DNA of 64,000 nt, taken from NCBI GenBank assembly GCA_002305045.1, contig DBPX01000020.1, positions 12,791 through 76,790 on the forward strand. Direction: 5' to 3'. How positions within the stretch are numbered: the first letter of the stretch is position 1; the number at the start of each line of letters is the position of its first letter. Of the stretch, positions 1-64,000 are shown piece after piece. Made by a program: the position numbers and the translations under genes. This DNA comes from Ruminococcus sp. UBA1409 (GTDB taxonomy: Bacteria > Bacillota > Clostridia > Oscillospirales > Ruminococcaceae). Under the pieces are notes generated by a model. That model had not been told where the DNA came from, searched no databases, and was given only the letters and a program-made list of their open reading frames with translations.

Positions 1-2
1 CG

Positions 3-446
3 GAGATCGAGCAGGACTATTCCGCCAAGCTGGTGCAAAGAAACGACCAGGCGGCCAGGGAGTCCGACGAGCATCTTAGGAGGATTTCTCAGCTCGAGGC
101 GGAGCTTGAGGAGCAAAAGCACAGCAACGAGGCTATAAAGAGCGAAAAGGAGCTTATAGCCCTTGCGCTTATCGATGCCAGAAGGTACGCCGAGACGGTG
201 AAAAAGGAGGCTGACGATAAGGCGGCTGAGGAGAGGAAAAAGCTCGAGGCAGAGCTTGATGAGAGAAAGGCAGAGCTTGATAGGTATCATGAGCAGATTG
301 TCGCTGTCAGGGAGATGTTCCAGAAGCTTCTTCGCTCGATGAACGAGCACGCCTACAGCTTCGAGCAGCAGGTAAAGACCGCAGGAGAGGCGGCTCCCGA
401 GAGGAATATGAGCCTCTTTGAGAGGAAAGCCGGCTCCGGGAAATAG
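3..446 (+). CDS. C-terminal part of a DivIVA-like coiled-coil protein (5' end outside window)
   Basis: The frame is open from the first bases of the window, so the start lies upstream; an internal GTG at 33 is unlikely to be the real start. The visible 147 codons are nearly all heptad-like coiled coil, rich in Glu, Lys, Ala and Arg, with alternating basic and acidic stretches. A segment near the middle (ALIDARRYAETVKKEAD) resembles the repeated helical part of DivIVA/GpsB-type cell-division proteins. It ends in a short non-helical tail. The next gene follows after 9 bases, so they are probably co-transcribed with the two EAL proteins. The DivIVA assignment is by resemblance only; any long coiled-coil scaffold could look like this without its N-terminal domain. 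Confidence 0.6.
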   Translation, partial: EIEQDYSAKLVQRNDQAARESDEHLRRISQLEAELEEQKHSNEAIKSEKELIALALIDARRYAETVKKEADDKAAEERKKLEAELDERKAELDRYHEQIVAVREMFQKLLRSMNEHAYSFEQQVKTAGEAAPERNMSLFERKAGSGK

Positions 447-455
447 AGGACGGTC

Positions 456-2255
456 GTGGAGGAAAAGATTGTCATATTTGCAGCCGGCAGCCCCTCGGCA
501 TACCCTCTTGAATACTACAACCCCGAGACGAAGAGCTTCGAGGGCGTCATCCCCGAGCTGTATAAGGGGTTTTCAAGCAAAAGTAAGTTCGAGATAGTAT
601 ACTACATGGCTGACGGCAGCGACCGCCGGGAGGAGCTTCTTAAAAACACTCAGGTGGACCTTGTGTCGTCCTATCCGGGCGAGGAGGGCTATGAGGACTG
701 CGAGAGGCTCACCGTCCTTTCGGCGGAGGAAGCCGACGGGCTGAGCGAATACACGGTTTATCTTACCAAGGCGGCTCCCGAGGACTTTAAAGAGGAGCTT
801 TACGAATATATCTCCGGCGTAGGGCAGGAGAGGGTCAGCGGGCTTCTTATCGAGGCGTCAAGGGAGGTCCCGAGGGACAATACTCCCGTGATTGTCGCCG
901 TAGCTATAGCTGTTGCGGCGGCGGTGATAATCACCGTGCTGTCGGTACTTCTGCATAGGTACAGAAAGAGGCTGAGAAAAGCCCTTGAGGATAAGGAAAA
1001 GGACAGCGTCACAGGCCTTGGAAACATCGACTATCTGAAAAGATACGCAAAGCAGTTTATCAACGACAAGAACAGGCCTCTTTACCAGCTCATGTATATG
1101 TATGTCGACATCGACCATATCAGGCGTGTCGGAGGGAGCCAGGAGGCTGACGATTTTATGCGTCACTGCGCCGTCACACTTCAGGATTACACCTCGGACA
1201 GCGACATACTCTCAAGAGTCTCAGACCACGGCTTTGTCATTATGAAGCTCTCGCTTGACAGCGGCAAGGCGGGCGACTGGCTGTCTGAGATGCTGGACAG
1301 GGTAAGGGCATACAGCAAAACCTACAGCAAGCCCTATGACACCGAGATGCATGTCGGCATATTCCCGATGAAAAAGGATTCCAAGAATCTTGACGAGGCT
1401 GTTTTCAGCGCATCGCAGGCGGCAATCTATGCAAGCGACATGAATCAGGAATACTGCTTCTGCTCCGACGAGATGCTAAGCGCCCTTGTCAGGGATAAGC
1501 AGCTTCAGGCGGGAATCGAAAGAGGCTTTGAGAACAAGGAGTTCGAGCTGTACATCCAGTTCTATGTCGACTGCGACACCGAGAGTATTGTCGGCGGAGA
1601 GGCTCTTTCCAGGTGGAATCATCCGCAAAGGGGGCTTTTGGCTCCGGCGGTGTTCGTCCCCCTTATGGAAAGGGAGGGAATGATAAGCCGGCTGGATTAC
1701 TACTGCCTCGAGAAGGTCTGCTTCTTCCTAGAGGGTCTTAGCGCAAAGGGAGTAAAGAGCTTTTTTGTCTCCTGCAACTTCTCAAGAGAGACCTTTGCCT
1801 CGCTTGACTTTGCACAGAGGGCGGGCGCAATAATAAGAAGATTCTCCTTCCCCAAGGAGCTTTTGATTCTCGAGATAACCGAGAGTCAGTCGGTAAGAAA
1901 TGTATCCCAGATACGAAAGAACATCCTGGAGCTTAAAAAGCTCGGGATAAGCATGATGCTGGACGATTTCGGAGAGGGCTTTACCTCCTTCTACGACCTC
2001 CAGAAGTACCCGATAAACGGAATAAAGCTGGACAAAAACCTAGTCGACCATATCATGACTCAGAGCGGAGCTACCATTCTCAGAGTTATGATACAGGTAG
2101 GACATGAGCTTGGCATGACGATTCTTGCCGAGGGAGTAGAGAGCCGTGAGCAGGTCGAGGCGTTAAAGCAGATGAACTGTGATGTAATCCAGGGCTTTAG
2201 CTTCTACCGGCCCATCCCCGAGTGGGAGGCTGAGAATATTCTGACCCAGCGCTAG
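456..2255 (+). CDS. Membrane-anchored EAL-domain protein with degenerate GGDEF domain
   Basis: A 599-residue predicted c-di-GMP phosphodiesterase. Residues 1-140 resemble a type-3 solute-binding sensor, but no signal peptide or first membrane helix is visible. One membrane helix lies at about 144-167. A GGDEF-like domain (about 180-345) lacks the GGDEF signature: GGSQEADDF and RVSDHGFVI occur where it should be, so cyclase activity is unlikely. The EAL domain (about 350-595) keeps the metal and substrate residues: EAL at 382-384, CNFS, EITES, DDFGEGF, KLDKN, LAEGVES and QGF, so hydrolysis of c-di-GMP is plausible. The chosen start is GTG with a weak upstream GAGG. It lies 21 bases before a second EAL protein and in the same apparent operon. 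Confidence 0.85.
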   Translation: MEEKIVIFAAGSPSAYPLEYYNPETKSFEGVIPELYKGFSSKSKFEIVYYMADGSDRREELLKNTQVDLVSSYPGEEGYEDCERLTVLSAEEADGLSEYTVYLTKAAPEDFKEELYEYISGVGQERVSGLLIEASREVPRDNTPVIVAVAIAVAAAVIITVLSVLLHRYRKRLRKALEDKEKDSVTGLGNIDYLKRYAKQFINDKNRPLYQLMYMYVDIDHIRRVGGSQEADDFMRHCAVTLQDYTSDSDILSRVSDHGFVIMKLSLDSGKAGDWLSEMLDRVRAYSKTYSKPYDTEMHVGIFPMKKDSKNLDEAVFSASQAAIYASDMNQEYCFCSDEMLSALVRDKQLQAGIERGFENKEFELYIQFYVDCDTESIVGGEALSRWNHPQRGLLAPAVFVPLMEREGMISRLDYYCLEKVCFFLEGLSAKGVKSFFVSCNFSRETFASLDFAQRAGAIIRRFSFPKELLILEITESQSVRNVSQIRKNILELKKLGISMMLDDFGEGFTSFYDLQKYPINGIKLDKNLVDHIMTQSGATILRVMIQVGHELGMTILAEGVESREQVEALKQMNCDVIQGFSFYRPIPEWEAENILTQR

Positions 2256-2276
2256 CGGCTGGAAAAAGGAGGCGGC

Positions 2277-4568
2277 ATGGACGAGAGCAGATTAAGAAGC
2301 CGTATGGTAAGGCTGACTGCGGCGGTAATAGCGGGGAGCATAGCTTTATGCATAGCAACCGGCTGTATATTGGCGTATATACTTGGCGCCGCTCACGATG
2401 CGGACCATGCTCAGCTTTTGGTCGAGGTCGACGAGTACAAGAGCCGCATCCTAAAGCAGCTTGACAAGAATCTCGAGATTCTTTCGATGCTCTCCGGCGC
2501 ACTCGAGACGACCGGCTCCAAGGAGGACATAGCAGCCTGCCTTGAAAACGGCATTGATAAAATATCAGACTCCGGCCCGTTTGTCAGCCTTGCGTACTTC
2601 TCTGACAGCGGCGAGGGGATAATCTGCGCTCCCGGCGTCGGAGTCCGGGAAATGCTTTTAGGCGAGTGCAGCCCGGAGGCAAGGGAAGCCGTCATGTCGG
2701 CGATGATGGGCGAAAGCTCGGTGTCAAGGCTGTTTGACAGCCTGATTTATGATGAAAAGGTGTTTGTCTACAGCGTCCCTGTCTACAGCGAGGGCAGGGT
2801 CGTCGGCGTTTTGGCGGGAGGGGACAGCTTGGAGCTGTTCGAGGACCTTGTAAACGGCGACACCGTAATGGGCGGAAAGGGGTACATCCACCTTCTTGGG
2901 CAGGACGGCAGCTTTATCGTCCGCTCCAAAAACACCCTTGTAAAGGAAAACCCGGCGACCATTTTTGACGGTCCCTATCTTTCCGACAACACCAAGGTCA
3001 ACGCCTACTACGCCCTGGCCTCAGGCGAGGGCATGTACGGCGATTTCAGCTACAGAGGCAAGCTCTGCCACTTTTACATGGAGCCTGTCGGGATAAACGG
3101 CTGGCAGCTCTTTTGCGTAAACCTTCTCTGGGGCACCTCGATGTCCTTTGGCAGGGTGCTTGTAATCGTGGGGATAGTGCTGTTTGCGGCGCTGATAATA
3201 ATGCTTGCAATCCTCTACACGAGCTATCACAGATTCAGAAAATACACCCAGGAGCTTTTAAAGCTGGCATACCGTGACCCGGTGACAGGCTGCAACAACA
3301 TCTTTAAGTTTGATAAGCAGTTTAAGGAGCTGACCGCCGTAAGCAAGAATTATACCGTGGCGGCGCTCAATATCCACAACTTCAAGGGTGTAAACGACCT
3401 CTTCGGCAGGGCAAGGGGAGACGGCATACTTACTATAATCAAGGGCGCAATCGAGGACGGGCTTCTGCCTGACGAGTTTTTCTGCCGTGACTCTGCCGAC
3501 ATCTTCTATATTTTATTCAGGGAGACGGACGAGGGAGTCGTCAGGGAGAGGATAAGGTCTATAACAAGAAACGCAGCCCAGTCGTCTATGGAGTACGGCT
3601 CCTACAGGTACGAAATCTCCTTCTACTCGGGAGCGGCGGTCTGCGGGAGCTGCGAGCAGGCTCTTGTCGCCATGCAGAGCATAAAAAGGGTTCACTATAC
3701 TGATATCGCCTTCTATAACGACAGGCTCCGTGAGGATGTCGTCAAGCGAAGCCGCATAGAGGGCAGAATGCAGACCGCTCTTGCCGGCAGGGAGTTCAAG
3801 CTGTTTCTGCAGCCAAAGTTCGAGCTTAAAACCGGCAGGCTGACCGGCGCAGAGGCTCTTGTGCGCTGGCAGAATCAGGACGGCTCATATATCTATCCCA
3901 ACGAGTTCATCCCCTTGTTCGAGGAAAACGGCTTTTGCATGAAGCTGGATATGTATATGGTGGAGCGTGTCTGCGAGCTTATAAGAAGCTGGCTTGACGC
4001 CGGGATTGAGCCGATACCGATATCCGTAAACCAGACAAAGCTTCTTTTCCGTGACCAGGGCTATCCCAACAGCCTAGAGCAGCTCCTTTTGAGCTATAAT
4101 GTCCCGCCGAGGCTGGTTATTTTAGAGCTTTTAGAGGACATCGCCGCCGAGAATCTAAAGCAGATAGACAGCCAGATAAAGACCCTTCATGCAAAGGGCT
4201 TCAGGGTGTCTATGGACGATTTCGGCAGTGGGTACTCCTCTCTTAACATGCTTTACCATCTTGAGGTTGACGAGATAAAGCTGGACAGGGGCTTTATGAG
4301 CAAAACCGGCGGCGAGGACGACAGCAGGAAAAAGGTCATTTTAGAGCATGTAATACTGCTTGCCAAGGAGCTTGGAATCGCCACCATAGCCGAGGGAATA
4401 GAGACAAGGGAGGATGTCGAGGACATGCTTAGGCTCTCCTGCGACTGCGGTCAGGGGTACTACTACGAGGCTCCCATGGAGTGGAGGGAGTTTTGCAAAA
4501 AGTACATATCCGGGCATGAGCCTGCTAAGGATAAGGCTGACGGCTCTGTCACCACCCGTCAGCCCTAG
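2277..4568 (+). CDS. Cache-sensor EAL-domain c-di-GMP phosphodiesterase
   Basis: A 763-residue transmembrane sensor. Helices at about 12-37 and 293-314 flank an extracytoplasmic segment of some 250 residues with the layout of a dCache ligand-binding domain. A degenerate GGDEF domain follows (about 330-490; DSADI at 405-409 replaces GGDEF). The EAL domain (about 495-745) retains all key motifs: EAL at 526-528, SVNQ, LELLED, MDDFGSGYSS, IKLDR, IAEGIET and CGQGYYY. It is therefore probably an active phosphodiesterase controlled by an external small molecule. A strong AAGGAGG precedes the ATG. The neighbouring upstream gene has the same domain logic with a different sensor, so the two may respond to different cues and feed one c-di-GMP pool. 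Confidence 0.88.
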   Translation: MDESRLRSRMVRLTAAVIAGSIALCIATGCILAYILGAAHDADHAQLLVEVDEYKSRILKQLDKNLEILSMLSGALETTGSKEDIAACLENGIDKISDSGPFVSLAYFSDSGEGIICAPGVGVREMLLGECSPEAREAVMSAMMGESSVSRLFDSLIYDEKVFVYSVPVYSEGRVVGVLAGGDSLELFEDLVNGDTVMGGKGYIHLLGQDGSFIVRSKNTLVKENPATIFDGPYLSDNTKVNAYYALASGEGMYGDFSYRGKLCHFYMEPVGINGWQLFCVNLLWGTSMSFGRVLVIVGIVLFAALIIMLAILYTSYHRFRKYTQELLKLAYRDPVTGCNNIFKFDKQFKELTAVSKNYTVAALNIHNFKGVNDLFGRARGDGILTIIKGAIEDGLLPDEFFCRDSADIFYILFRETDEGVVRERIRSITRNAAQSSMEYGSYRYEISFYSGAAVCGSCEQALVAMQSIKRVHYTDIAFYNDRLREDVVKRSRIEGRMQTALAGREFKLFLQPKFELKTGRLTGAEALVRWQNQDGSYIYPNEFIPLFEENGFCMKLDMYMVERVCELIRSWLDAGIEPIPISVNQTKLLFRDQGYPNSLEQLLLSYNVPPRLVILELLEDIAAENLKQIDSQIKTLHAKGFRVSMDDFGSGYSSLNMLYHLEVDEIKLDRGFMSKTGGEDDSRKKVILEHVILLAKELGIATIAEGIETREDVEDMLRLSCDCGQGYYYEAPMEWREFCKKYISGHEPAKDKADGSVTTRQP

Positions 4569-4656
4569 ATAAGCGTTAAGGCTAAGCCCCGTATTCTCAG
4601 GCACAAATATATCAGGGAAAAGCGGTTTCCCGAAATTAAGCTATGCGGAGGAAAAT

Positions 4657-5409
4657 ATGTCCGAGTTTTGGTGGACGGCGTCTACCTTTTTAGAGGTATA
4701 CGGCAGGTCGGTTACAAGGTTTAAAATCTTTTCATGGCAGCATCTTTTATGGCTTGCGCTGGCGGCGGTGCTGATAGGCGGCTCGCTGGCTGTGTTCAGG
4801 CGTCTGGGCGAAAAGGGGAGAAGAAGGATGCTGATAGCGGTTACAGTGCTCCTTCTTTGCGACGAGCTTTTAAAGTACAGCTTTACAGCCCTGACATCCC
4901 AGTTTGAGGTGCAGTTTCTTCCGTTTCACCTCTGCTCGGTCAACATCTTCACGGCGCTTGCCAACACCCTCCGTCCGACACGGATAGCTAAAAACATCCT
5001 TTATGCCCTTTGCCTCCCGGGAGCGCTTATAGCTCTTACGGTGCCCTCCTGGACGGCTCTGCCGCAGTGGAACATGATGTTTTTGCACTCGGAGTCTGTG
5101 CATATGCTTCTGGTGCTTTATCCCTGTATGCTTTTAGCGTCCGGCTTCAGGCCCGATTACAGGACCCTGCCGTGGGTAGCTCTTTTCCTAGCGGGAGTAT
5201 CCGTCCCCGCCGTGCTTCTTAATGCGATTTACGACACCAACTTTTTGTTCCTCAACGGAACCATAGGCAATCCCGTTCTGGAGCTTTGCAGAGCGGTGTT
5301 CGGGGATGTCTACCAGATAGGCCTTGTAATCCTCCTCATGCTGGTATGGCTCGTCCTTTACGCTCCCTGGTCGCTAAAGGCTTTAAGAGGGAAAAAGGGC
5401 ATGGCATAG
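4657..5409 (+). CDS. YwaF/TMEM164-type integral membrane protein
   Basis: A 250-residue protein with about seven hydrophobic helices. It matches the YwaF family (TIGR02206-like, related to TMEM164) in length, topology and the conserved stretch FLPFHLCSVNIF, together with an HS motif (HSESVH) and an N-x-FL motif (DTNFLFLNG). The bacterial members have no established biochemical role. The start is ATG after a GAGGAAA site. It lies 88 bases after the second EAL protein and is followed by a strong terminator, so it may be the last gene of that transcription unit. Confidence 0.75.
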   Translation: MSEFWWTASTFLEVYGRSVTRFKIFSWQHLLWLALAAVLIGGSLAVFRRLGEKGRRRMLIAVTVLLLCDELLKYSFTALTSQFEVQFLPFHLCSVNIFTALANTLRPTRIAKNILYALCLPGALIALTVPSWTALPQWNMMFLHSESVHMLLVLYPCMLLASGFRPDYRTLPWVALFLAGVSVPAVLLNAIYDTNFLFLNGTIGNPVLELCRAVFGDVYQIGLVILLMLVWLVLYAPWSLKALRGKKGMA

Positions 5410-5445
5410 CCGAGCTGACAAGAGGCTCTGATCTAAAAAGGATAC

Positions 5446-5470
5446 AGCCCCGTATAGTGCGGGGCTTTTT
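5446..5470 (+). terminator. Rho-independent terminator after the YwaF gene
   Basis: A 7-bp perfect stem (AGCCCCG / CGGGGCT) with a 7-base loop is followed directly by a run of T. It separates the 1-5.4 kb transcription unit from spoVT. Confidence 0.85.
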
Positions 5471-5561
5471 GCGGTCACGGACGGGTCAAAATCGCTGAAT
5501 AATTTATCGGATTCGGCAAATAATAGCAGGGCAAAAGCTTTTTTGAAAGGAATGAAGCCAA

Positions 5562-6101
5562 ATGAAGGCGACCGGAATTGTCCGCAGGATTGACGACCTT
5601 GGAAGGGTAGTCATACCCAAGGAGATACGCCGCACCATGAGAATTAGAGAGGGTGACCCTCTGGAAATATATACAAACAGTCAGGGAGAGGTAATTTTCA
5701 AAAAATACTCTCCGATAAACGAGATGTCGGAGAGCGCAGGCTCCACCGCCGAGGTGATACACAAGCTCGGAGCCGCACCCGTAGTCATCTTTGACCGTGA
5801 CCATGTGGTTGCGGTATCTGGAGCGCAGAAGAAGGAGTATGCCGAAAGACGGATATCTCAGGGACTGGAGGAGCTTCTTGACTCCAGAAGAAGCTGGCTC
5901 TACGAGGGGGAGGGCAGGCAGCTTTTCCCTGTCGAGGGGATATCAAAGGCGGCGATAGCCGTCGCCCCTATAATCGCCTCCGGGGATATAGCGGGAGCTG
6001 TCTGTCTACTTGCCTCGGAGCAGTCCTCTAAGGGAAGCCAGCTGCAGCTCACACTGGCGCAGACGGCGGCGATGATTCTAGGAAAGCAGCTGGAGGAATG
6101 A
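5562..6101 (+). CDS. spoVT: Stage V sporulation protein T (AbrB-family regulator)
   Basis: A 179-residue DNA-binding regulator; the Bacillus subtilis protein is 178 residues. Residues 1-50 form the AbrB-type swapped-hairpin domain (MKATGIVRRIDDLGRVVIPK...), a hallmark opening of SpoVT. Residues about 60-178 form the GAF-like domain. In known endospore formers SpoVT modulates sigma-G-dependent genes in the forespore, so its presence suggests that the host forms spores. It appears monocistronic, with a GAAAGGA ribosome site before the ATG and a terminator upstream. Confidence 0.93.
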   Translation: MKATGIVRRIDDLGRVVIPKEIRRTMRIREGDPLEIYTNSQGEVIFKKYSPINEMSESAGSTAEVIHKLGAAPVVIFDRDHVVAVSGAQKKEYAERRISQGLEELLDSRRSWLYEGEGRQLFPVEGISKAAIAVAPIIASGDIAGAVCLLASEQSSKGSQLQLTLAQTAAMILGKQLEE

Positions 6102-6132
6102 GGACGGTTTAGATGGGCGTGATCCCTCCCAT

Positions 6133-6322
6133 CTGCCGGTCGAAGCCCTGCCTGCTGATTTCTCAGCAGGCAGGCTGGGCTCCCCGGCTCGGGCAGGGCT
6201 GTCCCGGCGTCGCCGGGACAGCCCTATGCCACATCATTCATCCAGTTAAAAGATGGCGCATAGGGCTTGCTGAGCTGACGCTCAGCAAGCCCTGCCCGAG
6301 CCGGGGAGCCTTCGACCGGCAG
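6133..6322. repeat. Cloverleaf-like palindromic element 1
   Basis: Nested inverted repeats fill most of the spoVT-signal peptidase gap. Outer arms of 13 bp (6133-6145 / 6310-6322) enclose perfect 23-bp arms (6178-6200 / 6288-6310) and 10-bp inner arms (6220-6229 / 6258-6267). Three further hairpins sit between them: 6147-6174, 6200-6220 and 6266-6289. Folded as a single strand it would give a multi-arm cloverleaf. The design matches the element at 15587-15767, which also has 23-bp arms, although the arm sequences differ. No convincing coding sequence is present inside. It is probably a MITE- or REP-like dispersed element. Confidence 0.75.
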
Positions 6323-6384
6323 AGGGCGGTGTCTGCGACAGGTAAAGCCATGCGCCTAAAGCTATGCACAAGCAGCCGATAGAA

Positions 6385-6434
6385 AATCCCCCCCCCCGGA
6401 TAAGGCAGCCCTTGTCCGAGGGGGTGTTTTATGA
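6385..6434 (+). terminator. Terminator-like hairpin between spoVT and the convergent signal peptidase gene
   Basis: A C-rich arm running into CGGATAA pairs with TTGTCCG plus a G run, and is followed by TGTTTT. It lies downstream of spoVT and beyond the palindromic element. Confidence 0.6.
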
Positions 6435-6471
6435 TGACAGCATTTCCCGTGACGGCTCTGCCGCAGGAGGG

Positions 6472-7623
6472 TCACTGACCGTTTTTCTTTGCCAGCTTTG
6501 CCTTTTCCTCCTCGAGCATTCTCATAAGCTCGTCTATTCTTGAGGAGCTGCTGACGCTAGGTCTTGGAGCCTCGGGAGCCGTTTTGACTGCGGGAGTCTG
6601 CCTGACTGCAGGGGCTGTACCCTCCTGAGCCTTAGGCGGCGCAGCTGGGGCTTCCGAAGCCGCAGCTCTGCCTGGAGTCATAGCCTCCGGCTGTGTAGAG
6701 ACGCTATTGTAATATTCTGACAAATCGGAGTCCTGCGACTTGGGAGCCGAAGCTTGTGAGGGGGAGTCCTTTTTTGTCTTGGGGACGCTGAATTCAAACT
6801 GAGCGGTGGATTTTTCGCCTCCCGAGCCGCCGGAGGGCGTCCCGAAGTCAAAGCCGGAGAACTCCGCAGGCACCTTTCTTGCGGCGGGAGCCTTTTTCTC
6901 GTGCGTGGAGCTGTCAGAATCTGCGATTTTGTCCTCATGCTCGCTCTTGGAGACCCGCCTTGCCCGTGACTCCGCCCCCTTTGCGGACCTTCTGCCAAAC
7001 TCAAGAGCCGTATCCTCCTGGCTGTAGGAGTCCTCGTAGCCGTAGGAGCTGTCGGCTGACCTTGCAAGCCTTTTTTTCTTGGCTGAGATGATGAGCATCA
7101 CTACCTCGTAAATCACCAAAAGCGCACAGGGGACTATCACGATGACGAGCATCCCGTTTTTCGAGGAGGCAAACCTTATCAGCCCTCCCAGGAAGCTGTC
7201 GTAGGTTGTAGCGATTCCGATGATGTCCTCCTCGCTGACCGAGAAGGCGTCAAGCTCGGAGGCGGCGTCCGTTTTAACTATATAAACCTGCCTGACCTCG
7301 CCGCTCGGCAGGGTGACATCGCACAGCTCGATAAAGCTGACAAGAGCCAGACTGTCCTCCACCTCGCAGAGAATAACCGTGCCCGAGGTCTGGGGAAGCT
7401 CGCCCTCCTTTACAAAGACCGCAGAGCCTTGCTCGATTCTCGGCTCCATGCTGTCGCTGTTCATAAGGTATATCCTTCTGCCGAAAAAGGAGGGAGCAGA
7501 GTTGGCGTCCTTGAACACTCCGTAGATTATAAAGGTGCTGACGATAAGAACTATCAGCAAAAGGATAAGAGCAATGGAGATTATCTCTCCTGCCCGGCGC
7601 TTTTTGGATGTCTCCTGAAACAT
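6472..7623 (-). CDS. SipW-like (S26B) signal peptidase relative with long disordered tail
   Basis: A 383-residue membrane protein. Helix 1 (about 13-35) is followed by the type I signal peptidase box NSDSMEPRI, with the candidate nucleophile Ser58, and by helix 2 (about 156-180). This is the layout of the ER-type/SipW S26B subfamily. The partner His expected in a V-T-H-R-like motif is not found: the aligned place reads LALVSFIEL. It may therefore be inactive or use a different general base. Residues about 185-383 are a low-complexity Ser/Ala/Pro/Glu tail ending in a short coiled coil, which is unusual for the family. No TasA-like substrate gene is adjacent. It has its own promoter about 140 bp upstream. 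Confidence 0.7.
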   Translation of the reverse strand: MFQETSKKRRAGEIISIALILLLIVLIVSTFIIYGVFKDANSAPSFFGRRIYLMNSDSMEPRIEQGSAVFVKEGELPQTSGTVILCEVEDSLALVSFIELCDVTLPSGEVRQVYIVKTDAASELDAFSVSEEDIIGIATTYDSFLGGLIRFASSKNGMLVIVIVPCALLVIYEVVMLIISAKKKRLARSADSSYGYEDSYSQEDTALEFGRRSAKGAESRARRVSKSEHEDKIADSDSSTHEKKAPAARKVPAEFSGFDFGTPSGGSGGEKSTAQFEFSVPKTKKDSPSQASAPKSQDSDLSEYYNSVSTQPEAMTPGRAAASEAPAAPPKAQEGTAPAVRQTPAVKTAPEAPRPSVSSSSRIDELMRMLEEEKAKLAKKNGQ

Positions 7624-7759
7624 TTTGACACAACCCTTTCTGGCAGAAATTTAAATCTAAACAAGCTTTATCATTTTATTGGAAAACATGCCTCACCCGC
7701 CGAGGCTCCAAGGGCTTAGGACCTCCCCCAAAGCCAGGCCATCAAGCGGATACAAGGTA

Positions 7760-7788
7760 ATTATAGCACAATGATTCGATAATAGCAA
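7760..7788 (-). promoter_or_regulatory. Sigma-A promoter for the signal peptidase relative
   Basis: On the minus strand TTGCTA, a 17-bp spacer and TATAAT read toward the gene starting at 7623. The leader is about 135 bases long. Confidence 0.65.
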
Positions 7789-7911
7789 TTATTTTTAGAG
7801 CAATTTCTTTTTCTTTTTCATAATAGCTTAAAATGCCCCGGGAGGATAATCTCTAGTCTTAAATCCATATTCTTACTAAAAAATGCTCCGGCTAAAATTT
7901 AAAAAAATCGC

Positions 7912-7940
7912 TTGACAACGCCCTTTTCATCTGATATAAT
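7912..7940 (+). promoter_or_regulatory. Consensus sigma-A promoter of rpsF-ssb-rpsR
   Basis: A perfect TTGACA, exactly 17 bp, then a perfect TATAAT, 58 bp before the rpsF ATG. This is as strong a match to the housekeeping consensus as is possible. Confidence 0.92.
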
Positions 7941-7998
7941 CACTTTGTTATCCTTGTCTGCACAAAGAGGCAGACTAAATCCAAAAGGAGGTGCAATA

Positions 7999-8301
7999 AT
8001 GGCAAAGCTTACAGAAAGATATGAAGCCTTGATAGTCTTTTCCGTAAAACCCGGAGACGAGGCTGTTGCTGCTGCCGTTGAGAAGGTAAAGAATTACATC
8101 GAGGAGAACGCAACCGAGGTCGAGGTTGACGAGTGGGGAAAGCGCAAGCTGGCGTACGATATCAACAGGGAGTTTGAGGGTCACTATGTTGTGTTCACCT
8201 TCAGCTCAGAGCCTAGCTTCCCGGTGGAGCTAAATCGTGTTCTTGGAATCAACGAGATGGTGCTTCGTAACCTTATAACCCTAAAGGGCGACTGCAAATA
8301 G
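7999..8301 (+). CDS. rpsF: Small ribosomal subunit protein bS6
   Basis: A 100-residue protein of the 30S subunit that pairs with S18. It opens MAKLTERYEALIVF and contains the S6 core WGKRKLAYDINREFEGHYV. The start chosen is the ATG at 7999, preceded by AAAGGAGGT; the longer in-frame extension would start inside the -35 box and is not credible. It is first in the widely conserved rpsF-ssb-rpsR operon. Confidence 0.96.
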   Translation: MAKLTERYEALIVFSVKPGDEAVAAAVEKVKNYIEENATEVEVDEWGKRKLAYDINREFEGHYVVFTFSSEPSFPVELNRVLGINEMVLRNLITLKGDCK

Positions 8302-8367
8302 CGCTCTTAGTACCGGATTCCTCGGCCTTGCGCCGATTACCGACAATGAGCTATGGGAGGTTTGCCA

Positions 8368-8847
8368 ATGCTTAACAGAGTCATTTTAATGGGCAGGATT
8401 ACACAGGACCTTGAGGTCAGGCAGACGCCTAGCGGAGTATCCGTGCTTTCCTTTACAGTAGCCGTCGACAGGAGCTTCGTCCGTCAGGGCGAGGATCGTC
8501 AGACCGACTTTATAAACTGCGTCGCCTGGAGAAATCAGGCTGAGTTTATCGGAAAGTATTTCTCAAAGGGAAGGCTTATAGCGCTCGAGGGCAACCTCAG
8601 GACTCGCAATTATGATGATAAAAACGGCGTAAAGCACTATGTCACCGAGGTATTTGTCGACAGTGTTTCCTTCACCGGCGAGCGTGCCTCGCAGGGACAG
8701 GACTCTGCCTACAGCTACTCAGGGAGCCGCACACAGCAGTCCCAGAGCCAGCAGCCCGCCTATAACGAGCAGTCCTCGGGACCGATAGCGATAGGGAATC
8801 TGGATGATTTTGAGGAGATATTAAGCGACGACGGAATACCGTTTTGA
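8368..8847 (+). CDS. ssb: Single-stranded DNA-binding protein
   Basis: A 159-residue SSB. The OB-fold (residues 1-105) opens MLNRVILMGRITQDLEVRQT and contains FINCVAWRNQAEFIGKYFSKG. A Gln/Ser-rich flexible linker follows, then the acidic tip DDFEEILSDDGIPF that docks replication and repair proteins. The ATG at 8368 is chosen because GGGAGG stands 7 bases before it. It is the middle gene of the S6-SSB-S18 operon. Confidence 0.96.
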   Translation: MLNRVILMGRITQDLEVRQTPSGVSVLSFTVAVDRSFVRQGEDRQTDFINCVAWRNQAEFIGKYFSKGRLIALEGNLRTRNYDDKNGVKHYVTEVFVDSVSFTGERASQGQDSAYSYSGSRTQQSQSQQPAYNEQSSGPIAIGNLDDFEEILSDDGIPF

Positions 8848-8875
8848 CCGGTGAATTTTTGAAAGGAGAAGCAGG

Positions 8876-9115
8876 ATGGAAAAGGCTGCTAACAAGCCCC
8901 TGAAGAGGCATCACAAGAAGGTTTGCATGTTCTGCGTTGACAGAGCTGAGACCATTGACTATAAGGATACCGCAAAGCTTAGAAAGTGCTTGACCGAAAG
9001 AGCCAAGATTCTTCCCAGGCGTGTGACAGGTACCTGTGCATACCATCAGAGAGAGCTTACCAAGGCTGTAAAAAGAGCCAGATATGTCGCTCTTCTGCCC
9101 TACTCTGCTGACTGA
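8876..9115 (+). CDS. rpsR: Small ribosomal subunit protein bS18 (zinc-binding form)
   Basis: A 79-residue 30S protein. It carries the Cys residues of the zinc-binding (C+) form of S18 (CMFC, then KLRKCL and TGTC) and the conserved segment [25 protein letters not shown] precedes the ATG. The terminator 60 bases downstream closes the operon. Confidence 0.95.
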
Positions 9116-9174
9116 TTCGGTCGGCTGACATCGGGTAAAGCCGGGGATTCAGCCTCGGCGCATCTTTAATATTT

Positions 9175-9206
9175 TGCGGACGGCATTACTGCTGTCCGCA
9201 TTTTTT
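9175..9206 (+). terminator. Terminator of the rpsF-ssb-rpsR operon
   Basis: A TGCGGAC / GTCCGCA stem with a 12-base apical part is followed by six T. Confidence 0.85.
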
Positions 9207-9425
9207 GTCCCCATTTTTACGGGTATGCTGCGGTACGCCGTTCCAAGAATAAAGCCTACAGAGCGGCGAAGGCTGCAAAGCCCCAAAACGCCGCCCTGAA
9301 AAAGCTCCGGGAAGGCTTACCCCCGCCCTTGTTAGAGCCGGCGGCTTATCCTCCCCGGGAAAACGGCTACGACGCTGATTTTAGAGCCGCCTGCCAGGAG
9401 ACTAAGCGCTCCCCGGGACGGCAGA
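9207..9425. other. GC-rich spacer without a recognised gene
   Basis: No supportable coding sequence. There are short inverted bits (for example GCGGCG/CGCCGC around 9264-9292, and CCCCGGG twice), which could be remains of a decayed palindromic element like those at 6.1 and 15.6 kb. I cannot reconstruct complete arms. Confidence 0.4.
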
Positions 9426-11117
9426 CTAATTGCCGCTAAGACGCTTTTTCACCTCGTCAAAGGAGACGCCGAAGCGCTTGTATATCGTCTGAGCGTAGCC
9501 CACCTCGAGAGGTGCGCTTCTTGTTATCTTATAAAGCCTTCTGTTGTCGTCGGTGGTGTCGACCGTTGTGATTATGCTGACCAGCTTTGTATCGCCCTCA
9601 ACCTCCTCGTTTAGCCTGTCTAGGCTCTTTGCAAGCTCCAGAAGATGGGTAGCGTATACTCCTCTTATCCCTATGCAGCGGAATATTTTAGTCAGCTCGG
9701 TGGCGATGATTACGCACTCCGTCGGAGTGGTGGACTGTATCGACTCGTTTAGAAGCAGCATAGAGTAGCGGGTGGCGTTATCCACCGTGACCTTGAACTG
9801 CTTGCATTCCTGAGTAAAGCGGGAGGTGTTGAGTCCGACCTCCTCCTCCTTGGGAAAGTGGGTAAAGATAAAGTCGACGGGGCTTATCTCGCAGCTCTCG
9901 CAGGGGACATATATTCCCGCCTGAGCCAGCACCTGGATTATTCCTATAGCTCTTGTGTAGGTGGTCTTTCCGCCGTTGTTCGCACCTGTGAGGACATAGA
10001 ATCTTCCGTCGTCGTCCATGGTGCAGTCGTTTGTTATGATTTTGCCCTTGAGACTGCCCATGGGGTCCTGGGAGACCATCTGGGTGTAGAAGCTGAGGTC
10101 GAACACTCCCTTGGCTCTTAAAGCCCTGTCCTCCATGGGAAGGTATTTCGGTCTGCACATATCAAGACCTCTTGCCCTTACCGCCTCGATGATTCTCTTT
10201 GCTCCTATATAGAAGCTCATCTGGCTCTCAAAGGTGAGAATATCCTCGGTGCTCTTTTTAAAGTAGGCTCTTATCGCCCTGTCAAGATGGGTTATATACT
10301 CCGAGTTTATCTCTTTTAGCTCCCTGAAAAGCGGAGCCTCGAGGTCGTTGGTGCCGCCGTTTTCGTTGTAGAGCGAGTGAGTCCTTCCGATAGCCCTTGC
10401 CGAGTCGCCGTCTAGGTGCCTGAATATCCAGTCAAAGCGTCCCTTTTTCTTTATGCTGTCGGTGGACACCGACAGAAGCATAGCCTCCACCGGTCTCATC
10501 ATGTCGTCGAAGTTGATTCCGACGGTGACGCTCTTGACTCCCTTTGCAAGAACTCTGAGACATTCGTCCGTTTCACGCTTTACCTCGTCGAAGTATTCGG
10601 AGTTATACACCGAGGCAAAGTATTCGCTAAGACCGATCAGCGCCTGCGAGTTAAAGCGGTCCTTAAACCTCTGGCAGAACTCATGGCAGCTGGTAATGCA
10701 CTCTATAAAGGTTTTAAGAGAGCCGAGCCTTGTGTTCAGGGCATAAAAGCTGTCCGCAAGGCCGAGCTTCTGGATGTTTACATGCTCGTTGATGTAAAGC
10801 TTGTGGACATTTTCATAAAGCACCGCCTCAAGCTGCGGGACATTCAAAAAGTCCTCCAGAATGTCAAGACGGTAGTTTAAGACCTCCGGGTCGGTGGAGA
10901 GCTGGGTCAGCACTCTTAGGGCGTTGAGAGAGTTCTCCGGGCATATAAGCCTTGAAAGAAGCTCAAGCTCGAGATTTTGGACATAGTCCTGCGGCAGCTT
11001 GGCGATAGCCGACCCTCTTTCTATAGACCTCTGGCGCTTCCCCTCGTCTGGGTATAAAAGGTCGACAAGGTGCGGCGAGCTGCTGACGGTTGTTTCTTCC
11101 TGTGAAGTCTTTGCCAT
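9426..11117 (-). CDS. MutS-related ATPase (MutS-like, not canonical MutS)
   Basis: A 563-residue protein with a helical core/lever region (about 60-330) and a C-terminal MutS-type ABC ATPase (about 370-560). The Walker A is GANNGGKTT, the Q/D-loop region follows, and the Walker B is MLLLNESIQSTTP. The N-terminal mismatch-recognition and connector domains are missing, and so is the Smr domain of MutS2. It therefore belongs to the small group of MutS-related proteins of unknown role rather than to mismatch repair proper. NES instead of DE at Walker B recurs in such relatives as I know them, so I do not treat it as damage. The ATG at 11117 follows AAAGGAG; the 22-residue longer version lacks such a site. 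Confidence 0.8.
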   Translation of the reverse strand: MAKTSQEETTVSSSPHLVDLLYPDEGKRQRSIERGSAIAKLPQDYVQNLELELLSRLICPENSLNALRVLTQLSTDPEVLNYRLDILEDFLNVPQLEAVLYENVHKLYINEHVNIQKLGLADSFYALNTRLGSLKTFIECITSCHEFCQRFKDRFNSQALIGLSEYFASVYNSEYFDEVKRETDECLRVLAKGVKSVTVGINFDDMMRPVEAMLLSVSTDSIKKKGRFDWIFRHLDGDSARAIGRTHSLYNENGGTNDLEAPLFRELKEINSEYITHLDRAIRAYFKKSTEDILTFESQMSFYIGAKRIIEAVRARGLDMCRPKYLPMEDRALRAKGVFDLSFYTQMVSQDPMGSLKGKIITNDCTMDDDGRFYVLTGANNGGKTTYTRAIGIIQVLAQAGIYVPCESCEISPVDFIFTHFPKEEEVGLNTSRFTQECKQFKVTVDNATRYSMLLLNESIQSTTPTECVIIATELTKIFRCIGIRGVYATHLLELAKSLDRLNEEVEGDTKLVSIITTVDTTDDNRRLYKITRSAPLEVGYAQTIYKRFGVSFDEVKKRLSGN

Positions 11118-11277
11118 GATAGCTCCTTTCCTCCCGAAGATATAAATCGGGGCTTTTAATGTATTGATGATAGAAAATTTCAAGCCGTGGGCTTTTTAGC
11201 CTATTATATCACGGCCTACCCTTAAAAGCAATACCGGCTTTCGGCAGGGGATTTGCAAAAGCTGACCCCTTTGGCTA

Positions 11278-11306
11278 TTGCAATACAGGAAAAGATGTGC
11301 TATAAT
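11278..11306 (+). promoter_or_regulatory. Promoter of rubredoxin-superoxide reductase operon
   Basis: TTGCAA, 17 bp, perfect TATAAT; the rubredoxin ATG is 114 bp downstream of the -10. No obvious PerR or Fur box was recognised. Confidence 0.75.
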
Positions 11307-11419
11307 GAGCTAAGATGCAAAGCCTTTGAGCTTTAGCTTGTCGAAAAAGTCCAGCCCCTGCTAGACTTTTTTGAATAAATTAGAGGCGGCAATTGATATT
11401 TTAATGAGGAGGTTGTATT

Positions 11420-11575
11420 ATGAAGCATGTATGCGATGTTTGCGGCTGGGTTTATGACGAGGCTGAGGGCTACCCCGAGGGCGGAATCGCTCCCGGCACC
11501 AAGTGGGAGGATATCCCTGAGGACTTTGTCTGCCCGCTCTGCGGAGCCGGCAAGGAGATGTTCTCCGAGGAGTAA
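11420..11575 (+). CDS. Rubredoxin
   Basis: A 51-residue electron carrier. The translation begins [17 protein letters not shown] and ends in [17 protein letters not shown], giving the two CxxC(G) knuckles that hold one iron. GAGGAGG precedes the ATG. It lies 52 bases before the superoxide reductase gene, and rubredoxin is the known electron donor to that enzyme in anaerobes, so the pair should work together. Confidence 0.95.
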
Positions 11576-11627
11576 TTAAGAATATTAGAGCAAGGAAAGG
11601 TCTTGCTTACCTGAAAGGATGTTGACT

Positions 11628-12011
11628 ATGAAACAGAGATTTTATATCTGCCCGCACTGCAAGAAGATAGTCGCCATAGTTAGAGATACCGCAGCTCCGC
11701 TTATCTGCTGCGGCGAGAGGATGACCCTTATCGAGCCTGGCACCACCGATGCCGCCGTCGAGAAGCATGTTCCCGTCATCAGGCAGGAGGGCGGCATGGT
11801 CTATGTAACCGTCGGCTCTGTGGAGCATCCGATGACTGCGGAGCATTACATAGAGTGGGTGTCTTTGCAAACCGCTCAGGGCAACCAGAGAAAGCAGCTT
11901 AATCCCGGCGACAAGCCCGAGGTATGCTTTGCCATCTGTCCTGACGATACCGTCGAGGCGGCGTATGCGTACTGCAATCTTCACAGCCTCTGGGCAGGAA
12001 AGCCGGAGTGA
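11628..12011 (+). CDS. Superoxide reductase (desulfoferrodoxin type)
   Basis: A 127-residue enzyme that reduces superoxide to peroxide without making oxygen. The N-terminal desulforedoxin-like part has CPHC and a CC pair. The C-terminal catalytic domain carries the iron ligands in EKHVPV, VEHPM, EHYIEW and CNLHSLW, the normal His4-Cys set. The ATG at 11628 is preferred because the upstream ATG at 11619 abuts its Shine-Dalgarno. It is co-transcribed with rubredoxin and indicates a strict anaerobe coping with transient oxygen. Confidence 0.93.
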   Translation: MKQRFYICPHCKKIVAIVRDTAAPLICCGERMTLIEPGTTDAAVEKHVPVIRQEGGMVYVTVGSVEHPMTAEHYIEWVSLQTAQGNQRKQLNPGDKPEVCFAICPDDTVEAAYAYCNLHSLWAGKPE

Positions 12012-12079
12012 TTTCGGTAAGGCATATATAGTATGTCAAGACCCTGATAACCCTGATAAAGGGAAATATTTGTAGCATC

Positions 12080-12114
12080 AATCCGCTCGGACAGACCCGG
12101 GCGGATTTTATTTT
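12080..12114 (+). terminator. Terminator of the rubredoxin-superoxide reductase operon
   Basis: An AATCCGC / GCGGATT stem with an inner CGG/CCG extension, then TTATTTT. Confidence 0.75.
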
Positions 12115-12137
12115 GCGGTCTGCCTGCAAGCCCAGCC

Positions 12138-14125
12138 TCATTTTAAACGCACGCTTATCCAGACATCCTCGCTGTACGCCCTTGCGCCGCCGTCCCGGCG
12201 TATCACCGCCACGCCGTCGAAGAAAAAGGCAAGCTCGCTATCTCCCGGGGACCAGCCCCTTCTTACCGTCAGGGAGTCCCTGCCGTCCGAGATTTTGACG
12301 CAGTCCCTGTAAAAATAAAGCTCAAGACCGAACGCTTCGGCAAAGCCCTCCTGACCTATTGATATAACAGGCTCTGAGGCTGCCGGCGAGCAGGACATGT
12401 AGACGGTATCGCAGCTGCTTTTAAGCTCTCCCGGGGAGAACTGGCCGTCCGAAACCACCGCCGCAAGGAGAATGTTGTCTATCCCGAGGCTGTAAAGACG
12501 CCTTTGAAGAGCAGCGTCAAGCCCTCCTCCCGACGCCACGGCGACGCAGCTGTTTCCCTGCCTTAGCACCAGTAAAAACTCTCCGTCATGCCCGATTAAA
12601 TCAAGCCGCACGGCATTAAAGCCTGCAAGCGTGGATATAAAGGCGGCAAGCACTGTGGCTCCCGACAGAAAAAGGCTTAATATCACGGCTTTTCTTTTGC
12701 TCAGGGTTAGGATGTAGTAAAGCGTCGTGATAAGGGCGGCGGCTACGGTCCCCAGAATAAGCCCGGGACTGCATGGAAGGTAAAACAGCCTGCAGGAGCC
12801 GAGCCACTCGCACAGCCTTATTACAGCGAGGCTATAAGCCCCGCAAGCTTTATAAGTGGAAGAAGAAAGGAAGAGCCTCCCATAAGAGAGTAGAGCATGG
12901 AAAGAATCAGTATCACCGGGCAAAGCGGAAGTATCACGGCGTTTGCCAAGGGTGCTATCAGCGACAGCTCGTCAAAGAATACGGCTATGCCGGGAGCCGA
13001 GCCTAGTGAAGCAAAAAGCGAGAGTATCAGCGCCTTTTTGACCCTCCCCGAGACCCCAAGCGCTCTTATTGCAAGGGGAGCCAGATATCCTGCGCCTATG
13101 ACTCCAGAGGCGGAAAGAAGAAGCGACGGGTCGCAGCAGGAGTAGGGCATAAGAATAAGCAGGGCTGTGACGCTAAATCCCAGCGAGGAGGTAAGAGTGT
13201 ACTCCCTTCCCAAAGCCCTGCCGATAAGGTATACAAATATCATAAAAAGCGCTCTCAGGGAGGATATTCTCAGCCCGGTGAGCGCTATGTAGAGGCTCAT
13301 TGAGGTCATGGTTATGCACAGCGTCAGCCATTTGCCGGCTCTTAGTATAGACATTAGCCCTATCAATGCGCCCGAGAGTATCGAGACATGAAGCCCCGAG
13401 ACGGCAAGAATATGCCCGACTCCCGAGCGGTTCATGCTTATCCTTAAATCATCGGGGAGGTATTCTGTGTCGCCTGTAAGCATGGCGTTAATAAGCCTGC
13501 CGCTTTTAAAGGGAAGCTCACGCATAACCGTGTCGGTTATTGCCTGCCTAAGCTCGGATGTCATAAAATACCCCTTTGAGACTATCCCGCCGGGAAGAAG
13601 CCTAGCGTCACCCTCCTTAGACAGCACCGCAAGTATCCCCTTATGGCGGTAGTAGCTGTTGTCAGAAGCTGCCTTAAGCTCTCCCGATACCAAAATTACG
13701 CTCCCGGGAGGCAGACCCTCCTCGGTGTAGAATATGTATTTTCCCACAACTCCCTCCGCCGAGCCGTATACCGTGACAAGCGAGCGGTCGTCTGTGCTGG
13801 AGGAAAGAACCATCCCTTTAAGCGTCACCGTTTTGTGCGAAGCCGAAAGCCCGGCTATTTTCGACTCGGTGAGGGATATATAAATACTGCCGTAGGACAG
13901 CGCCGAAAGCATCGAAAGAAGAATCAAAAGAACGGCTCTAAGACGAAAAGAGCCGCTCCGTCCCGAAGCCCTTATCATAATGATAATCGAAGTAGCTAAA
14001 GCCGCCGTGAGGACAAAAATCCCCAGTCTTATAGGGACGCTGTTATTGCCTCCTGTCATGTAGGCTGCTAGGAGTCCTGCTAAAAAGCCGAAGGCTGTAA
14101 GCTCGGCACGGTGTCTTTTTGGCAT
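12138..14125 (-). pseudogene. comEC: ComEC/Rec2 DNA-uptake channel, frameshifted, degenerate lactamase-like domain
   Basis: Two overlapping minus-strand frames together give one ComEC-like protein of about 660 residues. The 5' frame (14125 to 12821, 434 residues) has the N-terminal DUF4131-like part and the multi-helix Competence domain (MNRSGVGHILAVSGLHVSIL). It stops with ...AGLIASL just where the second frame continues with VIRLCEWLGS and further helices. Insertion of one base near 12823-12830 would restore a single frame. The C-terminal region aligns in position with the metallo-beta-lactamase domain, but the usual TH-x-D-x-DH cluster is gone (DNILLAAVVSDGQ). Either the gene is decaying or there is a sequencing error; the lost His cluster suggests a divergent family member even without the frameshift. 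Confidence 0.72.
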
Positions 14126-14278
14126 TTTAGTCCTCTTGATGGGTCGAAGTTTGTCGAGTTAATATATTAAAATATTACATGATTATAAGCGCAGAGTCAA
14201 CCCGTTCAAGAAATTTTTCAAAAATCCGTCCCTAGACTCGGGGAACAGAGAGCGTTTAAAATTGTAACTGTTTAGTAA

Positions 14279-14307
14279 TTGAATTTTGCCCTTAAATCGG
14301 TTATATT
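14279..14307 (+). promoter_or_regulatory. Promoter of the deacetylase lipoprotein gene
   Basis: TTGAAT, 17 bp, TATATT. The gene starts about 155 bp downstream. The rest of the 337-bp gap from comEC holds only AT-rich sequence and a weak imperfect inverted repeat near 14340-14378. Confidence 0.55.
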
Positions 14308-14462
14308 ATTTATAGAGGCGACATGATTCGACATCTTAAAGCCCGATGAAGAAAATACCTCTTATATTTCATCCTGGGCTGCACAGATTATTTTTGCACG
14401 GAATGTGCCCGGGCGTATAAAAACCGTCATATGCCCGGAGTCGGCAAGCAGGGGAATTGATT

Positions 14463-15476
14463 ATGAGATTAAAAGCATTAGCGGCAGCTACAGCTCTTGT
14501 CCTGGCGGCAGGCTGTCTTATGGGCTGCACTAAAATTGAAAGCGGATATTATGAGTATGGCTCGGGAATAGGCGCCGTCACCGGGGATATCCCAGAGGGA
14601 ATACCCTCCCAGCCCAGCAGCACACTGCCGGTTGAGGATATCCCGAATGTAATTTTGGACAGCGGCGACCAGTCCGTCTTGGAGGATATCCCGCTGGCTA
14701 CCGAGGGCGGCGAGCCTGCGGCTGAGGCCAGCACGACGCTCGACCTTAGCACGCTGATAGAGCCTCTTGCGCTGGGAGGTCCGTGGGACCACAGCACCCT
14801 CAGCACCGAGGGAGACGGCTACGGTCAGGGAACCCACTTTGACGAGCTTAACCGTCCGAGAGGGGCTATAAGGTTCAACGAGGAATACTCCAAGTACAAC
14901 GCCAAGGCGATAGATATCACCGAGGCAAAGGTCATAACCCTCACCTTTGACCAGGGCTATGAAAACGGCTACACAGCCAAGATTCTTGACACCCTAAAGG
15001 AAAAGGGAGTAAAGGCGACCTTCTTTTTAGTCATGGACTACGCCGAAAGGCAGCCGGAGCTGGTCAAGAGGATGATAGACGAGGGTCACACCGTCGGCAA
15101 CCACTCCTGGCACCACTACTCTATGCCGGAGCTGTCCGAGGAGGACGCCAGAAGCGAGATAATGGAGCTTCATGACTATATGCTTGAGAACTACGGCGTC
15201 CTTATGAACAAGTTTCGTCCTCCAAAGGGAGAATATTCCGAGCTCAGTCTGGCTGTGACAGGGGAGCTTGGCTATACCACCGTGCTCTGGAGCTTTGCCT
15301 ATGCCGATTGGGACACCGACAATCAGCCCGACCCCGAGGCGTCCCTGCAGAAGCTCATAGACAGAGCGCATCCCGGCGCAATATACCTTTTGCACTCGGT
15401 TTCCGAGACAAACGCCGAGATACTGGGGGCTTTTATAGATGAAATGCTCGCCCAGGGCTATAGCTTTATAGCCTGA
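14463..15476 (+). CDS. PdaA-like polysaccharide deacetylase lipoprotein
   Basis: A 337-residue exported enzyme. The N-terminal signal has lipobox-like ends (LAAGC and LMGC; Cys18 or Cys22 would be lipidated), then an acidic linker to about residue 130. The NodB-type deacetylase domain carries the PdaA-style motif 1 LTFDQGYENGYT, the zinc motif GNHSWHH, motif 3 RPPKGEYSE, and ADWDTDNQPDP with the final LLHS. PdaA-type enzymes deacetylate muramic acid as a step toward delta-lactam formation in spore cortex peptidoglycan. With spoVT nearby, a cortex role is a reasonable inference, though a general peptidoglycan deacetylase is also possible. An upstream in-frame TTG at 14457 is the alternative start. 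Confidence 0.85.
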   Translation: MRLKALAAATALVLAAGCLMGCTKIESGYYEYGSGIGAVTGDIPEGIPSQPSSTLPVEDIPNVILDSGDQSVLEDIPLATEGGEPAAEASTTLDLSTLIEPLALGGPWDHSTLSTEGDGYGQGTHFDELNRPRGAIRFNEEYSKYNAKAIDITEAKVITLTFDQGYENGYTAKILDTLKEKGVKATFFLVMDYAERQPELVKRMIDEGHTVGNHSWHHYSMPELSEEDARSEIMELHDYMLENYGVLMNKFRPPKGEYSELSLAVTGELGYTTVLWSFAYADWDTDNQPDPEASLQKLIDRAHPGAIYLLHSVSETNAEILGAFIDEMLAQGYSFIA

Positions 15477-15489
15477 TTCTAAAAAGCAT

Positions 15490-15522
15490 CGATGCCGTCT
15501 GCAGCTCCTGCGGGCGGCATTC
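15490..15522 (+). terminator. Terminator after the deacetylase gene
   Basis: An ATGCCG / CGGCAT stem with a GC-rich top, followed by TCTTTC. A moderate candidate. Confidence 0.5.
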
Positions 15523-15586
15523 TTTCGGCGTTCTTACCATGCAAACGGAGCCGCCCTCCCCAAATCTGTGCAAAAGCCGGCAAATC

Positions 15587-15767
15587 CGCCTCCCCTACGC
15601 AAAGCGAGCCGTCACGGCGTCAGCCGTGACGAAATGATTGCCGGGCAGATAGAAAAAAGCCTCCTGCAACCCCCTCGGGGAGGCGACTAGGATAAGGCTT
15701 ATGCGAAGCTCTAACCGGCAATCACTCGGTCAGCATCGCTGACAGCTCGCTTTGCGTAGGGGAGGCG
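15587..15767. repeat. Cloverleaf-like palindromic element 2
   Basis: Perfect 23-bp outer arms (15587-15609 / 15745-15767) and 9-bp inner arms (15636-15644 / 15715-15723). Between them lie three hairpins: 15611-15630 (8-bp stem, GTCA loop), about 15659-15684 and 15729-15743. Same architecture as element 1 at 6.1 kb: long arms, side hairpins with GTC/TGA-rich loops, a central hairpin and no coding content. It occupies the gap between the deacetylase terminator and the end of the AraC gene. Confidence 0.78.
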
Positions 15768-15916
15768 TCCTCTTTATCAAGCTGCCAAGAAAGAACGCCG
15801 CCTGCCGTCAGGCAATGCCGCCATCCTTTCGCATACTTTAAGTCACGATAGGAGGACATCACCGTCAGACATCTGTACTGCGAGGGGGCTGTTGATAAGA
15901 GCGCCTGTCGCAGCTC

Positions 15917-16771
15917 TTACAAGCCCTTTTTGAGCCTTCCCTTATACCCGGAGGGCGTGATCCCGTAATACGCCTTAAACGCCGAGGAAAAGTGAGAGCT
16001 TGAGGAATAGCCCAGCCTTTGTGCGGCGTCCTCGATGCTCATGTCCTCCCTTAAAAGAGTGACGGCGGCGTTCATCCTTGCCTCCTCCTTTTTGCGGCGG
16101 AAGCTCTTGGAGTAGTGACGCATCAAAAGCCTCTCGGTCTGACGCTTGCTAAGCCCCAGACGCCCCGCCAGCGACTCCAGCGTGAGGCTGCTGTAGTCGT
16201 ATAAAAACGCCTCCTCTATCGCAAGGTAGTTAGGCTCTGCGCCGATTCCGCCGTCTTGCTCGGGACGGTCGGTTCCCTTGCTCCTTTGATACAGCCTTAC
16301 CATGCTGACGACAAGCTGGGTCATTATGGCAATGATTATCTGCTCCCTTCCGGGGAGACTGCTTCTAAGCTCGGAAAAAAGCGAGAGCATCAGCTTGTGG
16401 ACGCTGCCGTCGTCGTACCCGAACCAGAAAGCCGTCCTTATGAACCGGGAGGCAATGTCTCCCGGCGGCTCCTTAGAGCCTCCCGACGCTTTAAGATAGA
16501 CGCAGTATTCGGTAAACTGGCTTGAGGGGGAGGCAAGCTGCTCATGCTCGACTCCCGGTCCTGTCATAAACAGGCAGCCGGGACGGATTTGGTACTCCCT
16601 GCCCTCGCATACAAGGACCCCGCTCCCCGACGGCACATAGTGAAGCTCGAAGCTGTTTTTGCTGTGCGAGTGCTTCGGCATCGGGGAAAGGTGCTTCTCA
16701 AGAGAAATATTCTGCACCGTAAACCGTGAATCGTCTATTTTAAAGCTTATTCCAAGCTCCCGGTATTTCAT
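15917..16771 (-). CDS. AraC-family transcriptional regulator
   Basis: A 284-residue protein with an N-terminal cupin-like ligand domain (HSHSKNSFELHYVPSGSG; FMTGPGVEH) and a C-terminal pair of helix-turn-helix motifs (about 185-280). The second contains SIEDAAQRLGYSSSSHFSSAFKAYYG, the AraC signature. GGGAGG stands 9 bases before the ATG at 16771; the longer version adds 22 residues without a better site. It is divergent from the sugar-acid operon, 191 bp away, and is the obvious candidate activator of that operon, sensing a sugar or sugar acid. That pairing is inferred from position only. Confidence 0.88.
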   Translation of the reverse strand: MKYRELGISFKIDDSRFTVQNISLEKHLSPMPKHSHSKNSFELHYVPSGSGVLVCEGREYQIRPGCLFMTGPGVEHEQLASPSSQFTEYCVYLKASGGSKEPPGDIASRFIRTAFWFGYDDGSVHKLMLSLFSELRSSLPGREQIIIAIMTQLVVSMVRLYQRSKGTDRPEQDGGIGAEPNYLAIEEAFLYDYSSLTLESLAGRLGLSKRQTERLLMRHYSKSFRRKKEEARMNAAVTLLREDMSIEDAAQRLGYSSSSHFSSAFKAYYGITPSGYKGRLKKGL

Positions 16772-16891
16772 AGTCCTTAACCTCCCGCCTATAAGCTCAA
16801 TTTTAGCTCCATGGCGGCAGGGTGTCAAGCCGCTCAAGGAAAAAATATCGAAAATGCGACATCACAATCAAAAATATGTCAGGTATAGGGC

Positions 16892-16937
16892 TTGAATAGC
16901 TCGGTATATTGTTATACAATGTATATTGTTATACAAT
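16892..16937 (+). promoter_or_regulatory. Promoter and tandem operator of the sugar-acid operon
   Basis: TTGAAT (16892-16897), 17 bp and TACAAT (16915-16920) form a sigma-A promoter. A 17-bp unit, GTATATTGTTATACAAT, is repeated head to tail with no spacing (16904-16920 and 16921-16937). Each copy contains the palindrome ATTGTTATACAAT. The first copy covers the -10, and the second lies at the expected transcription start. This is the geometry of a repressor site, and the sequence resembles GntR-type operators. No GntR gene is present in the window. Confidence 0.75.
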
Positions 16938-16962
16938 TAGGGAAAAGGCAGGAGGTAACGCT

Positions 16963-18162
16963 ATGATTGTCAAGGGTACATATTTTCAGAACGACCCCGA
17001 CAGACCGATAGTCTACGGCGATGTCGAGATTTCAGACATAAAAAGGCAGAGGCTGCGTGGCGAGCCCGAAAAGGAGGGAGTTCTCTGCGAGCCTGTCCTG
17101 GTGGGCTTCTGCGGGACGGATTACGAGCTTATGCACATGGGCGAGCGTTTAGAGCTGGGACCTAAGTTCCCTCAGGGGAAGGCCAGGCTTATAAACGGTC
17201 ACGAGGGGATAGTCTGGGTGCCGTCCCAGAACCGCTTTGCAATCGTCCTGATAAGGGGAGGGGACAGCTGCGACCCCACAAGATACACCGAGGACGAGAG
17301 CTACTTTGAGTACGGCTGCGACAGGGCGGACGGGCTGTTTGCCGACAAGCAGTATTTCAACCCGGATATGCTGCTTAAAATTCCCGACGGCTATGTCAGG
17401 GACGGCAGGCTGGACCTGGAATTTGCCAAGAAAATGGTATTTCCCGACCCCTACGGCTGTATGCTCTTCCAGCTTGAGAGGATGGAGGACCTAGGAAGCG
17501 CACATCTTTTCAGGGTGATAATGGCAAGAGAGCGCTGCGGGGAGGAAAGAGCCAGGGAGCTTGCCAAGGACGAGGTCTTTAAGAGGACGGTAATCTTCGG
17601 CCTAGGGACCACCGGGATGTTTATGGGAGACCTTATAAGGAGGCACCATCCCGACGCTAAAATACTCTTTGTCGCAAGAAGCCCGGAGGACTCTAAAAAG
17701 GTGCGCTTTGCCGTCCAGGAGGCGGACGCCGAATATCTAAGAAGCGATTTTCCTGACGAAAAGGAGCTTTCAAGGAATATAGTAGAGCGTCTTGGAGGCA
17801 GGGCGAGCATGTTTATCGGCGTGAGCGGCTCGAATGTAGAGCACAGGGTGGCGTTTTCTCACGGGGTGCTGGGCTGCAACGGCGTTTACAACAGCTTCTC
17901 GCTTGGGCCCAGGGTGGAGTATGACAGTATGCCGTTCGGCTTTGAAAACCACCTTATATTCGGCTCGATAAACTTCCGCCAGTGCCACATGGAAAGGGCG
18001 ATAGAGCTTCTGGCAGGCTCGAGGTACAACGAGATTGTCAGCCTTATCGACAAGGAGGAGTTCATAAAGGACCCGGTGGACGCCTACAGGAATAAAATAT
18101 ATTCAAAGGCGGCTCCTATGAAAACAGCCGTCATCTGGAACAAAAAATATATCAACGCATAA
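16963..18162 (+). CDS. Glucose-dehydrogenase-like sugar 1-dehydrogenase (MDR family)
   Basis: A 399-residue medium-chain dehydrogenase of the sugar/glucose dehydrogenase branch. Zinc ligands are visible in FCGTDYE and NGHEG; the nucleotide-binding fold begins VIFGLGTTGMFMGDLI; a glucose-dehydrogenase-type C-terminal part follows (FGSINFRQCHMERAIELL). The structural-zinc lobe is replaced by a segment with Cys at GDSCDP and EYGCD. Such enzymes oxidise an aldose at C1 to the lactone with NAD(P). AGGAGGT precedes the ATG at 16963. As first gene of the operon it could make the lactone that the amidohydrolase later opens; from the neighbours I infer L-galactose as substrate. A related hexose is possible. 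Confidence 0.8.
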   Translation: MIVKGTYFQNDPDRPIVYGDVEISDIKRQRLRGEPEKEGVLCEPVLVGFCGTDYELMHMGERLELGPKFPQGKARLINGHEGIVWVPSQNRFAIVLIRGGDSCDPTRYTEDESYFEYGCDRADGLFADKQYFNPDMLLKIPDGYVRDGRLDLEFAKKMVFPDPYGCMLFQLERMEDLGSAHLFRVIMARERCGEERARELAKDEVFKRTVIFGLGTTGMFMGDLIRRHHPDAKILFVARSPEDSKKVRFAVQEADAEYLRSDFPDEKELSRNIVERLGGRASMFIGVSGSNVEHRVAFSHGVLGCNGVYNSFSLGPRVEYDSMPFGFENHLIFGSINFRQCHMERAIELLAGSRYNEIVSLIDKEEFIKDPVDAYRNKIYSKAAPMKTAVIWNKKYINA

Positions 18163-18186
18163 ATAGCTGAAGCGAGGTAGTTTAAA

Positions 18187-19212
18187 ATGAAAACCGTACT
18201 CATAAACAAGCCCTACGAAATCGCCGTGACCGACACGGCTATGCCCTCCCCGTCAGAGGGCGAGGCGCTTTTAAAGGTCATGTACTGCGGCATATGCGGA
18301 GCCGATGTCGCAAGCTATACAGGAAACCAGCCCTTTACCACATATCCAAGGATTCCGGGGCATGAGTTTTCCGCAAAGGTTATAAGCATCCCCGAAAACG
18401 AGCTTGGAATCAAGCCGGGGGACATAGTGACCGCAAATCCTTACTTTAACTGCGGACACTGCTACTCCTGCGAGAGGGGACATCTTAACTGCTGCACAGA
18501 TAATCGCACCATGGGAGTCCAGCGGGACGGCAGCTTCTGCGAGTACATTTCAATGCCGGTGGAAAGAATCTATCCCGGAAAGGGTCTTGGCGCAAAGCAG
18601 CTTGCCCTAGTCGAGCCGTTTACTATAAGCTATCACGCCGTAAACAGGGGAGACATCCGTCCGAACGACAAGGTGCTTGTAATAGGAGCGGGACCTATCG
18701 GGCTTTTTGCCGTCATATCCGCAATCAAAAAGGGAGCTACTGTCTACGCCGCCGACATCTTAGACGGAAGGCTTAATAAGGCTTTGGAGCTTGGAGCCGC
18801 AGGGGTAATAAACTCCTCACGCTCTGATATTGTCAAGGAGACCGAAAGAATAACCGGCGGAAACGGCTTTGACTGCTGTATAGAGGCTTGCGGACGGCCG
18901 GAGACCTTCCTAAACTGCATCGACTGCGCCGCCTTTGCCGGAAAGGTCATCCTAATAGGAAACGGAAAGAAGGAGACCACCTTCCTGCACTCTATCCTTT
19001 TGAAAAAGGAGCTTAGCGTCTTTGGCTCCAGAAACTCGCTGAAGGCTGATTTTACCGAGGTAATAGACATAATAGCCTCCGGCAGCGTGGATGTCCTGGA
19101 GCTTGTGAGCGGGATATATCCAATCGAGAGGGCGGACGAGGCTTTCAAGGCGCTGGCGTCCAACACAGGAGAGCTTTGCAAGCTGCTTGTCAACATAGGC
19201 GACAGGGACTGA
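18187..19212 (+). CDS. Zinc alcohol dehydrogenase, likely sugar-acid (L-galactonate 5-) dehydrogenase
   Basis: A 341-residue medium-chain dehydrogenase. The catalytic zinc site is in CGICGAD and GHEF; the structural zinc Cys set is CGHCYSCERGHLNCC; the Rossmann motif is VIGAGPIGLFAV. The length and overall pattern fit the sorbitol/threonine/LgoD-RspB group. In Escherichia coli LgoD oxidises L-galactonate to D-tagaturonate, the substrate of the reductase encoded directly downstream here. This gene's position between a C1 dehydrogenase and uxaB makes the same reaction likely. Substrate assignment is by context. Confidence 0.83.
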   Translation: MKTVLINKPYEIAVTDTAMPSPSEGEALLKVMYCGICGADVASYTGNQPFTTYPRIPGHEFSAKVISIPENELGIKPGDIVTANPYFNCGHCYSCERGHLNCCTDNRTMGVQRDGSFCEYISMPVERIYPGKGLGAKQLALVEPFTISYHAVNRGDIRPNDKVLVIGAGPIGLFAVISAIKKGATVYAADILDGRLNKALELGAAGVINSSRSDIVKETERITGGNGFDCCIEACGRPETFLNCIDCAAFAGKVILIGNGKKETTFLHSILLKKELSVFGSRNSLKADFTEVIDIIASGSVDVLELVSGIYPIERADEAFKALASNTGELCKLLVNIGDRD

Positions 19213-19228
19213 TGGGAAAGGAGTCAAA

Positions 19229-20554
19229 ATGAGGGAGAGAATCATCCAGTTCGGCGAGGGAGGCTTTTTAAGAAGCTTCTTTGACATGTTCGTTCATATC
19301 ATGAACGCCAAGGGGCTTTTTGACGGCAAGGTAGTAGTCGTCCAGCCGATTGAAAAGGGTCTTATAGATGTAATAAACCAGCAGCACGGAGTCTATCACC
19401 AGTATCTAAGAGGGATTGAGAACGGCAGAGTGGTAAACGAGGTCACTGCGGTGGAGTCAATATCAAGGGGAGTCGACCCCTATAAGGACTATTTGGGATA
19501 TCTGGAGCTTGCAAAAAATCCCGACATGAGGTTTATAGTCTCCAACACCACCGAGGCGGGAATAGAGTATCTCGGGACGGAGAGCCTAAGCGACGCTCCT
19601 CCGAAATCATTTCCCGCAAAGCTCACCGCCCTTCTTTACGAGAGGTTTAAGTTGGGGCTTCCCGGCTTTATAATCCTTTGCTGTGAGCTTATCGACCGCA
19701 ACGCCGACCTTTTAAGGGAGTATGTCGTAAGGTACGCAGAGCTTTGGAAGCTTGGCAGGGAGTTTATAGACTGGCTGGAAAATGAAAACCGATTCGTAAA
19801 CACCCTTGTCGACAGGATATGCACAGGCTATCCCAAGGACGAGGCTAAAGCCCTTCTTTCGGAGCTAGGCTGTGAGGACAGGCTTCTAAACACCGCAGAG
19901 ATATTCCATCTTTGGGTAATAGAGGGCGACTATGAGAGCGAGCTTCCCCTAAAGCAGGCTGGGATAAATGTAATCTGGACCGATGATGTCACTCCGTACA
20001 AAAAGCGCAAGGTCAGAATCCTAAACGGAGCGCACACTTCGATGGTGCTTGCGGCGAGGCTTTTAGGGCTTAGCACCGTCGGCGAGTGCCTTGAAAACGA
20101 GCAGGTTTTGGGTATGCTCAAAAGGACTCTCTTTGAGGAGATAATCCCCACCCTTGGCTCTAAGGAGGAGGACATAGCCTTCGGGAACGCTGTTTTGGAA
20201 AGATTTGCAAATCCCTTTGTCAAGCATCAGCTTTTGAGCATAGCTCTCAACTCGGTCAGCAAGCTAAGGGCAAGGGTGCTTCCCACAATTTTAGAGTACA
20301 GGGACAAATACGGCAGCCTGCCCAAATGCCTTACCATGTCTGTAGCCGCACTCATAGCCTTCTACCGCACCGACGAGGCAAACGACAGCCCCGAGATTAT
20401 GGAGTTTATGAAAAAGGCAACGGTCGGGGAGATTCTTTCAAGGGTGGATTACTGGGGCTGTGAGCTTAGCTTCATGCAGGAGGCTGTGGAAAAGACCCTT
20501 GAGATTATCAAGACCGGCGGAATGACAGGATATTACGGGGAAGCACTGTCATGA
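19229..20554 (+). CDS. uxaB: Tagaturonate reductase (mannitol dehydrogenase family)
   Basis: A 441-residue NAD-dependent reductase of the long-chain mannitol dehydrogenase family. The N-terminal nucleotide-binding segment is IIQFGEGGFLRSF; the C-terminal catalytic motif is KVRILNGAHTSMV. UxaB converts D-tagaturonate to D-altronate. The altronate dehydratase gene begins inside its stop codon (ATGA overlap at 20551-20554), which supports the tagaturonate over the fructuronate (UxuB) assignment. AAAGGAG precedes the ATG. Confidence 0.88.
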   Translation: MRERIIQFGEGGFLRSFFDMFVHIMNAKGLFDGKVVVVQPIEKGLIDVINQQHGVYHQYLRGIENGRVVNEVTAVESISRGVDPYKDYLGYLELAKNPDMRFIVSNTTEAGIEYLGTESLSDAPPKSFPAKLTALLYERFKLGLPGFIILCCELIDRNADLLREYVVRYAELWKLGREFIDWLENENRFVNTLVDRICTGYPKDEAKALLSELGCEDRLLNTAEIFHLWVIEGDYESELPLKQAGINVIWTDDVTPYKKRKVRILNGAHTSMVLAARLLGLSTVGECLENEQVLGMLKRTLFEEIIPTLGSKEEDIAFGNAVLERFANPFVKHQLLSIALNSVSKLRARVLPTILEYRDKYGSLPKCLTMSVAALIAFYRTDEANDSPEIMEFMKKATVGEILSRVDYWGCELSFMQEAVEKTLEIIKTGGMTGYYGEALS

Positions 20555-21930
20555 CCGGGCTGATAAAAATAAACCCGGCGGACAATGTGGCTGTCGACCC
20601 CGCCACAGGACACAAGACCGCCCTCAATGAGATAAAAAAGGGCGGCAGGGTGATAAAATACGGCTACCCGATAGGAGTCGCAACCAGGGATATCTCCCCC
20701 GGGGAAACAGTACATACCGACTCCCTTGCGACCCTGCTGTCAGGCAAGCTTGAGTACAGCTACGAAAAAAGCCTAAAGCCGCTTCCTAGCCTCCCTGATG
20801 ACTACTTCATGGGATATCTTAGGGAGAACGGCGAGGTGGGGATAAGAAACGACATCTTTATTATACCCACCGTCGGCTGCGTCAACGGAGTGGCTAGGGA
20901 GGCTGCCCAAAGAACGGGAGCTATCGCCCTGACCCATCCCTACGGCTGCTCTCAGCTAGGAGACGACCAGCTAATCACCCAAAGGGTTCTCTGCGGGCTA
21001 ATAAACAGCCCCAACGCCGCCGGAGTGCTTGTTCTGGGGCTTGGCTGCGAGAACAACGGAATCGGGCAGATGAAGCGGGTGCTGGGGGAGTATAACCCTA
21101 AAAGGGTCAGGTTTTTAAACGCTCAGGAGGCGCAGGACGATGTCGGAGCCGCCGTGGAGCTAATAAACGAGCTAAAGAGCTACGCAAACAGCTTTAAAAG
21201 GTCAAGACAGCCTGTTTCAAGCCTTAGAATAGGTCTTAAATGCGGAGGGTCGGACGGTCTTTCCGGCATAACCGCCAATCCCCTGATAGGAAGGCTCTGC
21301 GACCGCATAGTCTCCATGGGCGGGGGCTGTGTTTTGACCGAGGTCCCCGAGATGTTCGGAGCAGAGACGATACTCATGCAAAGATGCGTAAGCCGTGAGG
21401 TCTTTGACAAAACCGTGCTTTTGATAAACTCCTTCAAGGACTATTTCACCCGGCACAATCAGGCGGTCTATGAAAACCCCTCTCCCGGCAACAAGGAGGG
21501 CGGGATAACCACCCTTGAGGAGAAGTCCCTGGGCTGCATCCAAAAGGGAGGAAGCTCGCAGGTCGTGGATGTCCTTGACTACGGGGACAGGGTAAGCCTT
21601 CCCGGGCTCAGCCTTTTAAACGGTCCCGGAAACGACATGGTTGCAGTTACAAACCTTGCCGCCTGCGGCTGTCAGCTCATACTCTTCTCTACGGGACGGG
21701 GGACCCCTCTGGGGACGGTCGTGCCGACTATAAAAATCTCGACCAACACGGCTCTTGCCTCACGCAAGCCGGGCTGGATAGATTTTGACGCCGGAGGAAT
21801 AATCAACGGCGAGGAGCTTGACGGGGACTTCTACAGATATATAATCTCAGTTGCCGAGGGCAGGCTCTGCGCCAACGAGAAAAACAATCAAAGAGAAATA
21901 GCTATATTTAAGGACGGTGTTACCCTTTGA
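20551..21930 (+). CDS. uxaA: Altronate dehydratase
   Basis: A 459-residue UxaA/GarD-family enzyme that dehydrates D-altronate to 2-keto-3-deoxygluconate (KDG). Residues 1-75 form the SAF domain; the rest is the dehydratase body with NDIFIIPTVGCVN, HPYGCSQLGDD, LGLGCENN, GLKCGGSDGLSGITANP and FSTGRGTPLG. It is translationally coupled to uxaB by a 4-base overlap. There is no uxaC in the window, so the pathway here is not fed by galacturonate through the usual isomerase. Confidence 0.9.
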   Translation: MTGLIKINPADNVAVDPATGHKTALNEIKKGGRVIKYGYPIGVATRDISPGETVHTDSLATLLSGKLEYSYEKSLKPLPSLPDDYFMGYLRENGEVGIRNDIFIIPTVGCVNGVAREAAQRTGAIALTHPYGCSQLGDDQLITQRVLCGLINSPNAAGVLVLGLGCENNGIGQMKRVLGEYNPKRVRFLNAQEAQDDVGAAVELINELKSYANSFKRSRQPVSSLRIGLKCGGSDGLSGITANPLIGRLCDRIVSMGGGCVLTEVPEMFGAETILMQRCVSREVFDKTVLLINSFKDYFTRHNQAVYENPSPGNKEGGITTLEEKSLGCIQKGGSSQVVDVLDYGDRVSLPGLSLLNGPGNDMVAVTNLAACGCQLILFSTGRGTPLGTVVPTIKISTNTALASRKPGWIDFDAGGIINGEELDGDFYRYIISVAEGRLCANEKNNQREIAIFKDGVTL

Positions 21931-22823
21931 GTATTTTGAACAGAGAGGGGCTTGTCATAATCGACGCCCATGCCCACCTTTGGGAGGAGCAAAGGGGAAG
22001 CGTAGGCGGTCTGCCGGTCTATCACACCCAAAACGGCATAAGCATGTTTTTAGGCGAGAGAAGGCAGATGATGCCGCCATATATGGAGGACGGCAGAAAT
22101 ACCGCCGAGAGGCTTATTGCAAATATGGACTACGCCGGAGTGAACGGAGCCGTCCTCACGCAGGAGTATATGGACGGCTGTCAGGACGGCTACTATCTTT
22201 CGGTCAAGGAAAGGTATCCCGGCAGGATAAAAATCTGCTCGCTTTACAGTGAGCGGCAGGATTACAGCACCGAGGGCTTCGACGGCATAAAGGTCTGCGC
22301 CTCCAGACTGAAGGACCCCGACCTGAAAAGGCTTCTTCCCCTGTTTTGCGACGCCGAGCAGAGGGGAATGTTTATCTCCATTGACCTTGCCGACGGCGAC
22401 AGTCAGACTAGGGATATGGAGTATCTAATCGAGCGCTGTCCCGGCCTTAGGATTGCAATAGGCCATTTCGGGATGGTCACGACTAAAAATTGGCAGGCCC
22501 AGATAGCTCTTGCTAAAAACGAGAATGTCTATATCGAGTCGGGAGGGCTGACATGGCTGTTTAATTCCGAGTTTTACCCGTTTAAGGGCGCCGTCAGGGC
22601 GATAAGGGAGGCTATCGGGATATGCGGAGCCGGCAAGCTGATGTGGGGAAGTGACTATCCCAGGACAATGACCGAGATAACCTATCCCATGTCCATAAGG
22701 TTCATACTTGAATCGGACGAGCTTGACGACCACGAGAAGAAGGCTTTCTTAGGCGAAAACGCCGCAGCCTTCTACGGCTTCAACGGGCTTGAGCCTATCG
22801 AGCCGATTAAAAATATGCTTTAA
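21927..22823 (+). CDS. Amidohydrolase-2 family hydrolase, probable sugar lactonase
   Basis: A 298-residue TIM-barrel metal-dependent hydrolase. It opens with IIDAHAHLW, has the mid-barrel GHFG and ends with WGSDYPRT. This is the pattern of the COG3618 branch, which includes L-fuconolactonase and L-galactonolactonase. The start used is TTG at 21927, overlapping the uxaA stop, which indicates coupling. In this operon it would hydrolyse the aldonolactone made by the first enzyme to the free acid. The family also contains decarboxylases, so the call rests on context. Confidence 0.72.
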   Translation: MSILNREGLVIIDAHAHLWEEQRGSVGGLPVYHTQNGISMFLGERRQMMPPYMEDGRNTAERLIANMDYAGVNGAVLTQEYMDGCQDGYYLSVKERYPGRIKICSLYSERQDYSTEGFDGIKVCASRLKDPDLKRLLPLFCDAEQRGMFISIDLADGDSQTRDMEYLIERCPGLRIAIGHFGMVTTKNWQAQIALAKNENVYIESGGLTWLFNSEFYPFKGAVRAIREAIGICGAGKLMWGSDYPRTMTEITYPMSIRFILESDELDDHEKKAFLGENAAAFYGFNGLEPIEPIKNML

Positions 22824-22835
22824 GGAGATGACTGT

Positions 22836-23285
22836 ATGCTAAAGGGAATTCCGAAAATCATTCCTCCGCTTCTTCTCAAGCTTTTAAGCGAGATGGGACA
22901 CGGCGACACTCTTGTAATAGCCGACGGCAACTTCCCCTCCGAGTCGGTGGGGAAGGGCTCGGCAGTCGTGAGGCTGGACGGGCACGGCGTCCCCGAGGTG
23001 CTTGACGCCGTCATAAGCCTTATGCCGCTTGACCAGTATGTAGAGCAGCCTGTAGCTCTTATGGAAAGGTGCCCGGGAGACGATGCCGACATCTCAATAT
23101 GGCAGACCTACTATGAGATTTTAAAAAGGCATGAGGGCAGGGGACCCGAGGACTGCCGGCTTCTCGAGCGGTTTGAGTTCTACGAGGAGGCAAAAAAGGC
23201 GTACTGCATAATCGCAACCACCGAAAAAAGCCAGTACGCAAACCTCATCCTGAAAAAGGGCTGCATAATCGAAGGCAACGGCTAG
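22836..23285 (+). CDS. fucU: FucU/RbsD-family sugar mutarotase
   Basis: A 149-residue protein matching FucU almost end to end: PPLLLKLLSEMGHGDTLVIADGNFP and YEILKRHEG with a C-terminal ATTEKSQYANLILKKG. The GHGD segment carries the catalytic His-Asp. FucU interconverts the anomers of L-fucose. L-Fucose is 6-deoxy-L-galactose, so a mutarotase for L-galactose is the natural fit at the end of this operon. AAGGAG precedes the ATG. Confidence 0.85.
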   Translation: MLKGIPKIIPPLLLKLLSEMGHGDTLVIADGNFPSESVGKGSAVVRLDGHGVPEVLDAVISLMPLDQYVEQPVALMERCPGDDADISIWQTYYEILKRHEGRGPEDCRLLERFEFYEEAKKAYCIIATTEKSQYANLILKKGCIIEGNG

Positions 23286-23316
23286 CTCCGATTTTTTCAG
23301 CTTCCAGGAAATATGC

Positions 23317-23356
23317 TTGACAACGCTTCATAGGAGTGATATCATAAAGATATCAC
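23317..23356 (+). promoter_or_regulatory. Promoter with perfect palindromic operator before the ABC transporter
   Basis: TTGACA (23317-23322), 17 bp and TATCAT (23340-23345). GTGATATC, five bases and GATATCAC form a perfect palindrome at 23336-23356 that covers the whole -10. It looks like a site for a YtrA-type GntR repressor, a family that often controls two-gene ABC exporters. The regulator itself is not in the window. Confidence 0.82.
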
Positions 23357-23374
23357 TTTCTGGAGGGAGTATTT

Positions 23375-24124
23375 ATGCTTAAAATCGAACATCTTACCAA
23401 AAGCTACGGCGAAAAGGTTGCCGTACGGGACATAAGCCTTAGCATAAGCCCAGGGCAGATTTACGCCTTTATAGGTCACAACGGAGCGGGCAAGACCACG
23501 GTCATAAAGTCCTGCTGCGGACTGCTTCAGTTTGACAGCGGGGAGATTTACATCGACGGCATATCGGTAAAGAGCGAGCCTGTCGAGTGCAAGAAGAGGC
23601 TTGCGTATCTTCCCGACAATCCCGACCTCTACGAATTTATGACCGGCGGAAGGTATATTAACTTCGTCTCGGACATCTTCGGAGTTTCCTCCCAGAGGCG
23701 AAGGGAGCTGACCCAAAAATACGCCGGGCTTATGGGCATCGAGGGCGAGCTGTCCCAGCCGATATCCTCCTACTCCCACGGTATGAAGCAAAAGCTTGCC
23801 ATAGTCTCCGCACTTGTCCACGAGCCTAAGCTTCTTATCATGGATGAGCCGTTTGTCGGTCTTGACCCCATAGCCGCACACTCCCTAAAGGAGATAATGA
23901 GGCAGATATGCGACCAGGGCGGTGCGATATTCTTCTCCACTCATGTGCTTGAGGTCGCACAAAAGCTCTGCGACAGGGTCGCCATCATACGGCAGGGAAG
24001 CATAGTTGCGGACGGTAGCATGGAGGATATAAGCGGCGAAGGCTCCCTTGAGGAGGTATTCCTCGAGCTTTCGGAGGACTTTGTACATGCAGCAGGCGAG
24101 GACTCCGGGAAGGAGGGAGCTTAA
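23375..24124 (+). CDS. ABC transporter ATP-binding protein
   Basis: A 249-residue ATPase. Walker A is GHNGAGKTT, the signature motif YSHGMKQKL, Walker B LLIMDEPFVGLD and the switch histidine is in FFSTHVLEVA. It resembles subunits of drug or bacteriocin-type exporters (ABC-2 class). The permease gene starts 2 bases after its stop. GGAGGG precedes the ATG. Confidence 0.93.
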   Translation: MLKIEHLTKSYGEKVAVRDISLSISPGQIYAFIGHNGAGKTTVIKSCCGLLQFDSGEIYIDGISVKSEPVECKKRLAYLPDNPDLYEFMTGGRYINFVSDIFGVSSQRRRELTQKYAGLMGIEGELSQPISSYSHGMKQKLAIVSALVHEPKLLIMDEPFVGLDPIAAHSLKEIMRQICDQGGAIFFSTHVLEVAQKLCDRVAIIRQGSIVADGSMEDISGEGSLEEVFLELSEDFVHAAGEDSGKEGA

Positions 24125-24125
24125 G

Positions 24126-25721
24126 TTGCTTAAAACTCTTATAGCAGCAAATATCCAGGCGTTTTTGCTCTCGGGAGGGACCGCCTCTGGAAAAAGAGGC
24201 TCCCGGGGGAAAAGGGCAGTCAAGAGCGTGGCTGGAGTTGCGGCGGTGTTCATAGTCAGCCTTTTGTTCTGCTCCTTGTATTTCGGGATGCTGTTTATAT
24301 CCCTTGCCTCGTTTGAGGAGCATGGCTACGGCTGGGTCTACTTTGCAGTAAGCACCATACTTGGACTGCTGTTTCTTATCATAGGCTCCGCCTCGATATC
24401 AAAGGCGATGATATTCGAGGCAAAGGACAACAGTATGCTCCTTTCGATGCCGATAAAAAGCTTCCATATAGTCGCCTCCAGAGTTGCGGCTCTTTTGGCT
24501 ATGAATTTAGCCTATCTTTCCTCCGTCATGCTTCCTGCGGCGATAATCTGGCAGATCCGCTGCGGCTTCAGCCCGGCGTCCTTTGTCAGCTTTTTGCTGT
24601 TTTTAATAGGCCTATTGTGCTTCGGGACCTCGCTCGGAGTAATCATGGGCTATGTTATCTCGATGATTGCAAGGCGTTCAAGGCACAAAACCGCAGTCAC
24701 TACCGTTCTCAGCTTTGTTTTCTTTGGAGCGTATATGGCTGTGATAATCGGCGGACAGAGCTACATAATGGAGGCTCTTGAAAACAAGGAGCTTCTCGCC
24801 GGAGGACTAAAGGGCGTCTTGCCCCTTTACATTATCTCAAGCGCTGTCAGCGACGGCAGCATAGGCGTCTCGCTGATGGCTATGGCGGCGGAGCTGGGAA
24901 TCTTCGCTCTATCGGTTTTACTCATCTCGAGGAGCTTTAACAGCATTGTTGCAGGCTCCAGCGAGGTAAGAAGAAAAAAGACCTCACCGGTCGAGTTCAG
25001 GTCAAGAGGCCTAATGCCGGCGCTCGTCCTCAAGGAGGCAAGACACCTTGGCAGCAACGCACTCTACAGCATGAACTCTACGATGGGAGCCTTCATGACA
25101 ATACTGGCGGCGGGATTTGCCGTAATAAAGAGGGAGTCGCTCCAGGAGGCGCTGTCCCTGTTTTCCGCAAGCCCGGAGTATCTGTGCATAATCATAGCCA
25201 CGGCGTCGACATTCATAATAGGCATGAACACCCTCAGCGGAGTCATCCTCTCCGTGGAGGGAGACAGGCTGTGGATTCTTAAAAGCTCTCCGATAAAAAG
25301 CATAGACATACTAAAATCAAAGCTTTATATGCACGAGATTATAAGCCTGCCGCCTGCCGTAATATTCTGGGCGGTGACCGTCATATTGGTAAAGCCCGAC
25401 ATAGCGACTGCTGCTTTGTCCCTTGCGGCTGTGACGCTCTACTGCGTGCTGACGGCGAATCTCGGACTGTGGATAAATCTTTTAAGACCCTCCCTGGACT
25501 GGACGAACGGGGCTGCCGCAATCAAGGGGATGAACGCCCTTTTAGTGATGCTTCTTAATATGGCGGTATCCACCGTCCTGGTAATCCTAGGATCGCTCCT
25601 TCCCTCCGCCGTCGGGAGCATACCTGCGCTCTTAATAATCACTGCGGCTCTGCTTCTCGGAACGGCGCTCAGCTATCTTTGGATAAAGAGGCGAGGCGTC
25701 AGGAGGCTTGAAAGAATTTAG
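24126..25721 (+). CDS. ABC transporter permease (ABC-2-like)
   Basis: A 531-residue membrane protein with about a dozen hydrophobic helices arranged in two halves and a cytoplasmic middle loop (about 280-330). It partners the preceding ATPase. The TTG at 24126 is chosen because it follows AGGAGG in the end of the ATPase gene and gives MLKTLIAANIQAFL; a longer in-frame version would sit inside the ATPase gene. No substrate can be named; palindrome-regulated two-gene ABC systems of this form often export peptides or respond to cell-wall stress. Confidence 0.82.
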   Translation: MLKTLIAANIQAFLLSGGTASGKRGSRGKRAVKSVAGVAAVFIVSLLFCSLYFGMLFISLASFEEHGYGWVYFAVSTILGLLFLIIGSASISKAMIFEAKDNSMLLSMPIKSFHIVASRVAALLAMNLAYLSSVMLPAAIIWQIRCGFSPASFVSFLLFLIGLLCFGTSLGVIMGYVISMIARRSRHKTAVTTVLSFVFFGAYMAVIIGGQSYIMEALENKELLAGGLKGVLPLYIISSAVSDGSIGVSLMAMAAELGIFALSVLLISRSFNSIVAGSSEVRRKKTSPVEFRSRGLMPALVLKEARHLGSNALYSMNSTMGAFMTILAAGFAVIKRESLQEALSLFSASPEYLCIIIATASTFIIGMNTLSGVILSVEGDRLWILKSSPIKSIDILKSKLYMHEIISLPPAVIFWAVTVILVKPDIATAALSLAAVTLYCVLTANLGLWINLLRPSLDWTNGAAAIKGMNALLVMLLNMAVSTVLVILGSLLPSAVGSIPALLIITAALLLGTALSYLWIKRRGVRRLERI

Positions 25722-25840
25722 GGGGCAAAATGTCGGGACGGGATAAAACGCTTTGCCGCTGCAAGACGGCTTGCCGCCTCGCCGGTGAGCCATCCTTGCC
25801 GTGCTGCAGATGCAAAAAGGAGCCGTAATATATATGGTAA

Positions 25841-26938
25841 ATGGAGTTGAAAATAATGCAGGAATTATTAATATTTTTATGGCTATTAGCTTTATTATTT
25901 TTCTTCCCAAGTCTCCTTAGTCCGATATTAATAATATTTACTATTATTTTTATAGTAAAATACACCAAATATAAGAAAAGCGCATATTATCAAATTACCA
26001 AGCAACCTTATTTTTCACTTAGACGCAACTCAGGAAAATATGGCGAATATCTTATATACAAATGCTTGAAGCATTTTGAAAAGAATGGTGCGAAATTTTT
26101 ATTTAATATATATGTACCGAAAGAGAGGGATGAAACATCCGAAATTGATGTGCTGATGATATGTAAAAAAGGATTATTTGTTTTTGAAAGCAAAAATTAT
26201 AGTGGTTGGATTTTCGGCAGCGAGAATCGAAAGAACTGGTATCAAACTTTACCTACTGGAAGAGGTCGTTGTAATAAAGTGAGTTTTTACAATCCTATTA
26301 TGCAAAACAGCTCACATATCAGATACTTGAAAGCATTTATTGGAAGGAGAGCCCCGATAAAATCAATAATTGTATTCTCTGATAAATGTACATTAAAAGA
26401 TGTTCAAATTCGCAGCAATGATGTAAGGGTTATAAATCGTTATAATGTTGCGTCAGTTGTATCCGATATCTGTAATCAGATTTCTGGGGATTTACTTACT
26501 GATAACGATATAACAGAGATTTTTGATAAATTATTTCCCTATACACAAGTTGATGAAGCCGTTAAAAAGCAACATATATCCAACATTCATAATACTTTAA
26601 ACCCACAACCTATTCAACGGGTTAATGAGGCAACAGCTCAAGTAGCTCCACAAATTCATACGGAAACATTTATAGAACAGCCAGAAGTAGTCAATGTTGA
26701 TACAACAGCAACAGTAGATGATCCAATAGTATTAAATAATACTGAACCTATGTCAACAGACAAGCCCGAACAAGCGGCATTACAATGCCCTATGTGCAAC
26801 AGCGATTTGGTTTTAAGAACTGCAACAAAAGGAGTAAATGCCGGAAAGCAGTTCTATGTTTGCTCAAATTACCCTAAATGTAAATACATACAGGCTATTG
26901 CAGAACAAAAAATAGTTTTAAACCCTCCTGAAGCATAG
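25841..26938 (+). CDS. NERD-domain protein with C-terminal topoisomerase-type zinc ribbon
   Basis: A 365-residue protein. One or two membrane helices (about 8-40) are followed by a NERD nuclease-related domain (about 60-190), with the conserved EIDVLMICKKGLFVFESKNYSGWIFG, which holds the D and E-x-K catalytic positions. A low-complexity linker (about 235-305) leads to a Cys4 zinc ribbon (CPMC...CSNYPKC) like those at the end of topoisomerase I. NERD proteins are predicted membrane-associated DNA-processing nucleases. The gene is strikingly AT-rich compared with both flanks and uses different codons, a sign of transfer. An alternative ATG at 25856 has a better-placed GGAG and may be the true start. 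Confidence 0.8.
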   Translation: MELKIMQELLIFLWLLALLFFFPSLLSPILIIFTIIFIVKYTKYKKSAYYQITKQPYFSLRRNSGKYGEYLIYKCLKHFEKNGAKFLFNIYVPKERDETSEIDVLMICKKGLFVFESKNYSGWIFGSENRKNWYQTLPTGRGRCNKVSFYNPIMQNSSHIRYLKAFIGRRAPIKSIIVFSDKCTLKDVQIRSNDVRVINRYNVASVVSDICNQISGDLLTDNDITEIFDKLFPYTQVDEAVKKQHISNIHNTLNPQPIQRVNEATAQVAPQIHTETFIEQPEVVNVDTTATVDDPIVLNNTEPMSTDKPEQAALQCPMCNSDLVLRTATKGVNAGKQFYVCSNYPKCKYIQAIAEQKIVLNPPEA

Positions 26939-26974
26939 AAAATTCTATGCTTGTCATGGCCTGAAACGAAATTA

Positions 26975-27007
26975 AAAGCTGTGTAGAAAATTTCCACACA
27001 GCTTTTA
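26975..27007. terminator. Bidirectional terminator between the NERD gene and htrA
   Basis: A perfect AAAGCTGTG / CACAGCTTT stem flanked by A on one side and T on the other serves both convergent genes. Confidence 0.8.
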
Positions 27008-27039
27008 TATTTTCCCACCCATCCCTGTAACGGAGCGGC

Positions 27040-28551
27040 TTACCCAACAGCCTCCTCCATTATCAGCGAGGAATCGTCCTCCTCGAGCTTGAAGGTTATC
27101 TCGAACTCCAAAAAGCCGTCCTGGGTGATTCTTGTGACCTGCGCCGTGATGGTGTCTCCTGCCTTCATGTCCTCGAGGATTTTATAGACATCGTCGCTTG
27201 TGCGGACCGGGATTCCGTTGAAGCCGGTTATCACATCGTCTATTTGAAGCTCGGTGTTGTAGACATCGCAGTCCTCTAGTATACCGGCGATGTGAAGCCC
27301 TGCGGGTACGCCGTAGAGCATGGCGGCGGAGTCGGAGACCTCGTAGAAGGATATTCCGATTCTGGGTCTGCCTAGGACGGAGCCGTTTTCGATAAGCTCC
27401 TCAAGAATCGGTCTTGCGGCGTTAATTGAAATCGCAAAGCCGATGTTGTCGTACTCAATCGAGTCCATCTTGGAGGAGGTTATTCCGACCACCTGTCCCC
27501 ACATATTAAAGAGCGCACCGCCTGAGTTGCCGGGATTGATGGCGGCGTCTATCTGCACGCACTCCATTGAGACATTGTTCTCGTTAACCCTTATCATTCG
27601 GTTCAGCCCGGAGACTATTCCTGTGGTCACACTTGCCTCGAAGCCGGCGGGAGAGCCTATTACCGTCACCTGCTCGCCCATGCGCAGCTGGTCGGAGTCT
27701 CCGAACTGTGCGGCGCTAAGCCCTGTGGCGTTGATTTTCAAAACGGCAAGGTCCGACTTTATGTCCTGCCCGATGACCTTGGCGTTGTAGTCCGAGCCGT
27801 CCTTGAGCCTTACAATAACGGCAAGGCTCGCTCCGTCTATGACATGGGCGTTTGTGATGATGTAGCCGTCCTCGGTCATGATGATTCCCGAGCCTTGACC
27901 GTAGGGGAAGTATGCGCCGCTGTTTGAATAAATCTCGATGGTGACAACCGATTCTGAGCAGGCGCCGTATATCCCCTCGACGGTGTATCGTCCGTCCTCG
28001 GTGTAATACTCCTCCGACAGCTCGGGGTGGGTAGCCGTCGGGATGGTAAAGCTCATCCTGCCGGTATCGCCCGATATGAGGTTTTTAATCCAGCCCTTGC
28101 CGAATACTCCTCTTGCGGTGATAAAAAACAGTATTGCGAACAGCAAAATAAAGACTGCCAAGAGCCTTGGAAGAAGCTTCTTTGCCGGCCGAACCCTTGT
28201 TATCTGCCTTGGAAGATAGGGAAGCTCTCCTGCCTCGGCATAGGCAAGCTCCCTAAGCTCTCTCTTTATCGCCTCACGCTCAGCCTCCAGCCTATTAATC
28301 CTCTGCGCCCTCTGCTCAAGTATAAGTCTATCATAGTCCTCGGACCCGCCGTTCGAGTCGGATGAAGTGCTGTCAGCGGCGCTGTATTCATTTTCTAAAG
28401 ACGCCCCCTCCAGGGACTCCTTACCCTTATCAGTGGGCAGGCTAATCTCCGGGCTGCCGTCCTCCTTAGGAAGAGAAGGACCCGCCGGGACGCTGCCTGA
28501 AGCGTCATTTTGGCTGTTTAAAGGCGATAAAGCCCTTTTATCTTGATTCAT
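27040..28551 (-). CDS. HtrA/DegP-like membrane-anchored serine protease
   Basis: A 503-residue protease. An acidic disordered cytoplasmic stretch (1-75) and a coiled coil (about 75-105) precede a membrane helix (about 127-145). The trypsin-like domain follows with the triad His236 (NAHVIDG), Asp267 (KSDLAVLKI) and Ser343 (PGNSGGALF). One PDZ domain lies at about 395-490. Topology places the protease outside the cell, where HtrA proteins degrade misfolded exported proteins. The ATG at 28551 is preferred to one five codons upstream because of the GAAAG before it. It lies 95 bp downstream of the acidic-protein gene and probably belongs to the same response-regulator cluster. Confidence 0.9.
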   Translation of the reverse strand: MNQDKRALSPLNSQNDASGSVPAGPSLPKEDGSPEISLPTDKGKESLEGASLENEYSAADSTSSDSNGGSEDYDRLILEQRAQRINRLEAEREAIKRELRELAYAEAGELPYLPRQITRVRPAKKLLPRLLAVFILLFAILFFITARGVFGKGWIKNLISGDTGRMSFTIPTATHPELSEEYYTEDGRYTVEGIYGACSESVVTIEIYSNSGAYFPYGQGSGIIMTEDGYIITNAHVIDGASLAVIVRLKDGSDYNAKVIGQDIKSDLAVLKINATGLSAAQFGDSDQLRMGEQVTVIGSPAGFEASVTTGIVSGLNRMIRVNENNVSMECVQIDAAINPGNSGGALFNMWGQVVGITSSKMDSIEYDNIGFAISINAARPILEELIENGSVLGRPRIGISFYEVSDSAAMLYGVPAGLHIAGILEDCDVYNTELQIDDVITGFNGIPVRTSDDVYKILEDMKAGDTITAQVTRITQDGFLEFEITFKLEEDDSSLIMEEAVG

Positions 28552-28646
28552 AGCATCACTTTCCATAAATTAGCGTAGTTAAGACGCTTATATAGCCTGT
28601 ATATTATATAATGTATATAAGCGCTCCTTAATTGCCCTGAAATAGG

Positions 28647-29642
28647 CTATCTGCCCTTTTTCCCAAGGAGCCTTACAGCCGCAACTGTGGCGGCAATGGC
28701 GGCGCCCGCCTTGAGTAGCGAGCGTGTGCTGACGGTTATCTCCCCAGAGCCATTATGCCTTCTTTTTGCGGGAGGAGAGGGCTTTTTGTAAAGCCCCGGG
28801 TACTTGTAGGCGGGAGTTTCCTCCTCCGCAAAGTACCTTTCGTCATACTCATAGGAGAAGCCGTCCTCCTGCGCCTCGTCGGAGTCGGACAAGGACTCCA
28901 CGCACTCAGAATTATCGCTGACGGAGGCGTCCTTAACCGAGTCAAGCATCTTTTCGAGCCTTTGAATGTCGGTAAGAAGCCCGCTGGCGATGATATCGGG
29001 GGACTCATGACTCTTGCCGGATTCCTCGGAGCCATCCATGCTGTAGGCATTTACAAGCTTATTCGCACCGTCGTCAAAGTAGTCGTTGTTATCCTCGGAG
29101 TAATCCTCGGCTATGGGAAGCTCCTCGGGAGCTTTGGAAGTACCCTCATCAGAGAGGGCTGTGCCGGAAGCCTCGCAGATGTCCTCGGACGGCTCAGAGG
29201 CAAGGTCAAGGGGAGGAATATTTAGATTATTATCAGCTAATTGGGAGTCCCTTGCCGCTTCATTATCATAAGAGGCCAGGCCTGAGGGAAAGCTTTCGTC
29301 CTCCTGCTTGGAGGGAGCCGGCTCTATTTTGCTATCAGACGACAAGGCAGACTGAGCGATAAAATCCTCAAAGGGGTTGGTGATTGCTTCGTCCCTTGCC
29401 GCCAGGACCTCCTGACGGTCTGCTGCGACAGGCTCCTTTATCGGGTCAGGCTGTAAAGCCTCGCCGGAGGACTCGGGAGGATTATTTTCCTTCTCGGACG
29501 GGCTATCCTCCCCATAGGACAGCGGGGCTTCGTCCTCCTTATTATTTTGAGCCTCGGCAAGACTTTTTTCCTCCTCAAGCTGCCGGTCACGCTCCTCCTG
29601 CTTTTTGCTCAGAGGAAAATACTCGTCAAAGAAATCTATCAT
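28647..29642 (-). CDS. Acidic disordered protein with C-terminal membrane tail
   Basis: I do not recognise a family. The 331 residues are dominated by Glu, Asp, Ser and Pro. A short coiled coil (LLTDIQRLEKMLDSV) lies near residue 225, and the C-terminus (LLKAGAAIAATVAAVRLLGKK) looks like a small tail anchor with a basic end. The ATG overlaps the stop of the response regulator by 4 bases, so the two are translated together. It may be a membrane-linked adaptor for the regulator or for the HtrA protease, whose N-terminus is similarly acidic and disordered. That is inference from composition and gene order. Confidence 0.65.
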   Translation of the reverse strand: MIDFFDEYFPLSKKQEERDRQLEEEKSLAEAQNNKEDEAPLSYGEDSPSEKENNPPESSGEALQPDPIKEPVAADRQEVLAARDEAITNPFEDFIAQSALSSDSKIEPAPSKQEDESFPSGLASYDNEAARDSQLADNNLNIPPLDLASEPSEDICEASGTALSDEGTSKAPEELPIAEDYSEDNNDYFDDGANKLVNAYSMDGSEESGKSHESPDIIASGLLTDIQRLEKMLDSVKDASVSDNSECVESLSDSDEAQEDGFSYEYDERYFAEEETPAYKYPGLYKKPSPPAKRRHNGSGEITVSTRSLLKAGAAIAATVAAVRLLGKKGR

Positions 29643-30367
29643 TTTACAGTCCTTTCCTGAGCACCGGCGTCCTTGACGGCGTCGGTCACCTCAAACTTAT
29701 AGCCTACGCTCCAAACAGTCCTCAGCGCCCACTGCGGCGAGACGCCGTTTAGCTTCTCTCTCAGCCTTTTTATATGGACATCGATCGTCCTCGAGCCTCC
29801 GTAATACTCAAAGCCCCACACCTCGTCTAGGAGCTGGTCCCTGTTGAACACGATGTTGGGATGCGAGGCAAGGTGATACAAAAGCTCCAGCTCCTTAGGA
29901 GGGGTGTCAAGCACCTTCCCCCTGACGATAAGCTCGTACCTTGTCATATTGATGTCAAGACCATCATAGTGTATCTCACGGCGGTCAGAGTCCGGCAGTG
30001 ACGCCGCCGCCCTTCTCAGGACAGCCTTCACCCTTGCCACGACCTCCTTGACATCAAAGGGCTTGACTATGTAATCGTCAGCCCCAAGCTCCAGCCCCAG
30101 CACCTTGTCAAAAATCTCCGACTTGGAGGTGATGTATATCAGCGGGACCTCCGACTTTTTTCTTATCTCACGGCAAATCTGCCAGCCGTCCGTCCCCGGG
30201 AGGACGACATCCAAAAGTATGATGTCCGGTCTCAGGGCGGAGAACTTAACAAGCCCCTCCTCCCCGTCGTTAGAGAGGATTACGCTGTAGCCGTCCTTTT
30301 CCAAGCACATTCTAAGAAGCTCGCAGATATTCCTGTCGCTGTCGATAATCAACACTCTGCCGCTCAC
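29639..30367 (-). CDS. OmpR/PhoB-family response regulator
   Basis: A 242-residue two-component regulator. The receiver domain (1-120) has the acidic pocket IIDSD, phospho-acceptor Asp53 (LLDVVLP), Thr80 and Lys102 (IVKPF). The winged-helix domain (about 130-230) contains the recognition-helix stretch GSRTIDVHIKRLREKL. No histidine kinase is adjacent; the operon instead continues into an acidic membrane-tail protein and an HtrA protease, which is unusual. A cell-envelope-stress role is possible. Confidence 0.92.
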   Translation of the reverse strand: MSGRVLIIDSDRNICELLRMCLEKDGYSVILSNDGEEGLVKFSALRPDIILLDVVLPGTDGWQICREIRKKSEVPLIYITSKSEIFDKVLGLELGADDYIVKPFDVKEVVARVKAVLRRAAASLPDSDRREIHYDGLDINMTRYELIVRGKVLDTPPKELELLYHLASHPNIVFNRDQLLDEVWGFEYYGGSRTIDVHIKRLREKLNGVSPQWALRTVWSVGYKFEVTDAVKDAGAQERTVK

Positions 30368-30409
30368 GCTTTAAGCCTCCTTTTTAAAACCTTTTAGCCT
30401 TACCCTTGC

Positions 30410-30438
30410 ATTATAATACATTATAATGTTTTTTTCAA
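30410..30438 (-). promoter_or_regulatory. Promoter of the response regulator cluster
   Basis: On the minus strand TTGAAA, 17 bp, TATAAT, ending about 43 bp before the regulator ATG. A second TATAAT-like sequence lies in the spacer. Confidence 0.7.
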
Positions 30439-30612
30439 GCGGTTTTAATCATTTTTATTGCTAAAGAGTTAAGAAATTGTTAAAGAGAAGGGCTTTGTTA
30501 ATTATTTGGAAATAAAATGCCAATATATTCTCAAGTTATCACAATCATAGTCCCGGCGTTTGTAGGATTTTTGTGCATACCTCCGAAAATTAAACCCTGT
30601 GACAATAATTGC

Positions 30613-30671
30613 TTGATTTTTTTTAGAATCATGCTACAATATATTTAGCACTTGAAAGACAAGAGTGCTAA
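30613..30671 (+). promoter_or_regulatory. groESL promoter with CIRCE operator
   Basis: TTGATT, 16 bp and TACAAT (30635-30640) precede a CIRCE element at 30645-30671: TTAGCACTT, nine bases, GAGTGCTAA. Only one base departs from the classical inverted repeat bound by HrcA. It sits at the transcription start, so heat-shock derepression by HrcA is expected. hrcA is not in the window. Confidence 0.93.
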
Positions 30672-31001
<330 letters not shown>

Positions 31002-31019
31002 TTTAACTTTAAGGAGTGA

Positions 31020-32654
<1,635 letters not shown>

Positions 32655-32699
32655 TCCGGGCGTCTAAAAAGCCATTTACAGATAAAACACTGTTTTGCC

Positions 32700-32730
32700 G
32701 CCGGCACTCACAGAGGTTGTGGGTGCCGGC
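32700..32730 (+). terminator. Hairpin after groEL
   Basis: A long stem (13 bp with one mismatch) follows groEL. The T run after it is poor (ACTGTTATTATA), so it may stabilise the mRNA end rather than act as a strong terminator. Confidence 0.55.
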
Positions 32731-32825
32731 ACTGTTATTATAGATGACTAGGCGGAGTTTTTGACAGACAGGAGGAGCGCCGGGAAACATACGCAGATAG
32801 AGAAGATTTCAGAATTTTGTAGCCA

Positions 32826-33077
32826 GTGTGCTTATCGGGACGCTATGTTGACTTTTTAAGTAAAGTCGACTATAGCACTATCATAAGCAGCGTCATAGGA
32901 TTTGTAGGGATTGCTTATGTGTTCTGCGACTTCTGCAATTTTCAGCTCGGGATTTTCAAATTTGGCAAGGTTCCGTGGCTGCTGGGGATTATAATCTCGG
33001 TTGCTGCCTTTGCTGCTTACTATCATATGATTCTTAATAAGTTTCTGGCAAGGGTGCTTAGCATTGATGTATTCTAA
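32826..33077 (+). CDS. Possible small two-helix membrane protein
   Basis: An 83-codon frame starting with GTG and containing two hydrophobic stretches (STIISSVIGFVGIAYVFCDF; WLLGIIISVAAFAAYYHMIL). There is no good ribosome site and no recognised family. It sits in a 657-bp AT-rich gap after groEL that otherwise holds only the promoter of the next gene. It could be a real small protein, a remnant or chance. Confidence 0.28.
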   Translation: MCLSGRYVDFLSKVDYSTIISSVIGFVGIAYVFCDFCNFQLGIFKFGKVPWLLGIIISVAAFAAYYHMILNKFLARVLSIDVF

Positions 33078-33250
33078 GAATCCGGCATCCATGCATATGT
33101 ATGAATATATAAAATATTACACACTGATTGAAGTAATTTAATTATATCCTCATATTCGGTTTGTATAAATCGACCATGATACCATTTGTAATGAGAAATT
33201 CAAGATGTAATTTGCACAAAATACTATATAAGTTTTGTCTATTGTGCTAA

Positions 33251-33279
33251 TGGAAATGGCGAAATGAAAATGCTATAAT
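33251..33279 (+). promoter_or_regulatory. Extended -10 promoter of the CBM9 surface protein
   Basis: TGGAAA, 17 bp and a perfect TATAAT preceded by TGC (extended -10), 33 bp before the ATG. Confidence 0.75.
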
Positions 33280-33311
33280 GTTAATGTCAATTTAATTAGG
33301 AGGTTATCTTA

Positions 33312-35036
33312 ATGAAAAAGTTTTTAAGCATTTTGACTGTCGCTTTGGCTCTTTGCCTCTGCATGACAGTTGCGTCATTTGCTGCCACTGCTGATATCGT
33401 ACACCAGTCGGTTGAAGGCACCGCAGTCATTGACGGTGAAAAGGACGACGCTTATGCCAACGCTCTGGCTCTTCCATTCATTGAGAAGGGTGTGAACAAC
33501 AGCTCCGGCGAGCCCTTTGACACAGCTCAGGCAACCGCTTACATCATTAACGACGCAGAGTGGGTCTATGTATACTTTGATGTATACGACACCTCTCTGG
33601 ACAACACCAGCGCCAACACCTACGAGCAGGACTCCGTAGAGGTATTCTGGATGGCTGACAACGCCAAGAACCAGATTAGATACCACTACCATCAGGACGA
33701 AAGCGGCAACGATGTTGTTGACGTCGACTCCGGCACACCCTCCGAGTCTAAGGTAAAGATTACCGACACCGGCTACGCTGTAGAGCTTAAGTTCCCGATA
33801 ACCGATGTTAAGAGCAATCAGATTGAGATGTGCCTTCAGGTTAACGCCTGCACCGACGGCGCCCGTGACTGCACCATCTACATAGAGGGCAATGCAGACG
33901 CTGACAACGCCTACCAGAGAACTAACCGTCAGTCCGAGTATGACTGCTGGTGGACCCTTACCCTCGCCGGCGAGTTTGCCGACACCAGAGTAGACCCTGA
34001 GGAGAAGCCTCTTGACTACAGCCTCAAGGCTTGGAACAACATCAAGGCTGCTCAGATTTCCGCTTCCATCCACGCTCAGAACAATGTCGACTGGTCTGAC
34101 TGGGCAACGTGGACCACCGAGACCATCAACGTCCCGATAGGACAGACCGTTGATATTGCTTGGGAGATGTTCAACAAGTCAGAGTTCAACGCTGAAAACA
34201 CCAACAACTTCACCGTTGTTCCTCAGTTCTCCCTCGACATCAGCGACGCCTCCGGCTACCTCACCATCAAGGACGGCGCAGTTGAGGGCGACAAGGGCGA
34301 CAAGGCTAAGTATCGCTACACCTACAGCGACATCACCATCACCTCTGAGGGCTACGACGACATCGTAATCCCCGGCGCATCTGTTGCTCAGACCTGGGAA
34401 ATCTATGTTCCCTCTTGGGGCGGAACTGCCGGTAACGGCGGAAATATCGACATGTCCGGTGCTCTTGTAAGCGCTGGCTACACCGTTGAGCAGGTAGTCG
34501 ACATAATGGCTAACCTCACTGCGGTTAAGCTCTCGCTCACCTTCGAGTCTATCGACCTGGTTGACACCGCTCTTCTTGCCGAGTGGGATGCTCTTTACGA
34601 GGCTGAGGATACCGCTAAGATTGCTGAGCTCCAGGAGTACATCGACAGAGTTGAGGCTGCTAAGGCTGTTATAGCTGACGAGGCTGCTGACATCACCGCC
34701 AAGGAAGAGGCTGTTGACGACGCTAGCAAGGCTGCCAACAGAGCTACCAAGGAGGCTGAGGGCTACACTCAGGCTACCGCTAAGGCAGGCGAGCTTACCG
34801 CTGCCGTTGAAGAGATGACAGCTACCCTCGAGGAGCTTAAGGCTGCCGCTGCCGAGCCTGAGGAGCCTGCTCCTGCCGAGGACGAGACTCCCGCTCCCGC
34901 AGAGGACAATGCTCCCGCTGCTTCTGCCTCCTCTGATTCCGGCTCGAGCACCGGCCTTGTAGTAGGTATCGTTATTGCGGTTGTAGTTATCATAATCATA
35001 GTTGCTGTTGTCCTCTCCAAGAAAAAGAAGGCTTAA
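33312..35036 (+). CDS. Secreted, membrane-anchored protein with N-terminal CBM9-like domain
   Basis: A 574-residue surface protein. A signal peptide (1-24, cleavage near SFA|AT) leads into a CBM9-type carbohydrate-binding domain (about 28-230) with GTAVIDGEKDDAYANA and WVYVYFDVYDTSLDN. A second beta-rich region (about 235-420) is unassigned. An alanine/glutamate coiled coil (about 450-525), an acidic proline linker, a membrane helix (about 548-570) and a KKKKA tail follow. There is no LPxTG, so anchoring is by the C-terminal helix. AGGAGG precedes the ATG, and codon use (GCT and GTT-rich, few ATA/AGG) differs from neighbours in the way highly expressed genes often do. It may be an abundant glycan-binding envelope protein; no catalytic domain is visible. 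Confidence 0.8.
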   Translation: MKKFLSILTVALALCLCMTVASFAATADIVHQSVEGTAVIDGEKDDAYANALALPFIEKGVNNSSGEPFDTAQATAYIINDAEWVYVYFDVYDTSLDNTSANTYEQDSVEVFWMADNAKNQIRYHYHQDESGNDVVDVDSGTPSESKVKITDTGYAVELKFPITDVKSNQIEMCLQVNACTDGARDCTIYIEGNADADNAYQRTNRQSEYDCWWTLTLAGEFADTRVDPEEKPLDYSLKAWNNIKAAQISASIHAQNNVDWSDWATWTTETINVPIGQTVDIAWEMFNKSEFNAENTNNFTVVPQFSLDISDASGYLTIKDGAVEGDKGDKAKYRYTYSDITITSEGYDDIVIPGASVAQTWEIYVPSWGGTAGNGGNIDMSGALVSAGYTVEQVVDIMANLTAVKLSLTFESIDLVDTALLAEWDALYEAEDTAKIAELQEYIDRVEAAKAVIADEAADITAKEEAVDDASKAANRATKEAEGYTQATAKAGELTAAVEEMTATLEELKAAAAEPEEPAPAEDETPAPAEDNAPAASASSDSGSSTGLVVGIVIAVVVIIIIVAVVLSKKKKA

Positions 35037-35077
35037 TCGCCCTAAGGAGACGGCATAGCCGCAAAACCTGAAAATTT

Positions 35078-35113
35078 AAATACGGCGCACCAAGTCGGTG
35101 TGCCGTATTTTTA
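35078..35113 (+). terminator. Terminator of the CBM9 protein gene
   Basis: A 10-bp stem (TACGGCGCAC with one wobble pair), 7-base loop, then five T. Confidence 0.85.
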
Positions 35114-35253
35114 TAGAGGCTGATTAGAATACATCAATGATTTAATGATAATAATTCATTAATTAGCCGACTAATTTATGTATAATATAAGTATAACTAA
35201 CGCCTCCAACCGGCATGGCAGGAATAGACAAGGCATTGAAAGGAGAGAGCAGA

Positions 35254-36774
35254 ATGCTCAGAGTAGTAAAAACCGAAAACGGAATCGTAAGGGGAATAGA
35301 GGCGGCAGACCCCAGAATCACCGCCTTCAAGGGAGTCCCGTTTGCCGCTCCGCCGGTGGGGGAAAACCGCTGGAGAGCGCCTCAGCCCGCAGAAAGCTGG
35401 GAGGGCGTCCTCGACTGCTCGAGGTTTAAAAGCATCTCAATGCAGGACACTCCCGGACTCGGGACGGATATCTACTGCCGTGAATGGCATGTCGACCCCG
35501 AAATACCGATGGGGGAGGACTGCCTGTATCTAAACATCTGGACTCCGGCGAAAACCGGGGAGGAAGCCCTGCCGGTGCTTGTCTGGTACTTCGGAGGGGG
35601 ACTTCAGTGGGGCTACACCAGCGAGATGGAGTTTGACGGCGAGCGCATGGCAAGGCGTGGGATAGTCGTAGTCACGGTAAACTACCGACTTGGAGTATTC
35701 GGATTTTTGGCTCATCCACAGCTTACAAGCGAGCAGCCCGACGCTCCTACAAACTTCGGAAGCCTTGACCAGCAGGCAGGGCTTAACTGGGTCAGGCGGA
35801 ACATAAGGGCGTTCGGAGGGGACCCTGACTGCATTACCATCGCCGGGCAGTCTGCCGGCGGAGGCTCGGTTATGTCCCAGATAACCTGCCCCAAGAACAA
35901 GGGACTGATAAAAAGAGCGATAGTCCAGAGCGGAATCATCCGCTCCCCATATATGCCGGACGGCTTCGGCAGACCGGGAGGAATGAAGGCTGTCGAGGAA
36001 AACGGCAGGATATTCCTTGAGGAGTATCTTGGAGTGGACACCATCGAAAGGGCAAGGCAGCTAGATGCGTTTTATATCAGGGACAAGTACGGCGAGTACG
36101 CCTCAAAGCACCCGAGATTCTTTACAAATATGGACGGCAGCTTCGCCGTGGGAGACCCTGTTTCCCTCTGTGCGGCGGGAGACTGTCTGGATGTCGACAT
36201 CATGGCAGGAAACACCGTCGACGAGTTCAGGAGCTTTATCCCGGCGGCTGACGATAAGGAGCTTTCAGCCAAGGCAGAGGGCATCTTCGGGGAGAAGGCA
36301 GAAAAGTTTTTAGCCCTCCCGGGAGCAAGGGAGTCGGACGGTCACGGGCGCTACGCCTCGGTCAGCGGAATCGAGGTCACGGCTAAGGCGATGTTCTCAA
36401 GGCTCAAGGAGCATTTCCCCGACAAGCGTTATTACTACTACAGATTCAACCCCGATATCCCCGGCGAGGACAATCCGGGAAGCTTCCACTCCTGCGAGCT
36501 GTGGTTCATGTTCGAGACGCTTGCCAAGTGCTCAAGACCGTATGTCGGCAGGCATTATGACCTGGCAAGGCAGATGTGCAACTACTGGTGCAACTTCATT
36601 AAGACCGGCGACCCCAACGGCAGGGACGCAGACGGAAGTCAGATGCCCCTCTGGGAGGAGTATACCGACGGCAGTCACTCCGGCATGACCTTTGTCAGCG
36701 AGGGAAGCGTCCCCGAGGGAAGCGACGGCGAGCTTGTAGCCTTCCTGACAGAGCATGTAAAAAATAAAATATAG
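35254..36774 (+). CDS. Type-B carboxylesterase
   Basis: A 506-residue alpha/beta hydrolase of the carboxylesterase/acetylcholinesterase family. Features in order: GVPFAAPPVGENRW, oxyanion-hole stretch WYFGGGLQWG, nucleophile elbow GQSAGGG, the acid within VDEFRSF and the catalytic His in GSFHSCELWFMF. No signal peptide is seen, so it acts in the cytoplasm. It may deacylate plant- or host-derived esters, but the substrate cannot be read from the sequence. The start is ATG at 35254 after AAAGGAG; the frame extends 13 codons further without support. Confidence 0.9.
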   Translation: MLRVVKTENGIVRGIEAADPRITAFKGVPFAAPPVGENRWRAPQPAESWEGVLDCSRFKSISMQDTPGLGTDIYCREWHVDPEIPMGEDCLYLNIWTPAKTGEEALPVLVWYFGGGLQWGYTSEMEFDGERMARRGIVVVTVNYRLGVFGFLAHPQLTSEQPDAPTNFGSLDQQAGLNWVRRNIRAFGGDPDCITIAGQSAGGGSVMSQITCPKNKGLIKRAIVQSGIIRSPYMPDGFGRPGGMKAVEENGRIFLEEYLGVDTIERARQLDAFYIRDKYGEYASKHPRFFTNMDGSFAVGDPVSLCAAGDCLDVDIMAGNTVDEFRSFIPAADDKELSAKAEGIFGEKAEKFLALPGARESDGHGRYASVSGIEVTAKAMFSRLKEHFPDKRYYYYRFNPDIPGEDNPGSFHSCELWFMFETLAKCSRPYVGRHYDLARQMCNYWCNFIKTGDPNGRDADGSQMPLWEEYTDGSHSGMTFVSEGSVPEGSDGELVAFLTEHVKNKI

Positions 36775-36913
36775 TAAAAGGGCTATCCAGAAGCCCGTGC
36801 AAATATATAAAGAAAGATAAGCTCACATTTTATGGTGCATGGGCTTTAACCCACTCCGGCAAGGGAAAATTCAGCATTTTTTGCGATGCGCAGGGTTTTA
36901 TAAACAGACTAAA

Positions 36914-36943
36914 GGAGGCTGGCGGCATATGCTGTCAGCCTCC
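36914..36943. terminator. Terminator between carboxylesterase and the convergent GNAT gene
   Basis: A GGAGGCTGGC / GTCAGCCTCC stem with one wobble pair, then CTTATTATT. It lies between convergent genes. Confidence 0.6.
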
Positions 36944-36966
36944 CTTATTATTGCACGCCACGGCCC

Positions 36967-37410
36967 TCAGAGAATAAGCTCAAGCTGGCAGTCAAACGGC
37001 TCCCTGCTTACATGATAGAGGCTGTATTCGCTTGCCTCCACACAGCCTAGGCTTTTATAAAACGCCTGACTCTCGACGGCTGAATGAGCGGAAATGTAGA
37101 GCTTTTCCGCCTTTTTGCAAGACGCCCAGCTCCTTGCGAGATTAAAAAGCTCCCTTCCGATTCCCATTCTTCTCATCTCGCTCGACACATAGATATTGGT
37201 AAGGTCAAGATACTGCCCCTGCGAGCCGAGCGGAGCTGCCGACACCGAGACAAAGCCCTTTAGCCTGCCGTCAAGGAAGGCTCCTGCCGCAAAGCCTCCC
37301 GAGCTAAGCGTGCTTTTAAGCTCGTTTACAAGATTCTGATAGTCAGACTCGCTCCAGTCGTCAATAAACGGGTCGCTTTTTATCACCCAGACGCCGACCT
37401 TGCAGACCTG
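36967..37410 (-). pseudogene. GNAT N-acetyltransferase lacking its 5' end
   Basis: The 139 codons from the first internal ATG contain the whole acetyl-CoA-binding core (LTNIYVSSEMRRMGIGRELF, LYISAHSAVESQAFYKSLGC, EPFDCQLEL). The upstream frame continues without a start (TQTQVCKVGVWVIKSDPF) and resembles the mid-N-terminal part of this GNAT group, which normally has some 30-40 further residues. Around 37.41 kb the frame runs into unrelated DNA that codes on the other strand. I read this as truncation at a junction (insertion or assembly join). If translated from the internal ATG it would lack the first strand and helix of the fold. Confidence 0.65.
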
Positions 37411-37413
37411 CGT

Positions 37414-37968
37414 TTGAGTGGCGATATGATTGAACTATTGAAAAGCGGGTTGGTGGACAATTCTCTTTTGTGCGAGTTAGCGACACACCCGGATTTTCCC
37501 CGGCTCATGGCTGACCTTGAAATTTATGTGAATGGCGTGGCAGGAAAACAGGTGCAGAGCGCAAACGCCATTGTGGACGCTGTGAGTGCAACAATTATGA
37601 AACAACACAATCCCGGCTTGACTGACCCGCAGTTAAGGCAGCTTATCGCCGCCCATATTGACGACGACAGCTTTTGCCGCTATGTGATACAGCAGGACAT
37701 AAACAAGATAGCCCTCGACCTGCGGGAAGCCCATAAAGACGATTTTTTCAGTGTCCCGGAGGACAACCCACTGGAAGATTTCTTACAGACCGCCGAGGAA
37801 ACCGCCAGTCCGGACAGCGACCCGGAGCAAGCGTCACTGGCATTTATCTGCAAACGGCTCCGGCTGAATTACAGGAAGCTATCCGAGGAAGAAAAGAAAT
37901 GGCTCAAAAAGATTTCGGAGAAGTCCGACTTGCTGAAAAATCCAAATCCCCAGCGAGGTAGGAAATGA
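37414..37968 (+). CDS. Uncharacterised protein, probable mobile-element origin, perhaps 5'-truncated
   Basis: I recognise no family. About 180 residues, helical and charged: MIELLKSGLVDNSLLCELA at the start, an acidic middle, and a C-terminus of KRLRLNYRKLSEEEKKWLKK. The frame is open upstream across the junction, so it may be the 3' part of a longer gene; the TTG at 37414 and ATG at 37426 are both weakly supported. Codon use (CGG, GCC, CTG) differs from the first-half genes. Its place beside resistance and Nudix genes suggests an integrative or conjugative element fragment. Confidence 0.5.
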   Translation: MSGDMIELLKSGLVDNSLLCELATHPDFPRLMADLEIYVNGVAGKQVQSANAIVDAVSATIMKQHNPGLTDPQLRQLIAAHIDDDSFCRYVIQQDINKIALDLREAHKDDFFSVPEDNPLEDFLQTAEETASPDSDPEQASLAFICKRLRLNYRKLSEEEKKWLKKISEKSDLLKNPNPQRGRK

Positions 37969-38000
37969 GAGAACGACAAATGGGAATTTGAGGAGGTAAC

Positions 38001-38519
38001 ATGAGATTACTGTTTGAGATGGATAAGAAAGATTACGGGAAATGTACACACGCATTTGTTCGCAATTCTGCCAGAAGTATTATTATCGTAAACAACAAGA
38101 TTGCTATGATTCACAGCTTGAAATATGACTACTATAAGTTCCCCGGCGGAGGCATAGAAAGCGGTGAGAATCCCATAGATGCTATGATACGGGAAACCCG
38201 TGAGGAATCAGGGCTGGTAGTTAAACCCGAAACGATAAAAGAATATGGGTATGTCCACCGCATTCAGAAAAGTGATTCGGACGAGACGGAATGCTTTGTT
38301 CAGGATAATTATTATTATCTTTGTGAAGCAGATAAATATGTGGTTGCGCAAAACTTAGATGAGTATGAATTTGCAGAAACATATACTTTAGAATTTGTTG
38401 ATCCTGAAACTGCGATAAGAAAGAATCGTAATGTAGCACAAACCCCTTATAATCAGGCCATGTTTGAGAGAGAAGCAAGAGTTCTTGAGCTATTGATGGC
38501 CGAAGGATTATTAGGTTGA
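38001..38519 (+). CDS. Nudix hydrolase
   Basis: A 172-residue nucleotide-diphosphate hydrolase. The Nudix box is complete: GGGIESGENPIDAMIRET then REESGL, matching GX5EX7REUXEEXGU. GAGGAGG precedes the ATG. Base composition is more AT-rich than either flank. Nudix genes occur as passengers next to resistance genes on Firmicute mobile elements; substrate unknown. Confidence 0.88.
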   Translation: MRLLFEMDKKDYGKCTHAFVRNSARSIIIVNNKIAMIHSLKYDYYKFPGGGIESGENPIDAMIRETREESGLVVKPETIKEYGYVHRIQKSDSDETECFVQDNYYYLCEADKYVVAQNLDEYEFAETYTLEFVDPETAIRKNRNVAQTPYNQAMFEREARVLELLMAEGLLG

Positions 38520-38562
38520 CAACCTCCAGCTTGTCGTAGAAATAGCAAAGCCAGCCGAGCCA

Positions 38563-38606
38563 GTCAACGGTCAAGATGAACGGCGCATAAATGCGCCGCC
38601 GTTGAC
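38563..38606. repeat. Two-tier hairpin between the Nudix and ANT(6) genes
   Basis: Outer arms GTCAACGG / CCGTTGAC enclose an inner hairpin CGGCGCA-TAAA-TGCGCCG. It could be a terminator of the Nudix gene or a relic of a mobile-element processing site; there is no T tract. Confidence 0.5.
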
Positions 38607-38694
38607 AGTCCCGCCCGTCTTTGCTAAAGGGTAATCAAGGCGGGAAAGCCCTAAAATGGCTTCACACCTATTTCAATAATTGGAGGAGATAAAA

Positions 38695-39561
38695 ATGAGA
38701 TCAGAAAAGGAAGTTTATGATATTGTTTTGAATTTTGCAAAAACAGACAAACGCATTCGCATGGTTACTTTGGAAGGATCTAGAACAAATACAAATATTC
38801 CGCCTGATGATTTTCAGGATTTTGATATTACTTTTTTTGTTACGGATATGGACAGCTTCACAAGTGATGATAAATGGCTAGATATATTTGGTGAAAGGTT
38901 GATTCTGCAAAAGCCGGAAGATATGGAATTATTTCCAGCTGTAGAAAAGGGATTTTCATATTTAATGCTGTTTACTGATGATGTTAAGATAGATTTAACT
39001 TTGCTGCCGCTGGAACTGATAGACGAGTATTTTACATGGGATAAACTGGTAAAGTTACTGTTGGATAAAGACAACCGTATCGTAAAGCCGCCAATACCAA
39101 CGGATATAGACTACCACTTGCAGAAGCCTACTCAAAGAATGTTTGACGATTGCTGTAATGAATTTTGGAATACTACAACATATGTAGTAAAGGGCTTATG
39201 CCGCAAAGAAATTCTTTTTGCTATTGACCATATGAATGATATAGTACGAAAAGAATTGCTTCGCATGATTTCCTGGCTGATTGGTATCAAACAGGGATTT
39301 CATTTCAGTTTGGGAAAAAACTATAAATTTATGAAGCAATATGTCCCAGAGGAATTGTGGGAACGACTTATGTCCACTTATAATATGGATTCCTATCCCC
39401 ATATGTGGGAATCCTTTGAACAATGTATGGCATTGTTCCGGGAGGTTTCGTCAGAAGTGGCATGCCAGTTGGATTACCAGTATCCACTATATGATGAAAA
39501 AATCAGTAATTATGTGATTCGGCAAAAGAAAAAATATGGCATTGAAGATGATAACAAATAA
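38695..39561 (+). CDS. Aminoglycoside 6-adenylyltransferase, ANT(6) type
   Basis: A 288-residue streptomycin-modifying enzyme. It carries the family signatures VTLEGSRTNTNIPPDDFQDFDITFFVTD (nucleotidyltransferase motif with the catalytic Asp pair), QKPEDMELFP, KIDLTLLPLE and DDCCNEFWNT, and ends SNYVIRQKKKYGIEDDNK. By recollection it is closer to ANT(6)-Ib than to ANT(6)-Ia (aadE), with several differences, so it may be a variant. It would transfer AMP from ATP to the 6-hydroxyl of streptomycin. GGAGGAG precedes the ATG at 38695. The gene is AT-rich and flanked by mobile-element debris, which supports acquisition. Confidence 0.88.
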   Translation: MRSEKEVYDIVLNFAKTDKRIRMVTLEGSRTNTNIPPDDFQDFDITFFVTDMDSFTSDDKWLDIFGERLILQKPEDMELFPAVEKGFSYLMLFTDDVKIDLTLLPLELIDEYFTWDKLVKLLLDKDNRIVKPPIPTDIDYHLQKPTQRMFDDCCNEFWNTTTYVVKGLCRKEILFAIDHMNDIVRKELLRMISWLIGIKQGFHFSLGKNYKFMKQYVPEELWERLMSTYNMDSYPHMWESFEQCMALFREVSSEVACQLDYQYPLYDEKISNYVIRQKKKYGIEDDNK

Positions 39562-39697
39562 AATTTTTTCATAGGATGAAAAAGTGTAGGAGTACAATAG
39601 ATATTGGACAGTTCATAAAAAAGAATGAAGGATAAGGTCTCATCGGTTATAGTTGAAGTTGCAGACAACAACATAATGAGAGGAGGCCATATCCTTC

Positions 39698-39920
39698 ATG
39701 AGTAAGAGTATAACGCAGGACATGGTGTGTAATCCCTAATAAAATATGCGGAGAAATGCGGCGTGAGCCGCGCTAGCTCAAAGTATAATAAAAGCCGGTC
39801 GTACATCAATTTCTGGAAGGCTCGCTGAGACGGGGGAGCAATCCTTAACCTGTCAGTCCCGGTAGCCCCACAGCCGTCCCAACCAGCAGCTGTCCACAAC
39901 ACTGCTCCAACAACTTTCCT
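39698..39920 (+). pseudogene. Decayed transposase N-terminus (helix-turn-helix, IS481/IS3-like)
   Basis: The start MSKSITQDM reads in one frame and breaks at paired stops. A +frame continuation reads KYAEKCGVSRASSKYNKS then RSYINFWKAR with a stop, and a third frame continues SLTCQSR, stop, PHSRPNQQ. Stitched together these match the N-terminal helix-turn-helix of a Clostridial DDE transposase as I remember it (KYGVSRASRKYNKSRSYIYFWKARWDGS). At least two frameshifts and several stops make it nonfunctional, and the catalytic DDE part is absent. A ribosome site (GAGAGGAGG) is still visible before the ATG. Confidence 0.7.
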
Positions 39921-40015
39921 ATGAGACCACTACACTGACTCTCTTCCTTAGAGTTCACCGTCCAATATGTTTGACAAACCTACACCCTCGCTTCTTCCTA
40001 GGATAAAAAAGGCAC

Positions 40016-40046
40016 TTGACTTCGAGTGTACTGGAAGGGTTATACT
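40016..40046 (+). promoter_or_regulatory. MerR-type promoter with 19-bp spacer and dyad
   Basis: TTGACT (40016-40021) and TATACT (40041-40046) are separated by 19 bp. The spacer holds a dyad TTCGAGT-GT-ACTGGAA (one mismatch between arms). An over-long spacer with a central dyad is diagnostic of activation by MerR-family regulators, which untwist the DNA. The leader to the next ATG is about 60 bases. Confidence 0.75.
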
Positions 40047-40107
40047 TTTTATGCGTGTTAAGATTTCAAGTGTTATGCCCTCAACACAACGAAAGGATGA
40101 TACAATT

Positions 40108-41229
40108 ATGGAAAAATCCACCGTTTATTTTACGGATTTCCGCTGTCCTGTGGGTACCAGCCAGCTGGATAAGCTCAAACGCCTCTGCATTGCGGCGGGA
40201 ATCAAGAACCTGGATATGGACGGAAAGTTTGTAGCCATTAAAATGCATTTCGGCGAGCTGGGAAATCTCGCATTTCTGCGTCCCAACTATGCCAAGGCTG
40301 TGGCGGATCTCTGCAAAGAGCAGGGCGGACTTCCCTTTTTGACCGACTGCAATACCCTGTATCCCGGAAGCCGTAAAAACGCTCTGGAGCATATGGATTG
40401 CGCCAACCTCAATGGATTTAACACCATCTCCACCGGATGCCAGATTATCATCGGCGACGGACTGCGGGGAACCGATGAGGTGGAGGTGCCGGTGGTCAAC
40501 GGCGAATATTGCCCTACCGCAAAGATTGGACGGGCCATTATGGATGCGGATGTCTTCATCAGCCTGACCCACTTCAAAGGACATGAGGCCACCGGTTTTG
40601 GCGGCGCCATCAAGAATATTGGTATGGGCTGCGGAAGCCGTGCCGGTAAGATGGAGCAGCACAAGAGCGGAAAGCCCGCCATTGACGAGGAACTCTGCCG
40701 CGGCTGCCGCCGCTGCGCCCATGAGTGCGGCAGCGACGCCATCTCCTACGTAGGCGGCAAAGCGGTCATCGATTACGATCTGTGCAAGGGCTGCGGGCGC
40801 TGCATCGGTGCCTGTAACTTTGACGCGGTGTACAATCCCAACGACAGCGCCAACGAGCTGCTGGACCGCAAGATGGCGGAATATGCTCAGGCCGTCTGCC
40901 ATGGACGTCCCTGCTTCCACATCTCCCTGGTGCAGGATATCAGCCCCAACTGTGATTGCCATGGGGAGAACGATGCGCCCATTCTGCCGGATATCGGTAT
41001 GTTTGCAAGCTTTGATCCGGTGGCGCTGGATCAGGCCTGTGCCGATGCCTGCCTGAAGGCGACCCCCATTGCGGACAGCCAGTTGGGAGAAAATCTGGCA
41101 AAACCCGGTTGGGAATGCCATCACGATCATTTTATGGATTCCAATCCCAACATTGAGTGGAAAGCTACGCTGGACCAGGGTGAGAAGATCGGACTGGGAA
41201 CCCGGCAGTACATCCTGAAGAAGATTTAA
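40108..41229 (+). CDS. DUF362 protein with two 4Fe-4S ferredoxin motifs
   Basis: A 373-residue iron-sulfur protein. The DUF362 body (VAIKMHFGELGNLAFLRPNY; DVFISLTHFKGHEATGFGGAIKNIGMG) surrounds a central dicluster ferredoxin insert: CRGCRRCAHECGSDAI and CKGCGRCIGACNFDAV. Family members are common in anaerobes, but their reaction is not established. GAAAGGA precedes the ATG at 40108; the frame is open 47 codons upstream, through the promoter, and that part is not credible. The MerR-type promoter implies induction by an effector such as an aldehyde, drug or metal. A strong terminator follows. Confidence 0.85.
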   Translation: MEKSTVYFTDFRCPVGTSQLDKLKRLCIAAGIKNLDMDGKFVAIKMHFGELGNLAFLRPNYAKAVADLCKEQGGLPFLTDCNTLYPGSRKNALEHMDCANLNGFNTISTGCQIIIGDGLRGTDEVEVPVVNGEYCPTAKIGRAIMDADVFISLTHFKGHEATGFGGAIKNIGMGCGSRAGKMEQHKSGKPAIDEELCRGCRRCAHECGSDAISYVGGKAVIDYDLCKGCGRCIGACNFDAVYNPNDSANELLDRKMAEYAQAVCHGRPCFHISLVQDISPNCDCHGENDAPILPDIGMFASFDPVALDQACADACLKATPIADSQLGENLAKPGWECHHDHFMDSNPNIEWKATLDQGEKIGLGTRQYILKKI

Positions 41230-41254
41230 CGGGAAATCGTTGTTTTCTATCACA

Positions 41255-41294
41255 TCCCGCATCCGGTACAAAACACCGGATGCGGGATTTTTTT
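41255..41294 (+). terminator. Strong terminator after the DUF362 gene
   Basis: A perfect 12-bp stem (CCCGCATCCGGT / ACCGGATGCGGG), 7-base loop, then seven T. Confidence 0.93.
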
Positions 41295-41423
41295 GAATCC
41301 TTCCAGAGATACCAAAAGGAAGAAGAGTTCTTACATTTGGTTTCTTTTTCAGAGAAACTGGACCATTACAAATGCGTGGGAAAATGATAGGATAAAAACC
41401 AGAGGGCGATTTCCGAAAAAGCT

Positions 41424-41441
41424 GCTTGCAAATTGGCAAGC
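41424..41441. promoter_or_regulatory. Small palindrome upstream of the sulfatase
   Basis: GCTTGC-AAATTG-GCAAGC lies 48 bp before the sulfatase ATG. It could be a regulator site. I see no convincing promoter boxes around it. Confidence 0.4.
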
Positions 41442-41488
41442 GATAGAGAAGCCATTGCCGCGTATATGCTTGAAAGGAGGATTTGAGA

Positions 41489-42988
41489 ATGCATCAAAAG
41501 CCAAACCTGGTTTATATTTTGGCAGATGATATGGGATACGGAGACGTCTCCTATCTGAATCCACAAAGCGCATTTAGGACCCCCAATCTGGACCGGTTGG
41601 GACGGGAGGGACTGTGTTTTACCGATGCACACGCTACCTCAGCAGTTTGCACCCCATCCCGCTATGGAATTTTGACCGGGATGTATAATTGGCGCTCTCC
41701 TCTCAAACAGGGGGTGTTGAGCGGGTATTCTCCTGCACTGATTTCCCCGGGAACCCAGACAGTAGCATCCATGCTCCGTCATCAGGGCTATGATACCGCC
41801 TGCATTGGAAAATGGCATTTGGGTATGGATTGGCAGACAACGGACGGTCAGCCGATACAACAGCGCAGCGGTTCACTGGCACCGGGAAATGTGGATTATC
41901 AGGCGTCCATTGGACGTTCCCCCAATACGTTTGGATTTGATTATTTTTATGGAATCAGTGCTTCCTTGGATATGCCTCCCTATGTCTACATTGAAAACGA
42001 TCATGTGACTCAGCTTCCGGACCATGAAGATCCGGGAAAGGCCAATCCACCGGACGGTTTTGCGCCGGATTTTCATCGTCCAGGACCATGTGCACCGGAT
42101 TTCCGGCATGAAGATGTGTTGCCGCATCTGTGCGAGAAGGCGGTGGAATATATCACCGGGCAACGGGAAAAACCATTTTTCCTGTATTTCCCGTTGCCTG
42201 CGCCCCATACCCCCATTGTGCCCACCGCTCCCTATATCGGATGTTCCGCAACCAATTTATATGGGGATTTTTGTGTAATGTGCGATGGGGTTGTCGGGAA
42301 GGTGATGGATGCCCTGCAAAGCAGCGGACAGGCTGAAAATACCATTTTGATCTTTGCTTCCGACAACGGATGTTCTCCTCAGGCAGATTTTTCCCAGTTG
42401 GCCCAGTTGGGACATTTCCCCAGCTATCATTTCAGAGGATACAAGGCAGATATCTATGAGGGAGGGCATCGCATTCCGCTGCTGATTCGTTGGCCGCAGA
42501 TGATTGCGCCGGGGCGCAGCTGTGATGAGGTGGTATGTCTTTGTGATTTGATGGCCACAATGGCCGAGATTTTGGATGTTCCGCTTGCTCCGGATATGGG
42601 GGTGGACAGTGTCAGCAATCTGCCGGTATGGCGCGGGGAAGCCTATCAAACCCCGCTGCGGGAAGCTACGGTACACCAGAGCATCGACGGCTCTCTCTCC
42701 ATTCGAAAGGGAAAATACAAACTGGAAATGTGTCCCGGTTCCGGTGGATGGAGTTATCCGCGCCCCAACCGGGACGATACCTCCCATCTTCCCTCCATTC
42801 AGCTCTATGATCTCTCCGAAGATCTGGGAGAAAAACACAATCTGGCTGAGCAGCTGCCAGAGGTGGTACAGCAGCTCAAGACACTGCTGGTTTCTTATGT
42901 GCGCAATGGACGCAGTACGCCGGGACCCAAACAGCCCAATCAAGGAGCAGAGATTTGGGAATCGGTGAAATGGCTGGAGCAGATTTGA
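41489..42988 (+). CDS. Cysteine-type sulfatase, apparently cytoplasmic
   Basis: A 499-residue arylsulfatase-fold hydrolase. Metal-binding ADDMGYGD is at about 12-19. The sulfatase signature with modifiable Cys54 is AVCTPSRYGILTG, followed by GKWHLG and ASDNGC. Cys54 must be converted to formylglycine; in anaerobes the radical-SAM enzyme anSME does this, and no such gene is in the window. No signal peptide is present, unlike most glycan sulfatases, so it likely acts on a small imported sulfate ester. AAAGGAGG precedes the ATG at 41489. Confidence 0.9.
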   Translation: MHQKPNLVYILADDMGYGDVSYLNPQSAFRTPNLDRLGREGLCFTDAHATSAVCTPSRYGILTGMYNWRSPLKQGVLSGYSPALISPGTQTVASMLRHQGYDTACIGKWHLGMDWQTTDGQPIQQRSGSLAPGNVDYQASIGRSPNTFGFDYFYGISASLDMPPYVYIENDHVTQLPDHEDPGKANPPDGFAPDFHRPGPCAPDFRHEDVLPHLCEKAVEYITGQREKPFFLYFPLPAPHTPIVPTAPYIGCSATNLYGDFCVMCDGVVGKVMDALQSSGQAENTILIFASDNGCSPQADFSQLAQLGHFPSYHFRGYKADIYEGGHRIPLLIRWPQMIAPGRSCDEVVCLCDLMATMAEILDVPLAPDMGVDSVSNLPVWRGEAYQTPLREATVHQSIDGSLSIRKGKYKLEMCPGSGGWSYPRPNRDDTSHLPSIQLYDLSEDLGEKHNLAEQLPEVVQQLKTLLVSYVRNGRSTPGPKQPNQGAEIWESVKWLEQI

Positions 42989-42995
42989 TGCAGAA

Positions 42996-43038
42996 AAAGG
43001 GCCGTATTGGAAGCGTTGGCTTTCCAATACGGCCTTTG
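42996..43038. terminator. Bidirectional terminator between sulfatase and the convergent EEP gene
   Basis: AAAGGCCGTATTGGAA and its exact complement TTCCAATACGGCCTTT, separated by a 9-base loop. Confidence 0.88.
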
Positions 43039-43045
43039 CGTTGGT

Positions 43046-43891
43046 TTATTTCAAAGAATCGGTTTGCTTTTTCAGGCGCAGCGTAGCAAAAATAGGATAA
43101 TGATCTGACACAAAATCGCCGTCCACCTTGGCGCTGGCGATCTCCACATCCATCACCTCAAAGTCGTCCGAGACAAAGATATAGTCGATGGGGCTTTTGC
43201 CGCTGTTGCGTTTGCCGCGAAAGCCGTGGTAGGTATTGTTGAGCTGGTTTTCCTCGAGGATGGAATAGACGTCGTTGAGATGTACGTTGGCGTAGCTGTG
43301 CAGATTTTCCCGCAGGATGCGGATGGGACGGCTGTTGCGTTTGCAGTTCATATCTCCCATCAGGATGGTGGGAAGAGGGTCAAGACTGTTAAAACGGCTC
43401 ATATATTCCAGGATGATTCTTACCCCCAAAGTTCTGGCTGGACCACAGATGTGGTCAAAGTGGGTGTTAAATACACGGATGCGCTGGGAAGAATCCTTAC
43501 AGCGCAGCTCCGCCACCGTGCAGATACGGGGGAAAAAGGAAAAATAAGCTCTGGTACTGCCCTCTTCCGGCCGTTTGGAAAGCCAGAAGGTTTTATAAAA
43601 GGAAACACTCATGTCCGCATTATTCACGATGATGTCGGAATGTTCATCGCTGGAAGGCTTGGCACCCTGATATCGTCCCCACCCGATGATGCTGTAGTTG
43701 CGCAGCAGCTGTTTGAAGTCCTCTTTCATACGGGGGAGCAGTTCCTGCACCCCAACAATGGATGCCCCCGACTGCAAAATCAGCTGAGCAGCGCCCTGAC
43801 GGCGATCAATCCAGCGGTGTTTATGACGCAGCGGGGAATCACATTTCATATTGAAAGAGGCCACTTTTATCACGGAAGCGTCTGTAACCAT
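43046..43891 (-). CDS. Endonuclease/exonuclease/phosphatase-family hydrolase
   Basis: A 281-residue metal-dependent phosphodiesterase of the EEP superfamily. Conserved pieces in order: VASFNMK, GVQELL (metal Glu), FNTHFDH, ILMGDMNC, SPIDYIFVS and VSDHYPIFA (catalytic Asp-His). It has no signal peptide. Substrates in this superfamily range from DNA to phospholipids and sugar phosphates, so no specific role is claimed. The second ATG (43891) is chosen since GGAG stands 9 bases before it. Confidence 0.85.
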   Translation of the reverse strand: MVTDASVIKVASFNMKCDSPLRHKHRWIDRRQGAAQLILQSGASIVGVQELLPRMKEDFKQLLRNYSIIGWGRYQGAKPSSDEHSDIIVNNADMSVSFYKTFWLSKRPEEGSTRAYFSFFPRICTVAELRCKDSSQRIRVFNTHFDHICGPARTLGVRIILEYMSRFNSLDPLPTILMGDMNCKRNSRPIRILRENLHSYANVHLNDVYSILEENQLNNTYHGFRGKRNSGKSPIDYIFVSDDFEVMDVEIASAKVDGDFVSDHYPIFATLRLKKQTDSLK

Positions 43892-44038
43892 GGGAATCAA
43901 CTCCATCCAATCGTTGTAAAGGCAAGATCAATCGGTCGGTGAAAAGCGTATTGAAAGATACGCTACATTATCAGTGTACCACGTTTCCCGCAGATTTGTA
44001 AAGAGAATGGAGCAGGTTTTCAGTTTTGGTCTCTCCGG

Positions 44039-45097
44039 TTACGGTCTGCGCTTTTTCATCAGCGCACCCACCTTTTCTTTAGCCTTCTGGGCATTCTGGA
44101 TCAGGGTGTAGGCGGTAGGGTTAATAATATAATCAAATTCTCCGGCGTATTCCACCAGCTCCCCGTTTTTGAAGCTGCGCTTAAACATATAGACGCCGTA
44201 CAGATGCTCATCCTCCGCAGGATCGATGGTGACCCCCTGGAAATCATAGATGGAGCATCCGGCATGGAAAGCCCATTTGATCATCTCCCACTGCATCAGG
44301 TAGTTGGCGTTGAGATCCCGATGGGCATTGGAGGTTGCGCCATAGACATGGCAGGTTTTGCCGGCATATTGTACCGTGATGGCTCCGGTGATGGGTTCGC
44401 CCTGATAATAGGTGATATAAAGGCGGACATCTTCCCCGAAGGCGTCCAGAAACCGCTGAAGATATTCTTTGGGACGCACCGAAAAGTTGTCCCGCTCCCC
44501 GGTAGAGCAGTAGATGCGGTAGAAATCGTCGATGCCGGCCTTTTTGTCACAGATGCGGCATTCCACCCCGTTTTTGATGGCGTAGCGCACACAGTAGCGG
44601 GACTTTCTCCCGATGGTCATAAACAGATCGTCCTCACTGCCGGATTGGGGAAGGCGGATCAGATAGTTATGACGGGTCTGGATGGTCTCATGGTGTTTGG
44701 CGCCGGGGGTGAAGGAAAATCCCAGACCAGTGAGGGCGCTGATAGCCTGCTGGTCGTCGGCCATCACACAGGGGTCCCACTTGAGGATGTAGCCGTTATA
44801 CCGCCGCGCCACCTCCAAACCGCCGTCCAGCAGGTCTTTCAGGGTTTGGGTGTCGTGGTAATCGCATACCGGTCCTCTGGGGCAGTAGAGCAGGGAAGCG
44901 GAGAGCACCGGCATCTTCATAATCAGGATCAGCATAGCACCCCGCAGCGTCCCGTCCGGATTGCGGGAGGCCACCACTTCATACTGCCAGTTGTTTTTGA
45001 CTTTGGTCCAGTTGAGGGACTGGGTGAATCCGCCGTTGGGATGGATGCGGACAAACTCTTCATATTCGGGATACTGTTCCCGCTGTAAAATTTCCAT
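44039..45097 (-). CDS. FemAB-family peptidoglycan bridge aminoacyltransferase (copy 2)
   Basis: A 352-residue FemA/MurM-like protein with the double GNAT-like fold: FTQSLNWTKVKNNW, YCPRGPVCDY, RKSRYCVRYAIKNGVECR, GERDNFSVRPKEYLQRFLDAF and the C-terminal YDFQGV...YGVYMFKRSFKNGELVEYAGEFD. Such enzymes use aminoacyl-tRNA to add an amino acid to the lipid II peptide. It follows a close paralogue by 15 bases, so the two probably build successive positions of a two-residue bridge. Confidence 0.87.
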   Translation of the reverse strand: MEILQREQYPEYEEFVRIHPNGGFTQSLNWTKVKNNWQYEVVASRNPDGTLRGAMLILIMKMPVLSASLLYCPRGPVCDYHDTQTLKDLLDGGLEVARRYNGYILKWDPCVMADDQQAISALTGLGFSFTPGAKHHETIQTRHNYLIRLPQSGSEDDLFMTIGRKSRYCVRYAIKNGVECRICDKKAGIDDFYRIYCSTGERDNFSVRPKEYLQRFLDAFGEDVRLYITYYQGEPITGAITVQYAGKTCHVYGATSNAHRDLNANYLMQWEMIKWAFHAGCSIYDFQGVTIDPAEDEHLYGVYMFKRSFKNGELVEYAGEFDYIINPTAYTLIQNAQKAKEKVGALMKKRRP

Positions 45098-45112
45098 AGG
45101 CCTCTCCTTTCG

Positions 45113-46270
45113 TCAGTGGTTCTGGGGAGCATCAGAGTTTTTTCCCCCGTTATCGTTTGCGGCTGCGGTGGCTGTGGGATGGGCGCGCTTTTCCGTTTTT
45201 TGATGCAGCCAGCGCCGGAAATCATAATATCTCCGGCGGCTTTCCTGTGCGGTACGGAATAGACGAAAGAAGCCGGGTTTGAAAAGATAATCAAATTCTC
45301 CGGCATACCCTACCGCACGGCCGTTGAAACCTTTTTTGAAGCGGTAAACACCATACATGGGGCTGTTGGGATCACAGTTGACCGGAATCCCCAGAAAATC
45401 ATAGATATAACAGTTTCCCTCCAGCGCCCAGTTGATCATCTCCCACTGCATCAGGTAGTTGGGCATTACGTTGCGGTATTTGCTGTCGGAAGCGCCAAAG
45501 ATATAGTTGGTTTTCCCTGCATACCGGCAGCACATGGCGCCGGAGAGAGGAATCCCTTCATAATAACACAGGTACAGCCGCATATCTTCCCCGAAAGCGT
45601 CCAGCATTTTGGCGTAATACGCTTTGGAGCGGTCGGTAAAGTTGTCCCGTTCCGCTGTGATGTGGGAAAGCATCACAAAATCATCCAGTCCTTCCTTGCC
45701 GCACACACGGCACTCCACCCCGTGACGCTTGGCTACCCGGATGTTGTAACGGGTTTTCTGGCTGAAGGAGGCGATTACCTCGTCCGGTGTTTTGCCCTGG
45801 ATATCCGGCAGAATATAGTTAAAGCGGCGCTGTACCGTTTCGCTCTCGGCAGCGCCCTCCTTGATCTGATAACCCAGGGAGCGGAACATCTGGATGACCG
45901 CCTGGTCGGTTTCCTCCACCATAGGGTCACACTTAAAGAATATGGCGTTGTGTTTTTGGGCCAGCTCCCGGATACCCTCCAGCAGCTGTGCCATCACCGG
46001 CTGTTCCAGATAGTCACAGACCGGCCCTCTGGGAGCATAGAGCATCGAAAATCCCAGCGGCATCCGTTTGATCAGCACCAGCACCCCTCCGGCAATGGCT
46101 CCGTCCTCCCGGCGCACCACCAAAACCTCATGACCCCAGTTGTTTTTGACCTGGGTCCAGTGGATGGACTGCATGAAACTGCCGTATCGATGGCTTTTGA
46201 CAAATGCCTCGTATTCCCCATATTGCTGCGGGGAAAGAATCTCATGAGATAAAATTCCCAACTGTGACAC
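45113..46270 (-). CDS. FemAB-family peptidoglycan bridge aminoacyltransferase (copy 1)
   Basis: A 385-residue paralogue of the next gene, with the same landmarks: FMQSIHWTQVKNNWGHEV, YAPRGPVCDY, QKTRYNIRVAKRHGVECR, AERDNFTDRSKAYYAKMLDAF, and a tail of basic and alanine-rich residues after about 350. The start is GTG; the AAAAGG before it is close, so translation may be modest or the start may be slightly different. As first gene it would add the first bridge residue if the pair works in order. Side-chain identity cannot be predicted from sequence. Confidence 0.86.
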   Translation of the reverse strand: MSQLGILSHEILSPQQYGEYEAFVKSHRYGSFMQSIHWTQVKNNWGHEVLVVRREDGAIAGGVLVLIKRMPLGFSMLYAPRGPVCDYLEQPVMAQLLEGIRELAQKHNAIFFKCDPMVEETDQAVIQMFRSLGYQIKEGAAESETVQRRFNYILPDIQGKTPDEVIASFSQKTRYNIRVAKRHGVECRVCGKEGLDDFVMLSHITAERDNFTDRSKAYYAKMLDAFGEDMRLYLCYYEGIPLSGAMCCRYAGKTNYIFGASDSKYRNVMPNYLMQWEMINWALEGNCYIYDFLGIPVNCDPNSPMYGVYRFKKGFNGRAVGYAGEFDYLFKPGFFRLFRTAQESRRRYYDFRRWLHQKTEKRAHPTATAAANDNGGKNSDAPQNH

Positions 46271-46473
46271 AACCTTTTCTATCCAATTGTTGTTTGTTGT
46301 TCGTTTTGTAGTATGGACCTGACCGATGAAAACTATCTATTTTATGATGGTATCCTTCAAAAGTATAGAAGGTTCCCGCTGTAAAGTCAACCAAATAGAG
46401 CCAATCCATGCCGATTTCCCGGGTTTAACCTGTTCAGGAGGATATCTGAATGAAATTTGTTAGGTTTCCATAC

Positions 46474-46517
46474 AAAAAGCTGCCTGTCCCGAAGCGTTTG
46501 TCCCGGGACAGGCAGCC
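46474..46517 (-). terminator. Terminator of purL
   Basis: On the minus strand GCTGCCTGTCCC pairs with GGGACAGGCAGC and is followed by TTTTTG. The rest of the 263-bp gap up to the FemAB start holds no recognisable gene. Confidence 0.88.
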
Positions 46518-46533
46518 TGTTCATCTGCTGAAA

Positions 46534-49500
46534 TTATTTGTAGTAATCCACCGCACCGCGGAAGATCTTCTGATCCTTATCGCCCTGTACATTGCGATAT
46601 ACGCTGTCGCCAAACCGTTCGCTGTGTCCCATCTTGCCCAGCACACGGCCGTCGGGGGAGGTGATGCCCTCGATGGCTGCGTCGGAGGCGTTGGGATTAA
46701 AGCGGATGTCCAGTGTGGGGGCGCCGCTCAGATCCACATACTGGGTAGCAATCTGTCCGTTGGCAGCCAGTGTGGCAATCAGCTCATCGCTGGCCACAAA
46801 GCGGCCTTCGCCGTGGGAGATGGCAACGGTATGGATTTCACCCACCTGGGAGTGCATCAGCCAGGGAGACAGATTGGATGCCACTCTGGTACGCACCAGG
46901 GAGGACTGATGACGGCCAATCCGGTTGAAGGTCAGGGTGGCACAAGTTTCATCCATATCCCGGATCTCACCATAAGGAACCAGTCCCAGCTTGATCAGCG
47001 CCTGGAAGCCGTTGCAGATACCGCACATCAGGCCATCCCGCTCTTTGAGCAGCTGGTGTACCGCCTCTTTGATGGCGGGATTGCGGAAGAAGGCGGTGAT
47101 AAATTTACCGGAACCGTCCGGCTCATCGCCGCCGGAGAAACCGCCGGGGATGGCGATGATCTGGCTTTCTGCAATGCGTTTTTCAAACGCTTCCACCGAT
47201 TCTGCCAGATCTGAGCTGGTCAGATTGCGGATGACAAAGATTTCCGGCTGTGCCCCGGCCAGTTCAAAGACTCGGGCGGTGTCATACTCACAGTTGCTGC
47301 CGGGGAATACCGGAATCAGCACTCTGGGTTTGGCAACCTTATGTTTGGCGGTGAGAACCGTCTTTTTCTCATAGGAGAAGGTAGGAACGGCAACTCTGGG
47401 AGTAGGCATCAGATAGGGGAATACCGGTTGCAGTTTTTGCTCCCAAACCTTTTGCAGCTCGTCCATCGATACCGTCTGAGGACCGCAGACGATGGAGTAT
47501 TCAGGGATGGTGCAGCCGATCTTTTGTGCGGTGGTTTGAATGCCGTCCTCAGCTTCAAAGAGGAATCCGCCGTAAACCGGGTGATACATTACCTTGTCCG
47601 GCAGCACGGCGTCAAAGGCAAAGCCGATGCGGTTGCCAAAGCCCATCTTGGCAATTCCCTCGGCAACGCCGCCGAAGGAGGAGGCCCAAACTGATTTTAC
47701 CTTGCCGGAAGCAATCAGCTGTTCCATCTCATCAAACACGGCCCGCACGCTCTCAAAGCAGGGAAGCCCGTTTTCATCGTAGCTGGGATTGAGCATATAA
47801 ACGGTGCTGCCGGCAGCTTTGAACTCGGGAGAGAGGATATTTCCGGTTTTTGCCACCGAAACCGCAAAGGATACCAGGGTGGGGGGCACGTCGATATCCT
47901 CAAAGGTACCGGACATGGAATCCTTGCCGCCGATGGCGCCGCAGTGGAGCTCCAGCTGGGATTCCAGCGCGCCCAGCAGCGCGGAGAGGGGTTTACCCCA
48001 GCGTTCCGGCTGGTTTTTGGTGCGCTCAAAATATTCCTGGAAGGTGAGCCAGCATTTGTGCCAGCTGCCGCCTGCCGCAATGATCTTGGAAACCGACTCA
48101 ATCACCGCCATCATGGCGCCGTGATAGGGGCTCTGCTGGGAGAGATAGGGGTTAAAGCCCCAGCCCATCAGGGAACAGGTGGTGGTGTCGCCGTGAAGCA
48201 TGGGGATCTTGGCAACCATCGCCTGGGTGGGGGTCATCTGGTGTTTGCCACCGAAAGGCATCAGCACGGTATTGGCGCCGATGGTGGAGTCAAAACGCTC
48301 CACCAAACCTTTCTGGGAGCAGATGTTGAGGTCCGACAGATGTGCCGCCAGCTTCTCCTTGAGGGATTTTCCGGGGATCTCCTGGGTCTGGGGAGCTTGG
48401 GGGGCTTGGGGGGCAGGGATGCGGATATCGGTATGTTTTTCCGCGCCGTTGGAGTTTAAAAATTCTCTGGACAGATTTACAATGGCCTTATCGTTCCAGC
48501 GGATGACCAGACGGGGTTTCTCGGTAACCTGGGCAACGATGCTGGCTTCCAGATTCTCTTTTCTGGCCTCGGCAATGAATTTTTCCACATCTTCCTTGGC
48601 CACAACGACTGCCATACGCTCCTGGGATTCGGAGATGGCAAGCTCAGTGCCGTCCAGGCCATCGTATTTTTTGGGCACGGCATTGAGGTTGATGTCCAGC
48701 CCATCGGCCAACTCGCCGATGGCAACCGATACGCCGCCGGCGCCAAAGTCGTTGCAGCGCTTGATCATCCGGGTGACTTCCCCGTTGCGGAACAGCCGCT
48801 GCAATTTCCGTTCTTCCGGCGCATTGCCCTTTTGCACCTCGGCGCCGCAGTGTTCCAGCGATTCCAGCGTATGGCTCTTGGAGGAGCCGGTGGCTCCGCC
48901 GCAGCCGTCACGACCGGTACGGCCGCCCAGCAAAATCACGATATCAGAAGGTTCCGGGCGTTTGCGCACCACATTCTCCATGGGTGCCGCAGCAATCACC
49001 GCGCCGATTTCCATTCTCTTGGCCACATATCCGGGATGATAAACCTCCGCCACATGACCGGTGGCCAGACCGATCTGGTTGCCGTAGGAGCTGTAACCGG
49101 CGGCGGCGGTGGTGACGATCTTTCTCTGGGGAAGTTTACCCTTGAGGGTCTGTTCCACCGGCACCAGAGGATCGGATGCGCCGGTGACACGCATGGCCTG
49201 ATAGACATAGCTGCGCCCGGACAGCGGATCGCGGATGGCTCCGCCCAGACAGGTGGCCGCGCCACCGAAAGGTTCGATCTCGGTGGGATGGTTATGGGTT
49301 TCGTTTTTGAACATCAGCAGCCACTGGCTCTCTTTTCCATCGTTGTCCACGGTGATGCGCACCGAACAGGCGTTGATCTCCTCCGACTCGTCCAGGTCCT
49401 TCAGATATCCCTGGGCCTTGAGGGCTTTTGCGCCGATGGTGGCCAGATCCATCAGGCAGATGGGCTTTTTCTCCCGGCCCAGCTTAGCCCGGATGGCCAG

Positions 49501-50256
49501 ATATTTGTTGTAGCTGTCCTGGATGTAGGGAGCCTCAATCTCCACATGGTCCACAATGGTGCCAAAGGTGGTGTGACGGCAGTGATCCGACCAGTAGGTA
49601 TCGATCATCTTGATTTCGGTGATGGTGGGGTCCCGTTTTTCGGTATCTCTAAAGTAGGCCTGGCAGAAGGCGATGTCGTCCTCATCCATGGCAAGACCGT
49701 TGTCCACAATAAACTGGGCAAGCCCTTCCTTGTTGAGCTGGGTAAATCCATCCAGCGTTGCAACGGTGGTGGGGATGGCGTAGCTGGTCTCCAGCGTTTC
49801 GGGCTTTTCCAGAGAAGCTTCCCGGCTTTCCACAGGGTTGATGAGATAATGTTTGATGGCCTCAAACTCTTGGTCGCTGATCTGACCGGTGAGCAGATAA
49901 ACCCGTGCGGTGCGTACCAGCGGTTTTTCCTTCAGGGTAGAGATCTGGATACACTGGGCGCAGGAATCCGCCCGCTGATCAAACTGTCCCGGCAGATACT
50001 CGCTGGCAAATACCCGGACATTTTCTTCGATCTCAGGAAGCTGGTCATAGGTGACATCCACCTGGGGTTCCGAGAAGATGGTGTTTCTTGCGGCATCGAA
50101 ATCCTGCTCCGAGAGTCCCTCCACATCGTACCGGTTGAGCAGACGGACCTTTGTAATCCCGTCGATCATCAGCGCGGTTCGGATGTCAGAAAGGACGCCG
50201 CTTGCCTCCACGGCAAAATCGGCTTTCTTTTCCACATAGATACGTTTGACTGCCAT
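46534..50256 (-). CDS. purL: Phosphoribosylformylglycinamidine synthase, single-chain
   Basis: A 1240-residue FGAR amidotransferase with synthetase and glutaminase fused, the long form found in proteobacteria and many Clostridia. N-terminal PurS-like part (1-160); the first AIRS-type half contains DTYWSDHCRHTTFGT and FKNETHNHPTEIEPFGGAATCLGGAIRD; the second half contains GGKDSMSGTF. The C-terminal class-I glutaminase (about 980-1240) has VLIPVFPGSNCEYDTA, the nucleophile Cys in GLMCGICNGFQ and SHGEGRF. It catalyses the fourth step of purine synthesis. The ATG at 50256 follows AGGAG; a 27-codon longer frame is not supported. A purine riboswitch was looked for upstream and not seen. Confidence 0.95.
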   Translation of the reverse strand: MAVKRIYVEKKADFAVEASGVLSDIRTALMIDGITKVRLLNRYDVEGLSEQDFDAARNTIFSEPQVDVTYDQLPEIEENVRVFASEYLPGQFDQRADSCAQCIQISTLKEKPLVRTARVYLLTGQISDQEFEAIKHYLINPVESREASLEKPETLETSYAIPTTVATLDGFTQLNKEGLAQFIVDNGLAMDEDDIAFCQAYFRDTEKRDPTITEIKMIDTYWSDHCRHTTFGTIVDHVEIEAPYIQDSYNKYLAIRAKLGREKKPICLMDLATIGAKALKAQGYLKDLDESEEINACSVRITVDNDGKESQWLLMFKNETHNHPTEIEPFGGAATCLGGAIRDPLSGRSYVYQAMRVTGASDPLVPVEQTLKGKLPQRKIVTTAAAGYSSYGNQIGLATGHVAEVYHPGYVAKRMEIGAVIAAAPMENVVRKRPEPSDIVILLGGRTGRDGCGGATGSSKSHTLESLEHCGAEVQKGNAPEERKLQRLFRNGEVTRMIKRCNDFGAGGVSVAIGELADGLDINLNAVPKKYDGLDGTELAISESQERMAVVVAKEDVEKFIAEARKENLEASIVAQVTEKPRLVIRWNDKAIVNLSREFLNSNGAEKHTDIRIPAPQAPQAPQTQEIPGKSLKEKLAAHLSDLNICSQKGLVERFDSTIGANTVLMPFGGKHQMTPTQAMVAKIPMLHGDTTTCSLMGWGFNPYLSQQSPYHGAMMAVIESVSKIIAAGGSWHKCWLTFQEYFERTKNQPERWGKPLSALLGALESQLELHCGAIGGKDSMSGTFEDIDVPPTLVSFAVSVAKTGNILSPEFKAAGSTVYMLNPSYDENGLPCFESVRAVFDEMEQLIASGKVKSVWASSFGGVAEGIAKMGFGNRIGFAFDAVLPDKVMYHPVYGGFLFEAEDGIQTTAQKIGCTIPEYSIVCGPQTVSMDELQKVWEQKLQPVFPYLMPTPRVAVPTFSYEKKTVLTAKHKVAKPRVLIPVFPGSNCEYDTARVFELAGAQPEIFVIRNLTSSDLAESVEAFEKRIAESQIIAIPGGFSGGDEPDGSGKFITAFFRNPAIKEAVHQLLKERDGLMCGICNGFQALIKLGLVPYGEIRDMDETCATLTFNRIGRHQSSLVRTRVASNLSPWLMHSQVGEIHTVAISHGEGRFVASDELIATLAANGQIATQYVDLSGAPTLDIRFNPNASDAAIEGITSPDGRVLGKMGHSERFGDSVYRNVQGDKDQKIFRGAVDYYK

Positions 50257-50525
50257 GTTCCACACTCCTGTATGATAAGATAAAACCGTTATGGGGGAAT
50301 CTGTTTTGACAAACCGTTTACATATCCATGATAACATGAATCAGGCGGTAAATCCATAGCTTTTCCCGGCGGGGATTTGAGAAAAAAGGGGAGATGTGTC
50401 ACAGTGATTTGTCATAAGTGACGGATTTTGGAAAAGCTGCTGGCAAAATTTCAAAATTGTGCTACAATAACCGTTGCATCCTCCTATCTGGAGGATATCT
50501 CAGAAGAAAGAAAGGAAGAATGCAG

Positions 50526-50918
50526 ATGCAAAAACATAAAATTGGGATCGCAGTAACCGTTCTCGCGGCGGCGATGGTGCTATTTGGGGTGGTATTTTGG
50601 CTCAACCGGCCTGTTGGCGCTCAGGGGGAAAAGACCATTGCGGTGCAGATCGTTGCGGCGGACCAAAGCGATAAGACTTATACCATCACCACACAGGAGG
50701 AATTTTTGCGGGGCGCTTTGGAGCAGGAATCTTTGATTGCAGGGGAGGAAAGTCAGTATGGACTGTTTGTAAAGACGGTGGACGGCGTGACGGCGGACGA
50801 TAGCCTGCAACAGTGGTGGTGTTTTACCAAGGACGGCGTTTCGCTGGAAACCGGAGTGGATACTACCCCCATCGCGGATGGGGATCATTTTGAGATCACA
50901 CTAACCACCGGATATTGA
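50526..50918 (+). CDS. Membrane-anchored DUF4430 (transcobalamin-like) protein
   Basis: A 130-residue exported protein with one N-terminal helix (about 8-28) and an external DUF4430 domain that ends in QWWCFTKDGVSLETGVDTTPIADGDHFEITLTTGY. DUF4430 resembles the C-terminal part of vertebrate cobalamin carriers. It is co-transcribed with an ECF S-component 12 bases downstream, so it may be the surface capture subunit for a vitamin, perhaps a corrinoid. That is inferred from fold resemblance and neighbourhood. The ATG at 50526 is chosen for spacing to AAAGGA. A small hairpin (ATCCTCC-TATCT-GGAGGAT) lies in the leader near 50478. Confidence 0.7.
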   Translation: MQKHKIGIAVTVLAAAMVLFGVVFWLNRPVGAQGEKTIAVQIVAADQSDKTYTITTQEEFLRGALEQESLIAGEESQYGLFVKTVDGVTADDSLQQWWCFTKDGVSLETGVDTTPIADGDHFEITLTTGY

Positions 50919-50930
50919 TAGGCACGCGGT

Positions 50931-51425
50931 ATGAAAAGAATACGCACCCTGGTATTTTCCGCACTGCTCGGAGCACTGCTGCTGGTGGTGCAGGTCGTGC
51001 TGGCTCCTCTTCCCAACGTGGAGCTGGTGTCGCTGCTGGTGCTGCTGTATACGCTGGAATTTCCTCGCCAGACCCCAGGCGCTATCGGGGTGTTTGTGGT
51101 GTTGGAAGGGCTGGCGTACGGTTTTGGTCTATGGTGGGTGATGTATCTGTACCTTTGGCCGTTGCTGGCGTTGGTGGTTTGGCTGCTGCGAAAAAACACG
51201 TCGGTGCTGCTGTGGGCGGTGGTGCTGGGCGGCTTTGGGCTTTGTTTTGGGATGCTCTGCGCCATCCCCTATGCTTTGGCCGGAGGGATTGCCGCCGGTA
51301 TCGCCTATTGGATCAGCGGTATCCCCTTTGATCTTGCCCACTGTGTGGGAAATTTTCTTTTGACGCTGGCGCTGTACCGTCCGATGCGTTCGGCATTGCA
51401 GCAGATTCGAAAAAATCTTGGGTAA
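50931..51425 (+). CDS. ECF-transporter S component
   Basis: A 164-residue very hydrophobic protein with about six helices. It opens RIRTLVFSALLGALLLVVQV-like, as ECF substrate-binding subunits do, and has a LPNVELVSLLVLLY stretch near the start of helix 2. It would capture a micronutrient and dock with a shared EcfAA'T module encoded elsewhere. Substrate is uncertain; pairing with DUF4430 suggests a cobalamin-like ligand. Confidence 0.72.
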   Translation: MKRIRTLVFSALLGALLLVVQVVLAPLPNVELVSLLVLLYTLEFPRQTPGAIGVFVVLEGLAYGFGLWWVMYLYLWPLLALVVWLLRKNTSVLLWAVVLGGFGLCFGMLCAIPYALAGGIAAGIAYWISGIPFDLAHCVGNFLLTLALYRPMRSALQQIRKNLG

Positions 51426-51427
51426 CA

Positions 51428-51467
51428 AATAGGGCGGGCCACAGGTTTTTCTGTGGTCCGCCCTATT
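51428..51467. terminator. Bidirectional terminator between ECF gene and the DUF2461 gene
   Basis: AATAGGGCGG...CCACAG pairs with CTGTGG...CCGCCCTATT with a small central mismatch and a T-rich loop. Confidence 0.82.
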
Positions 51468-51483
51468 GGGTATCAAAGGCGAT

Positions 51484-52179
51484 TTATTCCATAAGGTTGC
51501 CCCCGTATACCGAGACAGCGGTTTTGAGAAGGAAACGGTAGATGGGTTTGAGCAGCAGCAGGTCCTGCGCCACCTTCTGTGCCAGATGGTCGGAGAACAG
51601 CAGCTCGGCGTCGGTGCTCTCGGTGGAAACGGAGATGTTGCGCAGATCCAGCCATTTTTGCAGTTTTGCAGGCTGATCGGGATAGTGGGGGCGTTTATAG
51701 CGCTCCCCATCCAGCTGATAGAGGGATTGGGCTTCGTAGCAGTCCACCGCCTCCACCGCCTCCGGGCTTCCCGCCAGAATGGACCTGCGCAGAGCGTCCA
51801 TATATTCGGTGGAAGCGCTGTAAAAACCGGCGCCATAGCCAAAGTTGTCCGGGGAAATTTCAAAATAGATTCCAGGCGCGTCGGTACCGTACATACGAGG
51901 GCCGCGCTTAAAAATGATCCACATATGTTCCCGATAGATCCGCTTGTCCTTGGAAAAACGGGTATCCCGCCGGATTCTCGAGATGGTTTTTCCTACCTTT
52001 GCCTCGGTGACCACAAGAGGGTCCAGCATCAGGGCGGTATCCGCTAATTGTGTCACCAGCTCCTCCAGCGGTTCCAGAACATATTGCTGATACTGTTTTT
52101 TATGTTGATCGAACCAGTCTTTGCTGTCCTGAAGACGGTTTTCAAAGAGAAAGTCCAGTGTTTTTTCGGAAAACGGCAT
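51484..52179 (-). CDS. DUF2461 family protein
   Basis: A 231-residue cytoplasmic protein. Family landmarks are FLFENRLQDSKDWFDQHKKQY at the start, ISRIRRDTRFSKDKRIYREHMW in the middle and a GIYFEISPDNFGYGAGFY stretch. The family is widespread and has no defined biochemical function. It stands alone between terminators. Confidence 0.82.
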   Translation of the reverse strand: MPFSEKTLDFLFENRLQDSKDWFDQHKKQYQQYVLEPLEELVTQLADTALMLDPLVVTEAKVGKTISRIRRDTRFSKDKRIYREHMWIIFKRGPRMYGTDAPGIYFEISPDNFGYGAGFYSASTEYMDALRRSILAGSPEAVEAVDCYEAQSLYQLDGERYKRPHYPDQPAKLQKWLDLRNISVSTESTDAELLFSDHLAQKVAQDLLLLKPIYRFLLKTAVSVYGGNLME

Positions 52180-52264
52180 AATGATCCCTCCGGTACGGTA
52201 GATTTACGGTTGCTGCGACGAAGCGAGCACAACGGCGCATATCCTCATTATATCATCCGTCCAA

Positions 52265-52309
52265 GAAAAAAACAAAGGGTTCCTCTCCTCAATCGGTGAG
52301 AGAAACCCT
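52265..52309 (-). terminator. Terminator of the HPr-like gene
   Basis: A minus-strand stem of 12 bp with one mismatch (AGGGTTTCTCTC / GAGAGGAACCCT) leads to a long T-rich run. Confidence 0.85.
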
Positions 52310-52346
52310 CTGCTTGATTTTTGCTGTTGTTTTCATTGCTGTAATT

Positions 52347-52577
52347 TTACTTTACGATAAAGGGCTTAACTTCCTCCAGGAAAGCAGCGCAGTCGTCATC
52401 GTGTACTTCCATCTCGATGGCCTTGGAGAGATCCAGGCTGAAGATACCCATAATGGACTTCGCATCAACGGCATAACGGCCGGAGATCAGATCTACATCA
52501 AAGCTATACTTGGAGACGGTGTTGACAAAGCTCTTTACATCGTTGATGGTGTTCAGCATGATAGATACTTTTTTCAT
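52347..52577 (-). CDS. HPr-fold protein without the phosphorylatable histidine
   Basis: A 76-residue protein with the HPr layout: MKKVSIMLNTINDVKSF, then SGRYAVDAKSIMGIFSLDLS (the Ser46-region motif of HPr), then CAAFLEEVKPFI. The active-site loop, normally G-x-HARP, reads NTINDVKSF, so no His15 equivalent exists, while Ser in the KSIMG motif is kept. It cannot relay PTS phosphate as HPr does, and may act as a Crh-like regulator or a structural relative. AAGGAGG precedes the ATG at 52577. Confidence 0.8.
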   Translation of the reverse strand: MKKVSIMLNTINDVKSFVNTVSKYSFDVDLISGRYAVDAKSIMGIFSLDLSKAIEMEVHDDDCAAFLEEVKPFIVK

Positions 52578-52697
52578 AATCGTTGTTCCTCCTTCGATAA
52601 CTATGTGTTTGTTTTTACGGAAAGACGAGGGATCGATTCTTTGGAGACCATCGTTTGTACCGGTGATTTTCCAAACCTTCCCTTTCTTTCCTCTAAC

Positions 52698-52726
52698 ACT
52701 ATACCATCCCTTTTGCAAGAAGTCAA
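52698..52726 (-). promoter_or_regulatory. Promoter of the HPr-like gene
   Basis: On the minus strand TTGACT, 17 bp, TATAGT, about 120 bp before the ATG. The AT-rich remainder of the 316-bp gap up to 52893 shows no gene. Confidence 0.7.
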
Positions 52727-52893
52727 CTATAATTCTTCGCGTTTTTTCAGTTTCAGTGTTTTATACAAAAAGAAACGAAAAAAGCAAGTGTTTTATTGTC
52801 CTAAAATTATAAAAGATTTTTGTGCAGAATGTCAAACTCTTATCAATTTGGTCCAAACAAAGAACAATTTATGAATATAATCCTTCTTGTTAT

Positions 52894-54996
52894 TTATAGA
52901 TTAAAATCTTCAAGATACAAAAGTTCCATCGGTGCATCCGGCTGAGAAAGGATGCGCTTGGACTGACGCAGGATGGCTTTTTCCACCAGATTGCGGGCCA
53001 TGCGTCCATTGCCGTTTTCCCGCGCGTTTTCCGTCTGCTTGCGCGTGAAATAGGTGAGCAGAGGTTGTATGCAGCCTTCGTCCAGACGGTATCCCTTTTG
53101 GGATACCAGAAGCTTGGTGATGTCCAGCAGTTGTTGGGCAGTATAATCCGGAAATTCGATGATGTTGGGGAAACGGGAACGCAGGCCGGAATTGGCGGTG
53201 AGAAACTGCTGCATCTCTCTGGAATATCCGGCCAAAACTACCACCAGATCTTCCCGGTTATCCTCCATCCCTTTGACCAGCGTGTCGATGGCTTCCAGAC
53301 CGAAGGAATCGTCCTGTCCGCGATAGAGGGAGTAGGCTTCGTCGATAAAAAGTACTCCACCCAGAGCGGATTGAATGACCTGTGTGGTCAGGGGCGCAGT
53401 ATGCCCCACATATCTGCCGACCAGGTCGGCGCGGCTTACTTCCACCAGCTGTCCGCCGGAGAGGGCGCCAATGGCCTTGAGATACCGCGCCATCAGTCGG
53501 GCAATGGTGGTTTTGCCGGTACCGGGATTGCCGGTAAAGATCATATGCATGGAAGGGACGGAGGAGGAAAGTCCTTTCTCCCGGCGCAGCGAGAGCACTC
53601 GATAATGATTTTCCAGTGCCAGGACATATTCTTTCACCTGTTCCAGGCCTACGATCTCCCGCAGTTGGGACTTTACCCGCTCTAACTCGCCCTGGTATTC
53701 TTTGGGCAGCAGTGCAAAGAGGGGACGGGGTTGGGGCTGATCAAACCATATCATCGGTTCTGGAGAGCCAGGCAGCACAGAGAGGGGACATGGGACCGGC
53801 AGATCCTCCCGCAGACGGTATTCTGCCAGCGCCCGATGACAGCGCTGCGCTGCCTGGGACAGACTGTGAACTCCCTGAGAGAGGGTGAAGGTGGTCAGCA
53901 GATATTGGGCCAAGTATTGGGTGGAGATCTCATCCATGCAAAATCCTAAGGACTTTTCTGCTCGCTCCTGAAGCTGGCGGGCCATTTTTTGAGCAATCTG
54001 TTCCAGCGCTTCACGGGAGAGGGAGGTGGTTGCGCACCGGTCGTCCATGGCGTTGAGAAAGGAGGCGCCCATCACGTCCGCCACCTTTTCTTCCCCCCAG
54101 CCGCCCTGGAAGAGAAATACCAGATATTTTCCCGCTGGGGTCAGAGTTCCTACAGCGCCGGGGGTCAGAGCGCTGCCTGCCTCCACCAGTATGCCGTTTT
54201 GTTCCACATAGCGTTTGTCCAGACGAAGGATTCCTTCCCGCACCAGACGGGTTACCATGCTGCGAACCGCAGGGTGGCAGCTTTCCAGATGTTCCATCAG
54301 CAGCACCGAGGATTTTTGCTGGAGCGCCCGATAGAGATCCTGTAGAAATAGTCGGGTATCCTCCTGTTCGCCATACAGGGAAAGGTCCAGTGTCTCAATC
54401 TGTCCACTGGGAAGCACTCCTCGCAGTGCCAGCTGCTGTACCATGGCGTTAAGTCCTTCGTGACGCCCGCTGCCATTGGGACCGGTGATCATCAGCTGTC
54501 CCATAGCACGGTCCTTGCTGCGCTCCATCACAAAAGGGCGTTTGAAGGCGATCACCAGTCCCTGCAGATACTCCTCCTGCCCGATTACCTGGGGTTGTAT
54601 CGCCTGCACCAGACCGGAAAACGCAGCCAATCGTTTGGCGGTATACTCCTGCTGCCACAGATGTTTGACGTTGGGATGGAAGGAAACGGCACTCTGTCCC
54701 ACTGTGCTGTCTTGGATCAAATGGCTGCGGATCTCCTCCAGCTGTGCCTGGGTATCTCGGATGACGGCGTTGAGAGAATCCTTCTTCTGCTGTTGCAGGG
54801 AGGATGATGAGGTGGAGGGCTGGTCCCGTTGAATATGGCGGATGGCCTTGGCATTTTCTTGTTCCAATGTTTCCATACGGCGGCGAATTCGCTGTTTCTC
54901 CTCCTGGGAGACCGCATCAGGGTTGGCTTTCGGCTTTTCATCATCGCCGGTATCAAAAAATATCGAACGCATCAAAGCGTCAAAGTCATTGTTCAT
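52894..54996 (-). CDS. Two-AAA-domain ATPase with CbbX/SpoVK-type C-terminal module
   Basis: A 700-residue protein. A charged Gln/Ser-rich helical start (1-100) precedes a ClpB-like first ATPase domain (about 130-390). There Walker A is altered to GPNGSGRHEG (172-181) and Walker B to LLMEHLES, so it probably does not hydrolyse ATP. The second domain (about 440-695) is an intact CbbX/SpoVK-type AAA: GNPGTGKTT at 489-497, VLFIDEAYSL, a sensor in LVVVLAGYS and the Arg finger stretch RSRFPN. SpoVK-like proteins appear in sporulation and CbbX in Rubisco activation; neither context is present. I infer a protein-remodelling role. The ATG at 54996 is preferred over a 22-codon extension. Confidence 0.8.
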   Translation of the reverse strand: MNNDFDALMRSIFFDTGDDEKPKANPDAVSQEEKQRIRRRMETLEQENAKAIRHIQRDQPSTSSSSLQQQKKDSLNAVIRDTQAQLEEIRSHLIQDSTVGQSAVSFHPNVKHLWQQEYTAKRLAAFSGLVQAIQPQVIGQEEYLQGLVIAFKRPFVMERSKDRAMGQLMITGPNGSGRHEGLNAMVQQLALRGVLPSGQIETLDLSLYGEQEDTRLFLQDLYRALQQKSSVLLMEHLESCHPAVRSMVTRLVREGILRLDKRYVEQNGILVEAGSALTPGAVGTLTPAGKYLVFLFQGGWGEEKVADVMGASFLNAMDDRCATTSLSREALEQIAQKMARQLQERAEKSLGFCMDEISTQYLAQYLLTTFTLSQGVHSLSQAAQRCHRALAEYRLREDLPVPCPLSVLPGSPEPMIWFDQPQPRPLFALLPKEYQGELERVKSQLREIVGLEQVKEYVLALENHYRVLSLRREKGLSSSVPSMHMIFTGNPGTGKTTIARLMARYLKAIGALSGGQLVEVSRADLVGRYVGHTAPLTTQVIQSALGGVLFIDEAYSLYRGQDDSFGLEAIDTLVKGMEDNREDLVVVLAGYSREMQQFLTANSGLRSRFPNIIEFPDYTAQQLLDITKLLVSQKGYRLDEGCIQPLLTYFTRKQTENARENGNGRMARNLVEKAILRQSKRILSQPDAPMELLYLEDFNL

Positions 54997-55302
54997 GGAT
55001 GTTCCCTCTTTGGATTGTGGTGTTACCGAAAAACCGCTTTGGCGGTGTCCGGCCGGATTCAAACGAAAAAATACCTATGATACAGATATTCTATCACGGT
55101 TACCCTTTTTCCGCCAGCCCTGCAATGGAAATCGACAGCGAAATATGCTATAATCTGCTTGTATGTATCCTTGCCGTCTGGCAGAGAAGGAGCGGATGCC
55201 TCCTTTCTAGTTTTACACTGCTGTGCCCTTTTTATCACAGGGGCTGTGGATGGATGCAAAAGAAATTTTGGACGCAATTTTTCCGGAAAGGATTTTTCTT
55301 TT

Positions 55303-56616
55303 ATGAGAGCTGCTTTTTATACCCTTGGCTGTAAGGTCAATCAGTATGAGACACAGATTTTACAGCAATATTTTTCCGCGGAGGGCTTTGATATTGTGGA
55401 GCCGGAGGACGACGCGGACGTGTATGTGGTCAATTCCTGTACCGTGACGGCGTCGGGAGACAAAAAATCCCGTCAGGCGCTGCGGCATTTTAAACGTCAA
55501 AACCCCGCGGCGGTGACGGTTCTTACCGGCTGCTTTCCCCAGGCGTTTCCCGATGCCGCCCAGCAGATTCCGGAGGCGGATGTGATTACCGGTTCCTACA
55601 ACCGTGCCTCGGTGCTGGAGGCGGTGAAACAGCGGCTGGCGACAGGGGAGCGGGTGGTGCGCATCACTCCACATCCCCAGGGCGTCCACCGGCGGGAAGC
55701 CTCCTTTGAGCAGATGAAAGCCACCGCCATGCATGAGCGCACCCGCGCTTTTGTCAAGATTCAGGACGGCTGCGACCGTTTCTGTTCCTACTGTATCATT
55801 CCTATGGCTCGAGGTCCGGTGCGCTCCAAACCTTTGGAGGAGATTCGGGAGGAGCTTACCGCTTTGGCCAAGGCGGGCTACCGGGAGGTGGTGCTGGTGG
55901 GCATCAATCTTCCCTGCTATGGTTCGGATTTGGGGCTTCGGCTGTTGGATGCGGTCTCGCTGGCCTGCAATATTCCCGGTATCTCCCGGGTACGTCTGGG
56001 TTCCCTGGAGCCGGAACTGCTCACCCCGGAGGATATCGCCGCTATGGCGGCAATGCCCAGCTTTTGCCCACAGTTCCATCTGTCGCTGCAAAGCGGATGC
56101 GATGCGACGCTGCGGCGGATGAACCGCCATTACGATACCGCCGAATACCGGCGGATTGTGGAAAATCTCCGGGCAGCTTTCCCCAATCCCTCCATCACCA
56201 CCGACATTATGGTTGGCTTTGCCGGGGAAACGGAGGAGGAGTTTGCCCAGTCTCTGGACTTCGCCCGGGAGATTGGGTTTGCCAAAGCCCATGTTTTTGC
56301 CTATTCCATCCGCCCGGGAACCCGCGCCGCGTCGATGCCGGGACAGCTGACCAACGCCTGCAAGGAACAGCGCAGCGCGGCTATGATCGCCGTCACCGAC
56401 GCCACCAGGAAAGAGTTTTTGCAGCGCCAGGTCGGTTTGGTGGAGGAGGTACTGTTTGAGACCAGCACGGCTGGCGGAATGTACCACGGATATACCCCCA
56501 ACTACACCCCGGTGGCGGTTGCGTCGCTGGAAAATCTCTGCGGCCGGCTCTGTAACGTGCGGATTACCGGTCTCAGCCAGGATGGAGATGGCTGTGTGGG
56601 AACGGTGGAAATGTAA
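55303..56616 (+). CDS. mtaB: tRNA t6A37 methylthiotransferase MtaB
   Basis: A 437-residue radical-SAM methylthiotransferase. The N-terminal UPF0004 cluster ligands lie in LGCKVNQYE, VNSCTVT and LTGCFPQ. The radical-SAM CX3CX2C motif is CDRFCSYC (followed by IIPMARGPVRS). A C-terminal TRAM-like domain follows (about 375-435). The opening TLGCKVNQYE marks MtaB rather than MiaB or RimO. It makes ms2t6A at position 37 of tRNAs reading ANN codons. The ATG at 55303 follows GAAAGGA; 48 upstream codons are open but unsupported. Confidence 0.93.
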   Translation: MRAAFYTLGCKVNQYETQILQQYFSAEGFDIVEPEDDADVYVVNSCTVTASGDKKSRQALRHFKRQNPAAVTVLTGCFPQAFPDAAQQIPEADVITGSYNRASVLEAVKQRLATGERVVRITPHPQGVHRREASFEQMKATAMHERTRAFVKIQDGCDRFCSYCIIPMARGPVRSKPLEEIREELTALAKAGYREVVLVGINLPCYGSDLGLRLLDAVSLACNIPGISRVRLGSLEPELLTPEDIAAMAAMPSFCPQFHLSLQSGCDATLRRMNRHYDTAEYRRIVENLRAAFPNPSITTDIMVGFAGETEEEFAQSLDFAREIGFAKAHVFAYSIRPGTRAASMPGQLTNACKEQRSAAMIAVTDATRKEFLQRQVGLVEEVLFETSTAGGMYHGYTPNYTPVAVASLENLCGRLCNVRITGLSQDGDGCVGTVEM

Positions 56617-56705
56617 AAAAGATTCTGTGTACCGCTTTTCCGTCGGCGTTGTTCCCATGGTGTTCTGATGAATCGCTTCACCAAATCTTGAATAACAGAA
56701 TTTTT

Positions 56706-56753
56706 CCGGCAGACGTCTGGCCTTTCAGGTAGACTGTCTGCCGGGATTTTTTT
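56706..56753 (+). terminator. Terminator downstream of mtaB
   Basis: CCGGCAGAC arm pairs with GTCTGCCGG with a small bulge, followed by seven T. Confidence 0.8.
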
Positions 56754-56823
56754 CGCTCGGAAGAAAAGGGTGGGAGAGAAGGAAAAAATTTTTTGTAAAG
56801 TTGGACAGGTGGAAAAATAGGGA

Positions 56824-56857
56824 TAAAAAAAGGGCTCTCCCCCAATGGGAAGAGCCC
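56824..56857 (-). terminator. Terminator of the feo operon
   Basis: A minus-strand GGGCTCT / AGAGCCC stem followed by seven T. Confidence 0.88.
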
Positions 56858-56870
56858 AAGTTTGCCTTCT

Positions 56871-57029
56871 TTACTTTGAAGAATGGCCGCAGGAACAGCT
56901 TTTAGAGCCGCACGATTTGGCTGCCGGGCAGCCAATGCATTTGGCGCCGGATTTTTTGGCTTTATAGACATACCTTGCAGCGGCAGCCAAAATGATGACA
57001 ATCACGGCAATCGCAATCCAGTTTGTCAT
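56871..57029 (-). CDS. FeoB-associated Cys-rich membrane protein
   Basis: A 52-residue peptide: one membrane helix (WIAIAVIVIILAAAARYVY) and a Cys-rich tail CIGCPAAKSCGSKSCSCGH. This is the FeoB-associated family (PF12669-like) found at the end of Firmicute feo operons, thought to assist iron handling by FeoB, perhaps in the place of FeoC. The stop of feoB is 3 bases before its ATG. Confidence 0.9.
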   Translation of the reverse strand: MTNWIAIAVIVIILAAAARYVYKAKKSGAKCIGCPAAKSCGSKSCSCGHSSK

Positions 57030-57031
57030 GC

Positions 57032-59032
57032 TTACTTCACCCCGCTCAAAGCATATTCACGTTTCAGATCCTTTTCCGCTTTGGTGCACAGATAGATCAC
57101 AATAGCGGCAAAAACGATCACAGCTACCAAACCGGGGAAGAATCCAGCACCTACCGAACCGGTGGTGATCATTGTGCCAATCTGGTATACCAGATATCCT
57201 ACCGTATAACCGGTACCCAGCTGCAATCCGATACCACCCCAAAGCCACTTGGCGCTTTTCATCTCCGCATTCATGGCGCCGATGGCGGCAAAGCAGGGAG
57301 GGGTATACAGGTTAAACATCATATATGCCAGTGCGGCAACTTTGGTGATGGCCATAATTCCGGCAACCTCTGCACCGCTGCCTTCCAGCAGTGCCAATTC
57401 TTCGGTGTCGATGAGGTTTTCCAGTCCCACAAAGCAGACCGCCAGGGTACCTACCACATTTTCTTTGGCGATAAAGCCGGTGACAGCGGCGGCAGCCAGC
57501 TGCCAGGAGAGAACCCCCACAATGGGGATGAGCAAATAGGCAAAGGGACCAGCGATGGAGGCGAGGATGGAACTGTCCGCCGTCTCGGCGATCTGGAAGT
57601 TCCAGCTAAAGGTCTGCATAATCTGTACGGCGGTGTTACACAGCAGGATGATGGTGGCAGCTTTTACAATGTAAGCCCAGCCCCGGCTGCACATGGAGAG
57701 GAAGGCACGGGGGAGGGAAGGCACCTTATATTCCGGCAGCTCGATGATAAAGAAGGATTTTCGGGATTTGTATCCGGCGATTTTATTGACCAGCAGCGCT
57801 CCCAAGAAGATCAGCACAATGCCGGAGAGATACGCTACGGTGCTGACCCAACCCGCATTGTCGAAAAATGCGCCGGCAAACAGGGCGATCACCGGGATTT
57901 TGGCTCCGCAGGGCATAAAGGGCGCCAGCATGGCAGTAGCTCTGCGTTCCCGCTCGTTGCGGATGGTACGGGTGGCCATAACGCCGGGTACCGCGCAGCC
58001 CACAGTGATGACAAACGGAATCACCGATTTTCCCGAAAGTCCAACCTTTTTGAAGATCGGGTCCAGCACCACCGAGACGCGGGCCATATAACCGCAGTCC
58101 TCCAGCAGCGCGATGAGGAAATACATCACCATCACCAGCGGCAGGAAACCGATTACCGCAATCACACCGCCGATCATACCATCCACCAGCAGCGCGGAGA
58201 GCAGGGGGGAGGCGCCCTCCATCTGTGCTCCTACCCATCCCTGGAAGGTTTCCAGCCAGCCGACCAGCGTATCGGCCACCAAAGGCCCTACCCAAACCTG
58301 AGAGATCTGGAATACAAAGAACATGACCACAGCAAAGATGGGGATGCCAAGAATTTTGTTGGTGAGGATGGCGTCAATCTGATCTCCGGTACCTTTATCC
58401 TTGGTCAAGATTTTGCGTTGTTCCACCTGGGAAACCAGCTTATTGACAAACGCAAAACGTCTGCGGTCAGCCGCTTCCACAGCATGTTTATCGGTCAGGT
58501 CAATTTCCCCCTGAACATAGGGAGCCGGTTGGTATTCTCCCTGAAGGGAGACGGCGGCGTTGACCACCTCTTGTAGACCGCTGGCAGAGGTGGAAACGGT
58601 TTCTATCACCGGACATCCCAGCTTTTGGGATAGGGCTTGCACATCGATAACGGTTTCCTTTTTGGTGTTGATATCGCTTTTGTTCAGCGCAACCACCACA
58701 GGAATCCCCAGTTCCAACAGCTGGGTGGTGAAAAACAGGCTGCGGCTCAGGTTGGTGGCGTCCACAATATTGATGATAACGTCCGGCTTTTCGTTTCTGA
58801 CATAGGAGCTGGTAATGCTTTCCTCAGAGGTAAAAGGGGACATGGAGTAGGCGCCGGGGAGATCTACTGCTATGAGTTCTTCCGCCGTATTGCTATAAGT
58901 TTTTTTAATAGGGTGTTCTTTGCGCTCCACCGTAACGCCTGCCCAGTTTCCCACCTTTTCATTGCGCCCCGTCAATGCATTGTACATGGTGGTCTTTCCG
59001 GAGTTTGGGTTACCTGTCAAAGCAATTCTCAT
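57032..59032 (-). CDS. feoB: Ferrous iron transporter FeoB
   Basis: A 666-residue Fe(II) transporter. The N-terminal G-protein domain has G1 GNPNSGKTT (7-15), the switch stretch GNWAGVTVE, DLPGAYSM (G3) and NKSD (G4). Then come a helical GDI-type spacer and the membrane domain with Gate motifs (CGAKIPV and PFVITVGCAVPGVMATRTI). The length is near the low end of the usual 650-770. The ATG at 59032 follows AAAGGAGG. A perfect palindrome stands between it and feoA. Confidence 0.95.
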   Translation of the reverse strand: MRIALTGNPNSGKTTMYNALTGRNEKVGNWAGVTVERKEHPIKKTYSNTAEELIAVDLPGAYSMSPFTSEESITSSYVRNEKPDVIINIVDATNLSRSLFFTTQLLELGIPVVVALNKSDINTKKETVIDVQALSQKLGCPVIETVSTSASGLQEVVNAAVSLQGEYQPAPYVQGEIDLTDKHAVEAADRRRFAFVNKLVSQVEQRKILTKDKGTGDQIDAILTNKILGIPIFAVVMFFVFQISQVWVGPLVADTLVGWLETFQGWVGAQMEGASPLLSALLVDGMIGGVIAVIGFLPLVMVMYFLIALLEDCGYMARVSVVLDPIFKKVGLSGKSVIPFVITVGCAVPGVMATRTIRNERERRATAMLAPFMPCGAKIPVIALFAGAFFDNAGWVSTVAYLSGIVLIFLGALLVNKIAGYKSRKSFFIIELPEYKVPSLPRAFLSMCSRGWAYIVKAATIILLCNTAVQIMQTFSWNFQIAETADSSILASIAGPFAYLLIPIVGVLSWQLAAAAVTGFIAKENVVGTLAVCFVGLENLIDTEELALLEGSGAEVAGIMAITKVAALAYMMFNLYTPPCFAAIGAMNAEMKSAKWLWGGIGLQLGTGYTVGYLVYQIGTMITTGSVGAGFFPGLVAVIVFAAIVIYLCTKAEKDLKREYALSGVK

Positions 59033-59080
59033 ATTGGTTCCTCCTTTATCCGAAAAAAATTTCGGTTTGTTACAAATATC

Positions 59081-59110
59081 CCGTACGGTTATCATATGCT
59101 AACCGTACGG
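59081..59110 (-). promoter_or_regulatory. Palindromic operator between feoA and feoB
   Basis: Perfect 11-bp arms (CCGTACGGTTA / TAACCGTACGG) with an 8-bp centre. The core GGTTA-N8-TAACC repeats the motif at the feoA promoter, so the same regulator likely binds both. Confidence 0.8.
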
Positions 59111-59155
59111 CAAAAAAGGAAGGCATTCCCAAATACAGGAGCCTTGCCTTTTCTA

Positions 59156-59368
59156 TCATATCTCAATAGCCTCCGCCAGTTGGTTGTCGATGTTGTAACG
59201 TCCATCCTTGATGGAGACAACACAGCTACCTTTTAGGTGGGATACCACCGTAATCGGTTCCCCGCTGTAACATCCCAGGGAGAAAAGGAATGCGTTTAAT
59301 TCCTCATCGTCTGTGGCAATGGTACGGATGGTGTACTCTTTTCCCTCCAAAGCATGGGTTAAATTCAT
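59156..59368 (-). CDS. feoA: FeoA, ferrous iron transport accessory protein
   Basis: A 70-residue SH3-like protein (MNLTHALEGKEYTIRTI ... LGCYSGEPITVVSHLKGSCVVSIKDGRYNIDNQLAEAIEI), matching FeoA. It assists FeoB in the cytoplasm. The ATG at 59368 is placed after an AGGTAGGTGA site; a GTG three codons earlier is possible. It is 123 bp upstream of feoB, a longer gap than usual because of the internal operator. Confidence 0.9.
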   Translation of the reverse strand: MNLTHALEGKEYTIRTIATDDEELNAFLFSLGCYSGEPITVVSHLKGSCVVSIKDGRYNIDNQLAEAIEI

Positions 59369-59404
59369 TTGTCTCACCTACCTTTTTGTATCAGGGTCCT
59401 ATTT

Positions 59405-59492
59405 CAGTTAGCTCTGGGTAACTTATGGCGCAACAAAACGGTTAGCATTAACTAACCACACATATAATACCTTGTTATTTTCTGTTTGTCAA
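59405..59492 (-). promoter_or_regulatory. feoA promoter with metalloregulator-like operator
   Basis: On the minus strand TTGACA (59487-59492), 17 bp and TATTAT (59464-59469). The palindrome GGTTAG-CATTAA-CTAACC (59440-59457) covers the transcription start. It shares GGTTA-N8-TAACC with the feoA-feoB operator. A weaker third copy, AGTTA-N8-TAACT, lies at 59405-59422. The pattern suits a DtxR/IdeR-type iron repressor, though the family cannot be proved from the site. Confidence 0.8.
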
Positions 59493-59603
59493 GCATTTCC
59501 AGAGAATATTTTTTTGGCCTGACGGTCAACCGGCCCCTTTTTAGAAGGGAGCTTGACACAACAAGGTCCCGCACTTTCGTGCAGGACCAATGTGATGTAT
59601 GTT

Positions 59604-62441
59604 TTAGGGCAGCTGAAGGGTCAATCCTTGGGATAAGACGGAAAGCTGTTCTGGGGAGAGAAATCCGCTGTGCAGGATGATTTCTATAAAGTATGGCATG
59701 ACTGTCCAGTCATATCCCAGCAGACAGTCCTTATGCTGCCACGGGACAGAGGCGGCAGCATCGCCGGTGCGCAGATCCTGCCATACATACTGTGCAGTGG
59801 CAGTCGCGCCAGTGTCGGAGAAAGCTTGCACCTGATAGGCTTCATATCCGGCATGGTTGGCCAGTGCGACGGTGGAGAAGATCTGCATGGGAAGGGTGTT
59901 GGCCGCCGTATCGATGCCCTCAAGAATTTGCGGGTCGTTGGTGCCAAAGGGATACAGCTGTATGGTACCAACGGTTGTAGATCCGTCGAGAATATCCAGA
60001 GCGGGAAGTCCGTAGGCGGATTGCGCCGATGGGGTCAGCGTCAGTTGTGCGGGCAGTGGCAGGGAGACGGCTGCCTGTGTTGCATCTGAAAAGGTGTAGA
60101 GTAAAACCGTTTTGTTTTCCTGCTGCTGTACCGCAACCGATGCAGGGGTATACCCCGCCGGCTGTTCATAGGAGAAGGGAGCGGTAAGCTTCAGAAAATC
60201 GGCGGCATATTGCTGATAGGTATTGTCACCCGTTTGGGTCATAAAGGCCACCCGCAGCATCAGTTCGTTCAGCGTTCCTCTTTGGCTTTCCAGTGTTCCC
60301 CGGTAGCTTTCCCCGGGAACCCAATCGGTTTCCCGGTCCAGCAGCCGCTGGACCGAATAGGTGGCGGGATCGGTCTCAAAGGTGGCGTTTAGGGAGATGG
60401 TCAGCTGGGTATTTTCATCCTGGGAAACTGGAATGGTGTCAGGCAATGCAAAGGAGACGGTTTGGTCGCTGTGCAGGGTCAAAGTTGCCAGGGTCTGGGC
60501 GATGAAGTCCGCCGCTGTTTCCGGTGTCAGCGTCGGGTCAGAGGAAAGGGTTGTCTGCGCTGTGATGGCAAAAGCGTTTCCCTCCCACTGTGCCAGATAG
60601 GATCGAAGGGTACCAGCGGCGTTGTCATATTGGGCAAAGGTGAAGCTGTCGGTACCCACCTGCTCAAACAAAGGGGAGAAGGTGTGACCGCTGACCATCA
60701 AAGGCTGCCCAGGGGTGAGGACCGACAAATTTCCGTCTTCATCCACCGAGAACAGCATACAGCTGCTGGCATTGCTGGACGCCCATTGTGCCAGTGCGAA
60801 ATCCTGCTGGCCGTCTCCGTTGTAGTCTGCGAGGGAGAAGGAAAACCCCGGTGCAAAGTTGAGGGTATCTCCATCCAAACTCATAGGCAGAAGCTGGTCA
60901 TTTTCCAGTGTGGAGAGAAGCGTTTCTCCCCGATATACCGAAAGTTCGTATTCCCCTCGGTAGTTTTCATCGTAAACGCCTCCTCCTGGGGCGGTTTCCT
61001 CCTGGGAGAAGTGGTATCCGTTCAGCAGTATCAATCGCAGCTGCATACCGTTTCCAATGTTGTGCTCAGAGATGGTCAGATTTTCCACCGGCTCCCCAAT
61101 CTCTGCTGATTCATTGCTGGCAGAATCCAGGGATTGAGCGGATTCCAGGGCAAGGGAAACAGCGTTTTCATAGCTGTCCCGCTGGGTGCGGTACCAGCGG
61201 ATATCCTCATGGTACGCAACCTTGGCCAAACGGGATTTTTGGTAGATGGTAATCCGATAGGAATCGGAGAGGACAAACTCAATGGAACCCGGACTGGGCA
61301 GGGTAGTATCCCATGGTTCTCCCCGTCTTTGCCACTGGGCTGTGTCCAGATAGTTTGCCACGTCGCTTCCCCGAACCTCCCCAATTTTAATCAGCCCGTC
61401 GGCGTTATCTTCGGCAGAGGGGTAATAGATCACCGTCAGGGAGGATTGGGAAGCGGCAACACTGACAGCATTTTGATAATTTAGGAACGACAAATCGGGT
61501 GTTTCTTCGGCGGGATTGGTCAGAAAGCAGACCGCCACAGTGATACACACCATCAGCGCCAGCAGAATCATCCAAAAAGCCGGCTTGCGGTACCGGAGTA
61601 CCGATTGGATTCTCTTTTTCACCGATCCTTCTCCAAAGGCCAGCGGGCAGGCAGCGATGGATTTGTGCTGCACACTACAGCAGAGCAGTGCCTGAGAGTA
61701 GTCGGCTCGCTGCGCTGGGGTAAGGTTTCGGATCACTTTTTGGTCGCAGGCCAGCTCGATGTCCCGGCATAGCAGGATATAGGCAAGCCAAATCAGGGGA
61801 TTAAACCAGTGAACGGTCAGCAGCAGAAATCCCAGCGGTTTCCACCAGTGGTCTTTCCGGCGGATGTGGGTTTGTTCGTGGGTGATGACCGGGAGCAGGT
61901 ATTGCTGCTCCAAGCGAAAGGGAAGATAGATTTTCGGGCGAAAGATTCCCAAAACGAAAGGGGTCTGTATCTGTTCGCTCTGAAAAATATTATCCTGCAA
62001 CAGCACGGCGGTACCGATTTTTCTATGCAGATGCCAGCAGCTCAGCGCCATATAGCAGAGCATCAGTACCATCCCCGCTCCCCAGATCAACGAGAGAACC
62101 GGCAGGATCACCTGTAATGGGTTGGCGCTGGCGGCCGGGGAGGGGGCAAAGGAGTGGGTGATGACCGGATTCACAGCGTTGTTTATGGCTGGAATGCCGG
62201 TTTGCAGGGAGGGGTTGGGGTCCAGCATAATGTCAGGACTGACGGTTTCACCGCTGGGAATCAGGCTCAGAGCACTTTGGATGGAGAGAGGGCAGAGCAG
62301 CCGCAGCGCTACCAGTCCCCACAGCAGAACCTTGACCCAATGGGGAAATTTTGCCAGCAGCGGTCGAAGTATCACCACAGCCAGTACCATCCAGCCGGCG
62401 GATATGCTCATATTCACAATCTTGATAAACCAGTCGGTCAT
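59604..62441 (-). CDS. BlaR1/MecR1-type M56 sensor protease with very large external domain
   Basis: A 945-residue signal transducer. Helices lie at about 10-28, 35-52, 108-130 and 290-308. The zinc-protease motif HEQTH is at 188-192, followed by the M56 stretch HWFNPLIWLAYILLCRDIELACDQKV. The external C-terminal part (about 310-945, some 635 residues) is far longer than the roughly 260-residue penicillin-binding domain of BlaR1 and shows none of its S-x-x-K/SxN motifs. It has a lipoprotein-like or FG-GAP-like stretch (SLADYNGDGQQDFALAQW). The ligand is therefore probably not a beta-lactam. The repressor gene precedes it immediately. Confidence 0.87.
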   Translation of the reverse strand: MTDWFIKIVNMSISAGWMVLAVVILRPLLAKFPHWVKVLLWGLVALRLLCPLSIQSALSLIPSGETVSPDIMLDPNPSLQTGIPAINNAVNPVITHSFAPSPAASANPLQVILPVLSLIWGAGMVLMLCYMALSCWHLHRKIGTAVLLQDNIFQSEQIQTPFVLGIFRPKIYLPFRLEQQYLLPVITHEQTHIRRKDHWWKPLGFLLLTVHWFNPLIWLAYILLCRDIELACDQKVIRNLTPAQRADYSQALLCCSVQHKSIAACPLAFGEGSVKKRIQSVLRYRKPAFWMILLALMVCITVAVCFLTNPAEETPDLSFLNYQNAVSVAASQSSLTVIYYPSAEDNADGLIKIGEVRGSDVANYLDTAQWQRRGEPWDTTLPSPGSIEFVLSDSYRITIYQKSRLAKVAYHEDIRWYRTQRDSYENAVSLALESAQSLDSASNESAEIGEPVENLTISEHNIGNGMQLRLILLNGYHFSQEETAPGGGVYDENYRGEYELSVYRGETLLSTLENDQLLPMSLDGDTLNFAPGFSFSLADYNGDGQQDFALAQWASSNASSCMLFSVDEDGNLSVLTPGQPLMVSGHTFSPLFEQVGTDSFTFAQYDNAAGTLRSYLAQWEGNAFAITAQTTLSSDPTLTPETAADFIAQTLATLTLHSDQTVSFALPDTIPVSQDENTQLTISLNATFETDPATYSVQRLLDRETDWVPGESYRGTLESQRGTLNELMLRVAFMTQTGDNTYQQYAADFLKLTAPFSYEQPAGYTPASVAVQQQENKTVLLYTFSDATQAAVSLPLPAQLTLTPSAQSAYGLPALDILDGSTTVGTIQLYPFGTNDPQILEGIDTAANTLPMQIFSTVALANHAGYEAYQVQAFSDTGATATAQYVWQDLRTGDAAASVPWQHKDCLLGYDWTVMPYFIEIILHSGFLSPEQLSVLSQGLTLQLP

Positions 62442-62442
62442 A

Positions 62443-62808
62443 TCAGCGCTCCTTTCTGAACCGGTCGATCATGCTTTGCAGCGCATCAATCTCTTTTTGG
62501 GTCATGCTGCGATGTTTGGTAAAAGCAGCCACAAACGCGGGCAGGGAGCCTTCAAACTTTTTCTCCACCAGCTCGTCGATTTCCGCCGCCTGTACCGCAT
62601 CCTTGGAAACCAGGGAGCGCACCACCGAATGTTCGTTTTGCAGTATGCCCCGCTGAGAAAGGCGCTTGATCACCGTATAGGTGGTGGAAGGCTTCCATCC
62701 CAGTTTTTCTCTGCAAAGATTGACCAGCTCCCCGCTGGAGATGGGCTCGTTTTCCCATAAGATCAGACAAAAACGATATTCGCTCTCAAATACTTTTGGG
62801 GTATCCAT
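62443..62808 (-). CDS. BlaI/MecI-family repressor
   Basis: A 121-residue winged-helix repressor. MDTPKVFESEYRFCLILWENEPISSGELV begins the DNA-binding part; the recognition helix region is WKPSTTYTVIKRLSQRGIL, and the C-terminal dimer helix follows FEGSLPAFVAAF. In the family, cleavage by the activated M56 partner relieves repression. Its gene ends 1 base before blaR1 and includes that gene's AAGGAG. Two palindromes on its own promoter indicate autorepression. The ATG at 62808 is chosen over an upstream start that would lie in the operator. Confidence 0.9.
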   Translation of the reverse strand: MDTPKVFESEYRFCLILWENEPISSGELVNLCREKLGWKPSTTYTVIKRLSQRGILQNEHSVVRSLVSKDAVQAAEIDELVEKKFEGSLPAFVAAFTKHRSMTQKEIDALQSMIDRFRKER

Positions 62809-62827
62809 CTGTCCTGCCTCACTTTCG

Positions 62828-62880
62828 TCTAATGCATTAGAGTACACACATAGTCTAACGCATTAGACTATACTTGTCAA
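62828..62880 (-). promoter_or_regulatory. blaI-blaR1-like promoter and paired operators
   Basis: On the minus strand TTGACA (62875-62880), 17 bp, TAGACT. TAGTCTAA-N4-TTAGACTA (62851-62870) lies between -35 and -10. TCTAATGCATTAGA (62828-62841), a perfect palindrome, lies downstream of the -10. Both share TCTAA-N4-TTAGA. This matches the two-operator plan of BlaI-controlled systems. Confidence 0.82.
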
Positions 62881-62902
62881 TGGCTCAACAACAGTTTTGA
62901 GG

Positions 62903-62944
62903 AAAAAATAAGCCGTCCGCAGATTTTGAATACCTGCGGACGGC
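62903..62944 (-). terminator. Terminator of the diguanylate cyclase gene
   Basis: An 11-bp perfect stem (GCCGTCCGCAG / CTGCGGACGGC) followed on the minus strand by TTATTTTTT. Confidence 0.85.
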
Positions 62945-63003
62945 AAAAATAAGATACCGATATGCTTTTTGGTTGTGGTTGTTCTGCATCTATGGGTTGG
63001 ATA

Positions 63004-63966
63004 TTATTCAGAACGGGAGCGTCTGTCATATTCCTTTCTGCTGTAATGGTCGCGTTTGTGCTGATACATAAGGGCATCAGCCTCCTCAAGCTGTTCTTGT
63101 ATATGGATACCGCTCTGAGCAGGTCTCCACGAAATTCCAACAGAACAGCTGATCTGATTTTTCGCCATACCCTCTTCCACAGCTGCAACGGCAGAGCGAA
63201 AGGTATTTTCATCCGTGGTATCATCCATCACCACAAATTCATCTCCGCCAATTCGGTATACCTTGTCCTGAAAGATCTGTTGCAGCTCCTTTGCGGCACT
63301 ACGGATTAAATCATCGCCGGTGCTATGTCCATAACGGTCATTTGCTTTCTTCAGTCCATTGAGATCAAAACAGGCAATCCCGATTCCACTCCCGCTACAG
63401 CTCAACAGAGTATCCATTACCTGATGAAATTTGTTGCGGTTATACAGCCCTGTCAGTGAATCTTCATAGCTCATTCGTTCCAGTGCGGCTATCTGTGCCG
63501 CAATTTGTTTCTTTTGAATCTCAATTTGTTCTTGCAGATATTGATAGGATTGGTTGGCCATTTTTGTGGGAAAACCGACATCTCCCTCCATCATTTCACT
63601 GTAAGGGTTGGAAATATGAATGTGACAACAGAGAAAACGCTGCTCAGACCAGCGAAAAACGGTGGTAATGCGCTGATGTACCCGTAGGCTGATTTGGGTA
63701 GAGGCATCAGTGGCAATCCACAGCCTACCACTGCATAGATAGGTGTCGGGAGAAATCTGTAGCGTATGGTACTGTTCGTCGGTGATATTGCATTTGGGTA
63801 CCTGTCCGATAAACTGTCGGAAGATCTTGGATACTGTTTTTAGACCCGCCGCGTATTCCTCTTCGCCGGTACCCAGCCAAACAATATCCTCATCCAGCAG
63901 TTGTATCACAGCTTCTACATCGTTTTCGCCGTAATATTTGTGTAACATAAAACTGGTGAGATTCAT
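63004..63966 (-). CDS. Diguanylate cyclase with N-terminal SnoaL-like sensor (5' end may lie outside window)
   Basis: At least 320 residues. The N-terminal part (1-125) looks like an NTF2/SnoaL-type fold (MLHKYYGENDVEAVIQLLDEDIVWLGTG). A coiled-coil linker follows (about 138-165), then a GGDEF domain (about 170-305) with DSLTGLYNRNKF, FDLNGLKKANDRYGH and the intact active site RIGGDEFVV. No RxxD inhibitory site is evident before GGDEF. It should make c-di-GMP from GTP in the cytoplasm. The frame remains open to the window edge, so the ATG at 63966 may be internal. Confidence 0.85.
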   Translation of the reverse strand: MNLTSFMLHKYYGENDVEAVIQLLDEDIVWLGTGEEEYAAGLKTVSKIFRQFIGQVPKCNITDEQYHTLQISPDTYLCSGRLWIATDASTQISLRVHQRITTVFRWSEQRFLCCHIHISNPYSEMMEGDVGFPTKMANQSYQYLQEQIEIQKKQIAAQIAALERMSYEDSLTGLYNRNKFHQVMDTLLSCSGSGIGIACFDLNGLKKANDRYGHSTGDDLIRSAAKELQQIFQDKVYRIGGDEFVVMDDTTDENTFRSAVAAVEEGMAKNQISCSVGISWRPAQSGIHIQEQLEEADALMYQHKRDHYSRKEYDRRSRSE

Positions 63967-64000
63967 GGCTTGCTGTTGTGCCGACGATTTTGCATCCGAA

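Follow-up and report, generated by a model that had tools for sequence, protein, structure and literature searches.

The window, a 64,000-nucleotide stretch of DNA from a gut bacterium, carries six open reading frames (ORF1 to ORF6) within positions 16963-23285. All six lie on the + strand and are separated by gaps of +24, +16, -4, -4 and +12 bases, which bears out the first-pass annotation, where they were called a six-gene operon. A regulator gene and a tandem repeat are found upstream (Table 1).

Table 1. Features of the operon and its upstream region.
Feature	Position	Strand	Basis or remark
AraC-type regulator, divergent	15917..16771	-	Pfam AraC_binding + HTH_18
Tandem repeat, two perfect copies of a 17-base quasi-palindromic unit	16904..16937		25 bases before ORF1
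ORF1, remote glucose-dehydrogenase-like MDR sugar 1-dehydrogenase	16963..18162	+	sub-threshold Glu_dehyd_C, fold
ORF2, zinc MDR dehydrogenase, LgoD/RspB-like	18187..19212	+	family profiles, E. coli comparison
ORF3, UxaB-type tagaturonate reductase	19229..20554	+	Mannitol_dh; NF002969
ORF4, UxaA-type altronate dehydratase	20551..21930	+	GD_AH_C 327 bits, GD_AH_second 139 bits
ORF5, amidohydrolase, TTG start	21927..22823	+	Amidohydro_2
ORF6, FucU-type mutarotase	22836..23285	+	RbsD_FucU 137 bits

For the regulator, the sequence favours the ATG start at 16771 over a TTG at 16837. Among the 72 related loci with 1.5 kb or more of sequence ahead of the gene set, 25 have a homologue placed divergently at most 2.5 kb upstream. 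The 17-base unit is found on the + strand of the window at 16904 and 16921 only, and could possibly be a site for the regulator. No counterpart of the repeat was found among 79 related upstream regions, 9 of which have some loose palindrome or other repeat. A conserved operator before ORF1 was therefore rejected, and any function of the repeat is, for the same reason, a guess.

The earlier family assignments stand, those of ORF1 and ORF5 mainly by way of fold. ORF3 scores 519 bits on the tagaturonate reductase model NF002969 (cut-off 359) and matches E. coli K-12 UxaB at 48%, and ORF4 matches UxaA of the same strain at 49% and a GarD fragment at 32%. At family level, UxaB- and UxaA-type enzymes leading to KDG are present in the operon. 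ORF6 matches the FucU structure 3mvk with 195 bits, E. coli K-12 FucU at 41% and RbsD at 27%. When ORF2 was compared with five E. coli K-12 MDRs, LgoD was the best match (35%, 207 bits), narrowly above RspB (193 bits), and from its sequence we propose ORF2 as an L-galactonate 5-dehydrogenase.

The only Pfam match of ORF1 is Glu_dehyd_C at 22.2 bits, under the cut-off of 34.9. Its AlphaFold model (pLDDT 77.5) has archaeal glucose dehydrogenases as top PDB folds, and residues C50, H80, E81 and D162 are invariant in 39 aligned sequences. Glucose dehydrogenases are also matched weakly in a sequence search of the PDB (E 2e-4 and 9e-4); ubiquitin matches in the same search were dismissed as chance. 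We propose ORF1 as a putative L-galactose 1-dehydrogenase. The ORF5 model (pLDDT 88.5) has as top folds the cog3618 structures 4do7 and 4dlf, 6uvz and, equally, 2-pyrone-4,6-dicarboxylate hydrolases. Its description as COG3618-type derives from fold and finds no backing in the curated model NF052480 (20 bits, cut-off 400), and an ORF5 profile matches only 4i6k and 2ffi in the PDB. We propose ORF5 as a candidate 1,5-lactonase.

L-galactose is a rare plant cell-wall sugar. We lean towards the reading that the operon serves the catabolism of L-galactose released from plant cell-wall glycans, with the substrates, cofactors and regulation all predicted. FucU (ORF6) would interconvert the sugar anomers, ORF1 would oxidise C1 to give L-galactono-1,5-lactone, and ORF5 would open the lactone. 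ORF2 would then oxidise C5, converting L-galactonate into D-tagaturonate; ORF3 would reduce this to D-altronate, which ORF4 would dehydrate to KDG. As a guess, ORF1 may use NADP, from an Arg-Ser following the second strand of the nucleotide fold, and ORF2 may use NAD, from an Asp following that strand. KDG would be phosphorylated by a PfkB kinase and split by a KDPG aldolase. Genes for both, assigned at family level, are adjacent on another contig of the host genome (kinase G000:C2:32308-33234, aldolase 33669-34250), and this KDPG aldolase is the only one found in the genome. The reading is supported by what was observed: the gene families, their order, operon-like spacing and recurrence, a lower pathway present in the same genome, and the tie to UxaB.

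The locus resembles the lgu cluster of Luteolibacter sp. LG18, where a divergent activator (annotated Btr and presumably of AraC type), a C1 dehydrogenase, an L-galactonate dehydrogenase, a tagaturonate reductase and an altronate dehydratase are likewise held in one cluster. This one-cluster pathway (lguABCDEF) was published in 2025, with the same reactions demonstrated and with growth defects of lgu mutants on L-galactose (PMC12632266). A one-operon version as such is therefore not new; what the first-pass annotation had considered new was such a version with a FucU mutarotase in a Clostridium relative. No lactonase or FucU is named for Luteolibacter, the words lactonase, mutarotase and FucU being absent from the main text, though an 'rbsD' adjoins lguG elsewhere (PMC12632266). 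The Luteolibacter cluster also has an aldolase and a fructokinase, and LguA clusters with known L-galactose dehydrogenases and reads as an aldo-keto reductase at its N-terminus, whereas ORF1 is a remote MDR. Neither the AKR-type LguA family nor a cluster-encoded aldolase was found among the six ORFs. The E. coli route through lgoD, uxaB and uxaA shares C5 oxidation, reduction and dehydration to KDG, but begins at the acid, and the three genes are scattered in E. coli K-12. Phocaeicola (Bacteroides) vulgatus BVU_0219 to BVU_0222 is reportedly an L-galactose pathway with a cog3618 lactonase (said to be from Hobbs 2014). As far as it is cited in PMC12632266, that pathway shares a C1 dehydrogenase and an L-galactonate dehydrogenase yielding D-tagaturonate, but its first enzyme falls in the LguA/plant GalDH cluster. 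ORF1 matched Glu_dehyd_C and MDR folds only, which by family and fold sets it apart from LguA, BVU_0219 and plant GalDH, presumably all AKRs (LguA judging by its N-terminus). No description of the six-gene operon in Clostridia was found among the entries listed in searches of the open-licence literature.

Related loci numbered 187, and recurrence of the gene set (the module) was surveyed in the best 80 of them, to which all counts out of 80 refer. The exact six-gene order, for which a search had been suggested in the first-pass annotation, was found in 30 of the 80, so the arrangement is not chance. A four-gene form without uxaBA is seen in 19; locus L027 of Lachnospiraceae bacterium YSD2013, which may be culturable, has the four-gene form. 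In 8 of the 80 an iron-type dehydrogenase replaces the zinc one (PF13685 confirmed in two; L062 has such an Fe-ADH_2 protein); the glycerol-1-phosphate dehydrogenases of this family, judging from their chemistry, oxidise a carbinol configured like C5 of L-galactonate. It had also been considered that close homologues might sit with uxaC instead; uxaC lies near the module in just one of the 80 loci (L016, 6.9 kb).

The distribution of UxaB was examined in 50 module genomes. Where the module lacks uxaBA, 27 of 31 genomes encode a UxaB over the cut-off outside it, compared with 100 of the 390 other genomes sampled from the class (p = 1.1e-11), with 46 of 109 GH95-bearing class genomes (p = 1e-5), and with a second UxaB in 1 of the 18 genomes with uxaBA in the module (p = 1.5e-8); these p values are too small, since the 50 genomes were picked mostly for uncut modules, are related by ancestry and are unmatched in lineage to the class sample. 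Within records titled Lachnospiraceae, Lachnoclostridium, Butyrivibrio or Acetatifactor the corresponding figures for a UxaB outside the module are 1 of 10 with uxaBA in the module and 15 of 18 without. The exceptions among uxaB-less modules, which weigh against the L-galactose reading, are G183 and G184, with neither a UxaB over the cut-off nor a fragment, and two genomes with fragments at contig ends only. The uxaBA pair thus sits inside the module or outside it and seldom in both places, which ties the module to tagaturonate and altronate and favours L-galactose. In a UxaB tree all 38 operon UxaBs form one clade, for which a single recruitment suffices; the idea that uxaBA was recruited again and again, and so proves a common chemistry, was for this reason rejected. 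The clade is separated from the outside-module UxaBs by a long stem, which could mean an altered substrate and is counted against the L-galactose reading.

The L-galactose to KDG chemistry of the first-pass annotation is the most economical reading and has the comparative support of uxaBA, but has evidence for L-fucose against it. Breakdown of L-fucose, alone or with L-galactose, in place of the FucI-FucK-FucA route is a possibility we regard as doubtful. ORF2 and ORF3 would invert C5 of L-fuconate to give 6-deoxy-D-altronate, ORF4 would dehydrate this, and cleavage would yield pyruvate and lactaldehyde. ORF6 belongs to the FucU family, and the neighbouring hydrolases suit L-fucose no less than L-galactose; these were spotted by eye and by sequence motifs, with a Pfam check of 20 selected neighbour proteins. 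GH29 is found at 2 of the 80 loci (L037, L075), once within the module and once immediately upstream of it, and GH95 is directly beside three closely related modules (L010, L011, L012), being His-type in the two read (L010, L011). In support of L-galactose, GH95, a family that includes L-fucosidases and L-galactosidases (PMC4491172), is found in 42 of 50 module genomes against 109 of 390 other class genomes. Among genomes with GH95, however, FucI is present in 5 of the 42 that carry the module and in 53 of the 109 others of the class (p = 2.7e-5), and overall in 6 of 50 against 119 of 390, as if the module took the place of FucI; neither comparison is lineage-matched, which counts against the L-fucose reading. 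Known fucose routes, to our knowledge, need no C5 inversion. The operon has no aldolase or lactaldehyde enzyme, and the link to a UxaB elsewhere, beside uxaC in 21 of 27 genomes, points to ordinary tagaturonate.

The GH95 residue equivalent to Thr370 was rejected as a test between L-galactose and L-fucose. It is Thr in 37 of 40 domains fetched from module genomes (part of all hits) and His in 3, namely the two beside the modules of L010 and L011 and one from the window's own genome. Of 40 control domains fetched from other class genomes, 37 could be read, and 33 of these have Thr and 4 His. Since Thr prevails in controls and is also reported in true fucosidases (PMC8245568), the residue is uninformative about the module.

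An oxidative L-fucose locus is known from Campylobacter jejuni, where a dehydrogenase, a hydrolase, a dehydratase and a mutarotase are encoded together (PMC6946681). There, FucX is a FabG homologue, L-galactose gave no growth increase, and the gene list read shows no UxaB-type reductase. Neither a FabG-like (SDR) fucose dehydrogenase nor a DapA-type aldolase was found among the six ORFs. Somewhat less likely still is the stronger form, in which L-fucose (or L-fucose and L-galactose) would be oxidised by a hitherto undescribed route. C5 of L-fuconate would be inverted via 5-keto-L-fuconate and 6-deoxy-D-altronate before dehydration, making up for the absent FucI pathway of gut Clostridia, Treponema and Chloroflexi, with C5 oxidised in part of the family by an enzyme of the iron-type glycerol-1-phosphate dehydrogenase kind.

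The claim that uxaC is absent holds for the operon and fails for the genome, where uxaC is present on another contig (C21). No UxaB over the cut-off other than that of the operon was found in the host genome, so the operon UxaBA could also serve galacturonate. It is nonetheless improbable that ORF3 and ORF4 act mainly on D-galacturonate via the genomic uxaC while the other four genes form a separate sugar-oxidation module sharing the transcript, an arrangement the 19 loci with four genes would fit. No uxaA or uxaB was found in the 16 kb read around uxaC, and an Ashwell-type galacturonate operon, uxaC together with uxaB and uxaA, was not seen. Whereas 21 of 27 outside-module UxaBs lie within 2 kb of UxaC, 0 of 19 module UxaBs share a contig with it, and uxaBA stands between ORF2 and ORF5 at 30 of the 80 loci and after FucU at 2. 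Least likely of all is that ORF1 acts on another aldose (D-arabinose, L-glucose or a D-hexose) and a different acid enters the pathway: its fold resembles archaeal glucose dehydrogenases, and Luteolibacter LguA and LguD also accept L-glucose and L-gluconate (PMC12632266), but the L-glucose branch there requires the C4 epimerase LguG to reach tagaturonate, which the operon lacks, and FucU and the GH95 and GH29 neighbours suggest L-galacto-configured sugars.

The best reading is the known L-galactose-to-KDG pathway in a new form, with an apparently unrelated first enzyme plus a putative lactonase and a mutarotase. If L-fucose were the substrate instead, a new branch of deoxysugar metabolism would be at hand. 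If the L-galactose reading is true, it would give a function to the large dehydrogenase family of ORF1, which has 2152 homologues at E <= 0.001 (among the 120 listed, few are named, as 'hypothetical protein' or 'Threonine dehydrogenase'), and to an amidohydrolase branch, relatives of ORF5 numbering at least 8000. It would also bear on the remark of the Luteolibacter authors that they found no organism having the six remaining orthologues while lacking lguG (PMC12632266), and hence just the L-galactose part, though the first enzyme differs. L-galactose use would then appear to extend well past Bacteroides and Luteolibacter, to uncultured gut Clostridia.

The operon proposed by the first-pass annotation is present with all six genes on the + strand: a putative sugar 1-dehydrogenase (ORF1), a zinc dehydrogenase (ORF2), uxaB (ORF3), uxaA (ORF4), an amidohydrolase (ORF5) and fucU (ORF6), with gaps of +24, +16, -4, -4 and +12 bases. 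By eye, its upstream neighbours are deacetylase-like and ComEC-like genes and its downstream neighbours an ABC export-type pair; no sugar transporter or glycoside hydrolase was seen directly flanking it. A 17-base quasi-palindrome precedes ORF1, and no counterpart was found in 79 related upstream regions.

Coordinates of features in the window, in its genome (G000) and in related loci
Feature	Position	Remark
GGDEF-EAL proteins	window 456-4568	tandem pair
AraC-type regulator	window 15917-16771	divergent from operon
Quasi-palindrome	window 16904-16937	two perfect tandem copies, just before ORF1
Six-gene operon	window 16963-23285	
CBM9 protein, then carboxylesterase	window 33312-36774	possibly plant-fibre related
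GH95 genes	C12:257568-258785; C12:318221-319426	one His-type, one Thr-type
uxaC region (L085)	G000:C21:6000-22000	AraC-type gene near uxaC (by eye)
PfkB/KDPG aldolase region (L109)	G000:C2:26000-44000	GH31-like and GH130-like proteins after UxuA-like/UxuB-like genes (by eye)
Isomerase/epimerase-like region (L110)	G000:C12:2000-12000	two TIM-barrel proteins (by eye)
Iron-type dehydrogenase	L062:4758-6119; L064; L068; L073; L084	after ORF1 homologue
Iron-type dehydrogenase	L069; L070; L074	after ORF5 homologue
Xylose-isomerase-like TIM barrel	L070:6676-7482	AP_endonuc_2 (Pfam), after module
Xylose-isomerase-like TIM barrel	L074	after module (by eye)

ORF3 scores 519 bits against the curated tagaturonate-reductase model (cut-off 359) and shares 48% identity with E. 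coli UxaB. ORF4 is closer to E. coli UxaA (49% identity) than to a GarD fragment (32%), and ORF6 closer to E. coli FucU (41%) than to RbsD (27%). Among E. coli proteins ORF2 is nearest to LgoD (35%, 207 bits) and RspB (34%, 193 bits), with Tdh, IdnD and GatD scoring lower. The two remaining genes were assigned mainly by fold. The sole Pfam match of ORF1 is Glu_dehyd_C at 22.2 bits, below the cut-off of 34.9, and NCBIfam gave no match. The top fold matches of its AlphaFold model (mean pLDDT 77.5) are the archaeal glucose dehydrogenases 2b5w and 2cdb (TM 0.56-0.65, rmsd 6-7). C50, H80, E81 and D162, presumably the catalytic zinc ligands expected in the glucose dehydrogenase family, are invariant in 39 aligned sequences; just C103 and C119 are left in the putative structural zinc lobe region. 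ORF5 is likely a lactonase, since it belongs to Amidohydro_2 in Pfam and the nearest folds of its model (pLDDT 88.5) are 2-pyrone-4,6-dicarboxylate hydrolases, 6uvz and the cog3618 proteins 4do7/4dlf, which we take to be the L-fuconolactonase of Hobbs 2013.

Searching named genome contigs with ORF1 yielded 187 loci, and the gene content of the best 80 was determined by tblastn (at least 80 bits). The exact six-gene order, which the first-pass annotation had wished to see sought elsewhere, recurs in 30 of these 80. The string without uxaBA is found in 19, all six genes with uxaBA after fucU in 2 (both titled Treponema), and shorter strings in 21, many ended by a contig edge. In the remaining 8 the zinc dehydrogenase was not found and an iron-type glycerol-1-phosphate-dehydrogenase-like enzyme is present, placed between ORF1 and the amidohydrolase (4 loci), after ORF1 with no amidohydrolase found (1), or after both (3). 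At the same threshold fucU was found in none of these 8, five of which have 10 kb after ORF1, nor in L023, L025, L076 and L081 (and L018) although 10 kb follow; a diverged gene scoring below 80 bits could account for some such cases. Likewise, no amidohydrolase was found in L082, where 10 kb also follow. Hosts named in record titles are mostly herbivores, sampled from the gut (rabbit, cattle, buffalo, sheep, goat, horse, deer); Clostridia, Treponema and Chloroflexi are among the taxa. ORF1 is rare when genomes are sampled evenly: it occurs in 3/147 of the order, one of them being the window's genome, and in 1/391 of the class, which is again the window's genome.

The tie to tagaturonate was evaluated on 50 genomes: the window's own, 18 with uxaBA in the module and 31 without, the latter 49 picked from the best 80 loci mostly for uncut modules. 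UxaB exceeds the cut-off in 46/50, 19 of them guaranteed by selection. Where the module lacks uxaBA, it does so in 27/31 genomes (29/31 counting two contig-end fragments), against 100/390 other class genomes (p = 1.1e-11) and 46/109 GH95-bearing class genomes (p = 1e-5). Of the genomes with uxaBA in the module 1/18 has a UxaB elsewhere, versus 27/31 of those without (p = 1.5e-8); among records titled Lachnospiraceae, Lachnoclostridium, Butyrivibrio or Acetatifactor the figures are 1/10 versus 15/18 (p = 2.7e-4). All these p values are too strong, given the common descent of the genomes and a class sample not matched by lineage. No UxaB was found in G183 and G184, two module genomes. All 38 operon UxaBs in the tree group in a single clade with a long stem, and the window's has 441 aa versus 472-510 aa for the outside-module UxaBs read. 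UxaC lies within 2 kb of UxaB in 21/27 outside-module cases; the stretches fetched around such UxaBs matched UxaB and UxaA in 19/19, with uxaC also read in 12/19. The first-pass annotation named close homologues sitting with uxaC and pectin genes as evidence against its route; no UxaC was found on the contig of any of the 19 module UxaBs, although L016, a locus from outside the 50 genomes, has uxaC 6.9 kb from the module.

The window's genome (1.74 Mb, 22 contigs, 88.5% complete) has a single UxaB over the cut-off, the operon's, two GH95 genes on C12 and no FucI match. The absence of uxaC holds for the operon and not for the genome, which carries one on contig C21, with no uxaAB found in the surrounding 16 kb. 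Galacturonate could therefore in principle use the operon's UxaBA. On contig C2 a PfkB kinase adjoins a KDPG aldolase, beside a UxuB-like protein (66 bits to the UxaB model) and, by eye, a UxuA-like one, so KDG can presumably be processed.

We regard L-galactose as more likely than not the substrate, because of the tie to ordinary UxaBA, these lower-pathway genes, and the iron-type dehydrogenase in place of the zinc one (PF13685, confirmed by Pfam in L062 and L069). We infer that glycerol-1-phosphate dehydrogenases of this family act as oxidants of a carbinol that adjoins a terminal CH2OH and is configured as C5 of L-galactonate. The xylose-isomerase-like proteins of L070 and L074 could be sugar epimerases.

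L-fucose, alone or together with L-galactose, is rather unlikely as the feed. It is favoured by GH29 inside the L037 module and directly upstream in L075, and by GH95 directly upstream of the close relatives L010, L011 and L012, with a fucosidase-like His in L010 and L011. Furthermore, FucI occurs in 5/42 GH95-bearing module genomes versus 53/109 other GH95-bearing class genomes (p = 2.7e-5; 6/50 module genomes overall). GH95 itself is commoner in module genomes (42/50 versus 109/390, p = 1.9e-14) and covers both sugars, since BACOVA_03438 is an L-galactosidase and AfcA a fucosidase (PMC4491172). Some modules have GH31, GH2, GH43 and GH36 genes nearby, in keeping with xyloglucan or grass xylan; 17 of the best 80 of 187 loci carry one or more of the hydrolases looked for, a raw count uncorrected for background.

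An L-galactose route of P. vulgatus (Hobbs 2014) is reportedly older than the Luteolibacter one. The first-pass annotation took a one-operon version with a FucU mutarotase in a Clostridium relative to be new. A one-cluster L-galactose route as such was already published: PMC12632266 reports one in Luteolibacter sp. LG18, backed by knockouts, which has a divergent activator and whose last three reactions are those proposed for the operon. As far as our searches go, what appears new is a lactonase candidate and FucU within one operon, a first enzyme (ORF1) whose dehydrogenase family seems unrelated, the variant with an iron dehydrogenase, and how widely the module is spread among gut Clostridia. 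The authors of PMC12632266 came across no organism that has the other six orthologues and lacks the L-glucose epimerase; a C4 epimerase like their LguG would open the L-glucose branch.
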